Source: Lentibacillus persicus | Lineage (GTDB): Bacteria > Bacillota > Bacilli > Bacillales > Amphibacillaceae | Reading direction: 5' to 3' | Assembly: GCF_900112705.1 (NCBI RefSeq) | Contig: NZ_FOMR01000004.1 | Span: forward strand, 248,001 to 312,000 | Length of the DNA: 64,000 bases | Shown here: positions 1-64,000 of the stretch, in pieces | Position numbering within the stretch: position 1 is the first letter of the stretch | Layout: each line of letters opens with the position of its first letter | The notes under the pieces: model-generated | Seen by the model: only the letters and a program-made list of their open reading frames with translations | Database searches by the model: none | Told to the model about the DNA's origin: nothing | Made by a program: the position numbers and the translations under genes

Positions 1-617
1 GCAATGCCCTCTCTTGAACCTAAATTTTCGATGTGTGATTCGCCGATATTCGTAATGACGGCATAATCCGGTTTTGCTAATTTACTTAGGGATTCAATTT
101 CACCGGGATGATTCATGCCCATCTCCACTACTAAAACTTTTGTATCAGAGGGCATCGATAGAATGGTCAATGGCACACCGATATGATTATTTAAATTGCC
201 TTTCGTATAATGCGTTTTAATCGATGGCGAAAGGACGGCGGCAATCAAATCCTTAGTCGTTGTCTTGCCATTGGATCCCGTCACACCAATCACCGTCGGG
301 GCGACGCTTTCACGATAGGATTGCGCAAGCTGCTGCATGGCAGCCAGCGTGTCATTAACATAAAACAACGGAAAATCATCCGGCAAAAAATCAGGCACCG
401 CTTTTCGTTTATCCCATATGGCCGCAACCGCTCCCTGGTTATATGCCTCTTCCATATAATGATGACCATCAAACTTCTCACCAATTATCGGTATAAAGAG
501 TGACTTATCTGTTTTTTTTCGGCTGTCAGTCGTTACTTCATTTATATAGATTGAATCACTTGCATGTTCATTAACATTATCAAAAATAGCACCGAGCCAT
601 TTTGTCGTAAATAACAT
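1..617 (-). CDS. murF: MurF, UDP-MurNAc-tripeptide--D-Ala-D-Ala ligase (3' part outside window)
   Basis: Cytoplasmic enzyme adding D-Ala-D-Ala to the UDP-MurNAc-tripeptide, the last step of the soluble peptidoglycan precursor. I translated the first 205 codons from ATG at 615-617; the gene runs off the left edge, so the C-terminal part of the Mur ligase is missing. The ATP-binding loop GVTGSNGKTTTKD is at about residues 111-123, and an N-terminal Mur domain with a TTDSR motif is near residues 29-33. An AAGGAG ribosome site stands 8-9 bases before the ATG. It follows murE by about 95 bases on the same strand, as in the Bacillus division cluster. Identity is firm; only the length is unknown. 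Confidence 0.95.
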   Translation of the reverse strand, partial: MLFTTKWLGAIFDNVNEHASDSIYINEVTTDSRKKTDKSLFIPIIGEKFDGHHYMEEAYNQGAVAAIWDKRKAVPDFLPDDFPLFYVNDTLAAMQQLAQSYRESVAPTVIGVTGSNGKTTTKDLIAAVLSPSIKTHYTKGNLNNHIGVPLTILSMPSDTKVLVVEMGMNHPGEIESLSKLAKPDYAVITNIGESHIENLGSREGI

Positions 618-712
618 TCCCTGATTCTCCTTAATGTTCCTGGCTTAAAAAGCGATCACGATCCAGTGTTTTGCCAAAAGGAACGCCACCGGACCGGATG
701 TTTTCCGCCTTT

Positions 713-2182
713 TTACGAATCTTTTTGCTTAATTGCTTCTTTTGCTACTAAGCGATCATCAAAATCATACCGCGTTTGACCGATTTCCTGATAGGGTTCA
801 TGCCCTTTTCCGGCAATTAAAATGATATCGCCTTTTTCAGCCTTATCGACCGCATAAAAAATAGCATCCCGGCGATTTTCAATCACTTTGTAATGGTCCT
901 CTTCAAGGCCATTTATCATATCGTTTAAAATAGCATGCGGGTCTTCTGTACGCGGATTATCGGAAGTGAAAATGGCCTCATCAGCGTACTGCATGGCAAT
1001 GGAAGCCATAAGTGGGCGTTTTGATGTGTCACGGTCACCGCCACAGCCAACCACAACATACACGTTGTTTTCGGCAAATTCTTTAATCGTCTGCATAACG
1101 TTTTCCAAAGAATCAGGTGTATGAGCATAGTCCACGAGTGTGGCAAATTCCTGTTCATCATCAACCGGCTGAAAACGGCCATCAACACCTTCAATTGATT
1201 CAAATGCCGTCTTGATTGTGTCGAGTGGCACACCTGCGCTGACAGCAGCTGCCCCTGCAGCAAGCATATTATAGACATTAAATTTACCGATAAGCGTACT
1301 GGTTATATCAATTGATCCAACCGGCGTCTCCATTGTAAACGCTGTTTTCGTTACTTCAAGGTTAATGTTTACAGCCTTTACCTGTGCATCACGTTGAAGG
1401 CCATACGTGATAACATGCTGTGCAGTGCTTTTTTCCAGGAATAAATGATGCGGGTCATCGTGATTAATGACTGCAAATTTCGTACGCTCATCATTATAAT
1501 TATTCCCTAACTGGGCAAACAAAAGACTTTTTGCATGCAGATATTCTTTCATGTCTGCATGATAGTCCAAATGGTCCTGGGATAAGTTAGTGAATACAGC
1601 AATATCAAACTCACACCCATCGGATCTCCCCATATCAAGCGCATGTGAGGAAACTTCCATGATAGCAGTTTCAACTTCTTCCTCTTTCATCTTAAAAAAT
1701 GACCTTTGTAAACTCAGTGCATCGGGCGTCGTATTATGAACAGGGTATGCCTCATCGCCGATTTTCATCTGGATGGTCCCGATTACTCCTGTTTTTCGAT
1801 TATATTGGTTAAAAATTGATTCAAGTAAATAAGTTGTAGTTGTCTTCCCGTTCGTGCCGGTCACACCGATTAGCGGCATGTCATGTGTGGGATAACCATA
1901 AAACTTTGCAGCAAGCATCGCCATTGATTTAGTAGTATCAGCAACACGTATAACCGGCACTTGGGCATTTATATCTTTTTCCGCAAGAATGGCCACAGCG
2001 CCATTGTCCACGGCCTGAGTGACAAACTCATGGCCATCAACTGTAAAACCTTCAATACAAATAAATAAGCTTCCTTCATCAATTTCTCTGGAATCTGCTT
2101 CGATTTGATTAATTGATATGTCCTCAATAGATGCTGACACGTTATAAAATGGCAGCACTGATAGTAACTTCGATAAATTCAT
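713..2182 (-). CDS. murE: MurE, UDP-MurNAc-L-Ala-D-Glu--meso-DAP ligase
   Basis: Cytoplasmic Mur ligase adding the third peptide residue. Seen: ATP loop GVTGTNGKTTTT at about residues 106-117 and SDNPRTEDP near residue 410; the DNPR motif is the known signature for meso-diaminopimelate as substrate, so the wall should be A1-gamma type. I place the start at the ATG of 2180-2182 (489 aa) because AGGGTG lies 6 bases before it and the protein then begins MNLSKLLSVLPFY, as in relatives; an in-frame GTG at 2191 would add three residues. A TATAAT hexamer at 2311-2316 with a poor -35 may be its promoter, separating it from spoVD upstream. Confidence 0.96.
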   Translation of the reverse strand: MNLSKLLSVLPFYNVSASIEDISINQIEADSREIDEGSLFICIEGFTVDGHEFVTQAVDNGAVAILAEKDINAQVPVIRVADTTKSMAMLAAKFYGYPTHDMPLIGVTGTNGKTTTTYLLESIFNQYNRKTGVIGTIQMKIGDEAYPVHNTTPDALSLQRSFFKMKEEEVETAIMEVSSHALDMGRSDGCEFDIAVFTNLSQDHLDYHADMKEYLHAKSLLFAQLGNNYNDERTKFAVINHDDPHHLFLEKSTAQHVITYGLQRDAQVKAVNINLEVTKTAFTMETPVGSIDITSTLIGKFNVYNMLAAGAAAVSAGVPLDTIKTAFESIEGVDGRFQPVDDEQEFATLVDYAHTPDSLENVMQTIKEFAENNVYVVVGCGGDRDTSKRPLMASIAMQYADEAIFTSDNPRTEDPHAILNDMINGLEEDHYKVIENRRDAIFYAVDKAEKGDIILIAGKGHEPYQEIGQTRYDFDDRLVAKEAIKQKDS

Positions 2183-2339
2183 TACAAACACCCTATTCTA
2201 ATTTATACTTCAACTGTCAACATGTTCCCCTTTAAGTCACATCTAAACTGACTCTCGGGTCCGGGATTGTTGGAGTCACACTCAGCAAATTAAACCACAC
2301 CACTGAATGTATTATAGCAGATTTATAACTTGTTCACGA

Positions 2340-4268
2340 TCAATTTTTATCGGATAGATATATTCTGACTGTTTCCCCTTGTTCGAGCTTTGTGCCAGGG
2401 CTTGGCGCCTGGTCGATAATATAATCACCGGAACCGCTCGATTCAATCGATAGTGTCGTCTGGTACTCAGTCAGTTCCTTAGTCTTCAGTCCAGTCAAAT
2501 CCGGAACTTCAACTTTTGGCTGTTCAGGCCAAACATAGTCTTTATCAGGACCTTCCTCGCTCGGCTCTACCCCCATAGCACGCAGACTGTCTCCTATGAT
2601 TGTTCCGACAATTGGTGCGGCAACTACACCGCCAAACTGTACGGTGTCTTTCGGGTTATCAATGGCAACATAAACGACAATTTCCGGGTCATCAGCAGGA
2701 GCGAATCCCATAAAAGATACGACGTAATTATTCGCCATATAATTGCCGTCAGGGCCGACTTTTTGGGCTGTACCTGTTTTGCCGCCAACGCGATAACCAT
2801 CCACGTAGGCCGGTCGTCCGGTCCCTTTTGCCACAACACTCTCAAGCGCATAGCGAATTTCTTCGGAAGTGGATTCAGATATCACATTTTCTTTTAATGT
2901 TGGCTTAACTTCATCAACCACTTCACTGGTCTTTGGGTCCACCCATTCTTTGGCAATATAAGGTTCATATAACTCACCGCCGTTAACGGCAGCGGCTACA
3001 GCCATCACTTGTTGTATTGGCGTCACCGAAACACCCTGCCCGAACGATGTTGTACCAAGCTCAACCGGACCGATGTTATCTGGTTCAAATAAAATCCCAT
3101 TTTCTTCGCCACGAAGATCAATCCCGGTTTTCTGGCCAAACCCGAAGTCTTCAATGTAACTGAATAACTTTTCTTTACCAAGCTCGGTACCCATCTCTAC
3201 AAAACCAGGGTTACACGAATTTTGAACCACTTCCAGATAACTTTGGTGACCATGTCCGCCGCTTTTCCAGCAGTGCAATTCCGTTCCGCCTACTGAAATA
3301 TCGCCATCATCATGAAAATGATCATTTTCAAGGTCCACCGTGTTCTCTTCCAAGGCAGATGCCAATGTAATAATTTTAAATGTGGATCCTGGCTCAAAGG
3401 TACTCCATATTGGCAAATTCCGGTCGTATATCTCTGAGTTCACATTTTGATAATCTTCAGGATGAAAATTAGGACGTGAAGCCATCCCCATAACACCACC
3501 CGTGTCAGGATCTACAGCAATTGCCATAGCACCATCGGGATTATAACGCGACTCAGCAAGGTCCAGTTCGCGCTCCATTATCGTTTGGACTCTGGAATCA
3601 ATCGTCGTTTTCAAATTTAGCCCATCTTCGGGTGACTTATAATCATCTGCCAATTGTTCCAGCTCTTTACCCTTAGCATCAGAGTAAAAAGATAAACTTC
3701 CTTCCTCTCCGCTCAAACGATCATTATAAAACAGCTCAAGCCCCGTTAGTCCTTGATTATCAATTCCGGCAAACCCTAAAACATGTGATAAATAATCATC
3801 AAAAGGATAATGGCGTTTCGAATCCTTCGCAAGATAAACACCATCCAAATTTAATCTTCTGAAAGCCGATTCCTGTTCTTCCGTTATCTTTCGGCCTTCG
3901 GGGTGAATACGTGTGTAGACAGCATCTTCAGTGACATAATCATAGGCAACTTGTTCAGATATATTCAATACATCCGCGATGTCATTTGCTGTCTTCTGGG
4001 GGTCTTTCACTTGTTGGGGAACAACAATAACTGAAGGAGCAGACACATTTTCTGCCAGCACTTCTCCCTCCCTGTCCAATATTTTGCCACGTTCGGGCTC
4101 AAACGTTATATCCCTGCTCCATGATTCATCGGCAAGTTTCATCAGATCATCGCCTATTACAAATTGGACATACCCGAGCCGCACGTCAATAATTGTAAAA
4201 AACAACAGACCAATCAAAAAAACCGTGATGATTCGCTTTCGTACAGTAACTGAAGATACACGTTTCAT
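2340..4268 (-). CDS. spoVD: SpoVD, sporulation-specific class B penicillin-binding protein
   Basis: Transpeptidase for spore cortex peptidoglycan, anchored in the outer forespore membrane in B. subtilis. With the start at ATG 4266-4268 (AAGGGG 6 bases upstream) it is 642 aa; a longer reading from 4340 has no ribosome site. Order: one N-terminal membrane helix (about residues 11-32), PBP dimerisation domain, transpeptidase domain with STFK at about 295-298, a SCN triad, KTGTA, then one C-terminal PASTA domain. The single PASTA domain and position between pbpB and murE match SpoVD. A terminator after pbpB and a sigma-E-like promoter at 4309-4337 suggest transcription separate from the vegetative genes. 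Confidence 0.95.
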   Translation of the reverse strand: MKRVSSVTVRKRIITVFLIGLLFFTIIDVRLGYVQFVIGDDLMKLADESWSRDITFEPERGKILDREGEVLAENVSAPSVIVVPQQVKDPQKTANDIADVLNISEQVAYDYVTEDAVYTRIHPEGRKITEEQESAFRRLNLDGVYLAKDSKRHYPFDDYLSHVLGFAGIDNQGLTGLELFYNDRLSGEEGSLSFYSDAKGKELEQLADDYKSPEDGLNLKTTIDSRVQTIMERELDLAESRYNPDGAMAIAVDPDTGGVMGMASRPNFHPEDYQNVNSEIYDRNLPIWSTFEPGSTFKIITLASALEENTVDLENDHFHDDGDISVGGTELHCWKSGGHGHQSYLEVVQNSCNPGFVEMGTELGKEKLFSYIEDFGFGQKTGIDLRGEENGILFEPDNIGPVELGTTSFGQGVSVTPIQQVMAVAAAVNGGELYEPYIAKEWVDPKTSEVVDEVKPTLKENVISESTSEEIRYALESVVAKGTGRPAYVDGYRVGGKTGTAQKVGPDGNYMANNYVVSFMGFAPADDPEIVVYVAIDNPKDTVQFGGVVAAPIVGTIIGDSLRAMGVEPSEEGPDKDYVWPEQPKVEVPDLTGLKTKELTEYQTTLSIESSGSGDYIIDQAPSPGTKLEQGETVRIYLSDKN

Positions 4269-4308
4269 TTTCTTTCCCCTTTTCGTATTCATACATAGGC
4301 TTGTATCC

Positions 4309-4337
4309 ACTATATGAACACAAAAAAAAGAATAGAA
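4309..4337 (-). promoter_or_regulatory. Sigma-E-like promoter of spoVD
   Basis: On the minus strand, TTCTATT (4331-4337) is followed after 14 bases by CATATAGT (4309-4316). The sigma-E -10 consensus is about CATACAnT, so six of eight bases match. The element stands about 40 bases before the spoVD ATG and directly after the pbpB terminator. The spacing and -35 resemble the gerR promoter at 12043-12071. spoVD is sigma-E dependent in B. subtilis. Confidence 0.5.
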
Positions 4338-4352
4338 CATGACTGTAACAGC

Positions 4353-4387
4353 AAAAGCGTGCCAACTTCCGCAAAGTTTGGCACGCT
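4353..4387 (-). terminator. Terminator after pbpB
   Basis: Ten-base-pair stem AGCGTGCCAA/TTGGCACGCT (4356-4365 with 4378-4387), followed on the minus strand by a short TTTT. It lies just after the pbpB stop and before the spoVD promoter. The short U-tract suggests partial termination. Confidence 0.6.
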
Positions 4388-4401
4388 TCTGTTCCTGTTA
4401 A

Positions 4402-6600
4402 TTAGTCGGTTGAATCATTGGATTCCTCTTCTGTTTCTTCATCTGTGGTTTCTGTCTCAGCATTTGGCGGTTCCAGTTCAACCCCTAAATAATCACCTTG
4501 TTTGAGCGGTGTACCTTCTTCAATACTTTGTGTCTTAACGTAACCATACCCCATTGGTTCAACCTTCAACCCAACCAAATCTGATAATTCAAGAACGTCC
4601 CGCAGTGACCAACCAATGATGTTCACCATTTCCGGTGCATCTGTTACCAGAATAAGTCTGTCTCCAGGCAGCAGTTTTTCACCTTTAGCTGCACTCGCTT
4701 TTTTAATCGTATTTCCCGAACCTATAACTGAAACCTTTATGCCACTGTCGGCTAATTTTTTCTTAACCTCAGCTGTTTTTTGATCAATGATTTGCGGTAA
4801 TTCTACATAATCTACTTGTTCAGAAGCTTCTTTATCAGGTTCGATATTGAGATATTGCAAGCTGTTTTTCATGACATTTTTGAATATGAATGAAAGAGGA
4901 GCCGAACCGGTTTCGGTTGCCTCGATGTCAGGCTTTTTAACGGATACATACATCATCAGCTGCGGGTCTTCTTTCGGCGCCATGCCAAGAAATGAGTACA
5001 TGTGATTGCCATGGCCCGACAGGTAGCTTCCATTTTCAGAGATTTGGGCTGTTCCCGTTTTGCCTGCAACTGAATAGTCTTCAAGATTGTATTCTTTGCC
5101 GGTTCCATGTTCAGATGTAATGACTGAGCCCAGCAAATCCATCACTTGATCGGATGTCTCTTCTGAAATTGGTTCCGAAATAACCTCAGGCGATTTTTCT
5201 TGTATTGGTTTACCAGAATTTGGGTTTTCTGTTTTTGAAATAACATACGGTTTAACCATTTTCCCGTCATTTGCTATCGCTGTTGCAGCTTTCATTTGCT
5301 GAATTGGCGTAACGGTGCTTGCTTGACCAAAGGATGTTGTGATTTTATCCCGCGGGTAGTTATAAACAAGCTGTCCAGCTTCTTCTCCCGGCAAATCAAT
5401 GCCCGTTTTTTCATCAAAATCAAATGCGTTCCAGTAATCCAGGTAGGTCTCTGTACCGATTTTTTCCCATACAAGCTTAGAAGCTGCCACATTTGAAGAG
5501 CGGGCAAACCCTTCATCATATGTTATCGAACCCCAGCCTTCACCGCCATTATGGTCTCTGACTGCACTCACGCGGTCACTGATTTTATACTTGCCCGATT
5601 CAAACCATTCATCACCTTTATACACACCCTCTTCAATCGCAGCCGCCCACGTGAACATCTTTACAGTGGAGCCAGGTTCAACAGGTGTGGAAATTGCATC
5701 ATTGTACCAATTCTCGACGCTTTCCAATTCATTCGGATTATAGCTTGGCCTGTTACTCATCGCCAGCACTTCACCGGTTTTTGGATCCATAACAATAGCG
5801 GTCATTCGCTCGGGGCTATATTCTTTATCCATTTGCGTCATGACATCTTCGAGAAGCGTCTGGACTTTCTGATCAATTGTCAAATAAACATTTCCGCCAT
5901 TTTCCGGCTGCTTAACCACTTCATTTGGGTTCAGCAACTTCGTATTATATTGATCACGTTCGTACGAAATAGACCCATTTTCCCCGCTTAGCAGCTCATT
6001 CATTTCGTTTTCAATCCCAGTTACACCACTGATGGTGTTTTCATTCTTTTGTGCAAAGCCGATGATTTGGGAAGCAAACATGCCGTTTGGGTAATAACGA
6101 ATAGGCTCTTCAGTAAATTCAATACCGGGCAGGTCCAATGCCTCAATCTCTTCCTTAGTATCCTGTGAGATTTCTTTCCCTGCATTCCCGAACTCCACTT
6201 GAAATTGGTCATTATTAATGCCTTCATTCAGCTGTTCAAGTAAATATTGTTTATCGGCATTCAACAAAGGAGCCAGCTTTTCCGCAGTTTTTTCCGGGTC
6301 AACGACATGCAATGGCTCCTCTTCATCCTGTGTATACGATTCGCTGGTAATTGCCTGAATGCGGTATGTAGGGCGATCATAAGCTAATGTCATACCATTT
6401 CGATCATAAATCTCACCGCGTTCCGCATCAAGGGTGTAGGATGCAGTTCGCTTCTCTTCAGCCAACTGTTCTAAAGACACGCCATCAATTTCACCAGTTG
6501 CCTGAATATAAAGAAACCTCCCTGATATGAGTAAAAATATGCCAACAAACAACACAATCAGAATCCCGGTCATGATGTTGGTGTTCCTGTTTTTCTTCAT
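4402..6600 (-). CDS. pbpB: PBP2B, essential septal transpeptidase
   Basis: Class B penicillin-binding protein that cross-links septal peptidoglycan with FtsW and the FtsL/DivIC/DivIB complex at the division site. 732 aa: one membrane helix at about 9-32, dimerisation domain, transpeptidase with active-site Ser311 in STVK, an SSN triad and KTGTAQ, then two C-terminal PASTA-type segments and a very acidic tail (EETEEESNDSTD). Two PASTA segments and the place right after ftsL separate it from the neighbouring SpoVD, which has one. The start ATG is 17 bases after the ftsL stop. The family assignment is secure. Confidence 0.95.
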   Translation of the reverse strand: MKKNRNTNIMTGILIVLFVGIFLLISGRFLYIQATGEIDGVSLEQLAEEKRTASYTLDAERGEIYDRNGMTLAYDRPTYRIQAITSESYTQDEEEPLHVVDPEKTAEKLAPLLNADKQYLLEQLNEGINNDQFQVEFGNAGKEISQDTKEEIEALDLPGIEFTEEPIRYYPNGMFASQIIGFAQKNENTISGVTGIENEMNELLSGENGSISYERDQYNTKLLNPNEVVKQPENGGNVYLTIDQKVQTLLEDVMTQMDKEYSPERMTAIVMDPKTGEVLAMSNRPSYNPNELESVENWYNDAISTPVEPGSTVKMFTWAAAIEEGVYKGDEWFESGKYKISDRVSAVRDHNGGEGWGSITYDEGFARSSNVAASKLVWEKIGTETYLDYWNAFDFDEKTGIDLPGEEAGQLVYNYPRDKITTSFGQASTVTPIQQMKAATAIANDGKMVKPYVISKTENPNSGKPIQEKSPEVISEPISEETSDQVMDLLGSVITSEHGTGKEYNLEDYSVAGKTGTAQISENGSYLSGHGNHMYSFLGMAPKEDPQLMMYVSVKKPDIEATETGSAPLSFIFKNVMKNSLQYLNIEPDKEASEQVDYVELPQIIDQKTAEVKKKLADSGIKVSVIGSGNTIKKASAAKGEKLLPGDRLILVTDAPEMVNIIGWSLRDVLELSDLVGLKVEPMGYGYVKTQSIEEGTPLKQGDYLGVELEPPNAETETTDEETEEESNDSTD

Positions 6601-6616
6601 GACTCATCCGCCTTGT

Positions 6617-6994
6617 TTAGTTAGTGTTAAAAGCTGTTGCCTGTTTAACTTGGGCATCTTGTATTTTCAAGCCATTTTCTTTAGCGATTCGAATAATTCT
6701 TTCAGGTCGCTCTAATTGCTTTTTTTCATAAACAAGTCCTTCATTGGCAACTTCCTGCTGCTCGACTTTTTGATTAAGTGACTCCACATCCCTGTTCAGT
6801 GCATCTGTTGCGGAAGCAAATGTTACGACATAAATACAGACCGCTATCAGCATAAAAGCTGTCAGCGAATACAAGACCTTCTCACCCTTTGTTATCCAGC
6901 TTTTCTTCCGGACTTTAACTAATTGCTGTTGGTCTTGCTCTTGTACATTTGACGCATACGATTTTTCCCAGCTTCGTGCCAGATTCTCGTTCAT
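6617..6994 (-). CDS. ftsL: FtsL, bitopic division protein
   Basis: Small membrane protein that recruits and stabilises the septal synthase with DivIC. 125 aa from the ATG at 6992-6994: basic cytoplasmic N-terminus, one membrane helix (about residues 39-60), then an extracellular coiled coil rich in Gln/Glu/Val/Leu. The ATG overlaps the rsmH stop (TCATGA), with an AAGGGTGG ribosome site inside rsmH, so translation is probably coupled. A GTG four codons earlier is possible but its ribosome site would be too close. Sequence identity in the family is low; the assignment rests on topology plus position between rsmH and pbpB. Confidence 0.92.
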
Positions 6995-7971
6995 GACTTT
7001 TTCCACCCTTCTTCAAATGTGAAATCTTCATGCCATTCTCCTGTTTTTTCGACAATCCTTAGCTTGGCTGACCGTGAGCGGCGATTTTCATCGAGTTCAT
7101 CCTCGCTTGGTACAATCGGTTTTTTATTTACCAGTTTAAACGGCGCCTGATGATCATCCGGTATTATTGGCAAGTTACGCGGGACCGGTTTGGCAGTTGT
7201 CCATTTTCGGAATGCTTGCTTGCAGATCCTGTCTTCCAGTGAATGGAATGTTATAACGGCGATTCTTCCATTAATTCCAATGTTTCTTGCTGCTTGATGA
7301 AGTGCGTCATTGAATGCCGCTAATTCGTCATTGACAGTAATTCGTAACGCCTGAAATATTCGCTTTGCCGGGTGTCCGCCCTTTCGACGCGCCGGCGCCG
7401 GGATAGCCTTTTTTATAATTTCAACCAGCTGAAATGTTGTATCGATCGATTGGTTTTTTCTCGCGTTTTCAATTTCTCGGGCGATTTGTTTAGAAAATTT
7501 TTCCTCACCGTAACCGAAAAATACTTTTACTAACTGATTATACGGCCACTCATTTACAATTTTATGTGCGTCAAGATGCTGAGCCTGATTCATGCGCATA
7601 TCCAGCTTCGCATCGTGCTGATAGCTGAACCCTCTTTCTCCACGGTCCAGCTGGGGCGAAGAAACACCAAGATCGAACAAAATACCATCAGCTTTAGTGA
7701 TTTGATGCGTCACGAATGTTTCTTCCAGCTGCCTGAAATTTGCCTGAACAAAAAGCGTCCGGTCATGATGCTGCTGTAACTTTTTCCGTGCAGCATCCAA
7801 AGCTTCATGATCCTGATCCATAGCAACGAGCAAACCCGCCTCGCTTAATTGGGACACAATGCGTTCTGCATGACCGCCGCCGCCAACTGTGCAATCAACA
7901 TATGTACCATCAGACTTGATTGCCAGCCCATCGATGACTTCTTCTTCTAATACGCTGTAGTGATCGAACAT
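6991..7971 (-). CDS. rsmH: RsmH (MraW), 16S rRNA C1402 N4-methyltransferase
   Basis: SAM-dependent enzyme that methylates N4 of cytidine 1402 in the 16S rRNA decoding centre. 326 aa with the family start HYSVLEEEV, the SAM motif [13 protein letters not shown] at about residues 27-39, [13 protein letters not shown], and the C-terminal signature [11 protein letters not shown] at 7969-7971 follows AGGTGT at good spacing. Second gene of the mraZ-rsmH-ftsL-pbpB run, overlapping ftsL by a few bases and 42 bases after mraZ. Confidence 0.97.
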
Positions 7972-8013
7972 TAATTACACCTGGTTTCTGTCTTTTCATT
8001 TACCTACTATCAA

Positions 8014-8445
8014 TCAAATATCAAAATCCATCAGGTTCTCGGCAATTTCACCGAATGATTCTTCTGAGTCATTGAAATAGTCTTGCCAGTTTTCGTCAGC
8101 CCAGAATTCAACCCGATTGGACACGCCTATGACAACACATTCCTTATCCAAAGCAGCATAATTCCTCAGTGGCTGGGGTATGTTTATTCTCCCCTGCTTA
8201 TCTACTTCACATTCAACGGCTCCAGAGAAGAAAAATCTTGTAAATGCACGGGCGTCTTTTTTCGTAAGCGGGAGTTTTTTTAACTTTTCTTCAAGTATTT
8301 TCCATTCATCCATTGGATAGGCGAACAAACATTTGTCCAGTCCACGGGTGACAACAAAATTGTCTCCAAGCTCCTCCCGAAACTTGGCGGGCACAATAAT
8401 TCTTCCTTTGGTATCGATATTGTGCTGGAATTCACCCATGAACAT
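8014..8445 (-). CDS. mraZ: MraZ, transcriptional regulator of the division cluster
   Basis: 143 aa with two SpoVT/AbrB-like MraZ domains: N-terminal half starting [24 protein letters not shown] and a second copy containing [16 protein letters not shown] at about residues 82-97. In other bacteria MraZ assembles as a ring and represses its own cluster by binding direct repeats before its gene. Such repeats are visible here at 8473-8502, downstream of a sigma-A-type promoter, so autoregulation is likely. The start has GGGGCGG 8 bases upstream. First gene of the rightmost division transcription unit; a strong terminator for bshC separates it from what lies upstream. Confidence 0.97.
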
Positions 8446-8472
8446 AAAGTCCGCCCCACTTTCTTATAACAC

Positions 8473-8535
8473 ATGTTACCACATTCCCCCACTATTCACC
8501 ACCAAAACTTTAAAATTTTGTATAAAACATTTCAA
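8473..8535 (-). promoter_or_regulatory. mraZ promoter with MraZ-box direct repeats
   Basis: Minus strand: -35 TTGAAA (8530-8535), 17-base spacer, -10 TAAAGT (8507-8512). Directly downstream are three direct repeats starting every 10 bases: GTGGTGAATA (8493-8502), GTGGGGGAAT (8483-8492), GTGGTAACAT (8473-8482). Spacing by one helical turn with a G-rich TGG core matches the known MraZ operator design, so this is read as the autorepression site over the transcription start. Confidence 0.75.
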
Positions 8536-8610
8536 ACTGGTTCACTCTTTGTAAGTTAAATATTATCGGCCAGATGTGTTTCACAAGCGCAACAGACTGT
8601 TTTTCGGCAT

Positions 8611-8659
8611 AAAAAAAACCACCTTCTGCCACATATTGAATAAATGTGGTAGAAGGTGG
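8611..8659 (-). terminator. Terminator after bshC
   Basis: Sixteen-base-pair stem between 8619-8634 and 8644-8659 with a single G-U pair, followed on the minus strand by eight T (8611-8618). A textbook intrinsic terminator just downstream of bshC, isolating the mraZ promoter. Confidence 0.9.
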
Positions 8660-8670
8660 AGGGTTCACCA

Positions 8671-10296
8671 TCATAAATAAACTGCATGATGATCATCCTG
8701 GAAAGAACACGGTTCCCGGACGATCTTTTTTATAAAATCAATACCATTAGCATTGAGCCAAAACAATGGATTCCAGATACGTTCCTGCAATCCATTATAA
8801 GGATGCACCGCTTGATGGACCTGGTCAAATTCAAGCAGCTGTTTACTGTAATCTTCTTCAATCGTTTTTATAATACGGTTTTCGAGATAAGAAATATTCT
8901 CGTTTAAATAATATAAATTTTTATCTGCTAAATCCCCTAAATCAGAACGTGTTTCCCGGGCAAGTTCCCGTAATGGCTCGTGCACATTGCCAACAGCCCG
9001 TCGCACTTCTGAGGCTACCTGATGGATAGGTGCGCTGCTTTGAGAAGCGAGCCATTTTGTTTTGAACGCGTCGGTTCCCTGGTTAATCGCTTCCTCAGCG
9101 GATATGCCGTATTTTTGCATTGATTTATCGATATGGCGGTCGATAAACGTCAGGGAAAGCCGGGGCAGAACCGGCGGCATTTCCAGACCGATCGCATGGA
9201 AGGCTGACTTTAAAGCTGACCAATAACCCACTTCGCCTGGTCCCCCGATAAATGCAAGCGTAGGAAATAAAAGCTCCTGCATAACCGGTCTTGTCACAAC
9301 ATTGTTGCTTAAGAGTCCCGGGTGATGTCTGGCTGTTTCTTTCATTTCTTCAGTGGTCATGCTGATTTCGTTCTGTTTCCCTGACCAATCACCATCAGAG
9401 TGTCGTACCATTAATACCCGATCATTGTCTTTGTGGTAGAAAAGATGTGCTTCGTCAGGTGCTGCTTCAAGCGAAATCGTGTAACCTTTTTGATTCAGCT
9501 GTTGTATCGATGTATAGACGCCGCGACTGATTTCCTGCTGATTTTCAATCAACGTTATAAAATGGTCGCGTTCGATGTCACGCAGTTCCTCAGCACCGGA
9601 ATCAACCAGAATTATTCCTTCTTCACCGAACAATTGATAAACCACTTGCACAAAAAAATCAACATATGAAGAAGAACGATCTAAACAATTGCAAACCGTC
9701 TCATATAAAGTTTTGGTGTGTTCAGTTTCGGTAAGCTGTTGAAATAACTCATCAATCCATTGAACCGCAGCATCCTTATCAATCTCAACATCTGAAACGG
9801 AGGTTTTATCGGTGACTTTTTGACTCAATATATGTTTCGTGAAACCATTCTCGTTTTGAACATGAATATGGTTAATTTCATCAAAATCATGATCTTCACC
9901 GGCGACCCAAAAAACGGGTATAACAGGAACTTCAAGTTTCTCCTCCTGCTGCTCAGCCATCTGGATAATTGATATAATCTTGTTAATCGTATACATTGGC
10001 CCGGTGAGAAGTCCCGCCTGCTGACCCCCGATCACTACAACACTGTTTTCATCTTTAAGACGTTCAATATTTTGATATGTATGCTGTGGCGCATTCCACC
10101 GCTTATTCATATTGGTCAACACCTCTGCAAGCTGGTCACGGTCGATTTGCTTTTGCTTGAGTTGCTGCCTTCTGGTTAGATACGTTTCCTCAGAATATGG
10201 ATCATAGTCAAAATGCTCTAAAATAGTTGAATCCTGCCTTCGATAATCATCGATTAGTGCATTTTGCTTTTGTAATTTAATTGGTGTGATGTGCAT
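8671..10296 (-). CDS. bshC: BshC, putative cysteine-adding enzyme of bacillithiol synthesis
   Basis: Last enzyme of bacillithiol synthesis, adding cysteine to GlcN-malate; bacillithiol is the main low-molecular-weight thiol of Firmicutes. 541 aa, usual length. Recognised by the N-terminal Rossmann-like region VVVIGGQQAGLLTGP (about 86-100), then VPVFWVAGEDHDFDE near 125-139, and a long coiled-coil C-terminal part. ATG 10294-10296 has AGGAG about 9 bases upstream. Position directly upstream of mraZ is the same as yllA (bshC) in B. subtilis. It has its own strong terminator, so it is probably its own transcription unit or ends the unit starting with the DUF3397 gene. Confidence 0.93.
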   Translation of the reverse strand: MHITPIKLQKQNALIDDYRRQDSTILEHFDYDPYSEETYLTRRQQLKQKQIDRDQLAEVLTNMNKRWNAPQHTYQNIERLKDENSVVVIGGQQAGLLTGPMYTINKIISIIQMAEQQEEKLEVPVIPVFWVAGEDHDFDEINHIHVQNENGFTKHILSQKVTDKTSVSDVEIDKDAAVQWIDELFQQLTETEHTKTLYETVCNCLDRSSSYVDFFVQVVYQLFGEEGIILVDSGAEELRDIERDHFITLIENQQEISRGVYTSIQQLNQKGYTISLEAAPDEAHLFYHKDNDRVLMVRHSDGDWSGKQNEISMTTEEMKETARHHPGLLSNNVVTRPVMQELLFPTLAFIGGPGEVGYWSALKSAFHAIGLEMPPVLPRLSLTFIDRHIDKSMQKYGISAEEAINQGTDAFKTKWLASQSSAPIHQVASEVRRAVGNVHEPLRELARETRSDLGDLADKNLYYLNENISYLENRIIKTIEEDYSKQLLEFDQVHQAVHPYNGLQERIWNPLFWLNANGIDFIKKIVREPCSFQDDHHAVYL

Positions 10297-10406
10297 ATGT
10301 CTATGCTCCTTTTACCGTAATCAAAACTATCCATTATGATTGTACATAAATCAGTATAGGTTTGCACCCATTCTGTTTATTAACGCTTACTTCGAAGTTG
10401 AAGATG

Positions 10407-10787
10407 TTATATTATGTATACAAAAACACCAATTAAAACCAGAAGAACATAAAGCAAAAGAAAAATTAAAAAGCAGGCACGCCAAAAGACTTTAAACACC
10501 CTATTAAAAACAACTTCAGTATATCTTTTCCACTGAAACACCACAATAACAGTAAACATACTTAGCAGCAGTACAATGATATAGCTTAGGAACGATCTGC
10601 CAACAATTGTCTCCAACATTGCGAGCACTGCAATAATGTAAAAAAGTGTTGTCCAATTCACAGCAGCATGAACGGCTCTACGTTCATTCCTATTCAGTTT
10701 TTTGCTGGCAAAATAAACAGCAGCGGTTGCCATAAAAGGTATGGTAATGAGGATGCCCATAATATAAACAATTATATCCCATATCAT
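10407..10787 (-). CDS. DUF3397 family membrane protein, unknown function
   Basis: 126 aa, almost entirely hydrophobic: about four membrane helices (near residues 3-25, 44-62, 68-86 and 100-124) joined by short basic loops, including RNERR and WKRY. I assign it to DUF3397 from this pattern and from its place upstream of bshC in related genomes; no function is known. Start at ATG 10785-10787; the nearest purine-rich stretch (GAAGGG) is rather far upstream, so the exact start is uncertain. It is transcribed away from the acetyltransferase gene, sharing a short divergent promoter region. Confidence 0.7.
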   Translation of the reverse strand: MIWDIIVYIMGILITIPFMATAAVYFASKKLNRNERRAVHAAVNWTTLFYIIAVLAMLETIVGRSFLSYIIVLLLSMFTVIVVFQWKRYTEVVFNRVFKVFWRACFLIFLLLYVLLVLIGVFVYII

Positions 10788-10912
10788 ATTCGGTCATTAA
10801 TTCCCTTCTGCAAATCCGTATTTTTCTAAAGTGTCCAACACAGAGAAAGGAATTTATTGCTGAAAACGCATAATTATTATTCGCTTTCATTCCATTCCCA
10901 GTCTTTTTATAT

Positions 10913-10918
10913 TATAAT
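10913..10918 (+). promoter_or_regulatory. Possible -10 box of the acetyltransferase gene
   Basis: A perfect TATAAT on the plus strand stands about 48 bases before the ATG at 10966. The -35 position (10890-10895, TTCCAT) matches poorly, so strength and exact start are uncertain. Confidence 0.35.
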
Positions 10919-10965
10919 TAATAATGGAGGAATTCTAAATACCTTTGTTTTGGGGGGCTGAAAAA

Positions 10966-11454
10966 ATGACGAATAATAATATACAAGTTGAAAGACTCCT
11001 AATTAATTATAAAACATTGGAGCAGTTTAAACGTTTCAAAGAATATGGCAACCAGGAGCTTTCAATGCTGGAAGACTTTCAGAACAATATTATTGAAAAC
11101 AATAGTGAATCACCATTTTACGGGATTTATATCGGCCATAATTTAATAGCACGCATGAGTTTATATAGAGTCCGCGCCAAATATGATAATTACTTCGACC
11201 CACCTCAGGATTATCTGGAACTGTGGAAGCTTGAAGTGTTACCTGATTATCGGGGGAGATATTATGGAAAAGCTCTCGTTGATTTTGCCAAAAGCTTCGA
11301 GCTGCCGATTAAAACAAACCCGCGAATCAACTCACATAATTTTTGGGAAAAAATGGGCTTCCAAAAAGCTCAATATGACATGGAAAGGGACCGGGGCGAG
11401 AATCCTCTTATCTGGATGCCTGAAGGTGTTGAAGAAAAAGACACCGGTCAATAA
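10966..11454 (+). CDS. GNAT-family N-acetyltransferase (YlbP-like)
   Basis: 162 aa. The start is the ATG at 10966 behind a strong GGGGGG ribosome site; a TTG seven codons upstream would overlap that site. The GNAT core is visible: the strand LELWKLEVLPDYRGRYYGKALVDFA (conserved acetyl-CoA loop RGRYYGKA at about 88-95) and a C-terminal segment NFWEKMGFQKA typical of the fold. Substrate unknown. Position next to the GerR-like gene and bshC corresponds to ylbP of B. subtilis. Ends in a terminator shared with the convergent gerR-like gene. Confidence 0.8.
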   Translation: MTNNNIQVERLLINYKTLEQFKRFKEYGNQELSMLEDFQNNIIENNSESPFYGIYIGHNLIARMSLYRVRAKYDNYFDPPQDYLELWKLEVLPDYRGRYYGKALVDFAKSFELPIKTNPRINSHNFWEKMGFQKAQYDMERDRGENPLIWMPEGVEEKDTGQ

Positions 11455-11489
11455 TATAATCGTAAAGTATCATGACTATAACATAATAA

Positions 11490-11533
11490 AGACATGAATG
11501 GCGGATTAACTGGCATTCATGTCTCTTTTTTTA
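11490..11533 (+). terminator. Terminator after the acetyltransferase gene
   Basis: Eleven-base-pair stem AGACATGAATG/CATTCATGTCT (11490-11500 with 11514-11524) followed by a T-rich tract ending at the stop codon of the convergent gene. Confidence 0.85.
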
Positions 11534-12013
11534 TTTTTCTTGTTCATTAACCCAATTCCATAGCTTCCCCATTTCTTCCCAAGCCTGCTCGTATCGTGTC
11601 AGCTGTTTCTTCAACGCTTCATTTTCCTGAACCAGCTTTTTATGTGCTGCCTCAAGACTTTCCGGTAATACGGGGTCTTCCACCGATGGGCTTGTGCGTA
11701 TTTTTTCAAGAAGCGAGATAGCAGCCGCAAGCGGGTCTTCGGCAGCTACAGTTTTTGACTCGTAATGCGTTAATGTTTTTTGGCGGTTATTACGCTTTCT
11801 GTCTTCTTTAGCACTTTCAATAGCCTCCTCGTAATGTTTTCTGATGGAGGCGTTCCAGCGGAAGCCACATGCTGCTGATGTTCTTGATAACCTTTCCGCT
11901 ACCTCTTTAAACGCTTCAAGCTGCGTCTTACCTTCCCTTATATGACGTAGGACAGTTTCTGCCAATAATATATCTTCATCTTGTGTCCATGCATCCTGCC
12001 GTGTTGCATTCAT
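11531..12013 (-). CDS. gerR: GerR/RsfA-family sporulation transcription factor
   Basis: 160 aa. N-terminal Myb/SANT-like DNA-binding domain ([20 protein letters not shown] at about 9-28, then a second helix set with [16 protein letters not shown]) and a C-terminal coiled coil (about 110-155). This is the RsfA family; the position beside the YlbP-like gene matches YlbO, renamed GerR, a sigma-E-dependent regulator of mother-cell genes in B. subtilis. Start ATG 12011-12013 with AGGAGG 8 bases upstream. A well-matched sigma-E promoter lies just upstream. GerR rather than another RsfA paralogue is inferred from synteny and the promoter. Confidence 0.8.
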
Positions 12014-12042
12014 AACACACCCCTCCTAACACTTTTGCTATC

Positions 12043-12071
12043 AATGTATGCAAAAGATAGGGGTAATAGAC
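12043..12071 (-). promoter_or_regulatory. Sigma-E-type promoter of the gerR-like gene
   Basis: Minus strand: GTCTATT (12065-12071), 14-base spacer, CATACATT (12043-12050). The -10 matches the sigma-E consensus CATACAnT fully. It stands about 30 bases before the ATG, with the AGGAGG ribosome site between. Confidence 0.7.
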
Positions 12072-12110
12072 TTGTTCAGACACAAAATTTTCATGATAGA
12101 TCGGAAATGC

Positions 12111-12872
12111 TTATTTGCGTGAGAAAAACTGCTTAACTGCTTCCTTGTGTTCGGCAGTTTCCCATAGATTAGCACAATTTCTCACCTCTTCATCCATTTG
12201 AGCAGAAAGCGGTAAAATAGAAATTTGACGTAAATATTGGTTTTTCAGTACCTTCATCTGTTCAACTGATTTAGCAAGATACGGTTTTAATAAGATTCCC
12301 CTGTCTTTCCATTCATCTTCAGAAGCTATACTGTGGACCCAGCCCTTAGTCCGCAAGTATTCCGCTTCATAAATTTTTGCTTCCATAAGCCATTGAAACG
12401 CAAAAACAGACGCAACTTTTTCATATAACAGTCTCCCGCCACCCCATCCGGGTGTGATACCAAGCTTTGTCTGCACAAAGCCAAAACGGGTCCCGCTTCT
12501 TGCAATACGAAAATCGCACGCAGTGGCAATTTCACAGCCACCGCCCCTTGCATCACCATTTAATAAACATATAACCGGGACGGGAAATGATGCGATTTTG
12601 TAGAGTACCTCTTTCATTGGATATAACACTGAAAACGCCTCTTCAGTATCCAAATCGCCATGCAAATCGGTTAGATCTCCACCCGCACAAAACATCCGGT
12701 CACCGGAAGCTGTGATAATCAGAAATTTGATTGATTGCTGTTTTGCCTTATTGAGCGCTTCACTGAAGGATTGGGTCATCTCATTTGAAATTGCATTCAT
12801 TTTTTCCGGCCGGTTCAGCGTTATCTCGCCATAACCTTGCTCATCATATCGGTATGTGACTAATTCGGACAT
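12111..12872 (-). CDS. Enoyl-CoA hydratase/isomerase (crotonase) family protein
   Basis: 253 aa from ATG 12870-12872 (GGGAG upstream; a 28-codon longer reading lacks a ribosome site). Crotonase fold: oxyanion loop around FCAGGDLTDL and ARGGGCEIATACDF, then the FG..TKLGITPGWGGGRLL helix. Of the two catalytic glutamates of classical hydratases (Glu144 and Glu164 in the rat enzyme), the first is kept (Glu114 in GGCE), but the second position, 20 residues later, is Gln134 (FVQT instead of the usual QPE). It may therefore be an isomerase, decarboxylase or other crotonase rather than a true hydratase. It is not in the corresponding B. subtilis gene run; substrate unknown. Confidence 0.85.
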   Translation of the reverse strand: MSELVTYRYDEQGYGEITLNRPEKMNAISNEMTQSFSEALNKAKQQSIKFLIITASGDRMFCAGGDLTDLHGDLDTEEAFSVLYPMKEVLYKIASFPVPVICLLNGDARGGGCEIATACDFRIARSGTRFGFVQTKLGITPGWGGGRLLYEKVASVFAFQWLMEAKIYEAEYLRTKGWVHSIASEDEWKDRGILLKPYLAKSVEQMKVLKNQYLRQISILPLSAQMDEEVRNCANLWETAEHKEAVKQFFSRK

Positions 12873-12977
12873 CTGCTCATTCTCCCTTTCCTGTTCATCG
12901 TTATATCTATCATACAATACAATCGTGATCGTACAAATTGCGGGCTCCACATTCACACAGAGAAAAGCAGCGTATAT

Positions 12978-13009
12978 AAAAACAGATCACTTAATTCAGT
13001 GATCTGTTT
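12978..13009 (-). terminator. Terminator after rpmF
   Basis: Twelve-base-pair perfect stem AAACAGATCACT/AGTGATCTGTTT (12980-12991 with 12998-13009), followed by T-rich sequence on the minus strand. Confidence 0.85.
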
Positions 13010-13030
13010 CAGAGAAGCTTTAATTTGTGA

Positions 13031-13207
13031 TTAGTCATTTGCTGCGACTTCTTTTCCATCATAATGCCCGCAAGATTTGCAAACATGATGCGGTTTTGTA
13101 AGTTCACCGCAATTTGAGCATTCAACCAGGCCGGGCGTGTGCAATTTTTTATGCGTGCGACGTTGGTTTTTCACCTTTTTTGACGTTCTTCTTTTTGGTA
13201 CTGCCAT
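13031..13207 (-). CDS. rpmF: Ribosomal protein bL32
   Basis: 58 aa, translated from ATG 13205-13207 with AAGGAGGTG 8 bases upstream. Begins [19 protein letters not shown], the family start, and has the zinc ribbon with cysteines at positions 30, 33, 43 and 46 (CSNC and CKSC). The four-cysteine form is the zinc-binding version of L32. It follows the YceD/DUF177 gene by 30 bases, the widely conserved pairing, and is closed by its own terminator. Confidence 0.97.
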
Positions 13208-13237
13208 CACTTACACCTCCTTCAAATGAAACCATTT

Positions 13238-13762
13238 CTACTTTTCTTCTTTATCATCCAATAAAGATTCCAGTTTCTTTAAACGCGGGTCTGGTTTTGA
13301 TTCCTTTTGCTCCTCAGATACAAACTCCCAGCCTTCCCCTTCTGTAGGGGCTTGTTTTTTTGCATTGGCGTCATCCGAAAATACACGATACGGAACATCC
13401 AATAAAATATTTTCCTTGATCAAGGGAGTTAAGTCAAGTACCTCCCCATCGATTGGATGAATTTCGTCATCGGAGTCATCATCCTCATAAGGTGACTCAG
13501 AAAACACTTCGACTGTATTGATATCAAATGTATAAGGCACATCGGCCAATGTGCGGGCACAAGGAAGAATCATCCTGCCGTCAATATTTAAGGTGAATAT
13601 AATTTCTTCACCCTGATCTGACGCATTTCCATGTACGTGGACCGAACCGATTTGCCGGATATCATTATTCATTGATTCCAGTTCTGAAACATCAACCTGT
13701 TCATCGAACGTAAAAGGTTCGTTCCCTGAATTTTTTTTAATTTGTCCTAACGAAATTTTCAT
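13238..13762 (-). CDS. YceD/DUF177 family protein (YlbN)
   Basis: 174 aa. DUF177 proteins are linked to rpmF nearly everywhere and are implicated in 23S rRNA accumulation/ribosome assembly in other bacteria; the exact role here is inferred. Seen: the conserved core GRMILPCARTLADVPYTF near residues 62-79 containing the family Cys, and an acidic region (ESPYEDDDSDDEIHP) before a C-terminal lysine-rich tail. Start ATG 13760-13762 with GAGGTGAT close upstream and a near-consensus sigma-A promoter just beyond. First gene of the ylbN-rpmF operon. Confidence 0.9.
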   Translation of the reverse strand: MKISLGQIKKNSGNEPFTFDEQVDVSELESMNNDIRQIGSVHVHGNASDQGEEIIFTLNIDGRMILPCARTLADVPYTFDINTVEVFSESPYEDDDSDDEIHPIDGEVLDLTPLIKENILLDVPYRVFSDDANAKKQAPTEGEGWEFVSEEQKESKPDPRLKKLESLLDDKEEK

Positions 13763-13788
13763 ATTATCACCTCAAGGCAACAAGAGTA

Positions 13789-13817
13789 ATTTTAAAAGGA
13801 AAAAGCAGTTTTGTCAA
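13789..13817 (-). promoter_or_regulatory. Sigma-A promoter of the ylbN-rpmF operon
   Basis: Minus strand: -35 TTGACA (13812-13817, perfect), 17-base spacer, -10 TAAAAT (13789-13794). One of the best vegetative promoters in the window, fitting constitutive ribosomal-protein expression. Confidence 0.85.
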
Positions 13818-13933
13818 CATTTTTTCTTTACACGCCAGCTTATAATGAGTCTACCCTTTTAGTTCTTAACCAATTATGCATATACATCCTTTTTTGGTAC
13901 AATTAATAGCAACTTGAAAGAGGGGCTGAGACC

Positions 13934-15145
13934 ATGCAAGCTTGTGGCTTAATAGTTGAATATAATCCATTTCATAATGGTCATGCTTATCATATACAAG
14001 AATCCAGGAAAACATCCGGCGCTGATTGTATCATAGCTGTTATGAGTGGCTCGTTTCTGCAGCGTGGTGAGCCAGCTATCATTGATAAGTTTCACCGGAC
14101 GAAAGCTGCGTTATCAGCCGGGGTTGATGTTGTACTTGAGCTGCCTTACCTCTACGCTGTCCAGAGCAGTGATTTATTCGCTGAGGGGGCTGTCAAGACA
14201 CTCTATAAGGCAGGTGTTTCAACCATCTGTTTCGGCAGTGAGTCTGGTGATATCTCTTATTTCATTCATGGCTATCACGCACTTAAAAATAATCAGGCAA
14301 CTTATCAAACGGCACTGCATGAACAACTCGATAAGGGCACATCGTTCCCTGAAGCCAGCCGCCTGGCTTATAAACAAGTTGGATTAACCACCGACAAGAT
14401 GGATTTGGCAAAACCAAACAACATCCTTGGATTCGGCTATGTGAAATCAATAATGGATAATGAGCTGCCAATCGAACCCTTAACCATTAACCGGATAAAA
14501 AGCAATTACCATGACCAAACGATCACTGGATCTATCGCAAGTGCAACAAGCATCCGTGAAGAGCTTTTAAACTCAGGTGAGCTGACAAAGCAAGCGCAGA
14601 GTGCACTTCCGGAAGAAACCATCTCCCAGCTGCTGCATTATAAACAAATGGCAAATAGCTGGCATTCGTGGGAGCAGTATTTCGGCTTAGTGCAATATCG
14701 CGTAATGACGATGTCAACTGGAGAACTTGCGGCCATCCATGGTGTAGATGAAGGACTTGAATATCGGATTAAAAAATACGCAAACAACGTCACATCCTTT
14801 CATGAATGGATGCGTGCCATTAAAACCAAACGTTACACATGGACCAGATTGCAACGTGTTTTCGCTCATATTTTAACCAATACTGCTAAAGCAGAGATGA
14901 GCCAAGTAAAAGCTGACCCATCAGTTCCTTATGTGAGACTTCTTGGCATGACCAAAAAAGGTCAGGAATATTTAAATTCCCGAAAGAAACAAATGGATGT
15001 GCCACTGATCACAGCACTTAACCAAACGAACGACACAATGGCTCAAACAGAGGAAAAAGCAAGCAGCGCTTATTACAGTATACTGCCACCTCGTAAGCGA
15101 AATGAATTTCGACGGCAAGAACTTCAGCCGCCGATTATGATTTAA
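13934..15145 (+). CDS. tmcAL: TmcAL, tRNA(Met) cytidine acetate ligase
   Basis: ATP-dependent enzyme that activates acetate and transfers it to the wobble cytidine (ac4C34) of elongator tRNA-Met. 403 aa. The nucleotidyltransferase start GLIVEYNPFHNGH (about 5-17) carries the HxGH-type motif, followed by MSGSFLQRGEPA near 37-48 and SATSIREEL near 200. Corresponds to YlbM. ATG at 13934 has AGAGGGG 8 bases before it. Transcribed divergently from ylbN-rpmF and convergently toward ylbL, with a palindromic repeat element between the two 3' ends. Confidence 0.95.
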   Translation: MQACGLIVEYNPFHNGHAYHIQESRKTSGADCIIAVMSGSFLQRGEPAIIDKFHRTKAALSAGVDVVLELPYLYAVQSSDLFAEGAVKTLYKAGVSTICFGSESGDISYFIHGYHALKNNQATYQTALHEQLDKGTSFPEASRLAYKQVGLTTDKMDLAKPNNILGFGYVKSIMDNELPIEPLTINRIKSNYHDQTITGSIASATSIREELLNSGELTKQAQSALPEETISQLLHYKQMANSWHSWEQYFGLVQYRVMTMSTGELAAIHGVDEGLEYRIKKYANNVTSFHEWMRAIKTKRYTWTRLQRVFAHILTNTAKAEMSQVKADPSVPYVRLLGMTKKGQEYLNSRKKQMDVPLITALNQTNDTMAQTEEKASSAYYSILPPRKRNEFRRQELQPPIMI

Positions 15146-15148
15146 TTT

Positions 15149-15397
15149 AAAGAGGCTGGGACAAAAGGTTTGAAAGTAAAGGAAAAGACGAACGATTATT
15201 AGGAAAGGAAGCGGGATACACCGCTCCGGAAATATGCTTCGCTTTCCGCGGGCGGCTGGTGAGCCAACTCGTGCCAAGGCACTTCCTTGTCTCACCTATG
15301 CCTCTCTTCCCGCAGGAGTCTACGCATATTTCCTCCGCTAAGCTTCATTATCGTTCGTCTTTTATATTGGATATATAAGTTATGTCCCAACCTCTTT
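15149..15397. repeat. Nested palindromic repeat element between tmcAL and ylbL
   Basis: 249 bp filling the space between two convergent genes. Outer inverted arms: AAAGAGGCTGGGACA (15149-15163) pairs with the complement of 15383-15397; a second arm AAAGACGAACGAT (15184-15196) pairs with 15350-15362. Nested inside is a 106-bp imperfect palindrome (15228-15333) bounded by GGAAATATGC and its complement and containing the GACTCCTGCGGGA / CCGCGGAAAGCG motif pair. The same 106-bp unit, reversed, occurs at 58428-58533; the left 56 bases recur identically at 43105-43160. T-runs at both outer ends suggest it also works as a two-way terminator. Confidence 0.85.
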
Positions 15398-15412
15398 TTG
15401 GCACCTAGTGGT

Positions 15413-16441
15413 TTATGTTTGGGCAGGTTCAAGGTTTTGCAAATAATCCAAGGCGTCTTGAAACGTATTAACAGGAACAATTTTCATATCGGTACCGATC
15501 TCTTCAGCTGTTTTTACAGCATTCTCATAGTTCGAATCTTCAGCCTCCTTGTTATCGGAAGCAAAAAAGACATCACAGCCTTCCCTGTCTGCAGCAATCA
15601 CCTTTTTATCGACACCGCCAATCTGATGCACATTTCCTTGATAATCCACCTCGCCGGTCCCGGCGATTTCATACCCTTTTGTTAGGTCTTCTTCAGTCAA
15701 CTGATCATATATTTCCAAAGAAAACATTAAACCAGCGCTCGGACCTCCGATGCTGCCGCTGGAAAAGTTCACTTCAGGGTCAACTTCCACATTGCGGTCG
15801 GTTACAAGCTGGATGCCGACACCCGCTCTCTCATCCATATCCGGAAAAGCTTTTAGTTGAATACGCTTCTCAATTACCTCCTGCTCACGTTCGACTTTTA
15901 CTGTAATCGTGTCCCCCGCCTGTTTGTTATCAACATAATCAATTAAATCATTTGACTCATCGATTTCGTTTCCATCAATAGCCGTAATCCTGTCTCCTGT
16001 TTGTAAGACACCATCTGCCGGCATTCCGTCAATAACTGAGACAACATAGACACCCTTATAATCGATCGTAATGTCTTCTCCGGCCGCTTCATAAGCTACA
16101 ACGGTTGAAGCTTCCTGAGAACTTTCCATCATTTGCAGCTGAGCATGAAAGTATTCGTCTTCTGATACGCCTTCTGGTCTGACTTCACGCAGCGGCATTA
16201 TCTCCTGATGGGGCATAACTTTAGCCATTATATATTGAACAGGAGTAGCTTGTCCTCCGCGAATCGTAACGAGGTGCATATCACCTTCGCTCTGATGCCC
16301 TTCCGCTACTTCAACTATTGCATTAAGTGCATCGGCGCCTCCCGGTTTATAGACATAAAAAGGGAGTTTGTATGCGGATATAAATAATGCGATAGCAACC
16401 ACTAAAATCAGATAAATAATATGTTTTTTTGTAAATCTCAA
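15413..16441 (-). CDS. ylbL: YlbL/SepM-type membrane-anchored PDZ-Lon serine protease
   Basis: 342 aa. One N-terminal membrane helix (about 8-24), a PDZ domain (about 128-195: YVVSVIDGMPADGVLQTGD, ITAIDG), then a Lon-type S16 protease domain with catalytic Ser235 in GGPSAGLMF and the lysine of GGVDKK at 279/280. Acts outside the membrane; in Streptococcus SepM trims a competence peptide, and in B. subtilis YlbL has been linked to removal of the division inhibitor YneA. Start is TTG 16439-16441 behind AAAGGTGAT at ideal spacing. Convergent with tmcAL. Confidence 0.92.
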   Translation of the reverse strand: MRFTKKHIIYLILVVAIALFISAYKLPFYVYKPGGADALNAIVEVAEGHQSEGDMHLVTIRGGQATPVQYIMAKVMPHQEIMPLREVRPEGVSEDEYFHAQLQMMESSQEASTVVAYEAAGEDITIDYKGVYVVSVIDGMPADGVLQTGDRITAIDGNEIDESNDLIDYVDNKQAGDTITVKVEREQEVIEKRIQLKAFPDMDERAGVGIQLVTDRNVEVDPEVNFSSGSIGGPSAGLMFSLEIYDQLTEEDLTKGYEIAGTGEVDYQGNVHQIGGVDKKVIAADREGCDVFFASDNKEAEDSNYENAVKTAEEIGTDMKIVPVNTFQDALDYLQNLEPAQT

Positions 16442-16673
16442 GAATAATCACCTTTCCGTCCCAAAGCATTCAAAAGGTCGTGTCGCAAAAGTGTATGTCA
16501 TAAAAACATATTGTATGTGCGTATATTGATATAGACTCGTACAACCAATCGAAACGACCACTCACGTTTAAATGCTGACGCTAATTGAGTGTAAAAAAAT
16601 ATAGAACTAGCATTATTTTACTACTTGTCAATTAAGAAGTACAGGATTCACAGATTCTACAGGGGGCTGCTCA

Positions 16674-17882
16674 ATGGTACAAAAATTGAAAACATTGCTC
16701 TTGTCAGGCGTGACAACATTTATTGCATTTTGCCTGATTAAATATCCCGATCAATCATTAGAGGCGAGTATCAGGGGATTGAACATGTGGTGGGAAATCG
16801 TATTCCCTTCCCTCTTGCCATTTTTTATAACCGCCGAACTGCTGATTGGTTTCGGTTTTGTGAAATTTATTGGTGTGCTGTTTGAACCAATTATGCGCCC
16901 ACTATTCAATGTTCCTGGATCAGGGAGTTTTGCTTGGGCAATGGGGATGGCAAGCGGTTATCCCACCGGGGCAAAAATATCAGCGCGTCTCCGCGAGGAA
17001 GGCCAATTAACCCAAATAGAAGCTGAGCGTCTTGTCTCCTTCACAAATGCATCAAGTCCTCTTTTTATATTCGGAGCTGTTTCAGTTGGTTTTTTTTATG
17101 ATGTTAAGCTGGGGATTGTACTGGCTGCCTCTCATTATATTGGGAATGCGCTTGTCGGAGTATGTATGCGGTTTTACGGCAGACGGGCTGAACTGAAAGT
17201 ACCAAAATCAAAGAAACCGTCAGCATCCATTATTCGAGCGTTCCGTGAAATGCATCGTACTAGAATTAACGACCCTCGGCCCTTTGGTAAAATCGTCGGT
17301 GATGCCGTGCTGAATTCAATTCAAACATTAGTGATGGTCGGCGGTTTTATTATTTTGTTCTCTGTTTTTACAAAACTTTTATATATTGCCGGCATTTCGC
17401 CAATTATTGCAACCCTGTTTCAGTATTTGCTACAAATTTTCATGCTGCCGGTTGATTTAGCTTTGCCTTTATTTTCAGGGTTATTTGAGATTACACTCGG
17501 TGCGAATTTAATTTCCCAGGAGAAATCCGCCAATTTACTGGAGAAAATCATCGTTGTCAGCTTTATACTGGGATTTAACGGTCTGTCGGTCCAAGCTCAG
17601 GTAGCAAGCATTCTTGCACCAACCGATATTCGATTTGCCCCATACTTTTTTGCAAGAATTCTCCACGGCATATTTGCGGCAATTTTGACAGCGTTGTTTT
17701 ACACACCTTTATATTTAAATCGAACCTCTTTTGACTTTAAAGGGGTGCCTGTCTCAAATGGTGCTGACGAAGAATCGTGGCTTGCTGTCTTACACCGCCT
17801 GGCTGATTTAGGACCTTTTATAACATTGGTCGCTCTCGCTTTAGCCGGATTAATTTTGTTAAACAGGATTAAAAAAATTTAA
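16674..17882 (+). CDS. ylbJ: YlbJ, sporulation integral membrane protein
   Basis: 402 aa, mostly hydrophobic with about eight predicted helices and a nucleoside-recognition (Gate) domain; signature stretches WWEIVFPSLLPFF (about 40-52) and ASGYPTGAKISARL (about 93-106). In B. subtilis ylbJ is a sigma-E gene needed for spore formation; transport substrate unknown. ATG 16674 is preceded by AGGGGG at 8 bases. I could not find a convincing sigma-E promoter in the 230-base region upstream. Its stop codon overlaps the arm of a hairpin shared with the convergent coaD gene. Confidence 0.93.
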   Translation: MVQKLKTLLLSGVTTFIAFCLIKYPDQSLEASIRGLNMWWEIVFPSLLPFFITAELLIGFGFVKFIGVLFEPIMRPLFNVPGSGSFAWAMGMASGYPTGAKISARLREEGQLTQIEAERLVSFTNASSPLFIFGAVSVGFFYDVKLGIVLAASHYIGNALVGVCMRFYGRRAELKVPKSKKPSASIIRAFREMHRTRINDPRPFGKIVGDAVLNSIQTLVMVGGFIILFSVFTKLLYIAGISPIIATLFQYLLQIFMLPVDLALPLFSGLFEITLGANLISQEKSANLLEKIIVVSFILGFNGLSVQAQVASILAPTDIRFAPYFFARILHGIFAAILTALFYTPLYLNRTSFDFKGVPVSNGADEESWLAVLHRLADLGPFITLVALALAGLILLNRIKKI

Positions 17883-18002
17883 AGAGGTCGGGATAAAAAA
17901 GATACATGGAAAAATCCGAATTAAGTGCAAATCACCCGCTCCATAAATACGCCCGGCGTTCATCTTTCCCAATGCTCTTTTTTGTTATTTCCCAACCTCT
18001 TT
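17881..18002. terminator. Two-way stem-loop between ylbJ and coaD
   Basis: Inverted ends AAAGAGGTCGGGATAA at 17881-17896 and the near-complement of AAAGAGGTTGGGA at about 17990-18002 enclose about 95 bases. The arms are the same sequence type as the outer arms of the 15149-15397 element, but the interior is unrelated. It starts inside the ylbJ stop codon and ends two bases before the coaD stop, so it most likely terminates both genes. Confidence 0.65.
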
Positions 18003-18004
18003 GA

Positions 18005-18487
<483 letters not shown>

Positions 18488-19054
18488 TCAAACGCTCCCC
18501 TTTGCATTTTGATAGATGGTGATTCCCGTTGTGTCATTATACGCTTCCTGTTTCACTTTTGAAAACTGGCCGGGTGTTACGGGTAGTTGCTCTAAGCTAT
18601 TGTGTTCGCAATAAATCAGGCCGCCCTCTTTTAGTAACCGGAGATCATAAATTAAGTCAAGCAACTCCTTGTAACTTACCAGTTGATAAGGCGGGTCCAG
18701 CAATATTAAATCAAAAGCCAACCCTCTTTTAAAGGCAGCGTTTAAAGCGCGAAAGGCATCTGTACGAAATACCTCGGCACGATGGTTCAACTTCAGTGCC
18801 TTAAGATTTTTATGAATGGTATGTATAGCTTTCGGATGCTTGTCCACGAATATGCCTTTGTTCATCCCCCTGCTTAATCCTTCTATTCCAAGTGCCCCGC
18901 TTCCGGCGAACAAATCAAGACAGTCTCCACCATTAAAGAAAGGCCCCAGAACCTGGAATACTGCCTCTTTCACTTTATCCGAAGTAGGTCTTGTTGTTTT
19001 TCCCGGAACTGATGCCAGCTGACGCCCTTTATGTATACCGGCAACCACACGCAT
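18488..19054 (-). CDS. rsmD: RsmD, 16S rRNA (guanine966-N2)-methyltransferase
   Basis: 188 aa. Rossmann methyltransferase with N-terminal VVAGIHKGRQL, TRPTSDKVKEAVF (about 21-33), SAM motif CLDLFAGSGALGIEGLSRG (about 45-63) and catalytic DPPY near residue 120. Methylates G966 of 16S rRNA during small-subunit assembly. GAGGTGG ribosome site before ATG 19052-19054. First gene of the rsmD-coaD pair; corresponds to YlbH. Confidence 0.96.
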   Translation of the reverse strand: MRVVAGIHKGRQLASVPGKTTRPTSDKVKEAVFQVLGPFFNGGDCLDLFAGSGALGIEGLSRGMNKGIFVDKHPKAIHTIHKNLKALKLNHRAEVFRTDAFRALNAAFKRGLAFDLILLDPPYQLVSYKELLDLIYDLRLLKEGGLIYCEHNSLEQLPVTPGQFSKVKQEAYNDTTGITIYQNAKGSV

Positions 19055-19084
19055 ACAACCACCTCAATAAGTTATAATAAGCGT

Positions 19085-19323
19085 ATCTTTATAAATTCGC
19101 AAGTATCTGCCGCAAATCATTTAGAGAATTTATGTATATAAAACGTTCCACTGTCCATAATAACATAATGAAACAGCACAAAATTGCTTGGCTGTTTCTA
19201 AAACACGGAGAAGACTTACACTTCCCCATAAGTTCTTCCTCCGGTTTCTCCTCTCCCTTTGCCTTTTTGTTTTCTTACAAGAAAACAAAGGGACCTGCAG
19301 AAAAATATTCTGCAGGTTTTTTT
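19085..19323 (+). ncRNA. Candidate small RNA ending in an orphan terminator
   Basis: On the plus strand a TATAAT (19073-19078, weak -35) is followed about 180 bases later by two tandem hairpins: one built on CTTTGTTTTCTT-type arms (about 19256-19291) and a strong terminator ACCTGCAGAA/TTCTGCAGGT (19293-19302 with 19308-19317) followed by seven T. No credible plus-strand gene lies upstream, since rsmD and ylbG are both on the minus strand. A small transcript would explain the terminator; the promoter call is weak. Confidence 0.3.
19089..19229 (-). CDS. Possible 46-aa membrane peptide, unknown
   Basis: ATG 19227-19229 is preceded by GGAGG at exactly 8 bases, one of the best ribosome sites in the window. 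The product is 46 aa: polar start MGKCKSSPCFRNSQ, a hydrophobic stretch AILCCFIMLLW (about 15-25), and a polar tail, with four cysteines. I do not recognise it. It lies in the 338-base gap between ylbG and rsmD, antisense to the candidate plus-strand RNA with an orphan terminator. Only the ribosome site supports it; there is no family evidence. Confidence 0.3.
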   Translation of the reverse strand: MGKCKSSPCFRNSQAILCCFIMLLWTVERFIYINSLNDLRQILANL

Positions 19324-19354
19324 CTATGCTATAAAAAAGGCGGTATAAAACAGA

Positions 19355-19393
19355 AAAAGCCTTTGCAGCTATAATATGTAATGCTGCAAAGGT
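19355..19393 (-). terminator. Terminator after ylbG
   Basis: Stem CCTTTGCAGC/GCTGCAAAGG with a 13-base loop, followed on the minus strand by CTTTTTC, directly behind the ylbG stop codon. Confidence 0.75.
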
Positions 19394-19668
19394 CAAATTC
19401 CCATTTTGTAGTCATATTGTTTTGCTTTATCAGGCTTGGCGTTCTCGAAATTTGTCTGCAAATAAGGCTTATACGAACGGTCTACTTTTGAAACAAATGG
19501 CAATTTCAATAATTTGGTTTCCACCGTTTCAAGAATAGCCTGATCCACATAAATGACCGCATATTTCAGTTTTTTCGATGAATAAATCAAGTGTCCATAA
19601 CGCTTAATGTGCCTAATATTCTTCATATGTTGAAACCAAACAATCAAACCTTGACGTTTCGTTCTCAT
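19393..19668 (-). CDS. ylbG: YlbG, DUF2129 family protein
   Basis: 91 aa small soluble protein with the DUF2129 pattern: RQGLIVWFQHMKNIRHIKRYGHLIYSSKKLKYAVIYVD in the first half and a conserved KLPFVSKVDRSYKPYL. Function unknown; always found beside ylbF in Bacillaceae. ATG 19666-19668 with GAGG 7-8 bases upstream. Followed by a terminator. Confidence 0.9.
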   Translation of the reverse strand: MRTKRQGLIVWFQHMKNIRHIKRYGHLIYSSKKLKYAVIYVDQAILETVETKLLKLPFVSKVDRSYKPYLQTNFENAKPDKAKQYDYKMGI

Positions 19669-19724
19669 TGCTTATCCTCACTAACATGATTTTTCAGTCA
19701 GTTTATCAGAATATCAGCCGTCCA

Positions 19725-20159
19725 TCAAGATGCACTGCATCCGCATTTTCCGCCATGACCGCAACCAACATCGGTTAAAGCCGCACCGTCTTTTGGTGCT
19801 TTAATTTCATCGCTGACGCTGAAAGCAATATATTCGCTTATATCATCGAGCATTTTCTGTAAGTTGCGCTCGGCTATTTTAAACTCAGCTACTTTTTCAT
19901 TCATGTCCATCTCACGTTTTGTCGTGCGCACTTTTTTCATGATCTCGTTATAATCAGGATGGTATCTCCCGAATCGCTGAACTTCTTCGTGCTGTTCTTT
20001 TATATCATTAAAAGCTTTAATCAGCTTTTGTGCTTCTGCATCTTCATCAAGAGCTTTCCGTGCACCTTGATAGGATTCCATGACATCAGATTTCAGGACC
20101 ATCTTACTGACGACTTCCGAATGATCAAGAATATCGGCATATTCCAATGTTCCTATCAT
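19725..20159 (-). CDS. ylbF: YlbF (RicF), Y-complex subunit
   Basis: 144 aa, helical YlbF/YmcA family domain (about 12-115) with a C-terminal cysteine cluster GCGHGGKCGC. In B. subtilis YlbF forms the Y-complex with YmcA and YaaT, binds Fe-S clusters, and is needed for RNase Y-dependent mRNA maturation, biofilm formation, competence and sporulation. The cysteine tail seen here fits the Fe-S role. ATG 20157-20159 with GGAGGTGA upstream. Confidence 0.93.
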   Translation of the reverse strand: MIGTLEYADILDHSEVVSKMVLKSDVMESYQGARKALDEDAEAQKLIKAFNDIKEQHEEVQRFGRYHPDYNEIMKKVRTTKREMDMNEKVAEFKIAERNLQKMLDDISEYIAFSVSDEIKAPKDGAALTDVGCGHGGKCGCSAS

Positions 20160-20217
20160 TGTCTCACCTCCACTCCTATCTTATCATGTAATCATGAAGA
20201 TTAAAATAGGAGCAGAG

Positions 20218-20451
20218 CTAGTCTTTCATGATTTCGGTGAAATTAATCAGCATGTTGAGCATTTGTACGTGACTGCCGATTTTATCTACTTTCTGAGAGA
20301 ACGTTTCACCATAAAAATATCTTGACGCCTTTTCAAGCTCATTGACCCTGGATGGCTCTCTGGTCAAGTAACGATACCAAATCGGATTAAGTCGGACAAA
20401 ATGGGCGTATTTTGGGTTTTGCTGTAGATAATTGTGTACTGATGCCTGCAT
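20218..20451 (-). CDS. ylbE: YlbE-like protein
   Basis: 77 aa. Starts at ATG 20449-20451 with AGAGGTGG close upstream; the frame stays open further upstream but that part overlaps ylbD and is not coding. Sequence MQASVHNYLQQNPKYAHFV begins the family pattern, followed by RLNPIWYRYLTREP. No biochemical function is known. Sits between ylbD (10 bases upstream) and ylbF, as in B. subtilis. Confidence 0.88.
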   Translation of the reverse strand: MQASVHNYLQQNPKYAHFVRLNPIWYRYLTREPSRVNELEKASRYFYGETFSQKVDKIGSHVQMLNMLINFTEIMKD

Positions 20452-20461
20452 CAAACCACCT

Positions 20462-20857
20462 CTAATCCTTAAAACTGTCAAACAGGTGATGGTTTCTAAA
20501 TGGCGGTTTAGACTGATGTTGAGACGATTGAAACTGTCCAAGAAGCCCCTGGACCGTTGAGATTGTTTGATTAACATTATCCATTTGCTTTTGAAGTTTT
20601 TCCATGTCAATATTCTCAGACATTCTGACAAGCCGCTCTATTATTTCTTTTTTGCCATCATTTTTATTATCCGAAGTAGTTCCGTTGTCCTTACCTTTAT
20701 ATTGATCCCAAAATGGATCATCCTCGCCGAGCAGAGCCCATTTTTCATAGTACGTCTGAAACCCTTTTCCATGTTTTCTTGCCTCTTTAACCAGCTCCGG
20801 ATGCCTCTGCAAAAAAGCTTTAAACTCTTTCACACTTGGATGGAGGTTATCACTCAT
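20462..20857 (-). CDS. ylbD: YlbD, putative spore coat protein
   Basis: 131 aa from ATG 20855-20857 (TGAGGTGA upstream; a TTG seven codons earlier would include this ribosome site). The N-terminal motif LHPSVKEFKAFLQRHPELVKEARK and WALLGEDDPFWDQY are family hallmarks; the C-terminal half is Gln/Asn/Ser rich, low-complexity, as in coat proteins. YlbD is listed as a coat protein in B. subtilis. Expression during sporulation is inferred; no sigma-E or sigma-K promoter was identified. Confidence 0.85.
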   Translation of the reverse strand: MSDNLHPSVKEFKAFLQRHPELVKEARKHGKGFQTYYEKWALLGEDDPFWDQYKGKDNGTTSDNKNDGKKEIIERLVRMSENIDMEKLQKQMDNVNQTISTVQGLLGQFQSSQHQSKPPFRNHHLFDSFKD

Positions 20858-20997
20858 TTTTTTCACCTCAGTAAACAATAACGCTTACTAATAATTTATG
20901 AAAATTAGGCACTCATTGTGAATCACCAGCAAATCTAGCGTCGTTAATAAAGGCTCATTTTGTAAACTTTGTTGCTTTGTAATCTTCGTAATATCCA

Positions 20998-21415
20998 TAA
21001 ACTGCGACGTAAAGTTTGATTGGATCGTTTGGGAAACTTTCTTGAGACGCAGCTGGAATATACTCGCTTTCCGTGGGCTCCCCACGAGCCTCCTCGTGAG
21101 CAAAAACCGCTCACTGCGGGGTCTCTTAGGCTCGCTGTCCCACAGGAGTCTCGCATATTCCAGCTGCTTACGTGAGTGTTTAAATAACGTTGCATTACTC
21201 GTTAAACAGACAAAACTACAGTAAGCACTTTTTAGCGTAGGCAATATACGCAGACTCCTATGGGAACAGCACGTGTCCGAAGACCCCGCAAGAAAGCGGT
21301 CTTTGCTTTCTGAGGAGGTTGAGGCCGTGCCCATGGAAAGCGAAGTATATTGCCGGAGCGGCTTTTAATGCTTACCGAAATTAAGAAGGAAGAATTTTAA
21401 CTGGTTCGCAGTTTA
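20998..21415. repeat. Compound palindromic element with perfect inverted ends (copy 1)
   Basis: 418 bp between ylbC and ylbD, bounded by a perfect 10-base inverted repeat TAAACTGCGA (20998-21007) / TCGCAGTTTA (21406-21415). Inside are two palindromic units: 119 bp at 21049-21167 with 13-base perfect ends GCAGCTGGAATAT, and 115 bp at 21240-21354 with 10-base ends GGCAATATAC. The second unit is repeated in reverse at 58255-58369 with about 3 differences in 115. A similar compound element at 58205-58594 shares the left end and, in diverged form, the right end. No credible ORF; it behaves like a MITE or structured repeat. Confidence 0.85.
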
Positions 21416-21471
21416 CATCCAGTTCGAGACAGATAATAACAAGCTATGCGAAAATAGTTTTAAAGAAATGA

Positions 21472-22539
21472 CTACTCTTTTTTAAGAAAGTTTTGGGTAT
21501 AATGATAACGGTAAACACCGGCCCCTAAATGTGTAAAGTCTTCTTTCAGCAAAGCTTCGCGGTGTCCTTCACTATTCAGCCATCCATGAAGCGCAGCCTG
21601 TGCATCAGGGTACTGGGCGGCTATATTTTCCCCGGCAGATTGAAAAAATACATCTTTTGCTTGCAGTCGGTCTTTTAAGCCATCACCATTTTGAGTATAA
21701 TGTGAAAAATAGTTATTTTGAGCCATATCCGCACTATGCAGATATGCCACCTCACTGGCTTTGTCCTCCCACTTCAGCTCAGGTTGACCATATTGGCTGC
21801 GGATCACATTTGTCATATGAAATATTTGCTTTTCCGCCCCGTCTTCTACTTTTTCCCATTGTGCATCTGTCAGCTCTTGAGTTCCAGGCAGTTCGCCCCG
21901 GTAATGCATTTCATACGGCTGATGCTGCAGCAGCTTATCGGCTGTCAGCACACGAACAGCTGAGAGTTTCTGAGTGATTGTATCAAAATAGAGCTGTAAA
22001 AAAATGTTGCCATTAACCTTTACCAAGGGACGTTCCAGTAATTCCTTATCACTTAGCTTAAACGTATAAGAAGATAAATCGTTGTTATACGTTACTTCAT
22101 TCAACATAGAAAAGACATCCGCAGCAGCGGCATAGCTCATTCCGATTTTTGCAGGCTTAATGGATAACTTCTCTCCCAGCGCATAAATTGATACCACCTT
22201 GTCCTTCTCCACACCAAATTGAATAAACTGGTCTTTCCCATCTGTATAAAGCCACCACTGATACCCATAAGGACTCGCATCTTTTCTTTGAGGTTCCCCA
22301 AATGTTTCCAGCAATTCACTTGTGGATTTATCCATCCACTGATAAAGGCTGCCTTCAAATGGAACAGTTCGACGATTTCCCGGTGCGAGTTTTGATTCGA
22401 GCTTGTTACCACTTTTTTCGACAGCCTGACTGTGATGCTCTATTGAATCTTTCTCTAATAACTCACTTCCTTCAAATAGATAAATAATACCGGTGAGTGC
22501 TAATGAGACTATAACGAATAGTGGTATAAACCGCATCAT
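21472..22539 (-). CDS. ylbC: YlbC, exported CAP-domain protein
   Basis: 355 aa. N-terminal signal/membrane segment (about 4-21), a CAP-associated N-terminal domain (about 60-200, with FGEPQRKDASPYGYQWW), then a C-terminal CAP/SCP domain (about 240-350) with the pattern TNVIRSQYGQPELKWEDKASEVAYLHSADMA, FSH and GENIA. The domain family is common in secreted Bacillus proteins, often spore- or wall-associated; no activity is assigned. Start ATG 22537-22539, with a second ATG directly after; AAGGGA lies upstream. The 3' end faces the compound repeat. Confidence 0.9.
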   Translation of the reverse strand: MMRFIPLFVIVSLALTGIIYLFEGSELLEKDSIEHHSQAVEKSGNKLESKLAPGNRRTVPFEGSLYQWMDKSTSELLETFGEPQRKDASPYGYQWWLYTDGKDQFIQFGVEKDKVVSIYALGEKLSIKPAKIGMSYAAAADVFSMLNEVTYNNDLSSYTFKLSDKELLERPLVKVNGNIFLQLYFDTITQKLSAVRVLTADKLLQHQPYEMHYRGELPGTQELTDAQWEKVEDGAEKQIFHMTNVIRSQYGQPELKWEDKASEVAYLHSADMAQNNYFSHYTQNGDGLKDRLQAKDVFFQSAGENIAAQYPDAQAALHGWLNSEGHREALLKEDFTHLGAGVYRYHYTQNFLKKE

Positions 22540-22620
22540 ACTCTTCCCTTCTATTAAAACAATCGTTATGTAAACTATTTATATGAAGAAAAAATAAATA
22601 CATGATAATTATCAATCGAA

Positions 22621-22650
22621 AAAGCAGCCAATTTAAAATTGGCTGCTTTA
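22621..22650 (-). terminator. Terminator after ylbB
   Basis: Fourteen-base-pair perfect stem AAAGCAGCCAATTT/AAATTGGCTGCTTT with a tiny loop, followed by TTTTTC on the minus strand. Symmetric, so it could act both ways. Confidence 0.85.
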
Positions 22651-22661
22651 ATTATACTACA

Positions 22662-23090
22662 TTAATGTAGCTCTGGTCTTTCTGAAATATCCTCGAGTGC
22701 TCTTCCTGCAGCTTCATTTGACTTATCGTCCAACGACAAGTCCCCAAGTGAAACAATCCCGGCAAGCTTGCCGTTTTCCACAATAGGCAACCGACGAATC
22801 TGTTCGCGTGCCATCATATCACTAGCTTCTTGAACTGAAGCATCTGCCGAGATATGGTAGAGCCTGTCACTCATTACTTCCTGTACCGTTGCAGAATCTG
22901 ATTTCTTTTCAGCGTAACCCCTCAGAACCAGATCACGGTCTGTTACCATTCCCAATAGCTCTTTATTTTCGGAACATACCGGAATCACACCAACATTCTG
23001 GGCTTTCATTTTTGAAGCTGCATCAAACAGTGTATCTTCCTTTTGGCAAACAGCAACATCTTCACTCATAACTTCTTTAATACTTTTCAT
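22662..23090 (-). CDS. ylbB: YlbB, tandem CBS-domain protein
   Basis: 142 aa made of two CBS domains: VMSEDVAVCQKEDTLFDAASKM with GMVTDRDL (about 7-55), and VMSDRLYHISADASVQEASDMM with LAGIVSLGDLSL (about 72-122). Such pairs bind adenine nucleotides and act as sensors; the target is unknown. Strong ribosome site AAGGAGGCGA before ATG 23088-23090. Monocistronic, closed by a terminator. Confidence 0.92.
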   Translation of the reverse strand: MKSIKEVMSEDVAVCQKEDTLFDAASKMKAQNVGVIPVCSENKELLGMVTDRDLVLRGYAEKKSDSATVQEVMSDRLYHISADASVQEASDMMAREQIRRLPIVENGKLAGIVSLGDLSLDDKSNEAAGRALEDISERPELH

Positions 23091-23237
23091 ACTATCGCCT
23101 CCTTAAAGTGCTATCATTTATAACCTTTCCCAAAACATAAATATCTTGCATACGGATTTTACATCCTTTTCGATTGCAAGTTGCATGCATTTTTACTATT
23201 ATTAAGATGTTAGGATAATTTTGTGAGGTGGATAAAT

Positions 23238-23603
23238 ATGTATCTGGAAAACACAGGAATTGAAGAAGCGATCATTGACTTAAAACCTTTAGACCGCTTA
23301 ATGGGAAACCATGCTTTCATCCGTGCCGGGCAATGGGACTATGAACGTGTTACATATGACTATAGAATTGAATCGAAAGAAAAAAACATTACATATTACA
23401 TCCGAATACAAGGTTACGCCATCGAAGGTGATGTGGACCGCGGAAACGCCGTTATTCAGTTAAAGACACCACTTCTCGGCAAGCATTATTATCCACATGG
23501 TGTAGAATACGGCGAAGAAGAAAATTTTCCGAAAAATCTTGTTGATCGGGCTGCGAACCTTGTTTCAAAAGTTAAAGATGAGGTTAATCAGCATAAAAAA
23601 TAA
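23238..23603 (+). CDS. YugN-like family protein (position of YlbA)
   Basis: 121 aa from ATG 23238 (GAGGTGG upstream; the frame opens five codons earlier at a GTG that overlaps the ribosome site). YugN-like pattern: early MYLENTGIEEAII, GQWDYERVTYDYR and a C-terminal LLGKHYYPHGVEYGEEE. Unknown function. In B. subtilis the gene between ylbB and ctaG is ylbA; I believe this is its counterpart but cannot verify it. A possible promoter TTGCAT-16-TAAGAT lies about 25-55 bases upstream of the start. Confidence 0.8.
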   Translation: MYLENTGIEEAIIDLKPLDRLMGNHAFIRAGQWDYERVTYDYRIESKEKNITYYIRIQGYAIEGDVDRGNAVIQLKTPLLGKHYYPHGVEYGEEENFPKNLVDRAANLVSKVKDEVNQHKK

Positions 23604-23618
23604 TGTTTTTCAATGCCG

Positions 23619-23659
23619 AGCCAACTGCTTTAACCGGTGAAAAAAGTAGTTGGCTTTTT
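23619..23659 (+). terminator. Terminator after the YugN-like gene
   Basis: Thirteen-base-pair stem AGCCAACTGCTTT/AAAGTAGTTGGCT (one G-U) followed by TTTTT. Confidence 0.85.
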
Positions 23660-23809
23660 CTGCAGAAAAATAAATGATCTCCTCTTATTTTTAAACATTA
23701 AACGAAAAATGCTAATCTTAATCTGCAACTACCATAGATACTTACCTATATCTTTCTAACTTATATCGTTATTTTTCGGGTATATATCGAAAGGAGACTT
23801 CCACTTATC

Positions 23810-24868
23810 TTGTTTAGGTCAATTACTAAGCGCCAATGGACTCTTATTTTTCTGGCCATTTTTCTGCTGATTATCTTTTTCTTTATATTGCCTATATCGG
23901 TGCCGTTGGTCATTGCACTAATAACTGCATGGATTCTTAACCCGCTCGTTCGGCTTACTCAGAAAAAGATAAACTTAAGCAGAAAGGCATCAGTCATTAT
24001 TGTTTTCCTTTTATTTATGGTTTTTTTAGGTATCAGTGGCACATTTGTTGTAACGAAGGCTGTTACCCAAGTCGTTAATTTTGTTGAGGAAATCCCCTCT
24101 TACGTGACTGAATTAAATTCAATTTATGCTAACTGGGAATCCGATTTTCAGCAATATACAGAAAATATTCCTGATGAATTTTATGAACAAGTAACCAGCA
24201 CAATTGAATCACAACTGACATCAATGAGTGAAACATTAAAAGAAACCATTACAATTGACAGAATTGCGCAATTTGTAGCGGGGATCCCTCAATATTTAAT
24301 CAGTTTTATCGTTTACTTAATTGCATTATTTTTATTTATGCTGGAGCTTCCTATACTGAAATCGAAACTATATAATTTTATGACAAAAGAAACAGCCGAA
24401 AAAGTTTCGTTTATGAACAAACGTTTGGCCGAGGTCATTTTAGGATTCTTTAAAGCACAGTTTCTAGTGAGTATCATTATCTTTATCGTCACACTGATCG
24501 GTCTGTTGCTCTTCACACCTGACGTTGCAATAATTATGTCGATTATTATTTGGGTGGTCGACTTCATTCCGATTATCGGGTCGATTGCAGTTCTTGGACC
24601 ATGGGCTGTTTTTGCACTCATTGCAGGAGACCTCATACTGGGCATACAGTTGGCAGTACTGGCAATCATATTACTCGCTATTCGCAGGACTGTTGAACCA
24701 AAGGTAATGGGACAGCACATTGGCCTGTCACCGCTTGCCACGTTGATTGCAATGTTTCTAGGGATTAAGTTGCTCGGCCTGCTTGGCTTTATTCTAGGCC
24801 CACTGCTGCTGATCGCATTTAATTCAGCCAGAGAAGCGGGCATTATAAAACTCAATATAAAATTTTAA
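23810..24868 (+). CDS. AI-2E family transporter (YtvI/PerM-type permease)
   Basis: 352 aa, about eight membrane helices in the AI-2E permease arrangement: an N-terminal pair, a large extracellular/cytoplasmic loop (about 95-160, acidic and Gln-rich), then the hydrophobic C-terminal half with VVDFIPIIGSIAVLGPWA and RRTVEPKVMGQHIGLSPLATLIAMFLG, the most conserved stretch. Substrate unknown; some paralogues are Na+/H+ antiporter- or sporulation-related (YtvI). Start TTG 23810-23812, 13 bases after AAGGAG. It is not in the corresponding B. subtilis position, so it is an insertion into the ylb-cta boundary. Confidence 0.85.
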   Translation: MFRSITKRQWTLIFLAIFLLIIFFFILPISVPLVIALITAWILNPLVRLTQKKINLSRKASVIIVFLLFMVFLGISGTFVVTKAVTQVVNFVEEIPSYVTELNSIYANWESDFQQYTENIPDEFYEQVTSTIESQLTSMSETLKETITIDRIAQFVAGIPQYLISFIVYLIALFLFMLELPILKSKLYNFMTKETAEKVSFMNKRLAEVILGFFKAQFLVSIIIFIVTLIGLLLFTPDVAIIMSIIIWVVDFIPIIGSIAVLGPWAVFALIAGDLILGIQLAVLAIILLAIRRTVEPKVMGQHIGLSPLATLIAMFLGIKLLGLLGFILGPLLLIAFNSAREAGIIKLNIKF

Positions 24869-24897
24869 AGTGTGCGGATAACCGCACACTTTTTTTA
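24867..24897. terminator. Two-way terminator between the AI-2E gene and the DUF420 gene
   Basis: Stem AAAGTGTGCGG/CCGCACACTTT with loop ATAA, followed by seven T on the plus strand and flanked by A-rich sequence on the other side. Serves the plus-strand permease gene and probably the convergent minus-strand gene. Confidence 0.9.
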
Positions 24898-25350
24898 ACC
24901 TCCCAATATTGCCTTTATCATGCTGGTTGTTTGGCCACTGTCAAAAAAGACGTATAGGAACAGATAAACCATAACACCAGTCACTGCACTAAAAAACCAA
25001 ATGATGGCGGTGGCAGGACCAATTTTTTGATGAATTCTTATTTTCCGTTTGAGTGCCAATGTGATTGTCACAACCCCGAATATGGCACCTGTGGTAGCTA
25101 AGGTGATATGGAAAATCAAAAATATTGTGTAGTAGATTTTCAGGTCTTCCGGACCGCCAAAGCTTGTGTTGCCAATAAATACAGTTCTGGATACATAAAT
25201 GATAAAAAATAGCAGAGCACTAATTGCTGCAGAAATCATCGTTTTCTTATGTGCTGATGCTTTCCCTTTCATAATAAAGCGCCAACCGACTGCCACCAGA
25301 ACGGCACTTATTATGATAAATAGCGTACTTATTGTGGGGAGTAACGGCAT
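24895..25350 (-). CDS. DUF420 membrane protein, CtaM/YozB-like oxidase assembly factor
   Basis: 151 aa with four hydrophobic helices and the DUF420 pattern: SAHKKTMISAAISALLFFIIYVSR, HITLATTGAIFG, KIGPATAIIWFFSAVTGVMVYL, each helix carrying a histidine near its end (SAHKK, FHITLA, IHQKIG). In Staphylococcus aureus the DUF420 protein CtaM is needed for maturation of aa3-type oxidases. Lying just downstream of ctaG, it fits an accessory role for the caa3 oxidase here. ATG at 25348-25350. In B. subtilis the homologue YozB is elsewhere. Confidence 0.8.
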   Translation of the reverse strand: MPLLPTISTLFIIISAVLVAVGWRFIMKGKASAHKKTMISAAISALLFFIIYVSRTVFIGNTSFGGPEDLKIYYTIFLIFHITLATTGAIFGVVTITLALKRKIRIHQKIGPATAIIWFFSAVTGVMVYLFLYVFFDSGQTTSMIKAILGG

Positions 25351-25433
25351 ATGAAAAATTCCTTTCCTTTCTCTTCGTCTAGTCTATAACCAACCATATT
25401 AAGGCATCCGTTAATTCATAACCTAATGAATGA

Positions 25434-25468
25434 TAAAAAACAGGGGCTCCTCCTTTCTTAAGGACCCC
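25434..25468 (-). terminator. Terminator after ctaG
   Basis: GGGG/CCCC-based stem (25443-25446 with 25465-25468, inner CCTT/AAGG) followed by TTTTTT on the minus strand. Confidence 0.7.
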
Positions 25469-25485
25469 GCTATATTTTTATAATT

Positions 25486-26391
25486 TTATTCGCTTGAATT
25501 TGCAGGCAGTGGATCTACACGCAAACTTTCTGATGTAAACCATTTAAAGAAAACACGTCCCAATATGATGCCATATGTGATTTCCTGCATTATTTTCATA
25601 ATTATACCGCCTAATTGCTGATCCTCCAGTGTGGACATAGGAGAGAACATCTCCGGTCCAGAAATAGCTGGTGTCAACCCTTGCAAAACACCTGTAGGCA
25701 CACAAAGCGCCAGCGCTTGAAGCCACGCCCCATCCTGCGTGTAAGCTGCATAAACCGGTGTATCTGCAAAAATAATCAAAACACACGCAGGCGTTATAAG
25801 TACACTGTTGGCAAAAATATAAAATATTTTACCCAAAGGCGAAATACGATCAAATTCCTTTAGAGGCGTCAAGATTGGCCACCATACAATAAAAGCGGCA
25901 ATCAATATAATGACGGATATGGAAGAATGCGCTGCTTGCGACGACTTAGCAAAATCAAAAATCGCCGGCAAATGATAGAGCGAAAAAAGTGTATTAAATA
26001 ATAATAAAGAGATGAGCGGTATAGAAAGAAACTTCAGAACCGGCTGGACAACCGGACGGTACACCATTTTCTTCCATAGCCAAGTTGGAATACCTTTTAT
26101 AATAAAGATCGGAAACACAATGTAGTACAGTGCCATTTGAATCATGTGTGCCGTCAGCATTATATGTGATAATAAATCGACGGGGCCGCCTTTAACTGCA
26201 TAAAGAATGACAAGTCCTCCATAGAAAAAGAACTGCTGCAGCCCAGTAGGACCGGCTTCTCCTTTTCCCCCAAACTTATGACGATAGGGTCCAGTGATCA
26301 TAAAATATAACAAAGCAATCCCTAAAACAAATAAAAGATAATAGGGACTCCATAATGCACGAAATCCGAATATTTGAAGTTCGAGCCACAT
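25486..26391 (-). CDS. ctaG: CtaG, cytochrome c oxidase assembly protein (caa3_CtaG family)
   Basis: 301 aa from ATG 26389-26391, which has GGAG 9 bases upstream; an ATG at 26430 has no ribosome site. Polytopic membrane protein with about seven helices and the family motifs FGFRALWSPYYL, LSHIMLTAHMIQMALYYIVFP (with conserved histidines) and DQQLGGIIMKIMQEITYG. CtaG proteins of this family are needed for caa3 oxidase formation, probably through copper delivery. It closes the ctaBCDEFG run about 220 bases after ctaF, behind the ctaF terminator; a TATAAT near 26443 may give separate transcription. Confidence 0.92.
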   Translation of the reverse strand: MWLELQIFGFRALWSPYYLLFVLGIALLYFMITGPYRHKFGGKGEAGPTGLQQFFFYGGLVILYAVKGGPVDLLSHIMLTAHMIQMALYYIVFPIFIIKGIPTWLWKKMVYRPVVQPVLKFLSIPLISLLLFNTLFSLYHLPAIFDFAKSSQAAHSSISVIILIAAFIVWWPILTPLKEFDRISPLGKIFYIFANSVLITPACVLIIFADTPVYAAYTQDGAWLQALALCVPTGVLQGLTPAISGPEMFSPMSTLEDQQLGGIIMKIMQEITYGIILGRVFFKWFTSESLRVDPLPANSSE

Positions 26392-26570
26392 AAAAACCCA
26401 CTCCATATACTTATACAAATTATATTTCATTCTATATTATAACGCATTTAGCACTACTGCACATAATCATATGTGACAAATTAAAAACAAATCCCTGCCC
26501 GCTGGAGGCATACCTAATGATATTTCCAGTAGAATGCGAAACAAAAATAAACAACAAGTGCAAATCAAAA

Positions 26571-26603
26571 AAGACCGGGTCGGCACGGTACCGACCCGGT
26601 CTT
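26571..26603 (-). terminator. Terminator after ctaF
   Basis: Thirteen-base-pair GC-rich perfect stem AAGACCGGGTCGG/CCGACCCGGTCTT followed by CTTTTTTG on the minus strand. A very stable terminator that ends the ctaCDEF transcript before ctaG. Confidence 0.92.
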
Positions 26604-26612
26604 CTTAAATAA

Positions 26613-26936
26613 TTACCACCACGAAATGACACCAAGTCCAGCAAGTGTCAATACGGCAGCCCATATACCGCCGTACATCATCACAGCAGGCATATCGTGA
26701 CCTTTGTCTTTCATATGCATGAAATAGTATAACTGAAAACCTACTTGAACAAGCGCCAATACAATGATGATAGGAATGACGAACATGGCGTCCATCACGC
26801 CTGTCGCTACGATAACAAAAGCAATAATTGTAAACAAAATCATTAATGCAAAGGTTATGAGCTGTTTTTGCATCTCTTCTTTATTTTTTTGCTTTTGGAA
26901 TGAATCAGCTTTATTGGAATTGGTGTTATCTGCCAT
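26613..26936 (-). CDS. ctaF: CtaF, cytochrome c oxidase subunit IV
   Basis: 107 aa small subunit of the caa3 oxidase: a polar N-terminus (KNKEEMQKQL), then three membrane helices (about 28-48, 51-73 with QLYYFMHMKDKGHD after it, and 86-105). Subunit IV stabilises the heme-copper core. Three bases separate it from ctaE. Ends with the strong terminator at 26571-26603. Confidence 0.95.
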   Translation of the reverse strand: MADNTNSNKADSFQKQKNKEEMQKQLITFALMILFTIIAFVIVATGVMDAMFVIPIIIVLALVQVGFQLYYFMHMKDKGHDMPAVMMYGGIWAAVLTLAGLGVISWW

Positions 26937-26939
26937 TGA

Positions 26940-27563
26940 TTAACCCACCTTTCCCATCAGGTATACAACAGTGAAGATGAATACCCAAATAACATCGATA
27001 AAGTGCCAGTACAAACTGAATGTATAGAACTTCGGAGCATTATACAAGTTTAAACCACGCTTTGCATTACGGACCATAATCGCAATCAACCAAGCCAGAC
27101 CAAAGGTTACGTGACCACCATGGAATCCAACTAACGTATAGAAAGCAGAGCCAAATGCAGATGAGCGGAACGTGAAATCATAGTCAACAATATAATGCGT
27201 GAACTCATAGATCTCAAGTGCCAGGAATGCAAACCCAAGGATAGCAGTTATTCCCAGCCATAATTGCATCTTTTTAAAATCATTACTTTTCATATGGTAC
27301 ATTGCATAAACACTTGTTAAAGAACTTGTTAAAAGGAGCATCGTCATAATGAATACAAGTTCCAGCCCAAACAGTTCATTCGCAGTCGGACCATCAGCTG
27401 TCGAATTTCGCAGTGCAATGTAAGTACCAAACAAACTTGCGAAAAGAACCGTTTCACCACCGAGGAAGAACCAAAAACCCAGAAATTTGTTTTTGCCTTC
27501 CAAGGTGGCTTTTTCAGGTTCATTTGGCATTGTTTCAGGGTTCAAGGAATGATCATGACTCAT
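26940..27563 (-). CDS. ctaE: CtaE, cytochrome c oxidase subunit III
   Basis: 207 aa from ATG 27561-27563 with GGAGG inside the end of ctaD; an earlier in-frame start would overlap ctaD by 54 bases. Five helices, with FWFFLGGETVLFASLFGTY, ALEIYEFTHYIVDYDFTF, GFHGGHVTFGLAWL and YWHFIDVIWVFIFTVVYL, all typical for subunit III. The start stands one base after the ctaD stop, so translation is likely coupled. Confidence 0.96.
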   Translation of the reverse strand: MSHDHSLNPETMPNEPEKATLEGKNKFLGFWFFLGGETVLFASLFGTYIALRNSTADGPTANELFGLELVFIMTMLLLTSSLTSVYAMYHMKSNDFKKMQLWLGITAILGFAFLALEIYEFTHYIVDYDFTFRSSAFGSAFYTLVGFHGGHVTFGLAWLIAIMVRNAKRGLNLYNAPKFYTFSLYWHFIDVIWVFIFTVVYLMGKVG

Positions 27564-27564
27564 A

Positions 27565-29418
27565 TTAGTCAGCCTCCCTTTCCAGTTCGACTTTTGGTAT
27601 ATGATAGCCGTGGTCATCTTTCAATGACCGGATCAGCATACATACTAATGTCATGGCCATTCCGCCAAACAATAAAATGTACGCCCAGTTATAGTCAACC
27701 TGATAAATGAAACCGAAACCGGCGATAAACAAACCAACTGACATCAAAAATGGCAGGATTGATGAGTTAGGCATATGAATGTCATCCAGCGGTTCTGCAG
27801 GTGTGACATGGCCTTTTCCTTCTGTTTTCTCGATCCAAAGCGGATCAAGTCCTCTGACAAGCGGTGTCTGTTTAAAGTTATAATGCGGAGGCGGGGAAGC
27901 AATCGTCCACTCAAGTGTACGGCCATCCCAAGGATCAGCCACCGCTTTCTCACCTTTAACAGCGGTATAAACAACGTTAACAAGCATTACAATGACACCA
28001 AACGCCATAAAGAAAGCGCCAATTGTACTAATTAAGTTTCCAGTATCAAGTCCTTGACCTTCCAGGAATACCCAGTAACGACGCGGCATACCCATCAAGC
28101 CGAGGAAATGCTGAATAAAGAACGTCAGGTGGAAACCGATAAAGAACGTCCAGAATGTCAACTTACCCATACCTTCATGCAGGACACGTCCGAACATCTT
28201 CGGCCACCAGTAATGAAGACCTGCCAAAATACCAAATACAACACCACCAACAATAACGTAGTGGAAGTGTGCTACAACGAAATACGTATCATGGTACTGG
28301 TAGTCAGCAACAACTGATGCAACCATAACACCGGTCATCCCCCCGATTGTAAATGAAGGAATAAACCCAAGTGCCCAGAGCATTGCCGAATTAATTTCAA
28401 TCCGACCGCCCCACATCGTGGCCAGCCAGTTAAAGATTTTAATACCTGTTGGCACCGCAATTGCCATTGTGGCAATGGCAAAGATTGAGTTCGCTACAGG
28501 GCCGAGACCAACTGTAAACATATGGTGAGCCCAGACCATGAAGCCTAGGAATGCAATCAAAATCGTTGCAAATACCATTGCTGTATAACCGAACAACCGT
28601 TTCTTGGAATACGTTGCGATAACATCACTGAATATACCAAAAGCCGGTAAAATCAAAATATAAACTTCCGGGTGTCCAAATATCCAGAATAAATGCTGCC
28701 AGATAATGGAGTTACCACCTAAACCAACATCAAAAAATGCTGAACCAAACATACGGTCAAACATTAACAAGAACAAACCAATTGTTAATGCCGGAAATGC
28801 AAACAAAATCAGTGTGCTTGTTACAAACGTTGTCCATGAAAACAATGGCATACGCATGTATGTCATACCAGGCGCCCGCATGTTAATAATGGTCACCAGA
28901 AAGTTAATCCCTGACATCAGTGTTCCGGCCCCGGTAATCTGGAGTCCAAGTACATAGAAGTCAACCCCGTGGCCCGGAGATGTCACCGATAACGGTGTGT
29001 AAGCTGTCCACCCCGCATCAGGTGCTCCTCCCAGAAACCAGCTTAGGTTCAATAGTATACCGCCAAGTATAAACAACCATACCCCTAATGCATTCAAGAA
29101 CGGGAACGCAACATCCCTGGCACCAATTTGAAGCGGCACAACCGCATTCATTAAAGCAAATATGAGCGGCATGGCTGCCAGAAATATCATGGTGGTACCA
29201 TGCATTGTTAAAAGCTCGTTATAAAAACCTGCACTGACAAAGTCATTTTCAGGCTTTATCAATTGGATACGAATAGCCATGGCTTCGAGTCCGCCAAGCA
29301 GGAAGAAAAAACCACCGCCTATGAGGTACAAATGCGCAATTTTTTTATGGTCGACTGTTGTCAGGTAATCCCACAATACTTCGCCGAAACCTCTTTTTTG
29401 AGAAGCTACTGTACTCAA
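27565..29418 (-). CDS. ctaD: CtaD, cytochrome c oxidase subunit I
   Basis: 617 aa catalytic core of the caa3-type heme-copper oxidase, reducing O2 and pumping protons. Metal ligands are all present: His73 (MHGTTM, low-spin heme a), His249/Tyr253 in HPEVY (CuB and the cross-linked tyrosine), His298-His299 (WAHHMF, CuB), His384 and His386 (VAHFHYV, heme a3 and heme a). A1/A2-type features of Bacillus caa3, with a long C-terminal extension. ATG 29416-29418. Middle of ctaCDEF. Confidence 0.97.
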   Translation of the reverse strand: MSTVASQKRGFGEVLWDYLTTVDHKKIAHLYLIGGGFFFLLGGLEAMAIRIQLIKPENDFVSAGFYNELLTMHGTTMIFLAAMPLIFALMNAVVPLQIGARDVAFPFLNALGVWLFILGGILLNLSWFLGGAPDAGWTAYTPLSVTSPGHGVDFYVLGLQITGAGTLMSGINFLVTIINMRAPGMTYMRMPLFSWTTFVTSTLILFAFPALTIGLFLLMFDRMFGSAFFDVGLGGNSIIWQHLFWIFGHPEVYILILPAFGIFSDVIATYSKKRLFGYTAMVFATILIAFLGFMVWAHHMFTVGLGPVANSIFAIATMAIAVPTGIKIFNWLATMWGGRIEINSAMLWALGFIPSFTIGGMTGVMVASVVADYQYHDTYFVVAHFHYVIVGGVVFGILAGLHYWWPKMFGRVLHEGMGKLTFWTFFIGFHLTFFIQHFLGLMGMPRRYWVFLEGQGLDTGNLISTIGAFFMAFGVIVMLVNVVYTAVKGEKAVADPWDGRTLEWTIASPPPHYNFKQTPLVRGLDPLWIEKTEGKGHVTPAEPLDDIHMPNSSILPFLMSVGLFIAGFGFIYQVDYNWAYILLFGGMAMTLVCMLIRSLKDDHGYHIPKVELEREAD

Positions 29419-29451
29419 AATATTAACCTCCCTTTATAATTTTCCACCCTT

Positions 29452-30507
29452 TTATTCAGTGCCTGCACTCTCAGGCGTGATTTCCGACGGTTCCAATTGC
29501 ATCAAGTATTCCGCAATTTTACCCGCGTCATCCTCAGATACTTCAGGATAGTTGCCGGTCATTTTGTTCCCCGGCTTCATTGATTCAGGATCCATAATCC
29601 ATTGAACCAGATTTTCTTTTGTCATATCCTCAACCCCTGCAAGCGTTGACCGATCACCAAAGTTAGTTAGGTTCGGGCCAATTTGTGCCGGTGACGAACC
29701 AATCGCATGACAGGACATACAATTATTCTCCTGGAATAAAGACTGGCCTTCCTGTGCGACTGTGCTCTCTGGCTCAGCTTCAGGGTCAACGTTCTGCATA
29801 TCCTCTACCCACTGATCAAATTCTTCCTGGCTTACAGCAATGACTTTAAAGTCCATAAGTGAGTGAGAAGGACCGCAGAATTCTGCGCATTTACCCCAAT
29901 AGACACCCTCTTCTTGTGCTTCAATATACATCGTGTTTTCGTTTTCCGGGTTCACATCCATTTTACCTGCAATCGTAGGCACCCAGAATGAGTGAATAAC
30001 ATCGGAAGACATCATATTTAAGTAGACTCTTTCACCAACCGGGACATATAAGTCCTGACTTGTTTGTATTTCTTGACCTTCGTAGTTAAAGTGCCACCAA
30101 TACTGATTACCGGTCACTTCAACATTAAGGCTGTCGCTTGCAGCAGATTCATCTGCTAAATCAAATGTGGCCGTTATCGTAGGCACTGCAATGATTAAAA
30201 GTAAAATGATTGGAATAATTGTCCAGACTGTTTCCAACGTTTTATTACCTTCAACTTGCTTTGGAATAAAGTCTTCCTGACCTTTCTTTTTACGATAACG
30301 GATCAGGACAATTGTATAAACAATCATTACGATAGCCAGTACAAACAGCATGATAACGGTAGTCAGGATGATTAAGTATAGTGATTGGTCAGCCCCATAG
30401 CCTTTTGGATCCAGGGCTGTAAGATTCTCTTTACCGCATGCAGAAAGAACAATTGCTGTTAAACCTAATAATGCAAAAGCCCGGAGTTTTCCCATCCAAC
30501 CTTTCAT
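29452..30507 (-). CDS. ctaC: CtaC, cytochrome caa3 oxidase subunit II with fused cytochrome c
   Basis: 351 aa lipoprotein: lipobox LSAC with Cys24, two membrane helices (about 43-70 and 92-112), a cupredoxin domain with the CuA ligands His172, Cys207, Cys211, His215 and Met218 (CAEFCGPSHSLMDF), and a C-terminal cytochrome c domain with CMSCH (263-267) and a likely axial Met near 316. The fused heme c defines a caa3 oxidase that takes electrons from cytochrome c. ATG 30505-30507 behind AGAGGT. Confidence 0.97.
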   Translation of the reverse strand: MKGWMGKLRAFALLGLTAIVLSACGKENLTALDPKGYGADQSLYLIILTTVIMLFVLAIVMIVYTIVLIRYRKKKGQEDFIPKQVEGNKTLETVWTIIPIILLLIIAVPTITATFDLADESAASDSLNVEVTGNQYWWHFNYEGQEIQTSQDLYVPVGERVYLNMMSSDVIHSFWVPTIAGKMDVNPENENTMYIEAQEEGVYWGKCAEFCGPSHSLMDFKVIAVSQEEFDQWVEDMQNVDPEAEPESTVAQEGQSLFQENNCMSCHAIGSSPAQIGPNLTNFGDRSTLAGVEDMTKENLVQWIMDPESMKPGNKMTGNYPEVSEDDAGKIAEYLMQLEPSEITPESAGTE

Positions 30508-30569
30508 ATGTTCTTACCTCTCTTTCTTTTGATGAATTATTATAGATTTTTGTAATCATTTGACTCAGC

Positions 30570-31511
30570 TTAACCAAAGGGGAATTCAAGTGTCACAAGT
30601 ACCATCGTCAAGAATAAAATCGTTAAATAGTTCAATGAATAAATAAATATCCGGTTTGCCCATTTCAGATCATTCTTAGTGAAAAAACCGCTGATACCTA
30701 ATACCAGCCAACCAGCATTCAGGATCATTGCAATGATTAAAAAAGCTGTACCCAGTGACGCCATAAAAAATGGGAGTGGCAGTAAACATGCAATATACAC
30801 GACGATTTGTCGTTTGGTCATCCCAAAGCCATGGACTGCAGGCAGCATTGGTATAGCAGCAGCTTTATACTCATCGGTTTTTTTCATAGCAAGTGCCAGA
30901 AAATGAGGTGTCTGCCATATAAACATAATTAAAAATAGCACAAAAGCTGTCGTGTGGAGCCCGGGATCAACTGCCGCCCATCCAATAACAGGCGGGACAG
31001 CCCCTGAAAAACTGCCGACTGCTGTGTTTAGTGTATACCTCCGTTTGGACCATATGGTGTAGAAAACAACATAAATAAACCAGCCTGAAAAAGCAATTAA
31101 AGCTGCTTCAATCGTGGTCAGCGTCAAGAGGACCAAACCGAGGGCGGTTGATAAAATCCCCATTGTAAGAGCACGATTCAAAGATATGCTTCCGGTTACG
31201 GTCGGACGTTTTTTTGTCCGTGACATAACAGGATCGATATCAGCATCATACCAATTATTCATAATACACCCGCCTGAAACAACCAGAGCAGTCCCTGCCA
31301 TCGTCAAGAGGAAGATATCCCAATTAGCAATAAAAGAGGCATTTATAAAGTGTATCGCCAGCCAGAAACCGGCGAATGTTGTAATTAAATTTGAATTTAC
31401 AATCCCGACTTTTGTTAATGCCTTAAGATCTGCAAAAAATGTCGCAGCCTTACTCTTACTGACATCGGGTTTATCAATAATTGGTGAAGAGGTAGTCTCC
31501 ACTTTATCCAT
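30570..31511 (-). CDS. ctaB: CtaB, protoheme IX farnesyltransferase (heme O synthase)
   Basis: UbiA-family prenyltransferase making heme O from heme B in the membrane, the first step to heme A. About nine helices and the two Asp-rich motifs: NNWYDADIDPVMSRTKKRP (about 87-105) and KKTDEYKAAAIPML later. I favour ATG 31509-31511 (313 aa), 9 bases after GGGGGG; an ATG three codons upstream is too close to that site. Leads the ctaBCDEFG run, divergent from ctaA across about 500 bases. Confidence 0.95.
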   Translation of the reverse strand: MDKVETTSSPIIDKPDVSKSKAATFFADLKALTKVGIVNSNLITTFAGFWLAIHFINASFIANWDIFLLTMAGTALVVSGGCIMNNWYDADIDPVMSRTKKRPTVTGSISLNRALTMGILSTALGLVLLTLTTIEAALIAFSGWFIYVVFYTIWSKRRYTLNTAVGSFSGAVPPVIGWAAVDPGLHTTAFVLFLIMFIWQTPHFLALAMKKTDEYKAAAIPMLPAVHGFGMTKRQIVVYIACLLPLPFFMASLGTAFLIIAMILNAGWLVLGISGFFTKNDLKWANRIFIYSLNYLTILFLTMVLVTLEFPFG

Positions 31512-32014
31512 TTCCTTCATCCCCCCTTTTTATCCCAATCAAAAGGCTCCTGGTAATAAATCACTTGCATACTGCTTATCATACCTCGTAGCGCCCGAAA
31601 GTATCCTGCACACTAACCCAATTGTAACATGGATTAAAATTACATTCTATTTTATCACATTTTTCACGATCCTCATGTTGCACTTGTCACATTAGTAAGT
31701 TTCCACAAAGTAAATGTGACAAATTTGTGAAAAAGTTGCCGAAAATAAAATGAAAGGCTAAAAAGCCTTTGCAAAAAATCACATTTAATGTATACAGGCC
31801 TCCATGACTTCGGGTTTTAAGGCATGAATGCCAGCAAATATCCCCTACAATATTTCTAGCAAACAACGCACAACAATGCAAGGGTTTTTTACATTTCAAT
31901 AGTGAAAACAGATTAAACGTCATTAAACGTTAATAAATTTTAGTTGAAGCATTTAAATACGCATATTATGATATATACGTGGAGGATAACTCGAAATAAA
32001 GCGAGGCAATTGTT
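31512..32014. promoter_or_regulatory. Divergent ctaB-ctaA control region
   Basis: About 500 bases without a gene. On the plus strand a good promoter for ctaA: TTGAAG (31944-31949), 17 bases, TATGAT (31967-31972). Near the middle, TTTGTGAAA (31724-31732, plus) and TTTGTGGAA (31702-31710, minus) resemble the ResD-binding pattern TTTGTGAAT; ResD is known to activate ctaA and ctaB in B. subtilis from this region. A small AAAGGCT/AGCCTTT hairpin lies at about 31754-31771. No clear ctaB promoter was found. Confidence 0.5.
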
Positions 32015-32932
32015 ATGATTAGAATTTTAAAGTGGCTCTCTGTAGTTGCTTCCTTGGGGATGGTGTTTGTTTTAATTGGGGGAGCTCTTGTGACAAAAAC
32101 CGGCTCCGGTTTAGGGTGCGGGGAAAGCTGGCCGCTATGCGAAGGGCAGTTTTTGCCGAAAAATATTACACCTGAACTCGTAATAGAATTGAGCCACCGT
32201 CTTGTATCAGCCACAATGGGCGTCGTCGTTCTGGCATTATCAATTTTGTCATGGATTGTCTTCGGACATGTGCGTGAAGTAAAATTCCTGTCATTCATGT
32301 CTTCATTTTTTCTGATTCTGCAAGCATTGATTGGGGCAGCAGCTGTCATGTGGAATCAGTCCGACATTGTAATGGCAACCCACTTCGGGATATCGCTTAT
32401 CTCTTTTGCGGCGGTATTTTTGCTGATGCTGATAATTTTTGAAATCGATAAAAAGTTTGACGCACCGTCACTAATTATTCACAAGAAACACCGGGTTGAG
32501 ATATATGCCATCACGATCTATACAATGGCTGTTGTTTACACAGGTGCTCTGGTGCGGCACGTTGAAGCTAATTTGGTCTGCGGTGGCTGGCCATTTTGCA
32601 ATAATAACGCGCCATTGGCATTTTCAAACTATAGCGTTGAACAATGGATCCAAATGGGACACAGGTTAGCAGCGGCGTTGCTATTTGTTTGGACTATAAT
32701 TCTCGCCATCAGGCTTGTCAGGCACTACCGTGATCACCACATTATGTACTGGGGCTGGATAGTAACGGCTTCACTCATAGCACTACAGGTGTTTTTCGGT
32801 GCCATGATTATATTTACCATGCTTAACCTTGGTATTGCTTTGATGCACGCACTTATCATCTCACTCTACTTTGCAATGCTGACTTATTTCGTATTGCTTT
32901 CATCCAGAAGTGCCCATTATGAAAAAGGGTAA
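32015..32932 (+). CDS. ctaA: CtaA, heme A synthase
   Basis: Membrane monooxygenase oxidising the C8 methyl of heme O to a formyl, giving heme A for CtaD. 305 aa with eight helices in two homologous halves; each half has an extracellular cysteine pair (GCGESWPLC at about 34-42 and CGGWPFC at about 189-195) and heme-binding histidines (ELSHRLVSA, THFGISL, MGHRLAAAL, LMHALII). ATG 32015 with GAGG 9 bases upstream and a sigma-A promoter about 45 bases upstream. Ends in a terminator shared with pycA. Confidence 0.96.
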   Translation: MIRILKWLSVVASLGMVFVLIGGALVTKTGSGLGCGESWPLCEGQFLPKNITPELVIELSHRLVSATMGVVVLALSILSWIVFGHVREVKFLSFMSSFFLILQALIGAAAVMWNQSDIVMATHFGISLISFAAVFLLMLIIFEIDKKFDAPSLIIHKKHRVEIYAITIYTMAVVYTGALVRHVEANLVCGGWPFCNNNAPLAFSNYSVEQWIQMGHRLAAALLFVWTIILAIRLVRHYRDHHIMYWGWIVTASLIALQVFFGAMIIFTMLNLGIALMHALIISLYFAMLTYFVLLSSRSAHYEKG

Positions 32933-32957
32933 CGGCATAAAGACCGTTACCCTTTTT
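32922..32957. terminator. Two-way terminator between ctaA and pycA
   Basis: Stem GGGTAACGG/CCGTTACCC (32927-32935 with 32944-32952) with T-runs in both directions; the stem includes the ctaA stop codon. Confidence 0.9.
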
Positions 32958-32977
32958 CTTTTTCCTTTGTTCCCCCT

Positions 32978-35900
32978 TTATTCCATTTCGATCAACAAAT
33001 CATTAACCGCAATTGTATCGCCATCTTTTACATAAACGTCTTTAATGACACCTGAAAACGGTGCTTGAACAGTTGTTTCCATTTTCATTGCTTCATTTAT
33101 CAGCAAGTGGTCACCTTTTTGAACTTTTTCTCCCTTGTTGCAGATAACCTTAACGACCGTGCCCGGCATGGTTGCACCTATATGCTTCTCGTCATCTTGG
33201 TCAACTTTCGGTCGGACATCCACTTCCGATTTCACATTCTCATCTTTCACAACCACTTGTCTGGCCTGGCCATTTAATTCGAAATATATGACCCGTGTGC
33301 CATCTGCACGTGGTTCTGAAATTGACATCAGTTTGACATGTAATGTTTTACCCTGTTCGATTTCCACTTCAATTTCTTCGTCCAATTTCATACCGTAAAA
33401 GAATGTTAACGTATCGAGTACCGATACATCACCATACGTTTCCTGGAATTTATGATGATCCATAAACACTTTTGGATATAGTGCGTAAGAAATCAAGTCA
33501 AAATCAGTTATTTGCCGATCAAGGGATTTGAACAGCGAATCACGCATTTGCGTGAAATCAATCGGCTCGAGCAATTCGCCCGGACGTACCGTAATAGGTT
33601 CTTTTCCTTTTAGAATGATCCGCTGCAGTTCTTTTGGAAAACCTTGATATGGCTGTCCAATCAAGCCTTGTGCAAATTCAATGACGGATTCAGGAAAATC
33701 GATTGATTCGCCGCGTTCATAAATATCATCTTCATTTAAATCATTTTGTACCATAAACAGCGCCATGTCACCAACAATCTTAGATGAAGGTGTTACCTTA
33801 ATAATATCACCAAACATATCATTAACCCGTCTAAACATAGACTTCACTTCGTTCCAGCGTGCTTCAAGACCAACCGCTTTGGCTTGCTGCTGCAGATTGC
33901 TGTATTGACCGCCCGGCATCTCATGGAAGTATATTTCAGAATGCGGGGCTTTCAGGCCGCTTTCGAAATCCTGATAATGGTTACGAATTCCTTCCCAGTA
34001 ATGGCCAAGCTGTTCATATGCATCGATATTAACCTGAGGCTGACGACTCGTTCCTTCCAGTGCGTGATACAATGTCTGAGCACTCGGTTGTGAAGTCATG
34101 CCAGCCATCGGTGCGTTTGCAACATCAACTGCATCCACACCTGCATCAATTGCCCTTGAATACATATGAATGCCATTGCCGCTTGTATCATGTGTATGCA
34201 AATGAACCGGGACATCAACTGTTTCTTTAAGTGTCGAAATTAGCTGATAAGCAGCTTCAGGTTTTAGCAGCCCTGCCATATCTTTGATGCCGAGAATATG
34301 TGCGCCTGCTTGTTCAAGCTCCTTAGCCAGGTTTTGATAGTAAGTAAGATCATATTTCGATCTGCCAACATCGAGAATATTACCGGTATAGCACATCGCT
34401 GCTTCGGCAATTTTATTATTTTCCCTTACAGATTGGATTGCCGGCGTCATGCCCTCAACCCAGTTAAGACTGTCGAAAACGCGGAAAACATCAATACCTG
34501 CTGTGGCACTCTTCTCCACAAATTCATTAATCAAATTATCCGGATAGTTTTTGTAACCGACTGCGTTGCTCGCGCGCAGAAGCATTTGCAGCAATACATT
34601 CGGCATTTTTTCACGCATTTTCAAGAGACGCTCCCATGGATTTTCCTTAAGGAAACGATAAGCCACATCAAATGTCGCTCCTCCCCACATCTCCACAGAA
34701 AACAGCTCTGGAAGCATACGTGCTGTTGGTTCAGCGATACCTACAAGATCTTTTGTTCTGATACGTGTTGCCAACAGTGACTGATGAGCGTCACGAAAAG
34801 TTGTATCAGTAAGCATGACGTTTTCTTTATCTTTAAGCCACTTAGCTAAATATTCCGGCCCATAATTATCCAAAATCTGCTTTGTCCCATCAGGAATACT
34901 TGCCTCCGGGTCAAATTCCGGGATTGGTGGTGTAATCATTGAAGGTTTTTCTCTATTTGGCAATCCTTCGAAACCATTTACAGTTGTATGGCCGATATAG
35001 GTCAGCATTTTAGTTCCACGGTCTTTTCGTTTCGGGAATACGAATAACTCCGGCGACTGATCAATAAAGGTCGTCGTGTACGCCCCCGATAAAAACTCTT
35101 CGTGTGAAATGACGTTTGCCAAAAATGGAATATTCGTCTTAATGCCGCGTATCCGGAATTCTTTCAAGTTTCTGACCATTTTTTGTGCGGCCTGCTCGAA
35201 GGAAAGCGCCCATGTTGAAACTTTAACGAGCAAGGAATCATAATGCGGCGAAATAACCGCTCCCTGGAAACCATTGCCGGCATCAAGTCTGACACCAAAA
35301 CCACCGCCTGTCCGATAAGCCATGATCTTTCCGGTATCCGGCATAAAGTTATTGAGCGGATCTTCAGTCGTTACACGCGACTGAATAGCATAACCCAACG
35401 TTGTAATACCTTCTTGCTGTGGAATACCAATTGAATGATCGTGAATATTCTCGCCACCAGCGACTTTAATCTGGGTTTGAACGATGTCGATACCAGTAAT
35501 CATTTCGGTGATGGTATGTTCAACTTGGACCCGCGGATTAACTTCAATAAAGTAATAATCATCCTCTGTTACAAGAAATTCAACAGTCCCGGCGTTTATA
35601 TAGCCAACATTTTTCATCAGATCAACGGCAGCCTGACACATTTCTTCCCTGAGATTTTCCGGGAGTGAAACACTCGGTGCAGCTTCAACTACCTTTTGGT
35701 GACGACGCTGTACAGAACAGTCACGTTCATGCAGATGAACGATATTACCGTGTGTGTCGCCTATAATTTGAACCTCAATATGTTTCGGGTTTTCTATTAA
35801 TCTTTCAACATACACTTCTTCACTGCCAAAAGCAGCCCTTGCTTCGGATTTGGCTCTGTCAAACGCTTCATCCAGCGATTCTTCATTACGAACAATCCGC

Positions 35901-36421
35901 ATACCGCGGCCGCCGCCACCGAGTGAAGCTTTAATGATGATCGGAAACCCGTGTTCCTTGCCAAATGCTTTTACCTCAGCCAATGAAGAAACAGGGCCAT
36001 CCGTTCCGGGGATTACCGGTAAGCCGGCATTTACGGCTTGCGTTCTCGCTTTAACCTTGTCACCGAACATGTTTAAATGTTCACTTGTTGGGCCAATAAA
36101 GATAATTCCCTCTTCTTCACAGCGTCGGGCGAACTCAATATTCTCAGATAAGAAACCATACCCTGGATGAATCGCATCGACGTCAACTTTTTTAGCAAGT
36201 TCAATGATTCCCTCAATATCCAGGTAGGCATCAATTGGCTTTTTGCCTTCACCGATCAAATACGCTTCATCAGCTTTATAGCGATGATATGAACCAATGT
36301 CTTCCTGTGAATAAACCGCGACTGTACGAATATTCAGCTCTGTACAGGCGCGAAAAACGCGTATAGCGATTTCACCACGATTTGCGACTAAGATTTTATT
36401 GATTTGGTTTGTTTCTCCCAT
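32978..36421 (-). CDS. pycA: Pyruvate carboxylase
   Basis: Biotin enzyme converting pyruvate, bicarbonate and ATP to oxaloacetate, refilling the TCA cycle. 1147 aa, full-length single chain: biotin carboxylase (about 9-460; ANRGEIAIRVFRAC, GGGGRGMR), carboxyltransferase (about 535-800; TDTTFRDAHQSLLATR) and a C-terminal biotinyl domain with NEAMKMETTV near residue 1110. ATG 36419-36421 has GAGGAGG upstream; this ribosome site and start lie within the end of ftsW, giving a 34-base overlap. Same ftsW-pycA neighbourhood as B. subtilis. Confidence 0.97.
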   Translation of the reverse strand: MGETNQINKILVANRGEIAIRVFRACTELNIRTVAVYSQEDIGSYHRYKADEAYLIGEGKKPIDAYLDIEGIIELAKKVDVDAIHPGYGFLSENIEFARRCEEEGIIFIGPTSEHLNMFGDKVKARTQAVNAGLPVIPGTDGPVSSLAEVKAFGKEHGFPIIIKASLGGGGRGMRIVRNEESLDEAFDRAKSEARAAFGSEEVYVERLIENPKHIEVQIIGDTHGNIVHLHERDCSVQRRHQKVVEAAPSVSLPENLREEMCQAAVDLMKNVGYINAGTVEFLVTEDDYYFIEVNPRVQVEHTITEMITGIDIVQTQIKVAGGENIHDHSIGIPQQEGITTLGYAIQSRVTTEDPLNNFMPDTGKIMAYRTGGGFGVRLDAGNGFQGAVISPHYDSLLVKVSTWALSFEQAAQKMVRNLKEFRIRGIKTNIPFLANVISHEEFLSGAYTTTFIDQSPELFVFPKRKDRGTKMLTYIGHTTVNGFEGLPNREKPSMITPPIPEFDPEASIPDGTKQILDNYGPEYLAKWLKDKENVMLTDTTFRDAHQSLLATRIRTKDLVGIAEPTARMLPELFSVEMWGGATFDVAYRFLKENPWERLLKMREKMPNVLLQMLLRASNAVGYKNYPDNLINEFVEKSATAGIDVFRVFDSLNWVEGMTPAIQSVRENNKIAEAAMCYTGNILDVGRSKYDLTYYQNLAKELEQAGAHILGIKDMAGLLKPEAAYQLISTLKETVDVPVHLHTHDTSGNGIHMYSRAIDAGVDAVDVANAPMAGMTSQPSAQTLYHALEGTSRQPQVNIDAYEQLGHYWEGIRNHYQDFESGLKAPHSEIYFHEMPGGQYSNLQQQAKAVGLEARWNEVKSMFRRVNDMFGDIIKVTPSSKIVGDMALFMVQNDLNEDDIYERGESIDFPESVIEFAQGLIGQPYQGFPKELQRIILKGKEPITVRPGELLEPIDFTQMRDSLFKSLDRQITDFDLISYALYPKVFMDHHKFQETYGDVSVLDTLTFFYGMKLDEEIEVEIEQGKTLHVKLMSISEPRADGTRVIYFELNGQARQVVVKDENVKSEVDVRPKVDQDDEKHIGATMPGTVVKVICNKGEKVQKGDHLLINEAMKMETTVQAPFSGVIKDVYVKDGDTIAVNDLLIEME

Positions 36422-37593
36422 GTTTTTCCTCCTCGCGTGTTGTTTTTATTGCTGTCGGAATTTTCTTTACTGTAAGGTTCTGGTTCTCCCTCGTTCTGTT
36501 TAACGGATTTTGCAATATTATTCATAATCCCCATAGCTATCATCATAACCAATAACGATGAGCCGCCGTAACTCACAAATGGCAGCGGTACGCCTGTTAT
36601 TGGGAGAAGACCACTGATAGCACCTAAATTGACGAAGGCTTGAATACCTACCATAGATGATATACCTATGGCAAGCAATGCTCCGAAACCATCAGAACAC
36701 TTCCGGGCTATAAATAAGCCTCGTAACACTATCGTTGATAGCATTCCGACAACAATAACTACCCCGATAAATCCCAGTTCTTCGGCAATAACTGCCATAA
36801 TAAAGTCTGTATGCGGCTCCAGCAGAAACCCGAGTTTTTGGACACTGGCTCCCAGACCTTCACCGGTTAACCCGCCACTTCCAATGGCCAGATAGGACTG
36901 AATTAAATGATACCCATCACCGGCCGGATCCTCAAATGGCTGAAAAGCACCTGCAAACCTGCTTATGCGTTCATCTGTTGTCATGCTGGGGATAGCAAAT
37001 GCAACCATAGAGAGCCCAACAAAAATTAGAATAAACAAATGTTTGAAACGGATTCCAGAACTGAATATGACAGAACAAGCAATCAAGAAAATAATAGCTG
37101 CTGTTCCAATATCAGGCTGCTGAACGATTAATGCTAAGATGACGGCAGTCAAAATTAGCGGGGGTAACACACCCCTGTTAAACTCGCTAATATAGGCTTG
37201 CTTTTTTGAATAGACAGAAGCAAGGTAAATAATTAAACCCAATTTTGCAAATTCTGCCGGCTGAAGGCTGACAGGTCCAAAGTCGAACCACGACCTGGCG
37301 TTATTAACGGTAGTTCCGAATACAAGTACTAAGCCTAACATAGCAAGTATAAGTATAATTATCAGTTTAATCATTTTCTGATAATACTTATATGGAAAAA
37401 TACTCGTCAAAACAAATCCTGTCAGTGCTAAAAAAAACCATTGAAGCTGCCGCACCAGATAGTGTGTGCTTTCAAGCCCTTCCACGACTGCTAAGACCAT
37501 GCTCGCACTATAGATCATGACAATTCCAAACGCCGTTAAAAGAACTGGTGTAATCATTAGGGTAAAATCATAATCTTTTAATTTCTTTATCAT
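36388..37593 (-). CDS. ftsW: FtsW, septal peptidoglycan glycosyltransferase (SEDS family)
   Basis: 401 aa, ten membrane helices. SEDS signatures: FGPVSLQPAEFAKLGLIIYLA (about 105-125), QPDIGTAAIIFL, a long extracellular loop with AFQPFEDPAGDGYHLIQSYLAIGSGG (about 217-242), EELGF and GVPLPFVSYGGSS. It polymerises lipid II at the septum together with PBP2B. FtsW rather than RodA is supported by position between ylaN and pycA. ATG 37591-37593 behind GGGGAG. A polar Asn/Lys-rich C-terminal tail overlaps the pycA start. Confidence 0.93.
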   Translation of the reverse strand: MIKKLKDYDFTLMITPVLLTAFGIVMIYSASMVLAVVEGLESTHYLVRQLQWFFLALTGFVLTSIFPYKYYQKMIKLIIILILAMLGLVLVFGTTVNNARSWFDFGPVSLQPAEFAKLGLIIYLASVYSKKQAYISEFNRGVLPPLILTAVILALIVQQPDIGTAAIIFLIACSVIFSSGIRFKHLFILIFVGLSMVAFAIPSMTTDERISRFAGAFQPFEDPAGDGYHLIQSYLAIGSGGLTGEGLGASVQKLGFLLEPHTDFIMAVIAEELGFIGVVIVVGMLSTIVLRGLFIARKCSDGFGALLAIGISSMVGIQAFVNLGAISGLLPITGVPLPFVSYGGSSLLVMMIAMGIMNNIAKSVKQNEGEPEPYSKENSDSNKNNTRGGKTWEKQTKSIKS

Positions 37594-37726
37594 TCTATTT
37601 CTCCCCAGAGTATGTAATCATGGCAGCAGATGAAAACAAATTTCGCATTGAGGATGTCATATATTTTGAATAGTATATCACATTAACCCCGTCCTTTGCC
37701 ACACTAAATCATTGAGTGGCTTAAAT

Positions 37727-37761
37727 AAAAAAACCTTGCGCTGTACTATCAGGCAAAGTTT
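37727..37761 (-). terminator. Terminator after ylaN
   Basis: Stem AACTTTGC/GCAAGGTT followed by a long T-run on the minus strand, just after the ylaN stop. Confidence 0.7.
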
Positions 37762-37780
37762 TTACTGCATCAAACCAGTT

Positions 37781-38065
37781 TTACACAGAATTCTGTGCTG
37801 CCTCATGCAATTTATTAAGCTGCCTTTCTAAATTATCGAGGAGTGCTTTCCCTTCCTCCTCATCGATCAAATTTAAACGTACAGCAAAATCAATCTCTCT
37901 TGAGAGACCAAACATTTGTGTATCGAGAACCTCTTCATATAAAGGACATTGCGGCATCGTCAGATTATCGATTTGTACCTCTATAAGTTTAAGTATCTTA
38001 GCAGCATCAGCCTTCAGAAGGGCATAAGCTTTTTCGCGATGGGTTTCACTCACCTCTGGAATCAA
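37781..38065 (-). CDS. ylaN: YlaN, UPF0358 family protein
   Basis: 94 aa helical protein: [52 protein letters not shown] is the diagnostic stretch (about 11-62). YlaN is conditionally essential in B. subtilis and has been linked to iron homeostasis, including binding to Fur. Start TTG 38063-38065, 6 bases after GGAGGG. Separated from ftsW by a terminator and 187 bases. Confidence 0.94.
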
Positions 38066-38233
38066 AAATATCCCTCCATATAAACCACTTCCTTATACTT
38101 TATATTATCGTTTGTCTTATAAAAATGCAAATAAAATTCAGCAAATCCGTACAACATTAAATGCGGGGAAATGAAAAAAAGTATAAAATCTGCTATCCTT
38201 GTTTAACATACATAACTTTTTGAGGTGATAATC

Positions 38234-38722
38234 TTGATTCTTCCAATTACTGGTAATGTTGCATATACCATAACCTTAGATCCAACGGTTTGGATTTTTG
38301 ATAACCGAAAAATTTTGCTCGAAAAAGCATTTACCCACGACAGCCAAAAAGAAGAGGAAAACGATGACTTAAAAAAAGCTTCAGAAAGATGGGATCGCGC
38401 AGTAAATGCAGAGAAACAATTGCTGGCGGGAAATAAAAACATCACTAAAAGTGAAGGAAAAGAAATCCTTGAAAATTCCTACGTTATGCCTATCGAAAAC
38501 TTTCTAAGCAATGCCGGTGTTAAAGAGGATGCTCAAAAAGCTGTACTTGTAACAGATAACAATGAGGAAATTATCTCTTTAAAAGCACTTGAAGACAGCT
38601 ATCTGTTATTTGCTTTAAACGGCAAGCCATTGAAAGAAGACGGTCCTGTGCACTTGTTATATCGTGACGGATCGAACCGTGACGCGCCTATTAAAGGCAT
38701 TAATAAAATTATTATTGAGTAA
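38234..38722 (+). CDS. Conserved Bacillaceae protein, position of YlaL, unknown function
   Basis: 162 aa from TTG 38234 (GAGGTG at 6 bases; an in-frame GTG at 38225 lies inside that ribosome site). Soluble and charged: MILPITGNVAYTITLDPTVWIFDNRKILLEKAF, a helical middle with ENDDLKKASERWDRAV, and a C-terminal half ending in DGSNRDAPIKGINKIIIE. I do not recognise a catalytic family. It lies where ylaL stands relative to ylaN in B. subtilis; the equivalence is positional only. Confidence 0.75.
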   Translation: MILPITGNVAYTITLDPTVWIFDNRKILLEKAFTHDSQKEEENDDLKKASERWDRAVNAEKQLLAGNKNITKSEGKEILENSYVMPIENFLSNAGVKEDAQKAVLVTDNNEEIISLKALEDSYLLFALNGKPLKEDGPVHLLYRDGSNRDAPIKGINKIIIE

Positions 38723-38781
38723 TGGTGATGGTAAAGGCGGACAGTAGATAAGCGCCCATTAGCATGCATGCCCTTGTCACG

Positions 38782-38820
38782 AAAAAGGCAGTTCACGCTA
38801 AAATGTGTACTGCCTTTTTC
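38782..38820 (+). terminator. Terminator after the YlaL-position gene
   Basis: Stem AAAAAGGCAGT/ACTGCCTTTTT (38782-38792 with 38809-38819). Confidence 0.85.
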
Positions 38821-38892
38821 GTATAATTTCTATCTAGTTAAACAAACTAAACAAACAATCCTTTTCGTGTTTATAACAAAGGAGGAATAGAC

Positions 38893-39495
38893 ATGCTGTT
38901 ACGCTTCATTATACTGTCTTTTTTAAGTATGGCGCTATTAATCGGCTGCCAGCAAAACGATAAGGAACAATCACTTCCGGAAGAAACAGAGGAAAATGGC
39001 CGGCTCATGCAGGTTGAAGACTCCGACCCGGTTGAACAGCAACGTTTATCCAACACTGAGATTGCAGCTCATCTATCAAATGTTGCCGCAGATGTTCCCG
39101 ATGTCAAGAACGCCACATCAGTTGTAGCGGGACCGTATGCGGTGGTTGGCATTGACGTTGATCAAGATTTGGATCGGTCCCGAGTCGGCAGCATCAAGTA
39201 TACCGTGCTTGAGGCATTGCAAAAGGACCCATATGGTAAAACAGCGGTTGTTGTAGCTGATGGCGACGTGGTAGAGCGAATAAGGTCAATGGCAGATAAA
39301 ATGGCCCAGGGTTATCCGGTGCAGGGTGTAGTGGATGAACTATCAGCTATCGTAGGCAGATATATGCCGGACTTTCCAATCAATGAAGATCGGCCAAAAG
39401 AAGGCGATCAAAATAAAGAATCAATCCCAGAAGAAGATGAGCAGAAACTGGATGATATCGAAGAAGAACAATCAAATCACCATAACAAAGAATAA
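38893..39495 (+). CDS. ylaJ: YhcN/YlaJ family sporulation lipoprotein
   Basis: 200 aa. Signal peptide with lipobox LLIGC (Cys at about 19), then a single YhcN/YlaJ domain (about 52-155: LSNTEIAAHLSNVAADVPDVKNATSVVAGPYAVVGIDVD, KYTVLEALQKDPYGKTAVVVAD) and an acidic Glu/Asp-rich tail. Family members are forespore (sigma-G) lipoproteins of the inner spore membrane. ATG 38893 with AAAGGAGG upstream. I did not see a clear sigma-G promoter. Confidence 0.9.
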   Translation: MLLRFIILSFLSMALLIGCQQNDKEQSLPEETEENGRLMQVEDSDPVEQQRLSNTEIAAHLSNVAADVPDVKNATSVVAGPYAVVGIDVDQDLDRSRVGSIKYTVLEALQKDPYGKTAVVVADGDVVERIRSMADKMAQGYPVQGVVDELSAIVGRYMPDFPINEDRPKEGDQNKESIPEEDEQKLDDIEEEQSNHHNKE

Positions 39496-39538
39496 TCATG
39501 GCACTAAAAAAGCTATCGTTGCCCGTTTTCAAAATTGA

Positions 39539-39571
39539 AGGGTGGCTCCCGCATTACTTGGGAGGCACCCT
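39539..39571. terminator. Stem-loop between ylaJ and a convergent small gene
   Basis: Perfect outer stem AGGGTG...CACCCT with inner CTCCC/GGGAG (39539-39550 with 39560-39571). No strong T-run on either side, so it may be an mRNA 3' stabiliser rather than an efficient terminator. Confidence 0.5.
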
Positions 39572-39582
39572 CATCATGTGCA

Positions 39583-39894
39583 TCAACTGTTCATTTTTTC
39601 GTTTGCTTCTTCTTTTACATCATTATAATAGTGAACGCCAAACTGAGATCCTTCTGACACCATTTTTGAATTTTCCATTTGCGTTCTATCTTTTTTATCA
39701 GTCTGGCCCGGTGCGCCCGCATCTTCGAAAGTCGAATCAAGATCTTCCTGATTCTTTCCATTCCTTACCTTATCTGCGGCAGTCTTTAATTGATATTTAA
39801 CTTTATCACGGTTTTCCTTGTTTCTCAGAAAATACCCCGCAATACTCGCGCCAGCTGCTCCGGCCGCTGCCGAGGCTATATAACGTTTTCTCAT
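39583..39894 (-). CDS. Small protein with N-terminal hydrophobic segment, unknown
   Basis: 103 aa from ATG 39892-39894 (AAAGGA 8 bases upstream; an ATG 16 codons earlier lacks a ribosome site). A small-residue hydrophobic segment YIASAAAGAAGASIAGYFL (about 5-23) is followed by a charged region with KYQLKTAADKVRNGK and a polar tail. The Gly/Ala-rich helix plus charged helix recalls YtxH-like stress proteins, but I cannot confirm the family. Confidence 0.6.
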   Translation of the reverse strand: MRKRYIASAAAGAAGASIAGYFLRNKENRDKVKYQLKTAADKVRNGKNQEDLDSTFEDAGAPGQTDKKDRTQMENSKMVSEGSQFGVHYYNDVKEEANEKMNS

Positions 39895-40029
39895 CAAATC
39901 GTCCTTTCCTGCTAATTGTAGTATTAAAAATCTTTTCCCCATAAGGATTGTCGTAAAACATCATCTTTCCTGCACATTTCCATTATGTTATGATTATTGT
40001 TGAATAAGCCTATGTACTGAGGTGAAAAT

Positions 40030-40233
40030 ATGAAAGTCCAATGTGTATTATGTGACGAGATTAACGATATAGAAGATAATTCACTCCAAGCTAAACGTCT
40101 CAGAAACCGCAGAATCCGGATGTACCTCTGCCCTGAATGTTATGAACGCATCGATAATAATACAAAAAAGAGACATGCCACTGGAAGCTTTCACTTATAT
40201 GACACAAAAAAGAAAAAACGTGATCTAATTTAA
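40030..40233 (+). CDS. ylaI: YlaI, small zinc-ribbon protein (DUF2197)
   Basis: 67 aa with two CxxC pairs, CVLCDEINDIE (about 5-15) and CPECYERI (about 34-41), forming a probable zinc ribbon, and a very basic C-terminus (KKKKRDLI). No known activity. The start is ATG 40030, about 3-4 bases after TGAGGTGAAA. Followed at once by a terminator. Confidence 0.88.
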   Translation: MKVQCVLCDEINDIEDNSLQAKRLRNRRIRMYLCPECYERIDNNTKKRHATGSFHLYDTKKKKRDLI

Positions 40234-40260
40234 AAAACTCCCATTTTCGGGAGTTTTTTT
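40232..40260. terminator. Terminator between ylaI and ylaH
   Basis: Stem ACTCCC/GGGAGT extended by A/T pairs (AAAAAACTCCC and GGGAGTTTTTTT); works on the plus strand for ylaI and, by symmetry, on the minus strand for ylaH. Confidence 0.88.
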
Positions 40261-40564
40261 AGGCGTGTTGTGATTTTCGCTGCCGATGGAGCCTGAAACG
40301 ATATATGCCAAGGACAAAACAAATCACGATTAAACTGTCAGTGATTGGATAACCAACGATACTAAAGAAGTTTAATATTAACATGCCGACCGCAAGCATT
40401 ATATAGACAATGACAGATTTTAAAACTGGCAGTTCCTTGGCAAAACCCAGTTTATAAGCCACAGCTGCCAGTACCAGGTTGACAATATAAAACAGCCAGA
40501 AAACGTTGATACTATCACGATAGTTTATGACCAATTCATATACAAAACTGAAACTTGTTTCCAT
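40259..40564 (-). CDS. ylaH: YlaH-like membrane protein
   Basis: 101 aa with three hydrophobic helices (about 19-37, 45-68, 76-89) and a short basic C-terminus (RFRLHRQRKSQHA). Matches the YlaH family in size and topology; function unknown. GGAGG 7 bases before ATG 40562-40564. Convergent with ylaI; its stop overlaps the shared terminator. Confidence 0.8.
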   Translation of the reverse strand: METSFSFVYELVINYRDSINVFWLFYIVNLVLAAVAYKLGFAKELPVLKSVIVYIMLAVGMLILNFFSIVGYPITDSLIVICFVLGIYRFRLHRQRKSQHA

Positions 40565-40721
40565 TAATATCCTCCATTATTCATGTCGAACTGATTTAGA
40601 TCGAATTTCATCCTGAACCTATCATACTAAATCTTTATTAAACGCGCCACAAAAAATCGACACCTTTGAACTATAAAATCTTTTAGGATATACTAGTTCA
40701 TGGAAATTGAGGTGTTTTTAT

Positions 40722-40892
40722 ATGAAAAGTCTTGACGTGCCTATGCTTTTATTAGCTTCACTAGTTATTTTTATGTTCGCCTTTACAGGAATCGCCATCG
40801 CGTTTCGGAACATATGGCTGATCTTGTTATTCATTCTGCTTGGATTTGCTTTTATGGGGCTCGGAATTTATTTGAAACGAAAAAGAAAGTGA
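40722..40892 (+). CDS. ylaF: YlaF-like small membrane protein (DUF5325)
   Basis: 56 aa from ATG 40722 (GAGGTG upstream; the frame opens at 40707 inside the ribosome site). Two membrane helices (about 8-25 and 29-49) and the basic end YLKRKRK. Unknown function. Its order relative to the ylaH, ylaI and ylaJ genes follows B. subtilis. Confidence 0.78.
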   Translation: MKSLDVPMLLLASLVIFMFAFTGIAIAFRNIWLILLFILLGFAFMGLGIYLKRKRK

Positions 40893-40918
40893 CACCCTTT
40901 AAGGTCGTCACTTTTTTC
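40886..40918 (+). terminator. Terminator after ylaF
   Basis: Imperfect stem AAGTGAC..GTCACTT closed inside by ACC/GGT, followed by TTTTTT; overlaps the end of the convergent suhB gene. Confidence 0.7.
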
Positions 40919-41714
40919 CTTTCTTCATATAATCCTCAATCAACTCCGTCTGAATAGAAGGATTGCACGTTAGAACGGGATTTTTTTGGAGCATGTTCAC
41001 TTGTTCACCGAACGCATTTGTTGTTTTTCCGCCTACCTCATTTACAATCACAATGCCTGCTGCAATGTCCCACGGCGCTATATCCATCGTCATATACCCA
41101 TCAATAATACCTTCTGCAACACCGGCAAATTCAAGAGCTGCAGATCCATACGCTCTTGTGCCTCTGACTGTCTTAACCAAACGTTGCATTACCTTTTCTT
41201 CTACAAGAGAATTTTCACAGAGCCAAAAATGGTTAAGCCCCAAAATGGATTCATGAAAACTTTTTTCCGGTAGCTGAGGGAGCCGGGTTTGGTTTTTAAA
41301 AGCGCCTTCTCCCCGTTTGGCACTATATAACACATCAGCCATAACATCATAAATTAATCCGATTTCACCAATGCCATCCTGGTAGACACCAACAGATATG
41401 GCAAAATTTCGTTTTTGATGCACAAAATTCATCGTTCCATCAATTGGGTCAATTATCCAAATCGTGCCGTCCAGTGATTCAAGTTCGTCTCCGTAGCCTT
41501 CTTCACTGATAATTAAATGATCAGGATATGTTTGTTTTATATTCTTAGCGAAAAAGTACTCAGTATCATCATCCATTGTTGTGACCAGATCATTTGGATT
41601 AGATTTCGTGCTGATTGTCAGTGGATCGTTTATTCTGGATCTGATTGTTTTGCCTGCTTCAAGCACCCATTGTTTAGCTTGCAAGTATATTGACTGTCGC
41701 TTCTCCTGATCCAT
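40908..41714 (-). CDS. suhB: Inositol monophosphatase family protein (SuhB/YktC)
   Basis: 268 aa Mg2+-dependent phosphatase: EEGYG (about 73-77), IIDPIDGTMNFVH (about 88-100) and MDIAPWDIAAGIVIVNEVGG (about 203-222) hold the metal- and substrate-binding residues. Hydrolyses inositol monophosphate or related sugar phosphates in this family. ATG 41712-41714 with GGAGG 7 bases upstream. Same place as yktC of B. subtilis; a possible promoter ATGAAA-17-TATGAT lies about 30-60 bases upstream of the start. Confidence 0.93.
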   Translation of the reverse strand: MDQEKRQSIYLQAKQWVLEAGKTIRSRINDPLTISTKSNPNDLVTTMDDDTEYFFAKNIKQTYPDHLIISEEGYGDELESLDGTIWIIDPIDGTMNFVHQKRNFAISVGVYQDGIGEIGLIYDVMADVLYSAKRGEGAFKNQTRLPQLPEKSFHESILGLNHFWLCENSLVEEKVMQRLVKTVRGTRAYGSAALEFAGVAEGIIDGYMTMDIAPWDIAAGIVIVNEVGGKTTNAFGEQVNMLQKNPVLTCNPSIQTELIEDYMKKGKK

Positions 41715-41807
41715 CTATAAGCCTCCAGTGTTTTGTTTAACACAATCATATCAAATTGGAGGATAACTTTCATCGTTAACGGTATATGGCACCACGATTA
41801 ACGCACG

Positions 41808-41837
41808 ACTGACTAATGTCTGAAACCATTAGTCAGT
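41808..41837. repeat. Perfect 11-bp inverted repeat, unexplained
   Basis: ACTGACTAATG (41808-41818) and CATTAGTCAGT (41827-41837) with an 8-base loop. No T-run follows on either strand, so it is not a classical terminator. It lies about 95-125 bases upstream of the suhB start and just after the small gene at 41900. It could be an operator or an mRNA end. Confidence 0.5.
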
Positions 41838-41899
41838 TGCATCAGTGATCGTATGTATTAAACATACCACCACCATTTGTAAAAATAATAGTGAGACTA

Positions 41900-42109
41900 T
41901 CATTCTGGATTATTGTCATTTCCATACTCCAGTTTCATCAGCCGTGAGCGCAACTGCTTTAACCGTTCTTTTGATTTTATCGTTTCAACTTTATCATTAG
42001 CTTGCATAGCGTCGTACAACGTCATTAATTCATAATCAATTTCCATACGGACAACAGGCAAGGTTTCCATTTCTTGTTTTTTACGCAAATCTTCTATGAC
42101 ATATTTCAT
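41900..42109 (-). CDS. Small helical protein, position of YkzI, unknown function
   Basis: 69 aa from ATG 42107-42109 (AAAGG 11 bases upstream; a GTG three codons earlier sits too near that site). Charged, probably all-helical: MKYVIEDLRKKQEMETLPVV, then MEIDYELMTLYDAMQAND and LKQLRSRLMKLEYG. In B. subtilis a gene of similar size (ykzI) stands between yktB and yktC; the match is by position and length. Confidence 0.65.
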   Translation of the reverse strand: MKYVIEDLRKKQEMETLPVVRMEIDYELMTLYDAMQANDKVETIKSKERLKQLRSRLMKLEYGNDNNPE

Positions 42110-42377
42110 GTCACCCACAACCTTTCATATATCTTATATTATTTATATGCTTTGGCAGTTTTAATTGTTCAAAACCTTGAGATACAAGTCTTATTAATAC
42201 TTTATAAAGAAATACCCTTTTTCTAAATTTTTAAACATTGCACTGCCTATCCTTTTACCTCAATAGCCGCTTTGTTCCTTTGAAAAGATCTGAGAGAAAC
42301 AGAAGACCGTTCCGCGAACAGAAATATCAATCTGTGTGAGTTTGCTGACAGCCAAATATTTTATTAAACGGTATAAC

Positions 42378-42406
42378 TTGACTGGGTTGTTTATTTACTC
42401 AATAAT
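42378..42406 (+). promoter_or_regulatory. Sigma-A promoter of yktB
   Basis: TTGACT (42378-42383), 17 bases, AATAAT (42401-42406), about 45 bases before the yktB start. The rest of the roughly 340-base gap (42110-42451) shows nothing I can name. Confidence 0.55.
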
Positions 42407-42451
42407 AATAATTATAATTTGAATGATGGATGTACTGAAAGGATGAGTAAA

Positions 42452-43069
42452 TTGGGTTTTACCGGGTTTACGGAAAAGGAGTTTAATGCACTGACCATTG
42501 ACGGACTTGATGCCCGTATGGCAGCCATAAGAGAAAATATCCAGCCTAAATTTCAAGCGATTGGCGAAGAACTCTCAGAGCGTCTTTCAAACACGACTGG
42601 ACACGATATGCACGTCCATATTGCCCAGCACGCCAGAAGGACTAAAAACCCGCCAAATGACACATGGATGGCTTTTTGTCATAACAAACGCGGATACAAA
42701 AAACACCCGCATTTTCAAATCGGCTTGTTCGATGACCATTTGTTCATGTGGCTCGCTTTTATTTATGAACTGCCTGACAAAACAGACATTGCTGGCACGT
42801 TCTTGAATCATATGAATGATATTCATGAAACAATTCCCGATCATTATGTCATTTCGCTTGATCACACAAAAAAAGATGCAACATCACTGTCTGAAATTGA
42901 CTTAAAACAAGCGCTAAGCCGTTTTAAAGATGTTAAAAAAGCTGAATTTCTGATTGGAAGGCATTTTTCTTCGGAGGATCCTATTTTACAAGACGGACAA
43001 GCATTTATTAAAGAAGCAAGTAATACATTTGAGACGCTCGCTCCCCTATACAAAATCGTGATGGAATAA
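42452..43069 (+). CDS. yktB: YktB, DUF1054 family protein
   Basis: 205 aa if started at TTG 42452, nine bases after AAAGG, giving GFTGFTEKEFNALTIDGLDARM, the family start; an ATG three codons upstream (42443) directly touches the ribosome site. DUF1054 core: HVHIAQHARRTKNPPNDTWMAF and HFQIGLFDDHLFMWLAFIYE. Unknown function. Convergent with yktA; a repeat-derived hairpin fills the gap. Confidence 0.9.
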   Translation: MGFTGFTEKEFNALTIDGLDARMAAIRENIQPKFQAIGEELSERLSNTTGHDMHVHIAQHARRTKNPPNDTWMAFCHNKRGYKKHPHFQIGLFDDHLFMWLAFIYELPDKTDIAGTFLNHMNDIHETIPDHYVISLDHTKKDATSLSEIDLKQALSRFKDVKKAEFLIGRHFSSEDPILQDGQAFIKEASNTFETLAPLYKIVME

Positions 43070-43074
43070 GAAAA

Positions 43075-43190
43075 AAAGGCTGAGACAAAAGTTTAAAAGT
43101 CATAAAAAGACGAACGATTATTAGGAAAGGAAGCGGGATACACCGCTCCGGAAATATGCTCCGCTAACCTTGATTATCGTTCGTCTTTCA
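43075..43190. repeat. Internally deleted copy of the 15.2-kb palindromic element
   Basis: 43105-43160 is identical over 56 bases to 15183-15238; then the whole central palindrome is missing, and the right arm resumes with CCGCTAA and ATCGTTCGTCTTT (43176-43188), which pairs with AAAGACGAACGAT (43106-43118). The left outer arm (GGCTGAGACAAAA) is kept and the right outer arm is lost. It forms a hairpin between the convergent yktB and yktA genes. Confidence 0.85.
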
Positions 43191-43205
43191 TAATGCTCTG
43201 TTCAA

Positions 43206-43493
43206 TTACGGCCCGGTCTCTTTTTCCTGCATCTTAATTTTTTCCTGATCGCTTTCCCGCGCCTTTTTTACCACCGGATAACTGGCATAGCCGGAAGCTT
43301 GCTTAAATTCACGAAAATAGGTTTTCTCCTCGCTCTTAGCCGGAACAACCTGTTTAAACTTGTTGTAAGCGGCAAGCAAATCTTTTCTGTTTACACGTTT
43401 TTCATATGCCTGTTCGATTAAAGCAAAAAAATTAACAACATCAATGACTTCCTGCATAGACCATGTATCGTCCATTGGGTAATGGTAATTCAT
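43206..43493 (-). CDS. yktA: YktA, UPF0223 family protein
   Basis: 95 aa. Begins MNYHYPMDDTWSMQEVIDVVNFFALIEQAYEKRVNRKDLLAAYNKFK, the UPF0223 signature, and continues with FREFKQASGYASYPVVKKA. Unknown function. GAGGTGA lies 12 bases before ATG 43491-43493. Follows the nitronate monooxygenase-like gene by 15 bases on the same strand, so the two are probably cotranscribed. Confidence 0.92.
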   Translation of the reverse strand: MNYHYPMDDTWSMQEVIDVVNFFALIEQAYEKRVNRKDLLAAYNKFKQVVPAKSEEKTYFREFKQASGYASYPVVKKARESDQEKIKMQEKETGP

Positions 43494-43508
43494 TATTGTT
43501 TAGTCACC

Positions 43509-44474
43509 TCAATCAGCCCATTTTTTTCTAATTCCTTCTGCTTCCTCAATCATCGATTCAATCAGTTCGCTGACAGTTGGGATATCGCTTATTCTCCCAG
43601 CCCCCTGGCCTGCCCAGCCAAATCCTTTCGTGGCGTTTCCTTCATAAATATAATGCATGTTTGCCTCTCCGCTAATATAAGATTTTAACGATTCATAATC
43701 CCCTTCATTTTCTTTCTCAATTTCCAGGATTTTATCTGTCCATGTGTTTTTCAGCGCTCTTGCGGGCGTTCCCAGCGTGCGTTTAATAACTGTCGTGGCA
43801 TTTTCATCGGCATCAAGCAATGCTTGTTTATATGCGGGATGGGCATCAACACATTCCTTAGTCGCAATAAAACGAGTGCCCATTTCGATACCTTCAGCAC
43901 CGAGTGCAAGTGCTGCCATCATACCACGACCATCAACGATCCCTCCTGAAGCGATTACAGGAATGGATACTGAATCAGCCACCTGAGGCGTAAGGACCGA
44001 GGTTCCTATATCATTACGGCCAAGATGTCCGCCTCCTTCCTGACCGACGACCATGACAGCATCAGCTCCCAATTCTTCAGCCTTTTCCGCTTGCCGTCGC
44101 GCGGCAGTTAAAACAAGTTTTTTAATTGGATGGTCCTTCACCATGTCAAGGACGCCTTTAGGGTTGCCTCCTGTCACTGAAATAACCGGAACTTCTTCAT
44201 CAACTGCAACCTGCACCATATGTTCATAAGCTCTGCCATGCTGACCAATCGCAAAATTGACGCCAAATGGCTTATCTGTCATTGTCTTTACCTTTTTAAT
44301 TTCTGCTCGCAATGACTCGGAATCCGGAAGGCTCATTGCCGTTATTTGCCCAAGTCCGCCTACATTGGACACGGCAGCCGCCAGGTCAGCATAAGCAAGG
44401 TAAGCAAGCCCTCCTTGTACAATCGGATACTCAATATGTAGTAAATCAGTCAGTTCGGTCTCCCACCTCATCAT
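43509..44474 (-). CDS. Nitronate monooxygenase / FabK-like FMN protein
   Basis: 321 aa TIM-barrel flavoprotein: YPIVQGGLAYLAYADLAAAVSNVGGLGQI (about 16-44), GVNFAI, VVGQEGGGHLGR (about 140-151, catalytic His region), IPVIASGGIVDGRGMMAALALGAEGIEMGTRFIAT (about 170-204). The family oxidises alkyl nitronates such as propionate-3-nitronate, or acts as enoyl-ACP reductase II (FabK); the sequence alone does not decide. GAGAGGG before ATG 44472-44474. Not part of the B. subtilis neighbourhood. Confidence 0.82.
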   Translation of the reverse strand: MMRWETELTDLLHIEYPIVQGGLAYLAYADLAAAVSNVGGLGQITAMSLPDSESLRAEIKKVKTMTDKPFGVNFAIGQHGRAYEHMVQVAVDEEVPVISVTGGNPKGVLDMVKDHPIKKLVLTAARRQAEKAEELGADAVMVVGQEGGGHLGRNDIGTSVLTPQVADSVSIPVIASGGIVDGRGMMAALALGAEGIEMGTRFIATKECVDAHPAYKQALLDADENATTVIKRTLGTPARALKNTWTDKILEIEKENEGDYESLKSYISGEANMHYIYEGNATKGFGWAGQGAGRISDIPTVSELIESMIEEAEGIRKKWAD

Positions 44475-44578
44475 AACTACCCTCTCCCTTTTTATTCTAT
44501 CTTATCATTAATGGACCGTTTGTTTCTAATTCGAGAAATAAAAAAACAACTGCACAAATGAAAATGCAGTTGAATGAT

Positions 44579-44592
44579 GAAAGCGCTGTTAT
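44579..44592 (+). promoter_or_regulatory. cre-like site inside the SR1 3' region
   Basis: TGAAAGCGCTGTTA fits the catabolite-response pattern TGWAANCGNTNWCA at 13 of 14 positions. It lies between the SR1P stop and the terminator, so CcpA could act only as a roadblock; it may be chance. Confidence 0.25.
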
Positions 44593-44600
44593 TTTTTGTT

Positions 44601-44705
44601 TTACTTCCCCCCACAAGTTGGGCAAACACTATAATATGTTGTCACTTTCTCATCATTAAAATGCTCAATCACTTTTTGGCAGTCCTGACAGACGATCGTT
44701 CCCAT
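44601..44705 (-). CDS. sr1P: SR1P, GapA-binding peptide
   Basis: 34 aa: starts MGTIVCQDCQKVIEHF and has two cysteine pairs, CQDC (6-9) and CPTC (28-31). The MGTIVCQDC start and DEKVTT middle are what I remember of the SR1P family. In B. subtilis SR1P binds GapA and promotes RNase J1 activity on it. Ribosome site AAAAGGAG 9-10 bases before ATG 44703-44705. Encoded inside the SR1-like RNA; rnjA is in the same window. Confidence 0.82.
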   Translation of the reverse strand: MGTIVCQDCQKVIEHFNDEKVTTYYSVCPTCGGK

Positions 44706-44747
44706 TTATCCCAGCTCCTTTTATATTAATTAGAATAAGTTATTTAT

Positions 44748-44776
44748 ATTATAATGTGACACATTTAAAAAATCAA
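44748..44776 (-). promoter_or_regulatory. Promoter of the SR1-type RNA
   Basis: TTGATT (44771-44776), 17-base spacer, perfect TATAAT (44748-44753) on the minus strand. The surrounding sequence is very AT-rich. Confidence 0.75.
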
Positions 44777-44852
44777 CCCTTTATTAGTATGACATAATTA
44801 AAAAATATGTTTTAATTTACTTTTGTGATAAATATCGACTTGCCATTAGAAT

Positions 44853-44886
44853 AAAAGCAGCCAGCTATTCAGATAGCTGGCTGCTT
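44853..44886 (-). terminator. Terminator after the polysaccharide deacetylase gene
   Basis: Thirteen-base-pair perfect stem AAGCAGCCAGCTA/TAGCTGGCTGCTT (44855-44867 with 44874-44886), then TTTTATTCT on the minus strand. Confidence 0.85.
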
Positions 44887-44902
44887 GACGATGTTTATTT
44901 TT

Positions 44903-45808
44903 TTAGTCAATCGTTTTTATAGTTTTAGGATCTGCAATTTTATAGCCTTTATCCCGCAACCCCGCTACAATATCCTCTAGCGCTGCTGCTGTCCATTCGC
45001 GATCGTGCATCAGCAAGTTTGCACCCGGCTTCAGCAAACTGTGGGGGACATCGACTTCCGGGCCTTTTCCCGTAACCATCGCTTCTGTAAGCTTTTCAGC
45101 ATCCATATACGGCTCAAAATAATCATAGCCATACGTCCAATTCATTACAACCATTCCTTCATTTTCGGCGACTTTTTTGGAATACTCAGTGTTGGCACCG
45201 TTTGGAGCTCTGAAGAATTTCGGGCGTTCACCAATTATATCCTCTATCTCATCACTTAAAGTAACAATTTCATTTTTTTGTTCCTCGCGCGGCAAGTCAG
45301 GAAGAAATGGATGACTATCCGTGTGGTTGCCTATTTCAAACCCCAGTTTTTTAATTTGTTTCAATACATCCTTATCCAATTGGCTCTTGAGAAAATGGCC
45401 ATTAACGAAAAAAATTGCACCGGCGTTAAGATCTTTTAAGGTCCTGGCCATATCCAGAGCGTGACTATCCGGTACATCGTCAATTGTCAGCAGCACCGCT
45501 TTCTCGGTTGCCTCTTCATTTACCGGTACAATTGATGACGTTTCACTATCGACTTGATAGAGCGTTTCAACAGGCTTTTCTTCTGAGGATTCGCTTTCAT
45601 CTTGTTGATTTTTTTTCTCAGCAGCATTTTCTTCGTCAGGTTTACCTTCTTCTTTTGATTTTTCTTGATCGTCTTTATTCTTTTCAGTTTTTTCTTGCGG
45701 CGTATTCTGTTCTGAACCCTCTGAATTCGTTTCGTCCTCGGCAGACAAATCGCCACATGCCGTTAAAAAAACCACCGTCAACATAATCATCCCTGCGATG
45801 TTTTTCAA
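44903..45808 (-). CDS. Polysaccharide deacetylase lipoprotein
   Basis: 301 aa. Lipobox LTAC (Cys18), a long Glu/Lys/Asp linker (about 22-80), then a NodB domain: TIDDVP (catalytic Asp110-Asp111), HTDSH (metal-binding His162 and His166), RAPNG (200-204) and LLMHD (265-269). All five NodB motifs are present, with TIDDVP in place of the usual TFDDGP. Probably deacetylates cell-wall N-acetyl sugars outside the membrane; peptidoglycan is the likely substrate but not proven. Start TTG 45806-45808, 6 bases after GGGGGAGG. Divergent from the BCCT gene. Confidence 0.87.
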   Translation of the reverse strand: MKNIAGMIMLTVVFLTACGDLSAEDETNSEGSEQNTPQEKTEKNKDDQEKSKEEGKPDEENAAEKKNQQDESESSEEKPVETLYQVDSETSSIVPVNEEATEKAVLLTIDDVPDSHALDMARTLKDLNAGAIFFVNGHFLKSQLDKDVLKQIKKLGFEIGNHTDSHPFLPDLPREEQKNEIVTLSDEIEDIIGERPKFFRAPNGANTEYSKKVAENEGMVVMNWTYGYDYFEPYMDAEKLTEAMVTGKGPEVDVPHSLLKPGANLLMHDREWTAAALEDIVAGLRDKGYKIADPKTIKTID

Positions 45809-46150
45809 TGTTGTCCTCCCCCTAAATATGTACTACGTATATTATAGAATAATTTTAGCGCATTTGACTATACCGTATTTGTTTATTTACTTATTATTTG
45901 GGTACTAGTAAACAGTATGACTTTAATTTTCCGGGGTAGAATAAGATCACAGCATTCTAGCTTGAATCGTGCATCATCTTATGTTTAAATACATAACTGT
46001 GTTATTTTGACAAACATCGACAATTGCACAGGAGCGTTTTAATTCTAAACACATTCATTATGGGAGTTAATAATCGTAATCGGACACATGCGCGAAATCA
46101 TCCAATGATGAGTTTGGTTATCTTAAATTACACTATAGGGAGGTCTTAAT
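45809..46150. other. Divergent intergenic region, deacetylase/BCCT
   Basis: 342 bases with no gene. On the minus strand a TATAAT (about 45840) may serve the deacetylase gene, with a weak -35. On the plus strand TTGACA at about 46008 lacks a good -10. The only firm element is the GGGAGG ribosome site at 46138-46143 for the BCCT gene. Confidence 0.4.
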
Positions 46151-47770
46151 ATTAATTCCAAAAAAGTCACAGCTGTCTTTTGGGTGTCATTGGTACTAGT
46201 AGGTATTTTCATCGCTTGGGGCGCTCTACTGCCCGATAATGTTGAAAATGTTTTAGGTGTAGTCGACGGGTTTATTTCAGATACTTTCGGCTGGTTCTAC
46301 CTGATTGTTACAACAGCATTTGTCATACTTGCTTTATATTTAGTGTTTGGACCATACGGAAAGATCAAGCTTGGACGACCTGATGACAAACCGGAATATA
46401 GTTATTTTACCTGGTTTGCATTTTTATTCACTGCCGGCATGGGGGTCGGTCTCGTATTTTACGGTGTCACGGAACCTTTAACACACTTTTATTCACCCCC
46501 TTCCGCTGAACCAGAGACAACTGCAGCTGCAAAACAGTCAATGCAGTATACTTTGTTTCACTGGGGAGTTCACCCATGGGCCACATATGCGGTACTTGCC
46601 TTGACACTGGCTTATTTCAAATTCCGTCACCGAGCCCCTGCATTAATCAGTGCAGCTTTTGCGCCACTGATTGGCGACCGATCTAAAGGCGGCTGGGGAA
46701 TTGCCATTGATACACTGGCCGTGTTTGCTACCGTATTCGGTATTGCAACGTCGCTTGGTCTTGGTGCCACACAGATTACAGCAGGGTTGAGTTTCACTTT
46801 TGGGGGGATCCCTAATAACCTGACAACGAATCTAATTGTCATTTCAGTCATCACTTTATTATTCATGCTTTCTGCTACAACAGGAATTAATCGCGGAATC
46901 CGTTATTTAAGCTGGACAAATATCGTACTTGCGATTTCATTAATGCTCTTTGTATTTGTGCTTGGATCGTCGGTGAAAATGGTTGAATCTTTTACCACAA
47001 CGTTAGGGAATTATATACAAAATCTCCCGACTATGACATTTGGTATGAATGCATTTGAAGGCGACAGAGGCTTTCTTAATTCTTGGACACTCTTTTACTG
47101 GGCTTGGTGGATTGGCTGGTCTCCATTTGTCGGCACCTTTATTGCCCGTGTTTCCCGAGGAAGGACCATTCGCGAATTCGTTCTTGGCGTAACTGCCGTA
47201 CCGGTCGTTTTCAGCGCCTTCTGGTTCTCTGTTTTTGGTACCGCCGGCTTTGAAATGGACAAAGCTGAAGGCGGCGTTATCTATCAGTTAATGAATGAAA
47301 TGGGGAATGAAGTAGCTTTATTTGCATTCCTTGAATCACAACCGGCAGCTGCCCTTGTTATCGGTATTGCAGTCCTTTTGATTACGTCATTTTTCGTTAC
47401 ATCGGCCGATTCCGGTACATTTGTGCTTGGCATGCTGACAACCGGCGGCAAATTAAACCCGGGTGTTAGTGTTAAAGCCACTTGGGGAATAATCCTGGCG
47501 GCAACGGCTGCAGTACTATTATGGTCGGGCGGTCTTTCAGCACTGCAAATGGCCATGCTGATTGCAGCGTTCCCATTTGCAATCTTAATGGTGATCATGT
47601 GTGTTTCGCTAATAAAAGCACTCAAAAGTGAACATGGTATTTTGCAGATGGAAACCAAGCAGCGTGAGTATGACCCCGAATTCCGTGAAAAGCAGCGCAA
47701 AGAACTTAAAAGAATGCGTGAAGGATTTGAGGAAAAACTTCCGGATACTGAAGATGAACGAGAATTTTGA
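46151..47770 (+). CDS. BCCT family glycine betaine/choline transporter (OpuD-like)
   Basis: Secondary transporter for quaternary-ammonium osmolytes, twelve helices. GMGVGLVFYGVTEPLTHF (helix 3), HWGVHPWATYAV and the BCCT signature WAWWIGWSPFVGTFIARVSRGRTIREF are clear; an acidic/basic C-terminal tail may sense osmolarity. The best start is ATT 46151-46153: GGGAGG lies 7 bases upstream and the product then begins NSKKVTAVFWVSLVLVG, completing helix 1 as in relatives (539 aa). The first standard start in frame, GTG 46184, would cut into helix 1 and has no ribosome site. Not present at this place in B. subtilis. Confidence 0.9.
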   Translation: MNSKKVTAVFWVSLVLVGIFIAWGALLPDNVENVLGVVDGFISDTFGWFYLIVTTAFVILALYLVFGPYGKIKLGRPDDKPEYSYFTWFAFLFTAGMGVGLVFYGVTEPLTHFYSPPSAEPETTAAAKQSMQYTLFHWGVHPWATYAVLALTLAYFKFRHRAPALISAAFAPLIGDRSKGGWGIAIDTLAVFATVFGIATSLGLGATQITAGLSFTFGGIPNNLTTNLIVISVITLLFMLSATTGINRGIRYLSWTNIVLAISLMLFVFVLGSSVKMVESFTTTLGNYIQNLPTMTFGMNAFEGDRGFLNSWTLFYWAWWIGWSPFVGTFIARVSRGRTIREFVLGVTAVPVVFSAFWFSVFGTAGFEMDKAEGGVIYQLMNEMGNEVALFAFLESQPAAALVIGIAVLLITSFFVTSADSGTFVLGMLTTGGKLNPGVSVKATWGIILAATAAVLLWSGGLSALQMAMLIAAFPFAILMVIMCVSLIKALKSEHGILQMETKQREYDPEFREKQRKELKRMREGFEEKLPDTEDEREF

Positions 47771-47774
47771 TACA

Positions 47775-47819
47775 AAAAGCTGTCCAGAGCAAGAGAGCGT
47801 CTCTGGACAGCTTTTTTCT
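47775..47819 (+). terminator. Terminator after the BCCT gene
   Basis: Stem AAGCTGTCCAGA/TCTGGACAGCTT with a 13-base loop, followed by TTTTTT. Confidence 0.9.
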
Positions 47820-47907
47820 GCAATGCACCCACTGGAATTGCAATGAAGGAATAAACCATTAATACATCCAATTTACTTTACGACTACAACTCTTACTGAA
47901 GCAACAA

Positions 47908-47953
47908 AGAAAAAATACCGCTGCACCCACTTTTCGTGGATACAGCGGTATTT
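47908..47953 (-). terminator. Terminator after pdhD
   Basis: Stem AAATACCGCTG/CAGCGGTATTT (47913-47923 with 47943-47953), followed by TTTTTTC on the minus strand; closes the pdhABCD operon. Confidence 0.85.
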
Positions 47954-47967
47954 CTTTAAGAGATTTT

Positions 47968-49374
47968 TTACATCGTATGAATTGGCGTGCCCAATGCAAC
48001 GTCAGCTGCTTCCATGGTTACTTCACCAAGTGTAGGATGCGCATGAATAGTAAGTGCAATATCTTCAGCCGTCATGCCAGCTTCGATTGCCAGTCCAATT
48101 TCAGCGATAACATCACTTGAATTTGGTCCGACAACTTGTGCGCCGATTACAAGTCCATCTTCTTTTCGGGTAATCAACTTCATAAATCCATCTGTGCTGT
48201 TAAGCGACAATGCGCGGCCATTCGCACCAAACGGGAATTTAGATGCTTTAACATCGTAGCCGGCATCTTTTGCTTCCTGTTCAGAGTAGCCAACACTTGC
48301 AAGTTCCGGATCTGAGAAAACAACAGATGGGATGGCAAGATAATCAATTTCTGATTTTTCACCGCTGATGACTTCCGCTGCTACTTTGCCTTCATAAGAG
48401 GCTTTATGAGCCAACGGGAGCCCCTCAACGATATCGCCAATCGCATAAATGTTATCGATATTTGTCCGGCATTGTTTATCAGTTTGAATAAGTCCTTTAT
48501 CATCAACCTCAATACCTACTTGCTCAAGGCCGATGTCTTCTGTATTTGGACGCCGTCCGACTGTAACAAGTACATAATCAGCTTCAATCGTTTCTTCTTT
48601 CTCATTCGCTTCATAAGTTACTTTTACACCGTCTTCAGTTTCTTCAACATCTTTTGCCATGGCTTTTGTGACGACCGTAACATTTTTATTTTTAAGGCCT
48701 TTTTTAATTGGCTGTTTAAGTTGTTTCTCAAATGTGCCAAGAATTTCGTCCATACCTTCAAGAACTGTGACTTCGGTGCCAAAATTGGCATACGCTGTTC
48801 CAAGCTCAATGCCAATATAGCCACCGCCGACGACAACCATTTTTTCAGGAATCTCCTGAAGATTTAATGCACCGGTGGAATCCAGCACGCGATCTGAGAA
48901 TTTGAAGTTCGGAATCTCAATAGGTGTTGAACCGGTCGCAATAATGCAGTTATTGAACGTATAAGACTGTGAGTTTTTCTCATCCATTACTTTGACAGTG
49001 TTTTTGTCGACAAAGTATACTTCTCCTTTTACAATGTCCACTTTGTTGCCTTTAAGCAGACTTTCAACCCCTGAAGTAAGTTTATTGACGACCTTGCCTT
49101 TCCATTCCTGCACTTTGGAGAAATCGACCGAAACATTCTCAGTGCTGATACCGAGCTCTTCATTGCCGTGTGCATACTCCGTTTTATGACCGGCTTCAAT
49201 TAAGGCTTTGGAAGGGATACAGCCGACGTTCAGACAAACGCCACCAAGGTCACCCTTCTCCACAATTGTTACCTTTTGGCCTTTTTGAGCAGCCCGGATG
49301 GCAGCTACATAGCCACCCGGCCCCGCTCCAACTACGAGTGTGTCTGTTTCAATTGGAAAATCTCCTACTACCAT
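47968..49374 (-). CDS. pdhD: PdhD, dihydrolipoamide dehydrogenase (E3)
   Basis: 468 aa flavoprotein that reoxidises dihydrolipoamide and reduces NAD+. FAD loop [17 protein letters not shown] (about 15-31), redox disulfide [13 protein letters not shown] (about 44-56), NAD loop [12 protein letters not shown] (about 182-193) and the C-terminal HAHPTLGE with the catalytic His-Glu pair. Serves pyruvate dehydrogenase and probably other 2-oxo acid complexes. Three bases separate it from pdhC. Last gene of the operon. Confidence 0.97.
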
Positions 49375-49377
49375 AAT

Positions 49378-50697
49378 CTACGCCTCCATCATAATTAATT
49401 GTGGATCGTTCAGCAACCGCTTGATTTGATTAAGTGCCAGCTGTCCTGTTGCACCATCTACAATACGGTGGTCAAAGCTTAGAGACACTGCCAACACAGG
49501 CGCTATAACAATTTCGCCGTTGCGGACAATCGGTTTTTCCTGAATGCGTCCTATTCCAAGAATAGCTGCTTCCGGATAATTAAGGACAGGCGTAAACCAC
49601 TGCCCACCGGCAGAACCAATGTTTGTTATTGTATTGGAAGCACCTTTCATCTCCTCAGGTGACAGTTTACCACTCCGGGCTTTTTCTGCCAATTCATTGA
49701 CTTCCTGAGAAATCGAGAATATCGATTTGCGGTCCGCATCTTTAACAACCGGCACCAGCAATCCTCTGTCGGTGTCTGCGGCTATACCGATATTGTAATA
49801 ATGCTTATGGATGATTTCGTTTGTGTCATCATCAACTGCCGCATTTAATATCGGGTATTTCTTTGATGCTGAGATTAAGGCTTTAGCGACATATGGCAAA
49901 TAAGTCAGCTTAATATCTTGTTCTGCTGCAACCTCTTTAAATTTCTTGCGGTGTGCCACAAGTTCAGTAACATCCACTTCATCCATCAACGTCACATGAG
50001 GTGCTTTCGTTTTGGAATTGACCATGGCGTTTGCGATGGATTTTCGGATACTGCTCATCTTCTCACGCGATTCAGGATAGTTTCCTTGTGGAGCGGCGGT
50101 TTGCGCATCTGCGGATTTCTGTTCAGATTCATCCGTTTCAGCAGGCTGTTCTGCTTTCTGATCGCCACTCAAGTAACTGTCCACGTCTTCTTTTAAAATA
50201 CGGCCATTTTTGCCTGACCCTTGCACTTTTTGAATGCTTACATCGTTATCACGTGCATACTTGCGAACAGATGGCATCGCAATTACACGTTTATCTGAAG
50301 ACTGTTCTTCTTTCTCTTCAGATTCAGCTTTCTCAGTTTTGTCATCTTCATCGGACGATTTTTTATCCTCTTCTGCTGAGTGATCTTTTGACTCCTGAGT
50401 ATCTTGTGATGCTTCCTCTTGATCTTCTTCATCCTCGTCCTCGTCCTCAGATTCATAGCCTTCAGCATCAAACGAAATGAGCGTGTCACCTACTTCGGCA
50501 ACTTCTCCTTCACCTACGTGAACTTTGGTAACTGTTCCTTCAACTGGTGACGGAATCTCCACAACTGATTTATCATTCTGTACTTCACACAGTACATCGT
50601 CTTCCTTGACTTCATCGCCCTCTTTTACAAACCATTTGGCGATTTCACCTTCATGGATCCCCTCACCAATATCAGGCAATTTGAAATTAAACGCCAT
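49378..50697 (-). CDS. pdhC: PdhC, dihydrolipoyl acetyltransferase (E2)
   Basis: 439 aa from ATG 50695-50697 with GGAGG 8 bases upstream. Order: one lipoyl domain ([15 protein letters not shown]; lipoyl lysine in [12 protein letters not shown] near 42-44), a highly acidic linker (about 80-140), an E1/E3-binding domain ([16 protein letters not shown], about 145-160), a second acidic linker, then the catalytic domain ending in [12 protein letters not shown] with the active-site His. Forms the core of the complex and transfers acetyl to CoA. The linker acidity is stronger than the Ala/Pro linkers common in relatives. Confidence 0.96.
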
Positions 50698-50719
50698 TAT
50701 GATAGCCTCCAATCATTCA

Positions 50720-51697
50720 TTAAAAGTTAAGTACTTGGTTCACTTTGTCGATGACATCTTTATGCGTTGGCAGCCAAACTTCCTCTGCTTCTGAGAACGG
50801 GTATACCGTATCAGGTGCTGTTACACGCAGAACAGGCGCTTCAAGATGCAGAATTGCACGTTCCTGAATCTCGGAAATGACATGGGCGCCTACACCAGCC
50901 TGACGTTGAGCTTCCTGCAGCATTATAACACGGTTGGTTTTCTTAACTGATTCAACTATTGTCTCCATATCCACCGGGGAAATCGTACGTAGATCGATTA
51001 CTTCCGCTTCAATGTTATCTTTCTCCAACTCTTCAGCCGCTTTTAATGCCGTGTGTACCATCGCGCCGTATGCAACGAGCGTAACGTCACTGCCTTCACG
51101 TTTTATATCGGCTTTGTCCAAATCCACTGTATAAGCTTCGTCCGGTACTTCAGCACGGAAAGAACGGTAGAGTTTCATGTGTTCCATGAAAAAGACCGGA
51201 TCGTTGTTTCGGATTGAGGAGATCAGAAGTCCTTTTGCATCATACGGGGTTGATGGGACGACGACTCTGATTCCCGGCTGCTGTGCGATAAGTCCTTCGA
51301 GCGAATCCGCATGCAGCTCCGGCGTATGAACGCCACCACCAAACGGTGTCCGGATTGTTAACGGCACAGGCTTTGTACCACCTGAACGATAGCGCATCCG
51401 TGCTATCTGCCCATTGATGGCATCCATTGCCTCATAAGTAAAACCGATAAACTGAATTTCCGGTACCGGCCGGAAATCCTGCAGTGCAAGGCCCAGCGCG
51501 AGTCCGCCAATTCCTGATTCAGCAAGAGGCGTATCAAATACACGATCTTCCCCAAATTCATCTTGCAACCCTTCCGTTGCACGGAATACGCCGCCATTCT
51601 GTCCAACATCTTCACCGAATACCAGCACATTCTCATCATTTTTCAGTTCATGATGCATTGCATCGGTGATTGCTTGAATCATCGTCTTTTGTGCCAA
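50720..51697 (-). CDS. pdhB: PdhB, pyruvate dehydrogenase E1 beta
   Basis: 325 aa from TTG 51695-51697, one base after the pdhA stop, with AAAAGGAG about 10 bases upstream inside pdhA; the product begins with [17 protein letters not shown] as in relatives. Transketolase-like pyrimidine-binding domain ([16 protein letters not shown], about 27-42; [17 protein letters not shown]) and a C-terminal domain. Pairs with PdhA to decarboxylate pyruvate with thiamine diphosphate. Confidence 0.96.
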
Positions 51698-51698
51698 T

Positions 51699-52802
<1,104 letters not shown>

Positions 52803-52971
52803 TTATGACTGTTTATATTCTTTTCTAGCTTTCCCAAAATATGAATAAACTGTACCCTTATGCTCTAAAATGTGTTCCCTTTTTTTACTAATTGTAATCA
52901 TGCCTTCTCAACATTCTATCTGTTACAATGAAAAAGCAAAAAAAAATGGTACAATTTCTAATCCATGTTAA

Positions 52972-53000
52972 ATTGTAGCCTACACGCATCTATTGGTCAA
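52972..53000 (-). promoter_or_regulatory. Sigma-A promoter of pdhABCD
   Basis: Minus strand: TTGACC (52995-53000), 17-base spacer, TACAAT (52972-52977). It predicts a leader of about 180 nt before pdhA. The rest of the 400-base gap (52782-53185) holds only the ykyA terminator and AT-rich sequence. Confidence 0.7.
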
Positions 53001-53165
53001 TTGTTTTGATTAAGTTTTTTCATTTTTTGACAATGGTGACAGCGGTTGCATTCTCAGGAGCACTACTGCATTTCGAACTGTTATATTTTAATAAAAAAAC
53101 TGTATTAATTTTCAAGAGGATGGTTACATTCTTTTAGATGGGTGGCGAGAACCAGACAATTGACC

Positions 53166-53200
53166 AAAAAAAAGAACCAGATGAATTATTCATCTGATTC
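53166..53200 (-). terminator. Terminator after ykyA
   Basis: Twelve-base-pair stem GAACCAGATGAA/TTCATCTGATTC (one G-U) with a three-base loop, followed by eight T on the minus strand; the loop contains the ykyA stop codon. Confidence 0.9.
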
Positions 53201-53911
53201 TGTCTCTTCCGATTTACTTGAGTCTCCATTGCTGTTCTCGTCAGCTTTAGGGTTTTCTTCATAATTCACTTCAAGCCCGGCTGCATCATAAAATTCTTTT
53301 TTTAATGCGTTATATTCAGTGGTTAGCTCATTAAATGCCTCGTTAGCATTCATGACGTTCTGGTAGTTTTCATTTAAGTTGTCGATATGATCTGTAAGTG
53401 TTTCTTGTTCCAGATCTTCCTCCTGGAGAATCGTATATAATTCTTCTTCCAAAGATAAGGAGTCTGAGTACGCCTTGTAAAGCTGATCATAAGCTTTATA
53501 ACGGTCTTTCATCGTATTGACAAGCTCTTCTCCTTTTTCCTTGGCAGCTTCTTCTTCCAAATCAGATATCATACCTTCAATGTTTGAAAATTCCTCTTTG
53601 GATGCTTCAATGCTCTCTTTTTCTTTATCTATTTTCTCTTTTCTTGTTTCGATATTTTCAAGTGCCTGGTTGGATAACTCTTTGATCTTGTCGAACTCCT
53701 CCATACTTAAATCAATAATTTGACTGTATATTTCCTGCTCTTCCTTCTCAAGCTCGACAATCTCGTTCTGCTGTTTTCCGAATTCCTGTTCATTTTCAAC
53801 AGCCTTTTCCAGATGATTATAAATTTCCTCAGAAGTCGTCGTTCCGCTGCAGGCAGAGAGAATAACAATGAGACTTAATAAACTTATCAATGATGACTTT
53901 TTCCATACCAC
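53186..53911 (-). CDS. ykyA: YkyA-like coiled-coil lipoprotein
   Basis: 241 aa. Signal peptide with lipobox LSAC (Cys at about 21), then a long helical, Glu/Lys-rich coiled coil (about 28-215) and a Ser/Glu-rich acidic tail. This is the YkyA-type cell-wall binding lipoprotein pattern, found beside pdhA in Bacillus. Function unknown. Start GTG 53909-53911, 9 bases after GGGGAG. Divergent from def. Confidence 0.85.
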   Translation of the reverse strand: MVWKKSSLISLLSLIVILSACSGTTTSEEIYNHLEKAVENEQEFGKQQNEIVELEKEEQEIYSQIIDLSMEEFDKIKELSNQALENIETRKEKIDKEKESIEASKEEFSNIEGMISDLEEEAAKEKGEELVNTMKDRYKAYDQLYKAYSDSLSLEEELYTILQEEDLEQETLTDHIDNLNENYQNVMNANEAFNELTTEYNALKKEFYDAAGLEVNYEENPKADENSNGDSSKSEETESDE

Positions 53912-54118
53912 TTAGCATGTCTCCCCTCAAACGAGTTACAGAATTTAGTGTTCAGTATAACATATACAAATGGAAAACGGTTTTTCTTAAAAAAATTTCT
54001 TGTCCTGCTGCAAATTTATGATGCTTCAAGACATAATATGTTAAAATACTCTTATCATAGCGAGTGCAAAGGTACTTAAATAAGGTATTTCGAGGAATAA
54101 GCTAGGGAGTGTCAAAGA

Positions 54119-54670
54119 ATGATTACAATGGAAGATATTGTACGGGAAGGACATCCTTCTTTACGTGAGAAAGCTAAAGAAGTGCCGGTCCCCCCGTCTG
54201 AAGACGATACAAAATTATTAAATGAGATGCTTGATTTCATCAAAAACAGCCAGGATGATGAAATTGCTCAAAAGTATAATTTAAGGCCGGGTGTAGGCTT
54301 GGCTGCAACGCAACTGGGCATTAATAAACGCATGTGCGCTGTTCATTTTGAAGACTTAAAAGGAAAGTTGTACAGTTATGGGTTAATTAATCCAAAAGTT
54401 GTCAGCCATTCCGTTGAACAGGCCTACCTTTCAGCCGGTGAAGGCTGCCTTTCAGTAGATCGTGACGTTGAAGGCTATGTACCGCGCCAAGCCCGCATTA
54501 CTGTTAAAGCGATTGATATCGAGGGAAATGAAATTAAATTGCGTTTGCGTGACTATGCAGCCATTGTTGTACAGCATGAAATAGACCACTTGGATGGCAT
54601 TATGTTCTATGATCATATTAATAAAGATCATCCTTTCGCTGTACCGGACAACGCTAAATCAATCGGATAA
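54119..54670 (+). CDS. def: Peptide deformylase
   Basis: 183 aa metalloenzyme removing the N-formyl group from nascent proteins. All three motifs: GVGLAATQLG (58-67), EGCLS (metal-binding Cys110) and QHEIDHLDG (His153, Glu154, His157). The insertion length fits a type 2 Gram-positive deformylase (YkrB-like). GGGAG 9 bases before ATG 54119. Followed by a strong terminator. Confidence 0.97.
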   Translation: MITMEDIVREGHPSLREKAKEVPVPPSEDDTKLLNEMLDFIKNSQDDEIAQKYNLRPGVGLAATQLGINKRMCAVHFEDLKGKLYSYGLINPKVVSHSVEQAYLSAGEGCLSVDRDVEGYVPRQARITVKAIDIEGNEIKLRLRDYAAIVVQHEIDHLDGIMFYDHINKDHPFAVPDNAKSIG

Positions 54671-54689
54671 TACAAAAATTTAATGAACT

Positions 54690-54726
54690 GCAGGAATCTA
54701 TATTCATAGGTTCCTGCATATTTTTG
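54690..54726 (+). terminator. Terminator after def
   Basis: Twelve-base-pair stem GCAGGAATCTAT/ATAGGTTCCTGC (one T-G) with loop ATTC, followed by a T-rich tract. Confidence 0.9.
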
Positions 54727-54922
54727 TTTATACCGCAAAAAATAAGGGCAGAAATCAGCGATAAACCCTTTTTGTTCACTTAAAGAACGTGTTTTTTTAA
54801 AATAATTGCAGTGTTTTTATTTCAAATTTGTTCAAACAGTATTATACTGTAGGTAAGAGGGATTGGATCGGCAGAACGTTTTTATCGCTTTTCTTAAAAG
54901 ACTGAAAGGAGATGTCCATCTC

Positions 54923-55021
54923 ATGTTAAAACGCCTGAGAGAAAAGCTGAAAAAACGCTGGAAAGATTTTCTTGGAAGAGGACGTGTACCGACAACTTTT
55001 GGAAAGGAATACCACGATTAA
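54923..55021 (+). CDS. Possible 32-aa cationic peptide, unknown
   Basis: ATG 54923 follows AAAGGAG (about 11 bases). The product has a strongly basic, probably amphipathic N-terminal helix (LKRLREKLKKRWKDFLGRG, about 2-20) and the tail RVPTTFGKEYHD. I recognise no family. It sits in the roughly 650-base gap between def and rpoY, behind a possible promoter (TATACT 54843-54848) and before a structured region. Could be a leader peptide or a free small protein. Confidence 0.4.
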   Translation: MLKRLREKLKKRWKDFLGRGRVPTTFGKEYHD

Positions 55022-55322
55022 GCTAATATTGCGGCGGAATCAGGCCACAACCGTTCACTCAGGATACGGAAATTCTGGAGCTGCCAGATTACAAAGTTAT
55101 TGAGTGAACGGGTAATTAATAATGCCTGTCCGCTTAAAGCGGAATAGTTGATGCACATTTTTTAAACAATTGATTAACAACTGCAACAGCGATCCAGCGG
55201 GAAATTTGAGGGCATTTAATCCTGCTTAGTTCGGGATGCTTTCTATGACTGCGTAACTAAACGATTAATCAGGGATACGGAATAATAAACAAAATAGTAT
55301 TGAGACGTAAGGAGAGATAATT
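55022..55322 (+). promoter_or_regulatory. Structured leader region before rpoY-rnjA
   Basis: Contains a perfect 11-bp inverted repeat CCGTTCACTCA/TGAGTGAACGG (55051-55061 with 55101-55111) enclosing a second hairpin TCTGG/CCAGA (55074-55078 with 55084-55088), then TCCGCTT/AAGCGGA (55129-55143). No T-box, ribosomal-protein leader or riboswitch signature that I know fits. It may be a 5' UTR of rpoY-rnjA or a separate RNA. Confidence 0.4.
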
Positions 55323-55532
55323 ATGATTTTTAAGGTTTTATATCAGGAATTACCTGACGAAATACCTGTTCGTGAACGAACGAAAAGCTTATATATTGAA
55401 GCTGACTCCGAAAGAAATGTACGTCAAAAACTGGCAGACCGCAACTATAATATTGAATTTATCCAGAAATTAGACGAAGCACATTTAGAATATGAAAAAC
55501 AATCCGAGCTCTTTGAAGTGGAGTCTGTCTGA
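55323..55532 (+). CDS. rpoY: RpoY, RNA polymerase epsilon subunit
   Basis: 69 aa. [48 protein letters not shown] is the family core (formerly YkzG/DUF1447). Epsilon binds near the downstream DNA side of Firmicute RNA polymerase and is structurally similar to phage inhibitor Gp2. AAGGAG 8 bases before ATG 55323; four bases from rnjA. Confidence 0.96.
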
Positions 55533-55535
55533 CGC

Positions 55536-57203
55536 ATGAAGTTCGTTAAAAATGATCAGACAGCGGTTTTTGCATTAGGCGGTCTCGGTGAAATTGGGAA
55601 AAACACCTATGGCATCCAATTCCAGGATGAAATTATTCTTGTTGATGCAGGGATAAAATTCCCGGAAGACGAATTGCTGGGTATCGATTATGTCATCCCC
55701 GATTACACCTATCTGATACAAAATCAGGATAAAATTAAAGGATTGTTCATAACACACGGGCATGAGGATCACATCGGAGGGATCCCTTATTTGCTGCGTG
55801 AAGTAAATGTGCCGATTTATGCCGGCAAGCTTGCACTTGGCTTAATTCGCAATAAACTGGATGAACATGGTCTGTTGCGTAATGCCAAATTAAACGCGAT
55901 TCAAGAGGATGATGTGATTAAATTCCGTAAAACATCGGTATCCTTTTTCCGTACAACCCATAGTATCCCTGACTCATTTGGTATCGTCATAAAAACACCA
56001 CCAGGCAACATTGTGCATACTGGTGATTTTAAATTTGACTTCACCCCCGTTGGAGAGCCTGCCAATTTGACCAAAATGGCAGAAATCGGCAAAGAAGGCG
56101 TGCTTTGTCTGCTGTCTGACAGTACTAACAGTGAGGTTCCAGGTTTTACAATGTCCGAACGCGTTGTAGGTGAGAACATCCATGACATTTTCAGCAAAGT
56201 CGATGGCCGTTTAATATTTGCAACGTTCGCATCAAATATTTACCGCTTGCAGCAAGTAGTTGAAGCCGCAGTTAAACATGACCGAAAAGTTGCCGTATTC
56301 GGACGGAGCATGGAATCATCCATTCGCATCGGACAGGAACTCGGTTATATCCAGGCGCCTAAGGATACGTTTATCGAGGCCAACCAGATAAACCGGCTCC
56401 CTGCTCATAAGGTAACCATCCTTTGCACAGGCTCACAGGGTGAACCGATGGCAGCACTTTCCCGAATAGCAAATGGTACACATCGTCAAATCCAAATTAT
56501 ACCCGGTGATAAAGTCGTCTTTTCTTCATCACCAATCCCTGGCAACACCGTGAGTGTCAGCCGAACCATCAACAAACTTTATCGGGCCGGGGCAGATGTT
56601 ATTCATGGGCCGTTGAGTGACATTCACACATCCGGCCACGGCAGCCAGGACGAGCAAAAACTGATGCTCAGGCTTATAAAACCAAAATATTTTATGCCGA
56701 TCCACGGCGAATACCGGATGCTGAAAGAACATTTGAAACTCGGTGACGCATGTGGCGTAGATCCAACCAATTCATTTATAATGGACAATGGCGATGTTCT
56801 TGCACTGGGCAGCGATAATGCCATGATTGCCGGGAAAATCCCATCGGGTGCTGTCTATGTGGATGGTAAAGGAATCGGCGACATTGGCAATATCGTATTG
56901 CGTGATCGTCGTATTCTCTCTGAAGAAGGCCTGGTTATGGTCGTTGTCAGTATTAACATGAAAGAATTCAAAATCGCATCCGGTCCTGATATCATTTCGC
57001 GCGGTTTTGTCTACATGCGTGAATCCGAAGACTTAATAAATGAAGCTCAGAAACTCGTCTCAAAACATTTAAATACCGTTATGGAACGAAGAACGAGTCA
57101 ATGGTCTGAAATTAAAAATGAAATAACCGATACAATTGCACCATTCCTCTTCGAAAAAACGAAACGCAGACCAATGATTTTACCGATTATTATGGAAGTT
57201 TAA
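55536..57203 (+). CDS. rnjA: RNase J1
   Basis: 555 aa beta-CASP metallo-beta-lactamase ribonuclease with 5'-3' exonuclease and endonuclease activity, central to mRNA decay. HGHEDHIGG (His74, His76, Asp78, His79), HTGDFKFD near 166-173, [12 protein letters not shown], and the beta-CASP motifs with SGHGSQDEQ and [12 protein letters not shown]-terminal domain for dimerisation is complete. GGAG upstream is about 12 bases from ATG 55536; translation is probably coupled to rpoY. J1 rather than J2 by the rpoY linkage. Confidence 0.97.
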
Positions 57204-57224
57204 TGATTTCATAATTTAAAAAAC

Positions 57225-57266
57225 GAAAAAAGAGGGCATGAAAATAGTTTTCATGCCCTCTTTTTT
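57225..57266. terminator. Two-way terminator between rnjA and ktrC
   Basis: Fourteen-base-pair stem AGAGGGCATGAAAA/TTTTCATGCCCTCT with a three-base loop, T-runs on both sides; lies between the convergent 3' ends. Confidence 0.95.
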
Positions 57267-57286
57267 CTCGTTTTACAGGAATTGTT

Positions 57287-57949
57287 TTAATCAATGACAA
57301 GATGCTTTTCAAATCGGGAAATATCTTTATCGGCTCCAATAACAATAAGAATATCCTCTTCATTAAGCACTTCTTCTGCCGCCGGTGATACATTAATATC
57401 CTTTTCACGCTTAATTGCTACAATATTACAGCCATAATTCGCCCTGATGTCCAACTTCGCTAAACTATTGCCGCCCATCTTTCTGCCTGCCTTCACTTCC
57501 ACAATGCTGTGATCGTCAGACAGCTCAAGGTAATCAAGGATGTTATTGGAGATAATATTGTGTGCAATTCGTTTACCCATATCACGTTCAGGATGGACAA
57601 CCTGGTCAGCGCCAATTCGTTTTAAGATTTTCTCATGATAATCGTTCTGTGCTTTTACAGTTATTTTTGAGAGCCCAAGATCTGTTAAGACTACTGTTGT
57701 TAAGATGCTCGCCTGAATGTTGTCACCAATTGCAACGATAACGTGATCAATATTTTTGATGCCTAACTCTTTTAAGGTTGCTTCATCTGTCGAATCTGCA
57801 ATAACAGCATGGGAGGCAATGTTTTTAAATTCATTAATTCGATCCTCATCTAAATCAATAGCTAATACCTGTCTGCCTTCAGCACTGAGTTCCTTGCAAA
57901 TACTGCCGCCAAATCGGCCTAAACCGATTACTGCATAGTCTCGTTTCAT
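57287..57949 (-). CDS. ktrC: KtrC, RCK regulatory subunit of a K+ uptake system
   Basis: 220 aa. RCK_N Rossmann domain (VIGLGRFGGSICKEL, about 7-21; DLDEDR near 32-37) binding ATP/ADP, and an RCK_C domain (about 135-220) which in KtrC binds c-di-AMP. It gates a KtrB/KtrD-type membrane channel encoded elsewhere. Same rnjA-ktrC pair as ykqC-ykqB in B. subtilis. GGAGG 7 bases before ATG 57947-57949. I saw no c-di-AMP (ydaO) riboswitch upstream. Confidence 0.93.
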   Translation of the reverse strand: MKRDYAVIGLGRFGGSICKELSAEGRQVLAIDLDEDRINEFKNIASHAVIADSTDEATLKELGIKNIDHVIVAIGDNIQASILTTVVLTDLGLSKITVKAQNDYHEKILKRIGADQVVHPERDMGKRIAHNIISNNILDYLELSDDHSIVEVKAGRKMGGNSLAKLDIRANYGCNIVAIKREKDINVSPAAEEVLNEEDILIVIGADKDISRFEKHLVID

Positions 57950-58204
57950 CCCTGTTCCTCCATACTGTGATTTGACAATAGTCTATCACAATGTGTCATT
58001 TCTGGCACTAATTTACCGACTGATTTTATTCAAACATTGTAACGATTTCGAGACAAAGGTTTCACCGTAATGTCACAGATACCTGTTTGAGGCAGTGTTG
58101 ATGTGTTTTATACTATCTATATAGGGAAAACTACCACCTGGGCATATAGCTGGAGATAATCATATATTTGATTGGCAGAAACGGTTGTTTGGGCACATAA
58201 CCCA

Positions 58205-58594
58205 TAAACTGCGACGTATCTTCAATAGAAGTTGGGTCTTCGGCTAACCGCTCCGGCAATATACTTCGCTTTCCATGGGCACGGCCTCAGCCTCCTCAGA
58301 AAGCAAATACCGCTTTCTTGCGGGGTCTTCGGACACGTGCTGTTCCCATAGGAGTCTTCGTATATTGCCTGCGCTGGGGATGCTTACTGTTTCTGTGGTG
58401 CTATGCGATCAAACCAACCATAGCGTAGGAAATACACGGAGACTCCAGCGGGAGCAGAGGCATAGGTGAGACACTGAAGTGCGCTAGCACGAAGGGGCTC
58501 ACCAGCCGCCCGCGGAAAGCGGAGTGTATTTCCGAAGCGATGTCATAGCAACTTACTGAAATCAAAAAAAGAATTTTCACCGGTTCTCACTTTT
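58205..58594. repeat. Compound palindromic element (copy 2)
   Basis: About 390 bp between the divergent ktrC and cydA genes. Left end TAAACTGCGA (58205-58214) equals the left end of copy 1 at 20998; the right end TCTCACTTTT (58585-58594) is a decayed version. Inside: a 115-bp palindrome (58255-58369) about 97% identical by eye to the complement of 21240-21354, and a 106-bp palindrome (58428-58533) about 84% identical by eye to the complement of 15228-15333. It lies upstream of cydA, so it may have altered that gene's control region. Confidence 0.85.
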
Positions 58595-58635
58595 CATCAA
58601 CTATGATGTTAAAGCGCATTAAGGTTTATAAGATC

Positions 58636-58662
58636 AATGACAACCCAAAATTATCAATATGA
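58636..58662 (+). promoter_or_regulatory. Possible promoter of the cyd operon
   Basis: ATGACA (58636-58641) and TATGAT (58657-58662), only 15 bases apart, about 37 bases before the cydA start. Another candidate, TTGAGG-16-TATACT near 58089-58116, lies upstream of the repeat element. I found no clear Rex box. Confidence 0.35.
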
Positions 58663-58698
58663 TATTTGCGATGCATTCACTGAAGGAGGCTTCCATCA

Positions 58699-60048
58699 TT
58701 GGAGTTCGATACAGTATTAATGAGCAGACTGCTGACTGCCATGACACTGGGGTTTCACATTATTTTTGCGACATTAGGCGTCGGTATTCCGCTCCTCATT
58801 TCCATTGCCGAGTTTATAGGAATTAAAAAAAATGATCCGCATTACCGTCTGCTGGCACGACGTTGGGCACGCGGATTTGTTATATCAGTCGCTATTGGGG
58901 TCGTTACAGGAACAGCCATCGGCTTGCAATTATCCCTTGTATGGCCAAACTTTATGGAAGTTGCCGGTAACGTGATCAGCCTGCCATTATTTATGGAAGT
59001 TTTCGCGTTTTTCTTTGAAGCGATTTTCCTCGGCATTTATTTATACACATGGGACAGGTTCAAGAACCAATATATTCACTGGCTATTCTCACTTCCTATT
59101 ATTATTGGCGGCGGGTTTTCAGCGATATTTATAACAATGGTCAATGCCTTTATGAACACCCCCGATGGATTTACTGTTGAAGATGGCGTATTTACCGCCG
59201 TTAATCCGCTGGCAGCCATGCTCAACCCGGCGACACCCACAAAAGTGTTCCACGTTTTATCTTCAGCGTATTTAACGTGTGCCGCCATACTTGCTGCTAT
59301 AACAGCTTTCATGATCCTGAAGAAGAAAACCAGTGATTATTATAAGAAAGCTTTGAAACTTACGCTGACATTGACATTCATTTTTGCCGTCATAACTGCA
59401 ATCGCCGGTGATTCATCCGCTAAGTTTCTGGCAGAACACCAGCCCGAAAAACTCGCTGCTGCAGAATGGCATTTTGAAACTGAAGAAGGTGCTGACCTGA
59501 TATTATTTGGCTGGCTGAATGACGCACATGAGGCAATCGGCGAAATACGCATACCTAAATTCTTAAGTTTTCTTGCTTACGGTGATTTTAACGCTGAAGT
59601 GACTGGCCTGGAAGACGTACCGCAGAATCAATGGCCGCCGCTCTGGGTTCATTATATGTTTGATTTGATGGTCACCATTGGGTTCTTTCTGCCGGCAGTT
59701 GCTTTATTGTATTTCATTTTAAGCAAAGTGAAAAGATGGAATGAACATAATAAAGGCATGCTTTCACTTATTGTACTAAGCGGTCCATTAGCCATGCTCG
59801 GAATCGAATTCGGATGGATTTATGCCGAGGAGGGCCGACAGCCATGGATTATAAGGGGTTATATGACTGTTGAAGAAGCGGCAACCTCTTCGCCGCAAAT
59901 CAGCCTGATGTTTTTCCTGTTTCTTGCGCTCTATATTGTTCTGGGGACATTGTTTGTTCTCACATTGCGTAAAGTTTTCAAGGATAACCCGGCCGAGGAA
60001 GAATTGGAAAAGCAGTATCCATCTGTGAAAAAGGGTGATGACGCATGA
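58699..60048 (+). CDS. cydA: Cytochrome bd oxidase subunit I
   Basis: 449 aa quinol oxidase subunit. Heme ligands: His20 (GFHIIF, heme b595/d side), His185 and Met324 (heme b558); Glu100 and Glu107 in FMEVFAFFFEAIFLG; Q-loop with QPEKLAAAEWHFE (about 248-260); GRQPW at 379-383. The Q-loop is short. The N-terminal GFHIIFATLGVGIPLLISIAEF resembles the YthA/cyanide-insensitive subgroup more than B. subtilis CydA, from memory. Start TTG 58699 with GAAGGAGG 9 bases upstream. First gene of cydABDC. Confidence 0.95.
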   Translation: MEFDTVLMSRLLTAMTLGFHIIFATLGVGIPLLISIAEFIGIKKNDPHYRLLARRWARGFVISVAIGVVTGTAIGLQLSLVWPNFMEVAGNVISLPLFMEVFAFFFEAIFLGIYLYTWDRFKNQYIHWLFSLPIIIGGGFSAIFITMVNAFMNTPDGFTVEDGVFTAVNPLAAMLNPATPTKVFHVLSSAYLTCAAILAAITAFMILKKKTSDYYKKALKLTLTLTFIFAVITAIAGDSSAKFLAEHQPEKLAAAEWHFETEEGADLILFGWLNDAHEAIGEIRIPKFLSFLAYGDFNAEVTGLEDVPQNQWPPLWVHYMFDLMVTIGFFLPAVALLYFILSKVKRWNEHNKGMLSLIVLSGPLAMLGIEFGWIYAEEGRQPWIIRGYMTVEEAATSSPQISLMFFLFLALYIVLGTLFVLTLRKVFKDNPAEEELEKQYPSVKKGDDA

Positions 60049-61058
60049 GTTATGAAATTATAGGTATTGCAGTGTTATGGCTATTTCTATATGGCTATCT
60101 GATAGTAGCTTCGGTTGATTTTGGTGCCGGCTTTTTTGCCTTTTACGCCAAAGTAACCAAGCAGGATCATATCATTAATCAGCTTATTTCCCGGTACCTT
60201 TCACCCGTCTGGGAAGTAACAAATGTATTTTTCGTCTTCTTTTTTGTCGGGATTGTCGGGTTTTTCCCTGAATCCGCCTATTATTACGGCTCGGCTCTAT
60301 TGGTTCCCGGCAGCATCGCCATTATTTTGCTGGCAATCCGCGGCTCGTTTTACGCGTTTGAAAATTATGGGTCGAAACAAAGTATGGTTTATATGTTTTT
60401 ATATGGCGCTACCGGGTTGTTGATTCCCGCCTCCCTCTCAGTTGCACTGACTATCTCTGAAGGTGGTTTTATAGTAGAAGAAAGCGGTGTGGTTTCATTG
60501 CAATATCAGGAATTGTTCACAAGCCCCTTGTCCTGGAGCATTGTCGGGCTATCAATTGTCTCAGTGCTGTTTATCAGTGCCGCATTTTTAACGTTTTACG
60601 CAAGCAGGGCCAATGACTATCCGGCACTGAACCTGGTGCGCAAGTTCACCCTTTTTTGGAGCACGCCGGCCATTATTGCTGGATTGACTACATTTATATT
60701 TCTGAGTCAGCATAATGAGAGACATTATGAAAACATGCTCGATTTATGGTGGATGTTCGGACTTTCTGTGGCACTTTTTATAGCTGGTATATGGCTGATT
60801 TACAGCAAGCGGCATTATGGACTCGCCTTCATCAGCATCATGCTGCAATACTTTTTCGCCTTTTTTGGGTACGGAATTGGTCACTACCCGTATATCCTTG
60901 ATCCATTCATTAGAATATATGACGGCGCTACACATGAATCAATGGGAATAGCTCTTGTGGCGGCATTTATCGGCGGGTTGCTACTCCTTATTCCGTCACT
61001 TATTTTGTTAATGAAACTATTTTTGTTTGACGCTGATTATGTAAAGGGCAAAAAGTAA
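60045..61058 (+). CDS. cydB: Cytochrome bd oxidase subunit II
   Basis: 337 aa, about eight to nine helices, starting IIGIAVLWLFLYGYLIVASVDFGAGFF, the subunit II hallmark with its conserved Asp and Gly. Stabilises the di-heme site of CydA. The ATG overlaps the cydA stop (ATGA), so translation is coupled. 35 bases separate it from cydD. Confidence 0.94.
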   Translation: MSYEIIGIAVLWLFLYGYLIVASVDFGAGFFAFYAKVTKQDHIINQLISRYLSPVWEVTNVFFVFFFVGIVGFFPESAYYYGSALLVPGSIAIILLAIRGSFYAFENYGSKQSMVYMFLYGATGLLIPASLSVALTISEGGFIVEESGVVSLQYQELFTSPLSWSIVGLSIVSVLFISAAFLTFYASRANDYPALNLVRKFTLFWSTPAIIAGLTTFIFLSQHNERHYENMLDLWWMFGLSVALFIAGIWLIYSKRHYGLAFISIMLQYFFAFFGYGIGHYPYILDPFIRIYDGATHESMGIALVAAFIGGLLLLIPSLILLMKLFLFDADYVKGKK

Positions 61059-61093
61059 CGATTACGATACCGTTTTTAGGAGACTGAAAAGCT

Positions 61094-62821
61094 ATGAACA
61101 GCTTAAGAGAATTAACATTTAGCTATAAACGATCGATAACAATTTTGTTTAGTTTGTCCGTTATTACAGCTGCAGCCTTAATATTCCAGGCTTACTTTCT
61201 CGTATCAGCTGTTGAAGCGGTATTTCTTAAACAGGTTATTTTTTCAGATATCGTATGGGTGCTCGCCGGACTACTTGCTGCTTTACTAACGAGAACAATC
61301 ACCGCTTATACCACGAATCACATTGGTATCAATATGGCTGCCGATGTCAAAGCAACTTACCGGAAAGCGCTCTTGCATAAATTCGCCGACACATCTGTTA
61401 AACAGTCGGCTAAAGGGCAGTCCGGCGGTAAAATCAGCACTTTGCTTGATTCCGTCGATGAGATGGACAGCTATTTCAGCGAATATATCCCGCAGCTCAT
61501 TCAAACATCGATTATACCGTTGATTATTTTAATAACGGTATTTACACAGCATGTGAATACTGGATTTATTATGATTATCACAGCACCCTTCATTCCAATT
61601 TTTATGATTATTATAGGTATGAAAACAAAGAACAAATCAGAAGAACAGCAGGAAAAAATGACCGCGTTTGCCGGTCATTTTCTTGATACGCTGCAAGGCC
61701 TCACAACGCTAAAACTATTTGGACGCGCAAAGGACAAGCAAGATTCATTGGAAAAAAGCAGTTTAAATTTCCGTGACGCCACGATGGAGATTTTAAAAGT
61801 CGCCTTCACATCTTCATTTATGCTGGAACTGATTTCAATGCTCAGCATCGGACTTGTTGCGCTCGAATTGGCCATCCAAATGATCATATACGAGCAGGTT
61901 TCCTTCTTTACGGCTTTTTTCATATTAGTTCTTGTGCCTGAATTTTACTCATTCCTGAAGCAGCTTGGCAGTTCATTTCACAACGGGCGCACCAGTATCG
62001 GTGCAGCCAATAAAGTGATTGAAGCGTTACAGGATAAGGGCAATCCCGTACAGTGGGGAAATCGAACATTGGAAAACTCCCCGCCTGTCATTAATCTTGA
62101 TAACATCCATTTCGATTACGGTGAAGAACAATTTTCTTTAAAACAGGTCACAACCTGTATTCCTGCATATGGTCAGATTGCAGTTGCCGGCAAGAGCGGC
62201 TCGGGCAAAACTACACTGCTGCATTTAATTGCCGGCCTCCTCCCTGTGTCAAACGGTGACATAAAACTGAACGGGATACCGTTATCACACCATAAAGAAG
62301 CCGACTGGTTTAATCAATTGAGTTATATTTCACAGCATCCGTATATATTCGCAGGCACAATTGCTGAAAACATTGCCATTGGAGGGAATTCTGATGCCAG
62401 CCGAAAAGAAATCGAAAAAGCTTCAGAAGCAGCAGGTATTGCAGAAATGGTGCAATCACTTGACAAAGGGTATGATACGCCAATCGGTGAGGGTGGCCGA
62501 GGACTTTCAGGCGGTGAAATGCAACGCCTGGCTCTTGCCAGGGCCTTTTTGAAAAAACCGGCTGTCATTCTGTTTGATGAACCAACAATAGGACTCGATC
62601 TCTATACGGAAAGTATTTTGCAGCAATCCATTAAACAATTAGGGAAAAATGCGACAGTCATAACGGTTGCCCACCGCCTCCACACAATTAAATACGCTGA
62701 TAAAATTCTTTATCTGGAAAATGGCAGATTAATGGCCGAGGGCACCCATCAACAGTTAATTGATGAGGTTCCCGAGTACCGTGAAATGGTGACCGTTCAG
62801 CAAGGAGGCAAGGCCAAATGA
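61094..62821 (+). CDS. cydD: CydD, ABC exporter half-transporter for bd oxidase assembly
   Basis: 575 aa: six membrane helices (about 15-310) fused to an ABC ATPase with Walker A GKSGSGKTT (about 368-376), signature LSGGEMQR (about 472-479), Walker B VILFDEPT (about 492-499) and H-loop VAHRLHT. CydDC exports cysteine/glutathione-type thiols (or handles heme) and is required for bd oxidase maturation. Lies 35 bases after cydB and overlaps cydC by four bases. Confidence 0.94.
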   Translation: MNSLRELTFSYKRSITILFSLSVITAAALIFQAYFLVSAVEAVFLKQVIFSDIVWVLAGLLAALLTRTITAYTTNHIGINMAADVKATYRKALLHKFADTSVKQSAKGQSGGKISTLLDSVDEMDSYFSEYIPQLIQTSIIPLIILITVFTQHVNTGFIMIITAPFIPIFMIIIGMKTKNKSEEQQEKMTAFAGHFLDTLQGLTTLKLFGRAKDKQDSLEKSSLNFRDATMEILKVAFTSSFMLELISMLSIGLVALELAIQMIIYEQVSFFTAFFILVLVPEFYSFLKQLGSSFHNGRTSIGAANKVIEALQDKGNPVQWGNRTLENSPPVINLDNIHFDYGEEQFSLKQVTTCIPAYGQIAVAGKSGSGKTTLLHLIAGLLPVSNGDIKLNGIPLSHHKEADWFNQLSYISQHPYIFAGTIAENIAIGGNSDASRKEIEKASEAAGIAEMVQSLDKGYDTPIGEGGRGLSGGEMQRLALARAFLKKPAVILFDEPTIGLDLYTESILQQSIKQLGKNATVITVAHRLHTIKYADKILYLENGRLMAEGTHQQLIDEVPEYREMVTVQQGGKAK

Positions 62822-64000
62822 AAGACTTAATCATGATTATCAGGCTAATGATGACGGAAAAAAAAGATATACTTCTCTCAATTTTATTTGGCTTTATCGC
62901 AGGTATCACCGCCGTGGGACTATTCGCAGCAAGCGGCTATTTAATTTCAAAAGCTGCATTAACCCCTCCCTTTTATACGCTGATTATCCTCACCTCAATG
63001 GTGAAGCTGCTGGGGGTTACAAAAGCCGTCGCCCGTTATGCTGAACGTTACTTTTCCCACAGAGCAACCTTTACGATTTTAAGCAATTTGCGGGTGACGT
63101 TTTTTAAAAAACTTGAACCGTTGGCACCGGAAATTTTCCATAAATACCGAAGCGGTGATCTGTTATCCCGGATAGTCGGTGATGTGGAAACACTGCAAAA
63201 TTTCTTTTTAAGGGTCTTCTATCCCCCTATCGTATTGGCACTGGTCTTTATAAGCACAATCCTGTTTACCACATTTTTTTCAGTCTATATAGCGATTGTC
63301 TTATTAGCAGGCCTTATATTGACAGGAGGCGTCATCCCGGCTTGGTTTGCACACAAACAGAGGAAAATTGACAGTCAGGTCCGGGCCCGAAGAGGAGCGT
63401 TATCAACCGATGCAACTGAATTCCTGTACGGCTTTCGCGATTTAAAAATCTATCAAAAACTGATTGAAAAAGAACAGCAGCTTATTCAGTCATCAGAGGC
63501 CTATATTAGCGAGCAAAAAACCGAAAACTTAAATAAGCTGTACAGTCAATCGGTCAATTCATTTGCGTCCCAATTTATTTCCTGGCTTGTGCTGGCGCTG
63601 GGGAGTTATCTTGTCATTGAAGGGGACCTCGAAGGTATTTTATTGGCAATGCTTGTTATGATTTCGCTGACCGTTTTTGAAGACGCTGCGCCAATGGCTG
63701 CATTTCCAATCCATTATCAAGACAGTAAGCGTGCGCAACAGCGTCTGTCCGGTGCCGTCGAACAACAACATGAAACGAATGAATTCAGTCACGAAATGGA
63801 AGCTTTGCCTGAAGACCATTCCATTCCAATTGTGATGGAAGATGTTTCATTTACCTTCCAGGATGAGCTCCGGCCAGCACTGAAAAATATTCATTTGAAT
63901 TTGCCTGCCGGTTCCAAAACAGCAATCGTCGGACCAAGCGGCTCCGGCAAATCAACACTAATGCAGCTGTTATTGAAAATAAACTTTAAAGACAGTGGCG
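62818..64000 (+). CDS. cydC: CydC, ABC exporter half-transporter (3' end outside window)
   Basis: Starts at ATG 62818 overlapping the cydD stop (ATGA), with AAGGAGG just upstream inside cydD. I translated 394 codons before the right edge: six membrane helices (about 20-280; motifs AASGYLISKAAL, YRSGDLLSRIVGDVE) and the start of the ATPase domain, Walker A VGPSGSGKSTL at about residues 371-381. The signature and Walker B motifs lie beyond the window. Heterodimer partner of CydD. Confidence 0.93.
   Translation, partial: MKDLIMIIRLMMTEKKDILLSILFGFIAGITAVGLFAASGYLISKAALTPPFYTLIILTSMVKLLGVTKAVARYAERYFSHRATFTILSNLRVTFFKKLEPLAPEIFHKYRSGDLLSRIVGDVETLQNFFLRVFYPPIVLALVFISTILFTTFFSVYIAIVLLAGLILTGGVIPAWFAHKQRKIDSQVRARRGALSTDATEFLYGFRDLKIYQKLIEKEQQLIQSSEAYISEQKTENLNKLYSQSVNSFASQFISWLVLALGSYLVIEGDLEGILLAMLVMISLTVFEDAAPMAAFPIHYQDSKRAQQRLSGAVEQQHETNEFSHEMEALPEDHSIPIVMEDVSFTFQDELRPALKNIHLNLPAGSKTAIVGPSGSGKSTLMQLLLKINFKDSG

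Follow-up and report, generated by a model that had tools for sequence, protein, structure and literature searches.

Palindromic modules within elements bearing IS1595-family-type ends in Lentibacillus persicus

BIMEs and REPINs consist of palindromes paired head to head, with exchangeable modules. The REP sequence itself, GTAG/CGTC-tagged, has a tetranucleotide foot; its palindrome is given as 20–40 bp in PMC3733652. In addition, the available part of PMC2267715 reports two stem-loop repeats of the intergenic type, Bhal-1 and Sta-1, of 74 and 105 bp, from B. halodurans and S. aureus. For the staphylococcal STAR repeats, the accessible portion of Purves et al. 2012 (PMC3532100) gives a repeat consensus and the start signature GTGGGACAGAAATGAT, and calls their function, origin and way of spreading unknown; the words ‘inverted’ and ‘secondary structure’ have no match in its main text as available to us. 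A composite element joining IS1595-type ends to paired palindromic modules was not found described in the literature searched, which is no proof of absence, and the part of PMC10969869 at our disposal does not mention IS1595.

Here, we analysed a stretch of 64 000 nucleotides of the L. persicus genome (hereafter the window), in which a preliminary description had reported a compound palindromic element present in two copies. The best explanation, which we hold to be very probable, is that both copies are IS1595-family MITEs carrying two palindromic modules (P modules) that would have been exchanged in place.

Boundaries of the element and origin of its ends

Copy 1 (20952–21459) would be a complete IS1595-family-type MITE of 508 bp from which a transposase gene is absent. 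Its outer ends are GGCTCATTTTGTAAACTTTGTTG, at 20952, and AACTATTTTCGCATAGCTTGTTA, read inward from 21459 on the minus strand, and it is bordered by the left (20944–20951, TTAATAAA) and right (21460–21467, TTAAAGAA) target-site duplications, which are identical at six of eight positions. Gene order suggests that the genes on either side are ylbD and ylbC. Of 11 relatives, five were read at orthologous sites, located via ten neighbouring protein fragments, and each of these five (G001, G005, G006, G008 and G010) has an empty site here, so that copy 1 is a young insertion. Similarly, the glmS site holds 512 bp in L. persicus (L002 1465–1976) against 3 bp between the flanks in G001. The empty sites that the preliminary description proposed to look for thus exist at both places, and alignment of the flanks leads to outer inverted repeats of the GGCTCTTTTCGTAAA..TTTGTTGC type and of the GGCTGTTTTCTAAAAGATTGTTG type.

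The preliminary description had instead taken as element ends the sequences TAAACTGCGA (20998–21007, plus strand) and TCGCAGTTTA (21406–21415, minus strand). Recomputation confirms that these are exact inverse complements; they are, however, subterminal partners at opposite ends of copy 1, lying 44–46 bp inside its true GGCT-type ends, and do not coincide with the insertion boundaries. Inside copy 1, TAAACTGCGA adjoins a stretch of the outer end that is partly complementary. Moreover, the 10-bp inverted pair is weak by itself, nine such 10-mer pairs being found 300–500 bp apart in the window: the signal beyond chance lies in the repetition and the folding of the element rather than in this pair. 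One could still suppose that mobility belongs to the TAAACTGCGA-bounded unit, which would have landed in a pre-existing outer GGCT repeat, as TAAACTGCGA is well kept in copies with decayed outer flanks and the exact 14-mer TAAACTGCGACGTA occurs at 17 places in the L. persicus genome. We consider this very improbable: the insertions at the ylbC and glmS sites are both longer than the TAAACTGCGA unit and the empty sites lack the outer sequence too, the 8-bp duplications are located at the GGCT ends, and the GGCT ends are common to IS1595 transposons.

Copy 2 (58160–58630, limits approximate and taken from the orthologous copy in G001) has decayed outer ends, the right one included, and retains TAAACTGCGA at 58205–58214 (plus strand). 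It is an older MITE insertion, at the cydA site, common to L. persicus and its relative G001, in which the interior is different.

The element is indeed repeated, as the preliminary description proposed to verify, with 68 matches in the L. persicus genome (40 of the 95 first-look candidates were scored) and matches in 12 of the 12 genus genomes. Target-site duplications were likewise recovered: across all 54 automatically paired elements, including the false-looking L001, L003, L033, L160 and L174, the flanking 8-mers are 66% identical versus 41% when shuffled (47% for the best of 300 shuffles), and 19 of the 54 agree at seven or eight of the eight positions. The duplication length peaks at 8 bp, lengths of 7 (49.7% versus a top shuffle of 46.0%) and 9 (45.5% versus 44.9%) being only slightly over. 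In keeping with IS1595-family MITEs, the elements are short, repeated and devoid of a transposase gene, with empty sites and with an 8-bp duplication discernible over the 54 elements, partial in copy 1 and decayed in copy 2. The strict form of the ends occurs in 26 of 159 family genomes (none for a reversed-pattern control), and a scan of viral contigs for one MITE end gave no match. A minimal element of 118 bp, with two ends nearly without P module, was observed in the relative G003 (L176 170–287).

The ends themselves point to the probable parent. A search of plasmids with these ends retrieved, in Niallia sp. Man26 (L228 3001–4765, plasmid NZ_CP095746), two ends of the first type, both CGTA/CGCA, flanking a passenger gene of the DinB family and a transposase that both Pfam PF12762 and NCBIfam NF033547 place in the IS1595 family, with the exact target duplication TTTAAAAA; copy 1 likewise has two first-type ends. 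Three chromosomal relatives, whose transposases show 64–67% protein identity, carry the GGCTNTTTTCGTA..TTGTTGCTTT type at one end and the GGCTGTTTTCTNAAAGATTGTTGTTT type at the other, one end of L231 starting with TGCT, and have exact duplications (ATAATTAA in L229, TTAATGAA in L230 and AAATCAAT in L231). In four IS1595-family transposons whose transposase frame is open, the same ends thus go together with exact 8-bp duplications, which argues for copy 1 being an IS1595-family MITE; at the level of sequence, the outer ends of both copies match those of IS1595-family transposons. A transposase relative at 58% identity (L232) contains stops and has similar ends, a matching duplication being absent, and relatives at 41–46% identity have a different end, GGCTCTGTTAAA or similar.

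At E 1e-10, a transposase of this IS1595 type was detected in 28 of the 159 family genomes and in none of the 12 genus genomes. In the genomes searched, the elements thus resemble IS1595 MITEs that no longer have a resident mover, and they were presumably moved in trans. The earlier proposal of a modular MITE moved in trans holds for the MITE, through the duplications, the empty sites and the IS1595 transposons with the same ends, movement in trans being a prediction; its companion idea of a transposase sharing the TAAACTGCGA ends does not hold, TAAACTGCGA being subterminal.

Other candidates were set aside. The GGCTCTT end and the 8-bp duplication, which we took to be indicative of ISL3, suggested that family as parent; PF01610 is found in seven of the 12 genus genomes and not in that of L. 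persicus, and the ISL3 ends differ in the three genus groups looked at. Wide pairs of ends in G010 (L174 and L175), considered as transposase carriers, enclose a nusG-like gene (by eye) or a short ORF between separate elements. Two further loci were observed: an IS1595-type element with similar ends and an apparently broken transposase on a Priestia flexa plasmid (NZ_CP040366; L225 3001–4303), and, in the L. persicus genome (L199 1743–3023), a transposase ORF of IS110-type appearance (by eye) approximately 240 bp from a MITE-like end.

Structure, arrangement and exchange of the P modules

The interior of copy 1 holds a P module of type A at 21046–21171 (plus strand; 93.1 bits with model R1) and one of type B at 21231–21362 (minus strand; 125.5 bits), whereas that of copy 2 holds a type B at 58247–58378 (plus strand; 128.6 bits) and a type C at 58419–58541 (minus strand; 114.0 bits). 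The palindromic units reported earlier within these modules were recovered as described, namely a 119-bp unit at 21049–21167 with 13-bp perfect inverted ends, a 115-bp unit at 21240–21354 with 10-bp perfect inverted ends, and a counterpart of the latter at 58255–58369 in copy 2, in reverse orientation and matching at 112 of 115 positions. The B modules of the two copies are 97% identical, and the outer flanks of the two copies approximately 50%. A fifth P module, C-like by eye (15220–15342, plus strand; 109.4 bits with R1), stands alone in a small frame with ends AAGAGGCTGGGACA / TGTCCCAACCTCTTT (15150–15398) that was missing from the preliminary description, so that the palindrome occurs at three places in the window. 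No clear target duplication was seen by eye for this GGCTGGGACA frame.

P modules measure 105–130 nt, and one type-C sequence matches 135 of the 159 family genomes, representing 42 of 46 genera, at up to 97% identity. They form a separate layer, far more widespread than the MITE ends and housed in frames of more than one kind; 13 loci surrounding IS1595-type ends or transposases yielded no P module, and a search of phages for the P module gave no match.

Their secondary structure is conserved, as the check by folding and covariance suggested earlier now supports. Of 85 representatives, 61 modules entered alignment A1 (MAFFT) and 40 entered A2; spurious regex matches and near-duplicates were removed by eye. 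A1 yields 27 pairs, with 91.5% standard pairs versus 71.3% in shuffled and 42–53% in slid alignments, and double compensatory changes at 21 of the 27; A2 is similar (93.8% paired, double changes at 19 of 28 pairs), its measure of ‘further pair types’ not exceeding shuffles (96 of 500 reach the same count). Eight folds were better than shuffles, with z from -2.7 to -7.3, and two of 200 shuffles fold as well as the B unit of copy 2. Once one invariant column pair is excluded, G-T wobbles in A1 (29) are not commoner than A-C (42), which fits, weakly, a DNA-level palindrome at least as well as an RNA. The structure predicted from A2 adds two nearly constant G-U column pairs, and the wobble argument for a DNA-level palindrome is weak for this reason.

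Within the window and 54 loci with paired elements or longer reads of these, scanned with R1, the modules are head to head in 30 of the 30 elements with exactly two separate P modules. This count leaves out elements in which fewer than two modules are present, as well as the overlapping hybrids L186 and L162. The three modules of L218 follow one another as plus, plus, minus; a cruder anchor count gave other orders in L218 and L209, in the latter of which R1 finds no module.

Other repeats are nested in P modules. A 66-nt repeat (GGGCCAACACGATGTTGG...TTAGCCTTTGAACC; e.g. in L009, L193, L174 and L191) was encountered at 14 distinct places among the loci examined, duplicates between overlapping loci being removed by eye, and its orientation with respect to P never varies; a variant also lies outside P in L017 and L047. 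A second repeat, of approximately 80–90 nt (GCTCGTCGTGTTGC... or its inverse), interrupts P modules in L004, L009, L015 and L183.

At fixed insertions, the module types seem to have changed. P types, assigned by eye here as elsewhere, differ between L. persicus and G001 at three of four orthologous insertions (cydA, rsmI and yqfL) and are identical at the fourth (icd). At cydA, L. persicus carries B and C, and G001 a short remnant with C and D arms. The mnmE site was left out of this count because its left insertion points differ, and the sigG, addB and coaE sites are empty or too short in G001. These differences suggest that interiors have been exchanged in place, and hybrid palindromes, whose left and right arms are of different types (yqfL in L. 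persicus, rsmI in G001), point to recombination in the shared core. The recent spread or gene conversion formerly invoked for the near-identical units finds support in two respects: copy 1 is a young insertion, and copy 2 is an older one whose interior differs in G001.

Taken together, an IS1595-type transposase acting in trans would bind the MITE ends and insert the element into AT-rich intergenic DNA, the payload being two P modules, i.e. long structured palindromes set head to head. Recombination in the near-invariant segments CTTTCC, CCTCCTC, GCGGGGTCT and AGGAGTC would then exchange and trim these modules in place, and their palindromy would be kept largely at the level of DNA hairpins.

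Distant relatives and possible nature of the P modules

At E up to 10, tsr24 (RF02577) is the only Rfam family that matches the stretch occupied by the element, with 23.2 bits for the B and 16.6 bits for the A module of copy 1, below its gathering cut-off of 50 bits. (Elsewhere in the window, two Rfam matches exceed their cut-off, both on the minus strand: the ylbH leader, RF00516, at 19203–19327, and the SR1 sRNA, RF02376, at 44541–44753.) Among 60 family genomes, tsr24 matches 50 at E up to 1 and none above cut-off, the best score being 48.7 bits; it matches none of 14 control genomes. Of the eight places at which a tsr24 pattern was found, seven belong to Staphylococcus lugdunensis or S. 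schweitzeri; the other, in Roseibium, looks like a chance match. Because R1 holds rows fetched by tsr24 similarity (L289–L308), a second model, R2, was made from 40 rows that exclude these; R2 finds six of the seven staphylococcal places (E 1e-12 to 4e-4) and not the Roseibium one. These comparisons support a homology, albeit distant, between P and tsr24, whereas membership of tsr24 fails on score. Among the few loci concerned, five of the six staphylococcal P relatives with both arms contain STAR-like repeats inside the loop. In addition, the STAR signature GTGGGACAGAAATGAT, as given in the available part of PMC3532100, is similar to the GGCTGGGACA end of the frame that houses a single P.

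The possible roles of P are, in our order of belief, a passenger hairpin, an RNA and a mobile unit of its own. That P modules are genes for a conserved, tsr24-like small RNA spread by the MITE would account for pairing kept by compensatory changes in both alignments and for the similarity to tsr24 and to the staphylococcal copies, the latter found by a model free of tsr24-selected rows. Yet all tsr24 scores stay below cut-off, the 23 copies of the L. persicus genome are spread over tandem (12), convergent (6) and divergent (5) gaps, and, a weak point given A2, the wobble counts of A1 do not favour the RNA strand; we consider this reading unlikely, and of the ‘structured RNA family’ first suggested, the structure of the inner modules and the distant homology are upheld, the RNA status being putative. 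Slightly less probable still, in our view, are independently mobile hairpins, either REP/RAYT-like or moving by single-strand transposition, that hop between frames. Such mobility would be consistent with the occurrence of P in at least two frames, with the fact that several genera have matches 92–97% identical to one type-C sequence and with the single orientation of the nested 66-nt repeat; but neither a clean insertion boundary nor a duplication of a lone P was seen by eye in 30 loci, the modules exceed the 20–40 bp that the accessible part of PMC3733652 gives for REP, and recombination explains the mosaics. As for a retron or another reverse-transcription-derived element, neither the retron reading nor the REP-like one raised at the outset found support, and we give the former next to no credence, since the ends, the duplications and the parental transposons are all of the IS1595 kind.

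A broader reading, in which P is a passenger of changing vehicles, is put forward only tentatively. P modules might constitute one superfamily of DNA hairpins in Bacillaceae and staphylococci, carried as pairs in IS1595 MITEs and singly in GGCTGGGACA frames, swapped at fixed sites, with a loop that is a preferred home for further repeats (the 66-nt repeat, STAR) and a palindromy maintained through hairpin-directed repair or transfer of DNA and not through an RNA function. If so, tsr24 and many staphylococcal STAR loci would belong to a superfamily of repeats instead of standing alone.

Comparison with known systems

The analysis names a likely mover for an abundant intergenic repeat, connects the palindromes of Bacillaceae with the sRNA tsr24 of Rfam and with the STAR loci of staphylococci, and provides orthologous sites for following, from one sister species to another, how modules are exchanged within a fixed insertion.

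P elements share with REP, BIME and REPIN the head-to-head pairs of palindromes and the exchangeable modules, but differ from them by units of 105–130 nt and by IS1595-type ends. Bhal-1 and Sta-1, as described, may represent the same P family. The S. aureus sRNA tsr24 presents conserved segments and helices in the same order as P, although its score is below cut-off wherever it was searched and the outer stems of P differ by type. The STAR loci approach P through the STAR-like repeats in the loop of staphylococcal relatives and through a signature resembling GGCTGGGACA, whereas the copies of Bacillaceae hold another loop insert. Finally, IS1595 transposons and MITEs are like copy 1 in both end types, in the 8-bp duplication and in the presence of related transposons within the same bacterial family; copies 1 and 2 are distinguished from the transposons by the absence of a transposase and by an interior made of two P modules.
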